DNA of 12,499 nucleotides from Streptomyces griseoluteus. Lineage in GTDB: Bacteria; Actinomycetota; Actinomycetes; Streptomycetales; Streptomycetaceae. A program made the position numbers and the translations under genes. The notes beneath the pieces are model-generated. The model ran no database searches, was not told the origin of the DNA, and was given only the letters and a program-made list of their open reading frames with translations. Below, piece by piece: positions 1 to 12,499 of this stretch (position 1 is its first letter; each line of letters starts with the position of its first letter). Where the stretch lies: contig JOBE01000100.1 of assembly GCA_000717735.1 (NCBI GenBank), positions 1 to 12,499 of the forward strand, given 5' to 3'.

Positions 1-187
1 CCGGGCTCGCGGGGCCCGGCACGCGCGCTCGCCGCGTTGTCGTCGGTCCCCAACGCTCCGCGTCGACTCCCTCCTCCGCCTTGCGATCACACGCACCAGG
101 CCCCGCTCCCTGATCCGGCCTGATCCAAAAGACAGGCCCTAGGCGGGGGGTGTCCGGGAGCGCCGAGGCCCCCCGCCCCGGGAAACA
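1..187. other. unassigned left edge, no supported gene
   Basis: I see no convincing gene here. On the minus strand an open frame runs from a GTG near position 99 to the window edge without a stop. It is only about 30 codons long, arginine-rich and lacks recognisable motifs, so it could be the start of the next minus-strand gene or chance. The stretch holds a short direct repeat, CCTGATCC at 109-116 and again at 119-126. It also holds a small inverted repeat, GGCCTG at 117-122 against CAGGCC at 133-138 with a 10-nt A-rich loop. These could belong to a promoter region or a weak terminator; nothing in the sequence decides between them. Confidence 0.3.
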
Positions 188-226
188 CCGAGGGCCCCCG
201 TCGCACACGGCGACGGGGGCCCTCGG
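188..226 (-). terminator. strong hairpin terminator after fmdB
   Basis: A perfect 17-bp inverted repeat (188-204 against 210-226) encloses a 5-nt loop. The stem is almost all G/C. It lies 30 bp beyond the stop codon of the minus-strand fmdB gene. Read in that direction the stem is followed by a short T-containing stretch (TGTTTCC). On the plus strand the flank is A-rich instead, so the hairpin is oriented for fmdB, although a perfect stem could act in both directions. Confidence 0.85.
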
Positions 227-227
227 C

Positions 228-254
228 GGAAAAGCCGGAAAAGCCGGTAAAGCG
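228..254. repeat. three tandem 9-bp repeats between fmdB stop and terminator
   Basis: GGAAAAGCC occurs at 228-236 and 237-245, followed by the degenerate copy GGTAAAGCG at 246-254. The array fills exactly the gap between the fmdB stop codon and the terminator hairpin. On the transcribed minus strand it reads as pyrimidine-rich GGCTTTTCC units. No function is evident; a slippage-generated spacer is the simplest explanation. Confidence 0.7.
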
Positions 255-255
255 G

Positions 256-597
256 TCAGGCGGCCGAGCTTCCGGTGCTCGACGAGGACGTCGAGGAGGC
301 GGAAGAGGATGCCGAAGCGGTCGACGCGGCCGGCTTGGCGTCCGACGTCGAGGACGACGAAGAGGCCGAGGACGACGGGGTCGAGGACTTCGACGCGGCC
401 GGCGAGCTGCTGGACGACGAGCCGCGGCTGTCGTTCCGGTAGAAGCCGGATCCCTTGAAGACGATGCCGACGGCCGAGAACACCTTCTTCAGGCGTCCGT
501 CGCAACTGGGGCACTCGGTCAGCGCGTCATCGGTGAACTTCTGCACCGCCTCGAGGCCTTCGCCGCACTCGGTGCACTGGTACTGGTAGGTCGGCAC
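256..597 (-). CDS. FmdB family zinc-ribbon protein with Ser-rich tail
   Basis: This 113-residue protein begins (V)PTYQYQCTECG and carries two CxxC pairs, Cys8/Cys11 and Cys29/Cys32, in the first 35 residues. That is the FmdB-type regulatory-protein zinc ribbon. It continues with the conserved VGIVFKGSGFYRNDSR stretch at about 45-60. After residue 58 the protein becomes an extreme Ser/Ala low-complexity tail ending at TGA. The GTG start at 597 is chosen because AGGAGG lies at 605-610 with a 7-nt spacing and because the family's PTYQYxC begins right there. A GTG six codons upstream (615) would lie inside the operator and has no RBS. The role of FmdB proteins is poorly defined; the name comes from a putative regulator of formamidase/acetamidase genes in Methylophilus. 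The gene has its own CIRCE-type operator and its own terminator, so it looks monocistronic and possibly stress-regulated. Confidence 0.9.
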   Translation of the reverse strand: MPTYQYQCTECGEGLEAVQKFTDDALTECPSCDGRLKKVFSAVGIVFKGSGFYRNDSRGSSSSSSPAASKSSTPSSSASSSSSTSDAKPAASTASASSSASSTSSSSTGSSAA

Positions 598-608
598 TTG
601 TCTTCCTC

Positions 609-635
609 CTGGCACTCACACTCATCGAGTGCTAA
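609..635 (-). promoter_or_regulatory. CIRCE operator (HrcA-binding site) upstream of fmdB
   Basis: On the minus strand the sequence reads TTAGCACTC, nine bases, then GAGTGCCAG. The CIRCE consensus is TTAGCACTC-N9-GAGTGCTAA. One half is 9/9, the other 7/9, and the 9-nt spacer is exact, so 16 of 18 consensus positions match. The second half overlaps the first bases of the fmdB Shine-Dalgarno sequence, and the element sits 12 bp before the GTG start. CIRCE is the binding site of the heat-shock repressor HrcA, which controls groES/groEL genes in Streptomyces. The inference is that HrcA represses fmdB. The promoter should lie in 636-668; a TATGGAT at about 642-648 (minus strand) is a possible -10, but I see no clear -35. 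Confidence 0.8.
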
Positions 636-665
636 CGACGATCCATACTGACGTATTCCGCGGGA

Positions 666-1937
666 TCAGTCCACCGCCACCGGCACGCGGTGACCGATAC
701 CACGTGCCGCGACCCGGCTGGTCTCGCGCGGCCGCAGCCGCGACCGCAGGGCCAGGAGCGTGGCGAGGGCGAGAACGGTGCCCGCCATCGGGACCAGGAA
801 TCCGGCGCTCGATCCCTGGGCGTCGGCGAGGCGCCCGGCGACCGTGACGGCCGCGGCCTGGCCGAGCGCGACGGCGCCGGTGAGCCAGGTGAAGGCCTCG
901 GTACGGGCCGAGGCCGGGATCAGGGTCTCGACGATGGTGTAGCCGGTGATGAGGGCGGGGGCGATGCACAGGCCCACGACCAGGCCCAGAGCGCCGAGGA
1001 GCAGCACCGAGTGCGCGGTCCACAGCAGGGACGCGGCGACGGTGAGGCCGGCGTATCCGAGGATCAGGCGGCGGCGGGGGCCGGTCTTCCAGGCGACGGT
1101 GCCCATGGCGATGCCCGCGAGCATGTTGCCGGCGGCGAAGACCCCGTACAGCAGGCCGTTCGCGCCGGGGTTGCCGATCTCCTCGGTGAAGGCGGTGAGG
1201 GAGACCTGCATGCCGCCGAAGACCGAGCCGATGCCCAGGAAGGCGACGATCAGGACGCGGACACCGGGGATGGAGAGCGCCGAGCGGCGGGGTTCGGCGG
1301 AGGTGGCCGAGGCGGCGCCGAACGCGGGCTGGGTGGCGCGCTGGGCGGCGAAGAAGAGTCCGCCGACGAGGGTGAGGGCGGCCTCGGTGATCAGGCCGGC
1401 GGCCGGGTGGACGCCGGTGCACAGGGCGGTGGCGAGGACGGGCCCGACGACGAACGTGAACTCGTCCGTGACGGACTCGAAGGCCGCGGCCGTCGGCATC
1501 AGCGGGGTGCCGTCCAGCTTGGCGGCCCAGCGGGCCCGGACCATCGGTCCGACCTGGGGCACGGAGGCACCGGCGGGCACGGCGGCCAGGAACAGGGCCC
1601 AGAGCGGGGCGCCGCTCAGGGCGAGCACCACGAGCAGGGAGACGGACGCGGTGTGGATCAGGACGCCGGGCACGAGGACGGCGCGCTGGCCGCAGCGGTC
1701 GGCGAGCTTGCCGCTCTGCGGCGCGAACAGCGCCATGGAGACGCCGGTGACGGCGGCGACCGCGCCGGCGCTGCCGAAGGAGCCGGTGGTGTGCTGGACG
1801 AGCAGGACGATGCCGATGGTCAGCATCGCGAAGGGCTGCCGGGCGGCGAAGCCGGGGAGCAGGAAGGACAGCGCACCGGGGGTGCGCAGAAGCTGCCCGT
1901 AGCCGGGTCGCTTGTCGTAGTTGACCGTGGACGCCAC
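666..1937 (-). CDS. MFS transporter, substrate unknown
   Basis: This 423-residue, strongly hydrophobic protein has the length and pattern of a 12-helix major facilitator permease. Hydrophobic segments recur from about residue 20 to 400. The MFS motif A in the loop after helix 2 is visible as GKLADRCGQR at 76-85. The N-terminus (MASTVNYDKRPGYGQLLRTPG) is short and cytosolic. The GTG start at 1937 is supported by AAAGG about 8 nt upstream, and the next in-frame options would cut into helix 1. The gene lies 68 bp upstream of fmdB on the same strand, but the CIRCE promoter region between them suggests fmdB can be transcribed separately. Upstream, 265 bp separate it from the antiporter gene. Nothing nearby indicates what it exports or imports; a drug- or sugar-type efflux role would be guesswork. 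Confidence 0.88.
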   Translation of the reverse strand: MASTVNYDKRPGYGQLLRTPGALSFLLPGFAARQPFAMLTIGIVLLVQHTTGSFGSAGAVAAVTGVSMALFAPQSGKLADRCGQRAVLVPGVLIHTASVSLLVVLALSGAPLWALFLAAVPAGASVPQVGPMVRARWAAKLDGTPLMPTAAAFESVTDEFTFVVGPVLATALCTGVHPAAGLITEAALTLVGGLFFAAQRATQPAFGAASATSAEPRRSALSIPGVRVLIVAFLGIGSVFGGMQVSLTAFTEEIGNPGANGLLYGVFAAGNMLAGIAMGTVAWKTGPRRRLILGYAGLTVAASLLWTAHSVLLLGALGLVVGLCIAPALITGYTIVETLIPASARTEAFTWLTGAVALGQAAAVTVAGRLADAQGSSAGFLVPMAGTVLALATLLALRSRLRPRETSRVAARGIGHRVPVAVD

Positions 1938-2079
1938 GGTCCTGGCCTTTCTGCCGCCTGGTAGCGCGCCCCGGCACGGTGGTGCGGGTGTCGCCGAGAG
2001 CTGTCCTCATGCGCGTTACTGCGGTAGATACCGGGCCGGCCCCACTGCGGAGGGGCGCCACGGCCGCCATACGGTCGCG

Positions 2080-2104
2080 CCAGCTCTGCGTCAGGCAGAG
2101 TTGG
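2080..2104. repeat. inverted repeat in the MFS gene's upstream region
   Basis: CCAGCTCTGC at 2080-2089 pairs with GCAGAGTTGG at 2095-2104 around a 5-nt loop, with one G-U pair in a plus-strand RNA. It sits about 145 bp upstream of the MFS start and about 100 bp downstream of the antiporter stop. It could be an operator or part of the antiporter's termination region. There is no T-run on the minus-strand side. Confidence 0.4.
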
Positions 2105-2131
2105 TTCGATCAGGTGTGCCTTCATGGTACA

Positions 2132-2170
2132 GGGAGGAGCGTCTTCCTGCCTGGGAAAACGCCCCCTCCC
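2132..2170 (-). terminator. candidate terminator hairpin downstream of the antiporter gene
   Basis: An imperfect hairpin can form: GGGAGG (2132-2137) with CCTCCC (2165-2170), GCGT (2139-2142) with ACGC (2159-2162), and TTCC (2144-2147) with GGAA (2154-2157), around a 6-nt loop. It begins 33 bp past the antiporter stop codon on the minus strand. No T-tract follows in that direction, which is common for Streptomyces terminators. The call rests on position and stem only. Confidence 0.4.
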
Positions 2171-2192
2171 TTGAATTAATGCCTCGGATTAA

Positions 2193-2220
2193 CCGTCTCT
2201 TCTCACGCGGACGGCTTTTT
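2193..2220. terminator. small hairpin spanning the antiporter stop, T-run on plus strand
   Basis: CCGTC (2193-2197) pairs with GACGG (2210-2214), and the antiporter stop codon lies in the 12-nt loop. On the plus strand the stem is followed by CTTTTTCT, as in an intrinsic terminator. On the minus strand the flank is only TTAAT. No plus-strand gene ends here, so it may work weakly for the antiporter transcript or simply block antisense transcription. Confidence 0.25.
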
Positions 2221-3771
2221 CTCCTGGTGGCCGTGTCGGTGGAACCCGAGCGTCGTCCCCGAGGGGCGTGAGGCCGCCGTGGCGCCGCCCGTGCCGAGCC
2301 AGCCGGCGAGCTTGCCGCCCTGCCCGACCGCGCGCAGTCGCCGTTCGGTGGCGTCCCGTACCGGGTCGGTGGCGACGACGAGGAGTTCGTCGCCGCGCCG
2401 CAGGACGGTCGTGGGGCCGGGGACGAAGCTCGCCCCCTCCCGTACGACGAGGGTGACGGCCGCCCCGGCGGGGAGGCGCAGCTCGGCGACCTCGACTCCG
2501 TGCATGCGGGACTCCTCCGGGATGGCGACGGAGAGCAGGTGGCCGCGGAGCCGTTCCAGGGGGGCGGACTCGACGCCGAGGTCGGAGGCCTCCGAGGAGT
2601 CGCCGAGCTTCAGGGCCTTCGCGAGCCAGGGAAGGGTCGGGCCCTGGACGAGGGTGTAGACGACGACGAGGACGAAGACGATGTTGAAGATCCGTTCGCT
2701 GCCCTCGATCTGCGACACCATCGGGATGGTGGCGAGGATGATGGGCACGGCGCCGCGCAGTCCCGCCCAGGACATGAGGGCCTGTTCCTGCCAGGGGATC
2801 CGGAAGGGCAGCAGGCTGACCAGGATCTCCAGGGGCCGCGCGACCACCGTCAGGACCAGGCCGATGACGACGGCGGGCCAGAAGTCGTGGACGAGCTCGT
2901 GCGGGGTGACGAGCAGGCCGAGCAGGACGAACATGCCGATCTGGGCGATCCAGCCGAGTCCCTCGGCGAAGCCGCGGTTCGCGGGCGCGTGCGGCAGCTT
3001 GGCGTTGCCGAGGATCATCGAGGCCAGGTAGACGGCGAGGAAGCCGGAGCCGTGGGCCATGGCGCCGGCGGCGTACGCGACGACGGCGATGGCCATGACG
3101 GCGATCGGGTAGAGGCCGGAGGCGGGCAGCGCGATGTGCCGGAGCCCGTAGGCGCCGAGGAAGCCGACGGTGAGGCCGACGGCGACGCCGATGGCGAGTT
3201 CGAGGGCGATCGTGCCGACGAGGACGTACCAGTGGTCGACGGGTCCCGCGGTGGAGAAGGCGACGACGAGGATGACGACGGGGGCGTCGTTGAAGCCGGA
3301 CTCGGCCTCCAGGACGCCGGTGACCCGTGAGGGCAGCGGCACCTTGCGCAGGACGGAGAAGACCGCCGCGGCGTCGGTCGAGGAGACGACGGCGCCGATG
3401 ATCAGGGCCTGTCGCCAGTCGAGGCCGACGAGGTAGTGGGCGGCGGTGGCGGTGATGCCGACGCTGACCGCGACGCCGAGGGTGGAGAGGACGACCGCGG
3501 CGGGGAGCGCCGGCTTGATCTCCTTCCACTTCGTGCCGAGGCCACCCTCGGCGAGGATCACGACAAGGGCGGCGTAGCCGATGACCTGCGTCAGTTCGGC
3601 GTTGTCGAAGGCGACGTTGCCGATGCCGTCCTGGCCTATCGCGACGCCGATGCCGAGGTAGAGGAGCAGGCTGGGGAGCCCGCTCCGGGATGAGATCCGT
3701 ACGGCCGCGACTGCGATCAGCAGCACGAGGGAGCTGATGAGCAGGAGTTCGTTGAGCTGGTGGACAGTCAG
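2203..3771 (-). CDS. potassium/proton antiporter, CPA1 family with RCK_C domain
   Basis: This 522-residue inner-membrane cation/proton exchanger would exchange K+ (or Na+) for protons in ion and pH balance. The first ~390 residues form the polytopic Na_H_Exchanger domain. They include SSTDAAAVF at about 130-138 and ESGFNDAP at about 157-164, whose Asn161-Asp162 pair is the conserved ion-site type of CPA1 exchangers. From about 408 to 480 follows a TrkA-C/RCK_C domain (LRGHLLSVAIP through GDELLVVATDP), which usually senses a ligand and gates transport. This architecture matches NhaP2/CvrA-like antiporters. The start is placed at CTG 3771 because AAGGA lies 7 nt upstream and the resulting (M)TVHQLNELLLISSLVLL completes the first membrane helix. 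The first conventional in-frame start (GTG at 3726) has no RBS and cuts that helix. The gene diverges from the penicillin acylase gene. Confidence 0.88.
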   Translation of the reverse strand: MTVHQLNELLLISSLVLLIAVAAVRISSRSGLPSLLLYLGIGVAIGQDGIGNVAFDNAELTQVIGYAALVVILAEGGLGTKWKEIKPALPAAVVLSTLGVAVSVGITATAAHYLVGLDWRQALIIGAVVSSTDAAAVFSVLRKVPLPSRVTGVLEAESGFNDAPVVILVVAFSTAGPVDHWYVLVGTIALELAIGVAVGLTVGFLGAYGLRHIALPASGLYPIAVMAIAVVAYAAGAMAHGSGFLAVYLASMILGNAKLPHAPANRGFAEGLGWIAQIGMFVLLGLLVTPHELVHDFWPAVVIGLVLTVVARPLEILVSLLPFRIPWQEQALMSWAGLRGAVPIILATIPMVSQIEGSERIFNIVFVLVVVYTLVQGPTLPWLAKALKLGDSSEASDLGVESAPLERLRGHLLSVAIPEESRMHGVEVAELRLPAGAAVTLVVREGASFVPGPTTVLRRGDELLVVATDPVRDATERRLRAVGQGGKLAGWLGTGGATAASRPSGTTLGFHRHGHQEKKPSA

Positions 3772-3778
3772 TGGCCGT

Positions 3779-3783
3779 TCCTT
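3779..3783 (-). promoter_or_regulatory. Shine-Dalgarno that decides the antiporter's CTG start
   Basis: On the minus strand AAGGA, within the purine-rich run GGGGAAGGAA, stands 7 nt before CTG at 3771. No ATG, GTG or TTG is placed suitably downstream of it in any useful frame. The in-frame GTG at 3726 is 45 nt further on and lies within pyrimidine-rich sequence. This is the main evidence that translation begins at CTG. Confidence 0.65.
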
Positions 3784-3937
3784 CCCCTCACAAGCAGCTG
3801 GATCGTTCCTCCAGCGGCCGACACTTCGTTACCTTACCTAATCTTTAACGTTTCCTTGACGCCTTCCGGCAGGGCTCTTCGCTCGCCAGTACGGTTCTCT
3901 TCCCGACACCGCGTCCGGGCCGTCCGGACGCTGCGCC

Positions 3938-3943
3938 TAAGGT
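3938..3943 (+). promoter_or_regulatory. possible -10 element for the penicillin acylase gene
   Basis: TAAGGT fits the TANNNT form of actinomycete vegetative -10 hexamers and lies 43 bp before the ATG, leaving a leader of about 35 nt. The same hexamer occurs before galU and on the minus strand before the antiporter. The expected -35 position holds only GC-rich sequence, so the assignment is tentative. Confidence 0.35.
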
Positions 3944-3986
3944 TGCTCCCGTACTCCAGGACCACCCTGCCCCTCGAAGGACAGCG

Positions 3987-6734
3987 ATGCCCTCCAACAC
4001 GACCGCGCCTCCCGCCAAGAAGAAAGGGCGGCGCGCCCGCCTGATCCTCCTCGTCCTGGTCCTCGCCCTGGTCGCGGGCGTCGGATTCGGCGGGTTCTGG
4101 GGTGTGAGCACCGTCCGGGCCTCGTTCCCGCAGACCACGGGCGAGATCCGGCTCGACAGGCTGTCCGGCGAGGTCGAGGTCAAGCGCGACGCGAACGGCG
4201 TTCCGCAGATCTACGCGGACAACGAGACGGACCTCTTCCGCGCCCAGGGCTACGTCCAGGCGCAGGACCGGTTCTACGAGATGGACGTCCGGCGGCACGT
4301 GACCGCGGGCCGCCTCTCCGAGATGTTCGGCGAGAGCCAGGTCGAGACCGACTCCTTCCTGCGCACGCTCGGCTGGCGCCGGGTCGCGCAGCAGGAGTAC
4401 GACAAGGTCCTGTCGGCCGAGACGAAGAAGTACCTCCAGGCGTACGCGGAGGGCGTCAACGCCTATCTGAAGGACCGGGCGCCCGCCGACATCTCCGTCG
4501 AGTACGCGGCCCTGGCCCTCACCAACGACTACGCGATCGAGCCGTGGACCCCGGTCGACTCGGTGGCCTGGCTCAAGGCGATGGCCTGGGACCTGCGCGG
4601 CAACATGCAGGACGAGATCGACCGCTCGCTGATGACGAGCCGGCTGAGCGCGAGCCAGATCAAGCAGCTGTACCCGGAGTACCCGTACGCGCTCCACCAG
4701 CCGATCGTCTCGAAGGGCGCGGTCGACGAGGACAGCGGGACGTTCGACCCGAAGGCCGAGGCCGGCGAGGCCGACGGCGCGACCACCGGGGAGACCCCGG
4801 GCAGCGGCCCCGGCGGCTCGGACGGTTCGGGGCAGGGGATCGAGTCCCAGCTCGGCGCGCTCTCCGAGGTCCTGGACGGCATCCCCGCCCTCCTCGGCCC
4901 GAACGGCAACGGCATCGGCTCGAACTCGTGGGTCGTCTCGGGCGACTACACGACCTCGGGCAAGCCGCTGCTCGCCAACGACCCGCACCTCGCGCCCCAG
5001 CTGCCGTCCCTCTGGTACCAGATGGGTCTGCACTGCCGCTCGGTGTCGGCCACCTGCCGCTACGACGTCTCCGGCTACACCTTCTCCGGCATGCCCGGTG
5101 TGATCATCGGTCACAACGACAAGATCGCCTGGGGCCTCACCAACCTCGGCGCCGACGTCACCGACCTCTACCTGGAGAAGATCGGCCCGGACGGCTACCT
5201 CGTCGACGGCAAGGTCAAGCCCTTCACGGTCCGCGAGGAGACCATCAAGGTCGCCGGCGGCAGCGACCGGACGATCACCGTCCGCTCCACCGAGCGCGGC
5301 CCGCTCGTCTCCGACCGCTCCTCCGAACTGGAGAAGGTCGGTCAGAAGGCCCCCGTCGGCAACTCCGCCCCCGACCGCGGCACCGGCTACGGCGTCTCCC
5401 TCCAGTGGACCGCCCTCCAGCCCGGCAGGTCGATGGACGCGATCTTCGCGCTCGACCGCGCCAAGGACTTCACCACCTTCCGGGCCGCGGCCAAGAACTT
5501 CGAGGTCCCGTCCCAGAACCTGATCTACGCCGACACCGAGGGCCACATCGGCTACCAGTCGCCCGGCAAGATCCCGCAGCGCAGCAAGGGCGACGGCGCC
5601 CTCCCGGCACCCGGCTGGGACTCCACGTACAAGTGGAAGGGCTACATCCCCTTCGAGCAGCTGCCCTACGAGTACGACCCGGAGCGCGGCTACATCGTCA
5701 CCGCCAACCAGGCCGTCATCGACCAGAAGACCTACCCCGACCTGCTCACCAAGGACTGGGGCTACGGCTCGCGCAGCCAGCGGATCAACGACCTCATCGA
5801 GTCGAAGACCAAGGACGGCGGCAAGATCTCGCCGGACGACATGCGCACCATGCAGACCGACAACCGCAGCGAGATCGCGACCCTGCTCAACCCGCTCCTG
5901 CTGAAGATCGACATCTCCGACCCGTACGTCCGCGAGGCGCAGAAGCTCCTCGAAGGCTGGGACTACACGCAGGAGCCCGACTCGGCCGCCGCCGCCTACT
6001 TCAACGCGGTCTGGCGCAACGTCCTCAAGCTCGCCTTCGGCGACAAGCTGCCCAAGGAACTGCGCGCCGAGGGCGACTGCATCAACGTCCGTCCCGCCGA
6101 CGCCACCGGCCCGGTCGACGAGCAGAACAAGCTCGTACGGGAATGCGGCCAGCGCGACCCCGACTCGGCGCAGCCGGACGGCGGCGACCGCTGGTACGAG
6201 GTGGTCCGCCCGCTCCTCAAGCAGGAGAGGAACGAGTGGTGGGTCACCCCGGGCAACCGCACCGACCAGGCCACCGAGACCCGTGACCAGCTGCTCGCCC
6301 GCGCCATGAAGGACGCCCGCTGGGAGCTGACCGCCAAGCTCGGCAAGGACGTCTCCACCTGGAGCTGGGGCCGGCTGCACCAGCTGACCCTCAAGAACCA
6401 GACCCTCGGCACCGCGGGACCCGGCGTCGTGCAGCAGTTCCTCAACCGCGGCCCGTGGAACCTGGGCGGCGGCGAGGCGGCCGTCGACGCCACCGGCTGG
6501 AACGCGGCCGGCGGCTACGAGGTGATCTGGGTGCCGTCGATGCGGATGGTGGTCAACGTCGGCGACTGGGACAAGTCCCGGTGGATCAACCTGACCGGGG
6601 CCTCCGGTCACGCCTTCCACTCGCACTACACCGACCAGACGGACGCCTGGGCCAAGGGCGATCTGTTCGACTGGGCCTACGGCAAGGCGGCGGTCGACGC
6701 GGCGACGAAGGACACGCTGGTCCTCAAGCCGTAG
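3987..6734 (+). CDS. penicillin acylase family Ntn-hydrolase, membrane-anchored
   Basis: This 915-residue amide hydrolase belongs to the family of penicillin, aculeacin and acyl-homoserine-lactone acylases. A basic N-terminus (KKKGRRAR) and one hydrophobic helix at about 19-40 act as signal or anchor, placing the enzyme outside the membrane. The alpha-chain region begins near residue 50 with family motifs such as RDANGVPQIYA. A Gly/Glu-rich segment at about 245-285 looks like the spacer excised on maturation. The catalytic nucleophile of the beta chain is Ser312 in GSNSW; self-cleavage is expected between Gly311 and Ser312. His334 in NDPHL sits 22 residues later, matching the conserved beta-His23. 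A conserved NQ pair follows in IVTANQAV. The ATG has a good RBS (GAAGGA, 5 nt spacing). The substrate cannot be told from sequence; cell-wall-related or quorum-signal amides are possible. Its last 11 bp overlap the convergent cyclo-ligase gene. Confidence 0.93.
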   Translation: MPSNTTAPPAKKKGRRARLILLVLVLALVAGVGFGGFWGVSTVRASFPQTTGEIRLDRLSGEVEVKRDANGVPQIYADNETDLFRAQGYVQAQDRFYEMDVRRHVTAGRLSEMFGESQVETDSFLRTLGWRRVAQQEYDKVLSAETKKYLQAYAEGVNAYLKDRAPADISVEYAALALTNDYAIEPWTPVDSVAWLKAMAWDLRGNMQDEIDRSLMTSRLSASQIKQLYPEYPYALHQPIVSKGAVDEDSGTFDPKAEAGEADGATTGETPGSGPGGSDGSGQGIESQLGALSEVLDGIPALLGPNGNGIGSNSWVVSGDYTTSGKPLLANDPHLAPQLPSLWYQMGLHCRSVSATCRYDVSGYTFSGMPGVIIGHNDKIAWGLTNLGADVTDLYLEKIGPDGYLVDGKVKPFTVREETIKVAGGSDRTITVRSTERGPLVSDRSSELEKVGQKAPVGNSAPDRGTGYGVSLQWTALQPGRSMDAIFALDRAKDFTTFRAAAKNFEVPSQNLIYADTEGHIGYQSPGKIPQRSKGDGALPAPGWDSTYKWKGYIPFEQLPYEYDPERGYIVTANQAVIDQKTYPDLLTKDWGYGSRSQRINDLIESKTKDGGKISPDDMRTMQTDNRSEIATLLNPLLLKIDISDPYVREAQKLLEGWDYTQEPDSAAAAYFNAVWRNVLKLAFGDKLPKELRAEGDCINVRPADATGPVDEQNKLVRECGQRDPDSAQPDGGDRWYEVVRPLLKQERNEWWVTPGNRTDQATETRDQLLARAMKDARWELTAKLGKDVSTWSWGRLHQLTLKNQTLGTAGPGVVQQFLNRGPWNLGGGEAAVDATGWNAAGGYEVIWVPSMRMVVNVGDWDKSRWINLTGASGHAFHSHYTDQTDAWAKGDLFDWAYGKAAVDAATKDTLVLKP

Positions 6735-7329
6735 GGCCCGCCGAGAAGCGGACGACCCCCTCGGGGGTCACCACCGCGTGCACGGGGTGGTCGTGCGGTT
6801 CCTCCGGGACCCGCGCGACCACCTCGTCCGCGTAGAGGAGCACCACGAGGGCCGGGTCGACGCCCGCGCGCGTGAGCCGGGCGAGCACCCGGTCGTACGA
6901 GCCGCCGCCGCGCCCGAGCCGCATTCCGCGCCCGTCGACCGCGAGGCCCGGCAGGAGGACGGCGTCCGCGGAGCACACGGCCTCGGGGCCGAGCCGGGGC
7001 CCGACGGGTTCGAGGAGCCCCCGGCCCGCCTTCGCGAGCCGCTCGGGGCCCTCGTACGCGGCCCAGTCCAGGTCGTTGTCGGGGAGCAGGACGGGCAGCA
7101 GGACCCGTACCCCGCGCGCGTGGAGGGCGTCGAGCAACGCGCGCGTGCCCGGCTCGCGACCCACCGACACGTAGGCGGCGACGGTGGACGCCCCGGCGAG
7201 TTCGGCGAGTTCCAGTCCGTGGCGGGCGAACGACGCGGCCGTGTGTGCCAGGGAAGGGGCGTCCAGCGTCGCGCGCGCGGCCAGAAGTCGGCCCCGCAGC
7301 AGGGTCTTTTCGGACATCTCAGGTGTCAT
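6724..7329 (-). CDS. 5-formyltetrahydrofolate cyclo-ligase
   Basis: This 201-residue cytosolic enzyme makes 5,10-methenyltetrahydrofolate from 5-formyltetrahydrofolate with ATP, returning the stored folate form to one-carbon metabolism. The family signature is GRGMRLGRGGGSYDR at about 133-147, which binds phosphate and substrate. The N-terminal KTLLRGRLLAAR helix and the YVSVGREPGT stretch also fit. The start is uncertain. ATG 7329 has GAGG 5 nt upstream and is preferred; ATG 7359 (ten residues longer) and ATG 7317 (four residues shorter) are alternatives, and 7359 has no visible RBS. The gene diverges from galU across about 100 bp and converges on the acylase gene, sharing 11 bp with it, so no separate terminator lies between the two. 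Confidence 0.9.
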   Translation of the reverse strand: MTPEMSEKTLLRGRLLAARATLDAPSLAHTAASFARHGLELAELAGASTVAAYVSVGREPGTRALLDALHARGVRVLLPVLLPDNDLDWAAYEGPERLAKAGRGLLEPVGPRLGPEAVCSADAVLLPGLAVDGRGMRLGRGGGSYDRVLARLTRAGVDPALVVLLYADEVVARVPEEPHDHPVHAVVTPEGVVRFSAGPTA

Positions 7330-7371
7330 GACGGCCTCGTCTGCATTCACAAAACTCATGTAACTGGCTGT

Positions 7372-7406
7372 ATGTGGAGGAAGTTAACCGAACCCACATC
7401 TTCCTC
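7372..7406. repeat. two interleaved inverted repeats in the cyclo-ligase / galU promoter region
   Basis: ATGTGG (7372-7377) is the inverse of CCACAT (7394-7399), and GAGGAAG (7377-7383) is the inverse of CTTCCTC (7400-7406). Both pairs have exactly 16 nt between arms and their centres are 6 bp apart. The block lies between the divergent starts, just upstream of the galU -10, where a repressor or activator could touch both promoters. Which protein, if any, is unknown. Confidence 0.45.
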
Positions 7407-7420
7407 TCATTCTGAACGGC

Positions 7421-7426
7421 TAAGGT
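7421..7426 (+). promoter_or_regulatory. candidate -10 of galU, possibly leaderless
   Basis: TAAGGT ends 7 nt before the galU ATG, which would place the transcription start at or next to the A of ATG. The competing reading is that the AAGG inside it is a Shine-Dalgarno sequence 8 nt from the ATG, with a promoter further upstream. I see no convincing -35. Confidence 0.4.
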
Positions 7427-7433
7427 GCACCGC

Positions 7434-8345
7434 ATGAATCAGTCGCTCCCCAGGCTCGGCCGGATCAGCAAGGCTGTCATCCCGGCCGCCGGCCTCGGCA
7501 CCCGCTTCCTCCCGGCGACCAAGGCGACGCCGAAGGAGATGCTGCCGGTCGTCGACAAGCCGGCCATCCAGTACGTCGTCGAGGAGGCCGTCGCGGCCGG
7601 CCTCTCCGACGTCCTGATGATCACCGGACGGAACAAGCGTCCCCTGGAGGACCACTTCGACCGGAACTACGAGCTGGAGGAGGCCCTGAGCCGGAAGGGC
7701 GACGCCGAGCGCCTCTCCAAGGTCCAGGAGTCCAGCGACCTCGCCACCATGCACTACGTGCGCCAGGGCGCCCCGCGCGGCCTCGGCCACGCCGTTCTCT
7801 GCGCCGCCCCGCACGTCGGGGACCAGCCCTTCGCGGTCCTCCTCGGCGACGACCTGATCGACCCGCGCGACCCGCTGCTCTCCCGGATGGTGGAGGTCCA
7901 GGAGCGGGAGGGCGGCAGCGTGATCGCCCTCATGGAGGTCGAGCCCTCGCAGATCCACCTGTACGGCTGCGCCGCGGTCGAGGCGACCGTCGACTCGGAC
8001 GTCGTGAAGGTGACGGACCTCGTCGAGAAGCCGGACGCGGACGAGGCGCCCAGCAACTACGCGATCATCGGCCGCTACGTCCTGGATCCGGCCGTCTTCG
8101 GGATGCTGCGGGAGACCGAGCCGGGCCGCGGCGGCGAGATCCAGCTGACCGACGCCCTGCAGAAGCTCGCCTCCGACGAGAAGATCGGCGGCCCGGTGCA
8201 CGGCGTCGTCTTCAAGGGGCGCCGCTATGACACCGGTGACCGCGGTGACTATCTGCGTGCCATTGTCAGACTCGCGTGCGAACGTGAAGATCTGGGACCG
8301 GACTTCCGGGCCTGGCTCCGGAGATACGTCAGCGAGGAGATGTAG
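7434..8345 (+). CDS. galU: UTP--glucose-1-phosphate uridylyltransferase
   Basis: This 303-residue cytosolic nucleotidyltransferase makes UDP-glucose from UTP and glucose-1-phosphate, a precursor for cell-envelope glycans, galactose metabolism and trehalose. The nucleotide-binding signature AAGLGTRFLPATKATPKEML spans about 18-37. A metal-binding LGDD follows near 140, and the closing FKGRRYDTGDRGDYLRA stretch near 260-280 is typical of GalU. ATG 7434 is preferred over GTG 7425 (three residues longer) because it fits the family start and the promoter/RBS spacing. It is the first gene of the plus-strand run; its stop lies 4 nt before the next start, so it is very likely co-transcribed with the moeA/glp gene. 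Confidence 0.95.
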   Translation: MNQSLPRLGRISKAVIPAAGLGTRFLPATKATPKEMLPVVDKPAIQYVVEEAVAAGLSDVLMITGRNKRPLEDHFDRNYELEEALSRKGDAERLSKVQESSDLATMHYVRQGAPRGLGHAVLCAAPHVGDQPFAVLLGDDLIDPRDPLLSRMVEVQEREGGSVIALMEVEPSQIHLYGCAAVEATVDSDVVKVTDLVEKPDADEAPSNYAIIGRYVLDPAVFGMLRETEPGRGGEIQLTDALQKLASDEKIGGPVHGVVFKGRRYDTGDRGDYLRAIVRLACEREDLGPDFRAWLRRYVSEEM

Positions 8346-8349
8346 GACC

Positions 8350-9705
8350 TTGAGCAGCAGCGCGGCACCGTCGCCGTCCCACGACGACCACGACCACCGG
8401 CAGGGTGCGGACCCCTGCGCGGGCCCGGCCCGCGGTCTGTGGTCGGTGGACGAGCACCTGGCCGACATCCTCGCGACCGTCGGCCCGCTCGAACCCATCG
8501 AACTGCAACTCCTCGACGCGCAGGGCTGTGTCCTCGTCGAGGACGTGACGGTGCCGGTCGCGCTGCCCCCCTTCGACAACAGCTCCATGGACGGGTACGC
8601 GGTCCGGGTCGCCGATGTCTCCGGTGCCACCGAGGAGTTCCCCGCCGTCCTCACCGTGGTCGGCGACGTCGCGGCGGGCGCGGGCGGCCTGCCCGAGGTC
8701 GGCCCCGGCCAGGCCGCCCGCATCATGACCGGCGCCCCGCTGCCGCCCGGCGCCGAGGCCGTCGTCCCCGTCGAGTGGACCGACGGCGGTACGGGCGGGG
8801 GCGCGGCCACCGGCATGACCGCCGCCAGCGCCGCACCCGAGGGCGCGGCCGGCGAGGTCCGGGTGCACCGGTCCGCCGAGGCGGGCGCTCATGTCCGCAG
8901 GGCGGGCAGCGACGTGCGGGCCGGGGAGCTGGCCCTTGCGGCGGGCACGGTCCTGGGCCCGCCGCAGATCGGTCTGCTCGCGGCGATCGGCCGGGGCACC
9001 GTGAAGGTCCGCCCCCGCCCCCGGGTCGTCGTCATGTCCACCGGCAGCGAGCTGGTCCAGCCCGGCGAGCCGCTGGGCGAGGGCCAGATCCACGACTCCA
9101 ACAGCTTCGCGCTCGCCGCGGCCGCGCGGGACGCGGGCGCCCTCGCCTACCGGGTGGGGGCCGTCGCCGACGACGCGGAGTCGCTGCGCGCCACGATCGA
9201 GGACCAGCTCATCCGGGCCGATCTGATCGTGACCACGGGCGGGGTGAGCGTCGGCGCGTACGACGTGGTGAAGGAGGCGCTGACCGCCGACGGGCAGGTC
9301 GACTTCCGCAAGCTGGCCATGCAGCCGGGCAAGCCGCAGGGCTTCGGCGCGATCGGCGCCGAGCAGATCCCGCTCCTGGCGCTGCCGGGCAACCCGGTCT
9401 CGTCGTACGTCTCCTTCGAGCTGTTCGTCCGGCCCGCGATCCGCGCCCTCATGGGCGTCGAGGACCTGCACCGGCCGCGGGTGCGGGCGGAGCTCGTCGC
9501 GGACAAGGCGCTGTCGTCACCCGCCGGGCGCCGCCAGTTCCTCCGGGGGACGTACGACCCGGAGGCGGGCACCGTCACCCCGGTGGGCGGCGCGGGCTCC
9601 CACCTGATCGCGGCCCTGGCGCACGCGGACTGCCTGCTCGTGGTCCCGGAGGACACGGAGACGGTGGAGCCGGGCACCGACCTGGAAGTGGTCCTCCTCG
9701 GCTGA
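8350..9705 (+). CDS. glp: MoeA-type molybdotransferase, gephyrin-like Glp
   Basis: This 451-residue MoeA/gephyrin-E family protein would insert molybdate into adenylylated molybdopterin. Motifs in order are PPFDNSSMDGYAV at 73-85, GQAARIMTGAPLPPGAEAVVP at about 117-138, STGSEL near 234, TTGGVSVG at 295-302 with Asp305 kept, and LPGNPVSSYVSFE at 345-357. These are the usual cofactor-site segments, so catalytic capacity looks intact. The N-terminus is a short Ser/His/Asp-rich tail, and a Gly/Ala-rich insertion follows EWTDGG at about 142-160. TTG 8350 is chosen because it lies 4 nt after galU with GAGGAG upstream; an upstream extension would run inside galU. The neighbourhood galU-this gene-rimJ-glpR is that of Glp, reported in Corynebacterium to bind FtsZ and the membrane receptor GlpR. 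It is probably both a Moco enzyme and a division factor; the second role is inference from family and context. Confidence 0.9.
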   Translation: MSSSAAPSPSHDDHDHRQGADPCAGPARGLWSVDEHLADILATVGPLEPIELQLLDAQGCVLVEDVTVPVALPPFDNSSMDGYAVRVADVSGATEEFPAVLTVVGDVAAGAGGLPEVGPGQAARIMTGAPLPPGAEAVVPVEWTDGGTGGGAATGMTAASAAPEGAAGEVRVHRSAEAGAHVRRAGSDVRAGELALAAGTVLGPPQIGLLAAIGRGTVKVRPRPRVVVMSTGSELVQPGEPLGEGQIHDSNSFALAAAARDAGALAYRVGAVADDAESLRATIEDQLIRADLIVTTGGVSVGAYDVVKEALTADGQVDFRKLAMQPGKPQGFGAIGAEQIPLLALPGNPVSSYVSFELFVRPAIRALMGVEDLHRPRVRAELVADKALSSPAGRRQFLRGTYDPEAGTVTPVGGAGSHLIAALAHADCLLVVPEDTETVEPGTDLEVVLLG

Positions 9706-9763
9706 GGGGGCGAGGGTGGGGGTACGGTGTCGTCCCCATACAGCGACCGGGAGTGTCACGGCG

Positions 9764-10249
9764 ATGAGCACGCAGCAAGGTCTCACCCACATCGACGAGG
9801 CGGGCGCGGCCCGCATGGTCGACGTATCGGCGAAGGACGTCACGTCCCGCACCGCCCGTGCCAGCGGGCGGGTGCTCGTCTCGCCGCGCGTGATCGAGCT
9901 GCTGCGCGGTGAGGGCGTCCCGAAGGGCGACGCGCTCGCGACCGCCCGGATCGCCGGGATCATGGGTGCCAAGAAGACCCCGGACCTCATCCCGCTGTGC
10001 CACCCGCTGGCCGTCTCGGGCGTGACCCTGGACCTGGCGGTCACGGACGACGCGGTCGAGATCCTGGCGACGGTGAGGACCACGGACCGCACGGGCGTCG
10101 AGATGGAGGCCCTGACGGCGGTCTCGGTGGCCGCCCTGACGGTCGTCGACATGATCAAGGCGGTCGACAAGGGCGCGGTCATCTCCGACGTACGGGTGGA
10201 GGAGAAGACGGGCGGCAAGTCGGGCCACTGGACGAGGGCCGAGGCGTGA
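9764..10249 (+). CDS. moaC: cyclic pyranopterin monophosphate synthase MoaC
   Basis: This 161-residue enzyme acts in the first stage of molybdenum-cofactor synthesis, turning the MoaA product 3',8-cyclo-GTP into cyclic pyranopterin monophosphate. Motifs are MVDVSAKDVTSRTARA near 18-33, GIMGAKKTPDLIPLCHPL at about 66-83, and DMIKAVDKG starting at Asp129. Asp129 and Lys132 correspond to the conserved catalytic Asp/Lys pair of MoaC. The length equals that of the family. ATG 9764 is preferred over GTG 9716 because GGGAG lies about 10 nt upstream and the family begins here. A 58-bp gap separates it from glp; a TACGGT at 9723-9728 could be an internal promoter's -10. Its stop codon overlaps the next gene's start. 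Confidence 0.95.
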   Translation: MSTQQGLTHIDEAGAARMVDVSAKDVTSRTARASGRVLVSPRVIELLRGEGVPKGDALATARIAGIMGAKKTPDLIPLCHPLAVSGVTLDLAVTDDAVEILATVRTTDRTGVEMEALTAVSVAALTVVDMIKAVDKGAVISDVRVEEKTGGKSGHWTRAEA

Positions 10250-10806
10250 CGCGCGCGGGCCGGGTGACGGGGACCCACGAGCACGAGGAGCCCGCCGGGC
10301 CGCCGGAGGAGGTCCCGGCCGCGGCCTACCGCGCGCTGGTCGTCACCGCCTCCAACCGGGCTTCGGCCGGGGTCTACGAGGACAAGGGCGGCCCGCTGAT
10401 CGTCGAGGGCCTGACCCGGATGCGGTTCGCCGTGGACGGCCCGCAGGTCGTCCCGGACGGGGCGCCGGTCGAGGCGGCCCTGCGCGCCGGGGTCGCCGCC
10501 GGGTACGACGTCATCGTCACCACCGGCGGTACGGGCATCTCGCCCACCGACGAGACCCCCGAGGTGACCCGGCGGGTCCTGGAGCGGGAGATCCCGGGCA
10601 TCCCGGAGGCGATCCGCGCGTTCGGCCGGGAGAAGGTGCCGACGTCGGCGCTCTCGCGGGGCCTCGCGGGGGTCGCGGGCGGCACCCTGATCGTGAACCT
10701 GCCGGGATCGTCCGGCGGGGTGCGGGACGGCCTGACCGTCCTGGAACCGATCCTCCGGCACGCCGTCGACCAGATCCGTGGCGGCGACCACCCGAGACCG
10801 TCGTGA
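10246..10806 (+). CDS. MogA/MoaB-type molybdopterin adenylyltransferase
   Basis: This 186-residue MoCF-biosynthesis fold protein is expected to adenylylate molybdopterin before molybdate insertion by the MoeA-type partner. After a 20-residue polar, Glu-rich N-terminal extension come VVTASNRASAGVYEDKGG at about 29-46, the cofactor-binding TTGGTGISPTD at 92-102, and LPGSSGGVRDGL near 152-163. The GTG start shares bases with the moaC stop (GTGA, 10246-10249), with GAGGG about 8 nt upstream. This arrangement indicates translational coupling. Whether MogA or MoaB is the better name cannot be settled here; the length is close to the actinomycete versions of both. Confidence 0.92.
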   Translation: MTRAGRVTGTHEHEEPAGPPEEVPAAAYRALVVTASNRASAGVYEDKGGPLIVEGLTRMRFAVDGPQVVPDGAPVEAALRAGVAAGYDVIVTTGGTGISPTDETPEVTRRVLEREIPGIPEAIRAFGREKVPTSALSRGLAGVAGGTLIVNLPGSSGGVRDGLTVLEPILRHAVDQIRGGDHPRPS

Positions 10807-11414
10807 TCCCGTCCTGGCCTGTGGTCCTCGTGGACGACGAGGTGGTGCTCCGCCCGATAAGGATGCGCGACCACGCGGCCTGGCGTGAGGTGAACCGGCG
10901 CAACCGCGAGTGGCTGCGGCCCTGGGAGGCGACGGTCCCGCCGCCGGCTCCCGGCGGCCCGGTCGCGCAGCGGCCGACGTACCGTCAGATGGTCCGCCAT
11001 CTGCGGTCGGAGGCGAACGCGGGCCGGATGCTGCCGTTCGTGATCGAGTACCGGGGGCGGCTGGTCGGCCAGTTGACGGTGGCCGGCATCACCTGGGGTT
11101 CGATGTGCTCCGGGCACGTGGGGTACTGGGTGGACAGCGAGGTGGCCGGGCGCGGGGTGATGCCGACGGCGGTCGCGCTCGCCGTCGACCACTGCTTCCG
11201 CTCGGTGGGCCTGCACCGCATGGAGGTCTGCATCCGCCCGGAGAACGGCCCTTCGCGCCGGGTCGTGGAGAAACTCGGCTTCCGCGAGGAGGGGATGCGC
11301 CCCCGCTATCTCCACATCGACGGCGCGTGGCGGGACCATCTGGTCTTCGCGCTGACGGCGGAGGAGGTGCCGGAGGGGTTGTTGCGCCGCTGGCGCCAGA
11401 ACAGAATAAAATAG
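10803..11414 (+). CDS. RimJ-like GNAT N-acetyltransferase
   Basis: This 203-residue GNAT protein of the RimJ/RimL ribosomal-protein alanine acetyltransferase type would transfer acetyl from acetyl-CoA to an N-terminal or amino group. The acetyl-CoA loop is seen as VAGRGVMPTAVALAVDHCF at about 115-133, followed by LHRMEVCIRPENGPSRRVVEKLGFREEG at about 139-166, both typical of RimJ. The GTG start overlaps the previous stop (GTGA, 10803-10806), indicating coupling; the RBS is weak. The final codons AGA-ATA-AAA before TAG are rare in Streptomyces and mark entry into an AT-rich spacer. A rimJ-like gene between glp and glpR is a repeated arrangement in actinobacteria, so acetylation of a Glp-pathway or ribosomal target is possible but untested here. 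Confidence 0.9.
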   Translation: MIPSWPVVLVDDEVVLRPIRMRDHAAWREVNRRNREWLRPWEATVPPPAPGGPVAQRPTYRQMVRHLRSEANAGRMLPFVIEYRGRLVGQLTVAGITWGSMCSGHVGYWVDSEVAGRGVMPTAVALAVDHCFRSVGLHRMEVCIRPENGPSRRVVEKLGFREEGMRPRYLHIDGAWRDHLVFALTAEEVPEGLLRRWRQNRIK

Positions 11415-11446
11415 ATGTTCGAATTCAATCGGTAGTTGTCAGGCAA

Positions 11447-11493
11447 ACGATCTGAACAATCACAAAAAACTTCAGTGATATCAGCCAGATCGT
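11447..11493. repeat. two-tier inverted repeat upstream of sepX/glpR
   Basis: The outer arms ACGATCTG (11447-11454) and CAGATCGT (11486-11493) are perfect 8-bp inverses. Nested inside are ATCAC (11459-11463) and GTGAT (11475-11479) around an 11-nt A-rich loop. The block lies in the AT-rich gap after the rimJ-like stop and about 60 bp before the next gene. With no T-run it is a weak terminator candidate; a regulator-binding site for sepX/glpR is equally possible. Confidence 0.5.
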
Positions 11494-11504
11494 GCGACAC
11501 ACCG

Positions 11505-11516
11505 GGCCAATTGGCC
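11505..11516. promoter_or_regulatory. 12-bp perfect palindrome near the -35 region of sepX/glpR
   Basis: GGCCAATTGGCC is a perfect palindrome occupying about -47 to -36 relative to the likely transcription start at 11552. That is where an activator or a competitor of RNA polymerase would bind. The TTGGCC half also resembles a -35, but its spacing to the -10 (22 nt) is too long for a standard promoter. Confidence 0.4.
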
Positions 11517-11538
11517 GATGCCGTCACGCGAACCCCTC

Positions 11539-11544
11539 TACCGT
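11539..11544 (+). promoter_or_regulatory. candidate -10 giving a leaderless sepX/glpR transcript
   Basis: TACCGT fits TANNNT and ends 7 nt before the GTG start, so transcription would begin at the G of GTG. The 20 bases before the GTG contain no Shine-Dalgarno-like purine run, which supports leaderless translation. No recognisable -35 is present at 17-18 nt. Confidence 0.5.
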
Positions 11545-11551
11545 GTGAACC

Positions 11552-12499
11552 GTGAGCAGCAGCGGCCTCATCTACGCAGTCATCGTCGGGGCCTGGGCCG
11601 CCTACTTGGTGCCGATGTGGCTCCGCAGGCAGGACGAGCTGAACGAAGCCCGTCCGACGGAACGCTTCAGCACCGCCATCCGGCTGCTTTCCGGACGGGC
11701 GGGCATGGAGCGCCGGTACGCCAAGGAGCTCAAGGAGCGGGACCGTACGGCGGAGGGTCCGACGCCCGACGTGGACCCGGACGCGGAGACCGAGCATCTG
11801 AGCTCGGTCGACGTCCGGGCCTTTTCCGCGCCCGCGGCCAGGACGGAAGCGCGCCTGGAACTCCCGGAACCCGAACCGGAACCCGCGCCTCACTCGGCGC
11901 AGGCCCCGGCGTCGGCGCCCGCACCGGCCCGCCCGGTCACCGGCGCCGCCGCCGAGCGCGCCCGCCGCGGCAAGGTCCTCGCCCGGCGCCGGCGCACCAC
12001 GACGCTCCTCTTCGCGGGCTTCACCCTCGGCGCGGTCGTCGCGGCCGTCGGCGGCGTCGCGTTCCTGTGGGCGCCGGCCGTCCCCGCCCTGCTGCTCAGC
12101 GCGTACATCGTCCATCTGCGGGTCCAGGAACGACGCCGCTTCGTGTACGTGATGGACCGCCGGCGCGCCGAGGCCGCCGCGGCCCGGCTCCGCGAGAGCA
12201 GGCGCCCGGCCCCCACGCCCGAACCGTCGCCCGAACGCTCGGCGGCCCCCTCCCCGCAGGAGGCGGACCGGCGCGCCCTGGTCGAGCAGACGGACCACGC
12301 GGAGTGGGTCGACCAGCAGCGCGACCGCGGCCCGGCCCGCGGCGACAGCTGGGACCCGGTGCCGGTCCCGCTCCCCACGTACGTCACCGCCCCGGTCGCC
12401 CCGCGCGCCACGAGCGGCGTCGACATCACGGACCCGGAGACCTGGAGCGCGGCCCGCTCCTCCACGGCGGCCGACCCGGCCCCCGCCCCTTCCCCGGCC
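11552..12499 (+). CDS. sepX: divisome membrane protein SepX/GlpR (3' end cut by window)
   Basis: The first 316 residues are present, starting at GTG 11552; no stop occurs before the window end. The sequence opens SSSGLIYAVIVGAWAAYLVPMWL, an N-terminal membrane helix at about 4-23. A conserved segment follows, RQDELNEARPTERFSTAIRLL at about 25-45, which I recognise from the actinobacterial SepX/GlpR family. A Glu/Pro/Ala-rich disordered stretch spans about 70-135, with a basic patch before a hydrophobic hairpin at about 152-190. The C-terminal part is charged, with a Trp/Pro-rich motif SWDPVPVPLPTYV starting at about 266. SepX is reported in S. venezuelae to stabilise the divisome for cross-walls and sporulation septa. 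GlpR in Corynebacterium is the membrane receptor for Glp. The linked glp gene upstream supports the call. Known: family role; inferred: Glp binding in this organism. Confidence 0.85.
   Translation, partial: MSSSGLIYAVIVGAWAAYLVPMWLRRQDELNEARPTERFSTAIRLLSGRAGMERRYAKELKERDRTAEGPTPDVDPDAETEHLSSVDVRAFSAPAARTEARLELPEPEPEPAPHSAQAPASAPAPARPVTGAAAERARRGKVLARRRRTTTLLFAGFTLGAVVAAVGGVAFLWAPAVPALLLSAYIVHLRVQERRRFVYVMDRRRAEAAAARLRESRRPAPTPEPSPERSAAPSPQEADRRALVEQTDHAEWVDQQRDRGPARGDSWDPVPVPLPTYVTAPVAPRATSGVDITDPETWSAARSSTAADPAPAPSPA

Follow-up and report, generated by a model that had tools for sequence, protein, structure and literature searches.

The stretch of Streptomyces griseoluteus DNA analysed here, which comprises 12,499 nucleotides and is referred to below as the window, carries on its minus strand an fmdB-family gene preceded by a sequence matching the CIRCE element, a predicted operator of the repressor HrcA. 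The genes and features surrounding this site, given in the direction of transcription, are:

666..1937, minus strand: MFS transporter gene (PF07690), the upstream neighbour, outside the unit
609..635, minus strand: CIRCE, the predicted HrcA operator, reading TTAGCACTC-GATGAGTGT-GAGTGCCAG in the gene sense (16/18 consensus positions; arms invariant in 87/87 regions of the genus)
605..610, minus strand: Shine–Dalgarno sequence AGGAGG of fmdB, read directly and also present in the rows of the orthologue upstream regions
256..597, minus strand: fmdB-family gene, 113 aa, GTG start at 597-595 (PF09723, TIGR02605 and translation)
186..228, minus strand: 19-bp hairpin 3′ of fmdB, a possible terminator with no T run (−51.1 kcal/mol, z −6.7; ends taken from the dot-bracket string)

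The preliminary description had named an FmdB zinc-ribbon gene as the target of the element, and domain searches bear this out. The product of the minus-strand frame starting with GTG at 597 matches Zn_ribbon_8 (PF09723) and TIGR02605, ‘FmdB family zinc ribbon protein’, the latter scoring 72.5 bits where the cut-off is 31.3. Its N-terminal zinc ribbon has the pattern CxxC-x17-CxxC in the translation, placing cysteines at positions 8, 11, 29 and 32. The Ser/Ala-rich C-terminal tail of about 59 residues is hydrophilic and of low complexity, being composed by direct reading almost entirely of S/A/T/P/K/D/G/R, and its sequence is not conserved among the relatives compared. When solved structures were searched with the FmdB sequence at E values up to 1, no match was found. 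A search of a plasmid collection returned two partial matches, from Tsukamurella and Nonomuraea.

The MFS gene ends at position 666, 68 nt from the fmdB start and on the same strand. A further palindrome, GGTCACCG...CGGTGAC, lies upstream, in the last part of the MFS coding sequence. Because the 19-bp hairpin lies directly 3′ of fmdB, the gene may be transcribed alone. Its neighbourhood is partly common with Mycobacterium: the window contains genes for 5-FTHF ligase, a galU-like product and moeA near fmdB, and the corresponding region of Mycobacterium celatum (named by eye from translations) contains galU, 5-FTHF ligase, fmdB and an mscL-like gene, leaving 5-FTHF ligase and galU as the common members. 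The Streptomyces and M. celatum FmdB proteins are 59% identical over the aligned part, with cysteines at positions 8, 11, 29 and 32 in both.

Scanning the window for TTAGCACTC-N9-GAGTGCTAA with up to three mismatches allowed returned one match only, at 609-635, with two mismatches and a spacer of exactly nine nucleotides; shuffled versions of the window contained 0.01 matches on average (one of 200 shuffles had a match). The 16-of-18 match reported at this position was thereby recovered as the single one in the window. Both mismatches are confined to the gene-adjacent arm, which in the gene sense reads GAGTGCCAG instead of GAGTGCTAA. The element is situated between the candidate promoter elements (634-673, predictions) and the start codon at 597, and its final two bases (610-609) are shared with the Shine–Dalgarno sequence, in agreement with the overlap noted earlier.

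CIRCE in the genome, the genus and the class

The 8.1-Mb assembly (190 contigs) was scanned for further sites. It contains seven exact copies of the core GCACTC-N9-GAGTGC, where about 0.9 would be expected by an estimate from base composition: two at groES-groEL1, two at groEL2 and one each at hrcA, fmdB and an aldo/keto reductase gene. The extended pattern TTRGCACTC-N9-GAGTGCYAA, with up to three mismatches allowed, gave six matches, all with no more than two mismatches, and these correspond only to groES (two), groEL2 (two), hrcA and fmdB; the reversed control gave four matches at the same threshold. When the core was permitted one mismatch, the reversed control (33 matches) exceeded the real pattern (21), so only exact cores are informative and it is these together with gene context that carry weight. 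The genome encodes HrcA (TIGR00331, 336 bits), and with CIRCE at groES, groEL2 and hrcA the chaperonin genes whose control the preliminary description had given as known for Streptomyces carry the element here.

The aldo/keto reductase gene was considered as a further regulon member and rejected. Its core (L006 1501-1521; G000:C88:12031-12051) is exact, coincides with the end of an alpha/beta hydrolase gene and precedes the reductase start by 6 nt; of the six outer bases, not one agrees with the strict consensus, and the site is absent from the extended matches. It probably arose by chance.

Within the genus, FmdB was detected in 147 of 150 genomes, including that of the window, and two of the three misses came from genomes no more than 82% complete. 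Upstream regions were compared for 87 of these genes, made up of 30 loci (the window's own among them) and 57 from the remaining 117, among them the 46 with the lowest scores; three weak second matches that had no fmdB start were left out. The operator arms, with their two mismatches, are identical in all 87 regions, while the spacer bases vary, and the operator is located 9–12 nt from the start codon.

Across the class, an even draw contained FmdB in 186 of 197 genomes and 84 of 90 genera. The operator was assessed in 65 genera, that of the window excluded, with one region each, taken from the listed matches without a locus. At up to four mismatches it was found in 55 of the 65 genera and in 28 of 32 families, a score reached by 0.03% of 3,250 base-shuffled regions, and it was also present in 14 of 15 loci outside the genus that the class search gave directly. 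The same element had been proposed to be sought upstream of fmdB orthologues, and this comparison recovered it in 87/87 regions of the genus and 55/65 genera of the class. In the class sample the distance to the start codon ranges from 10 to 95 nt. In a set of named genomes (at least 80 loci), among the matches listed, 59 of 80 have the operator with up to four mismatches and the other 21 have at least six, and in a control stretch 750–900 nt upstream of 79 of the named loci, again among the matches listed, there were at least seven mismatches in every case. Named Streptomyces loci that are not MAGs carry the operator in 20 of 20 cases among the matches listed. Two MAGs among the matches listed, titled Streptomycetaceae (L159) and Streptomyces griseus (L169), have no CIRCE at genes whose FmdB products are 49–52% identical; the titles of these contigs may be wrong.

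CIRCE is absent from fmdB in 10 of the 65 class genera, judged from one region per genus. Loss of hrcA was considered as the cause and rejected, since all ten genomes retain hrcA above the cut-off. All ten also have CIRCE-like sites elsewhere, with the reversed control matching too in nine of them. The site is thus missing from these genera despite hrcA and CIRCE-like sites, indicating that regulon membership of fmdB is dispensable. The small genome G222 (family f25) has hrcA as two pieces in one frame (G222:C1:1013270-1013977), separated by a gap at profile positions 128-224.

Candidate promoters at the operator

That the operator serves to control fmdB, as first proposed, is supported by these comparisons, but it constitutes only part of the control region, in which a conserved SigR-type promoter motif overlaps CIRCE. 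Four candidate promoter elements were located:

668..673, minus strand: TGGACT, candidate housekeeping-type −35 element with a 17-nt spacer, overlapping the MFS stop codon by one base
655..659, minus strand: GGAAT, −35 element of a candidate SigR-type promoter, 18 nt before GTT
645..650, minus strand: CAGTAT, candidate housekeeping-type −10 element
634..636, minus strand: GTT, −10 element of the candidate SigR-type promoter, sharing two bases with the start of CIRCE

The SigR consensus is given as GGAAT-N18-19-GTT in the available text of PMC9205884 and as GGAAT-N18-GTT in that of PMC2375139. RsrA, the anti-sigma factor of SigR, scores over its cut-off in the genome. Across the 87 regions of the genus the five columns of GGAAT are 95–100% conserved, compared with 46–68% in the six columns before them. 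The exact motif GGAAT-N18-GTT is present in 84 of the 87 regions and the N19 form in one more, leaving two without it, and GTT starts one base before the operator in 83 regions and two bases before it in two; the value for shuffled flanks was 0.002. One region (L049, G022:C165) is the only one in the genus to lack both the SigR-type −35 element and the usual MFS end; its operator is intact, and the locus has probably been rearranged. Beyond the genus, only 4 of 55 class regions have a SigR/SigH-type motif (GGAAT or GGAAC, 17–19 nt, GTT) at the edge of the operator, and the promoter part is therefore limited to certain lineages. Among the matches listed for the named genomes it was found at this edge in 34 of 59 loci, including Nocardia, Mycobacterium, Amycolatopsis and Nonomuraea.

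The housekeeping-type promoter motif, searched for with the commonly known consensus, is present in 85 of the 87 regions of the genus, ending 10 or 11 bases before CIRCE, and abuts the operator in 18 of the 55 class regions (0.004 and 0.003, respectively, in shuffled flanks). The conservation of TGGACT may be partly coding.

The presence of this second promoter raises the alternative that it alone drives fmdB and that GGAAT-N18-GTT is a chance match, CIRCE itself supplying most of the GTT. The SigR-type motif is nevertheless retained in 84 of 87 regions although the six preceding columns vary, far above the shuffled flanks, so that a chance match would be unlikely, even with the housekeeping-type −10 columns conserved too and the motif uncommon at this position among the class regions (4/55). 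Its recurrence at the same edge in the named Nocardia, Mycobacterium, Amycolatopsis and Nonomuraea loci, where GGAAC was accepted as well, and the SigH control reported for the mycobacterial gene ruc (PMC7448276) further argue for a genuine promoter.

Asymmetry of the operator half-sites

The two halves of the operator are not conserved equally. Of the 55 operators in the class sample, 54 have an unaltered gene-side core, GAGTGC, and 25 an unaltered promoter-side core, GCACTC; the other 30 carry one of several different single changes, 25 of them GCAGTC and five something else. Among the matches listed for the named set, the corresponding counts are 56/59 on the gene side and 36/59 on the promoter side. 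In the window's own genus the core of the fmdB operator is symmetric. Class regions cited for the GCAGTC promoter-side half are L221, L222, L225 and L246, and the fmdB operator of Nonomuraea (L132) is of this type too. A count from the table for 12 genomes chosen for GCAGTC at fmdB found this form in none of their 58 other CIRCE-like sites.

The asymmetry suggests that fmdB has a weaker or oriented operator in many lineages, and it could equally result from constraint by a transcription start falling in the promoter-side half. A broader possibility is that membership of fmdB in the HrcA regulon is ancestral in the class, with a tuned, asymmetric operator and a SigR/SigH promoter embedded in one half-site. 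This proposal is tentative. Among the ten genomes without CIRCE at fmdB, two (G174 and G288) have GCAGTC at three sites; the form is thus not peculiar to fmdB throughout, which slightly lowered a confidence that had already been less than even. If true, the redox chaperone would escape repression earlier than groE, and disulfide stress would compete with the repressor wherever the SigR/SigH promoter lies in the half-site (Streptomyces and several Mycobacteriales), such that a single operator would sense both heat and oxidation.

Proposed regulation of fmdB and its relation to known systems

The DNA itself shows a conserved operator, further CIRCE sites in the same genome, promoter motifs and a cysteine pattern, and these make it likely in our view that fmdB belongs to the HrcA regulon, receives a second input of the SigR type and encodes a Ruc-type chaperone. 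According to this model, in unstressed cells HrcA would block transcription by occupying CIRCE, placed as it is between promoters and ribosome-binding site. Heat or unfolded protein would inactivate HrcA and release fmdB together with groES-groEL1 and groEL2, inducing its expression. The SigR-type promoter lying over the operator would, if used by SigR in competition with HrcA, provide the second input, from thiol-oxidative stress, and the housekeeping-type promoter would probably maintain a basal level of fmdB. The FmdB protein is most likely of the Ruc type: reduced, it would be zinc-bound and idle, and oxidation of its cysteines would lead to loss of zinc and to the holding of unfolded proteins for DnaK.

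The assignment of FmdB as a stress chaperone draws on its Mycobacterium tuberculosis relative Ruc, which it probably resembles. According to the available text of PMC7448276, Ruc binds zinc via its cysteines and has little activity when reduced, whereas oxidised Ruc prevents aggregation and promotes refolding by DnaKJE, activity that requires its disordered, hydrophilic tail. In the preliminary description FmdB was a protein of unknown function that would be tied to protein-folding stress; the tie is supported, but for the relative Ruc the function is already known, that of a redox-activated chaperone (PMC7448276). The Streptomyces protein could instead be a zinc-ribbon adaptor or a zinc store, placed in the regulon by a real, HrcA-bound operator and devoid of chaperone activity. 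The same source notes that the zinc ribbon occurs in proteins of highly diverse functions (PMC7448276), and the tail is not conserved in sequence, nor was a solved structure matched at E values up to 1. However, the closest studied relative is a chaperone that needs its tail (PMC7448276). The four cysteines of FmdB, moreover, occupy positions identical to those of Ruc, and we judge a role without chaperone activity to be distinctly unlikely.

Alternatively, the inverted repeat might exert most of its effect in the mRNA, where a 5′ hairpin would affect stability or hide the Shine–Dalgarno sequence, with HrcA binding of minor importance. The repeat overlaps the Shine–Dalgarno sequence and might fold into a stem close to the transcript's 5′ end, and a role of CIRCE in mRNA stability is known elsewhere. 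Several observations make this very improbable: a like sequence is found at groES, groEL2 and hrcA of the same genome; the distance to the start codon, 9–12 nt in the genus, extends from 10 to 95 nt in the class, so the overlap with the Shine–Dalgarno sequence is not the conserved feature; and with GCAGTC as the left core, as in 25 of 55 genera, one base pair of the stem is lost, the opposite arm being constant. A functionless chance likeness to CIRCE, of which about 0.9 exact cores per genome (estimated from base composition) would be expected and the aldo/keto reductase site looks like an example, is already refuted by conservation, with arms invariant in 87/87 regions of the genus and an operator in 28 of the 32 families sampled.

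As the preferred reading, membership of fmdB in the HrcA regulon with a SigR-type second input has precedent in the same class. The preliminary description left it undecided whether a link between FmdB and HrcA had been reported, and for this class it has: in M. tuberculosis HrcA directly represses ruc (Rv0991c), which is induced by SigH from a site overlapping the HrcA site (PMC7448276), and the HrcA targets of that organism are listed as groES, groEL1, groEL2 and Rv0991c in the available text of PMC8223512. For Streptomyces, HrcA/CIRCE is described as controlling groES-groEL1 and groEL2 (PMC2687793), and HrcA targets are given as ‘the groEL genes’ (PMC11754652). Our literature search found no paper joining FmdB and HrcA by these names and no HrcA binding or heat induction of fmdB in Streptomyces; the literature on FmdB in Streptomyces, in the parts available, contained nothing bearing on HrcA control of fmdB, nor did the available text of PMC4921905 and PMC3489674 contain anything on fmdB. 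As far as the literature found shows, control of fmdB is thus supported as new for Streptomyces, the kind of control being already known. A Streptomyces HrcA regulon given as the groE genes alone in the available parts of PMC2687793 and PMC11754652 would gain fmdB and the CIRCE at hrcA. On these data, the joining of a putative redox chaperone with the chaperonin regulon is widespread in the class and no mycobacterial peculiarity, and through its dual-input promoter architecture FmdB might join heat and disulfide stress in protein folding.

Compared with ruc, fmdB encodes a protein of the same family with a hydrophilic, low-complexity tail and the same cysteine positions (C8, C11, C29 and C32 are those of the Ruc mutants named in PMC7448276), and as at ruc, where the HrcA site overlaps a SigH-family promoter, the CIRCE of fmdB overlaps a SigR-type motif. 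It differs from what the available text describes for ruc in that its operator has a symmetric core free of mismatches and reaches into the Shine–Dalgarno sequence, and in having an MFS gene as its upstream neighbour. With the Streptomyces groE system fmdB has in common an operator of the same kind within the same genome; however, the groES-groEL1 and groEL2 promoters each have two CIRCE elements, whereas fmdB and hrcA have one, and fmdB is absent from the HrcA targets named in the parts of PMC2687793 and PMC11754652 available. Finally, the exact motif and 18-nt spacer resemble the SigR (disulfide stress) regulon of S. coelicolor, from which fmdB is set apart by a −10 element that falls partly inside the predicted HrcA operator.
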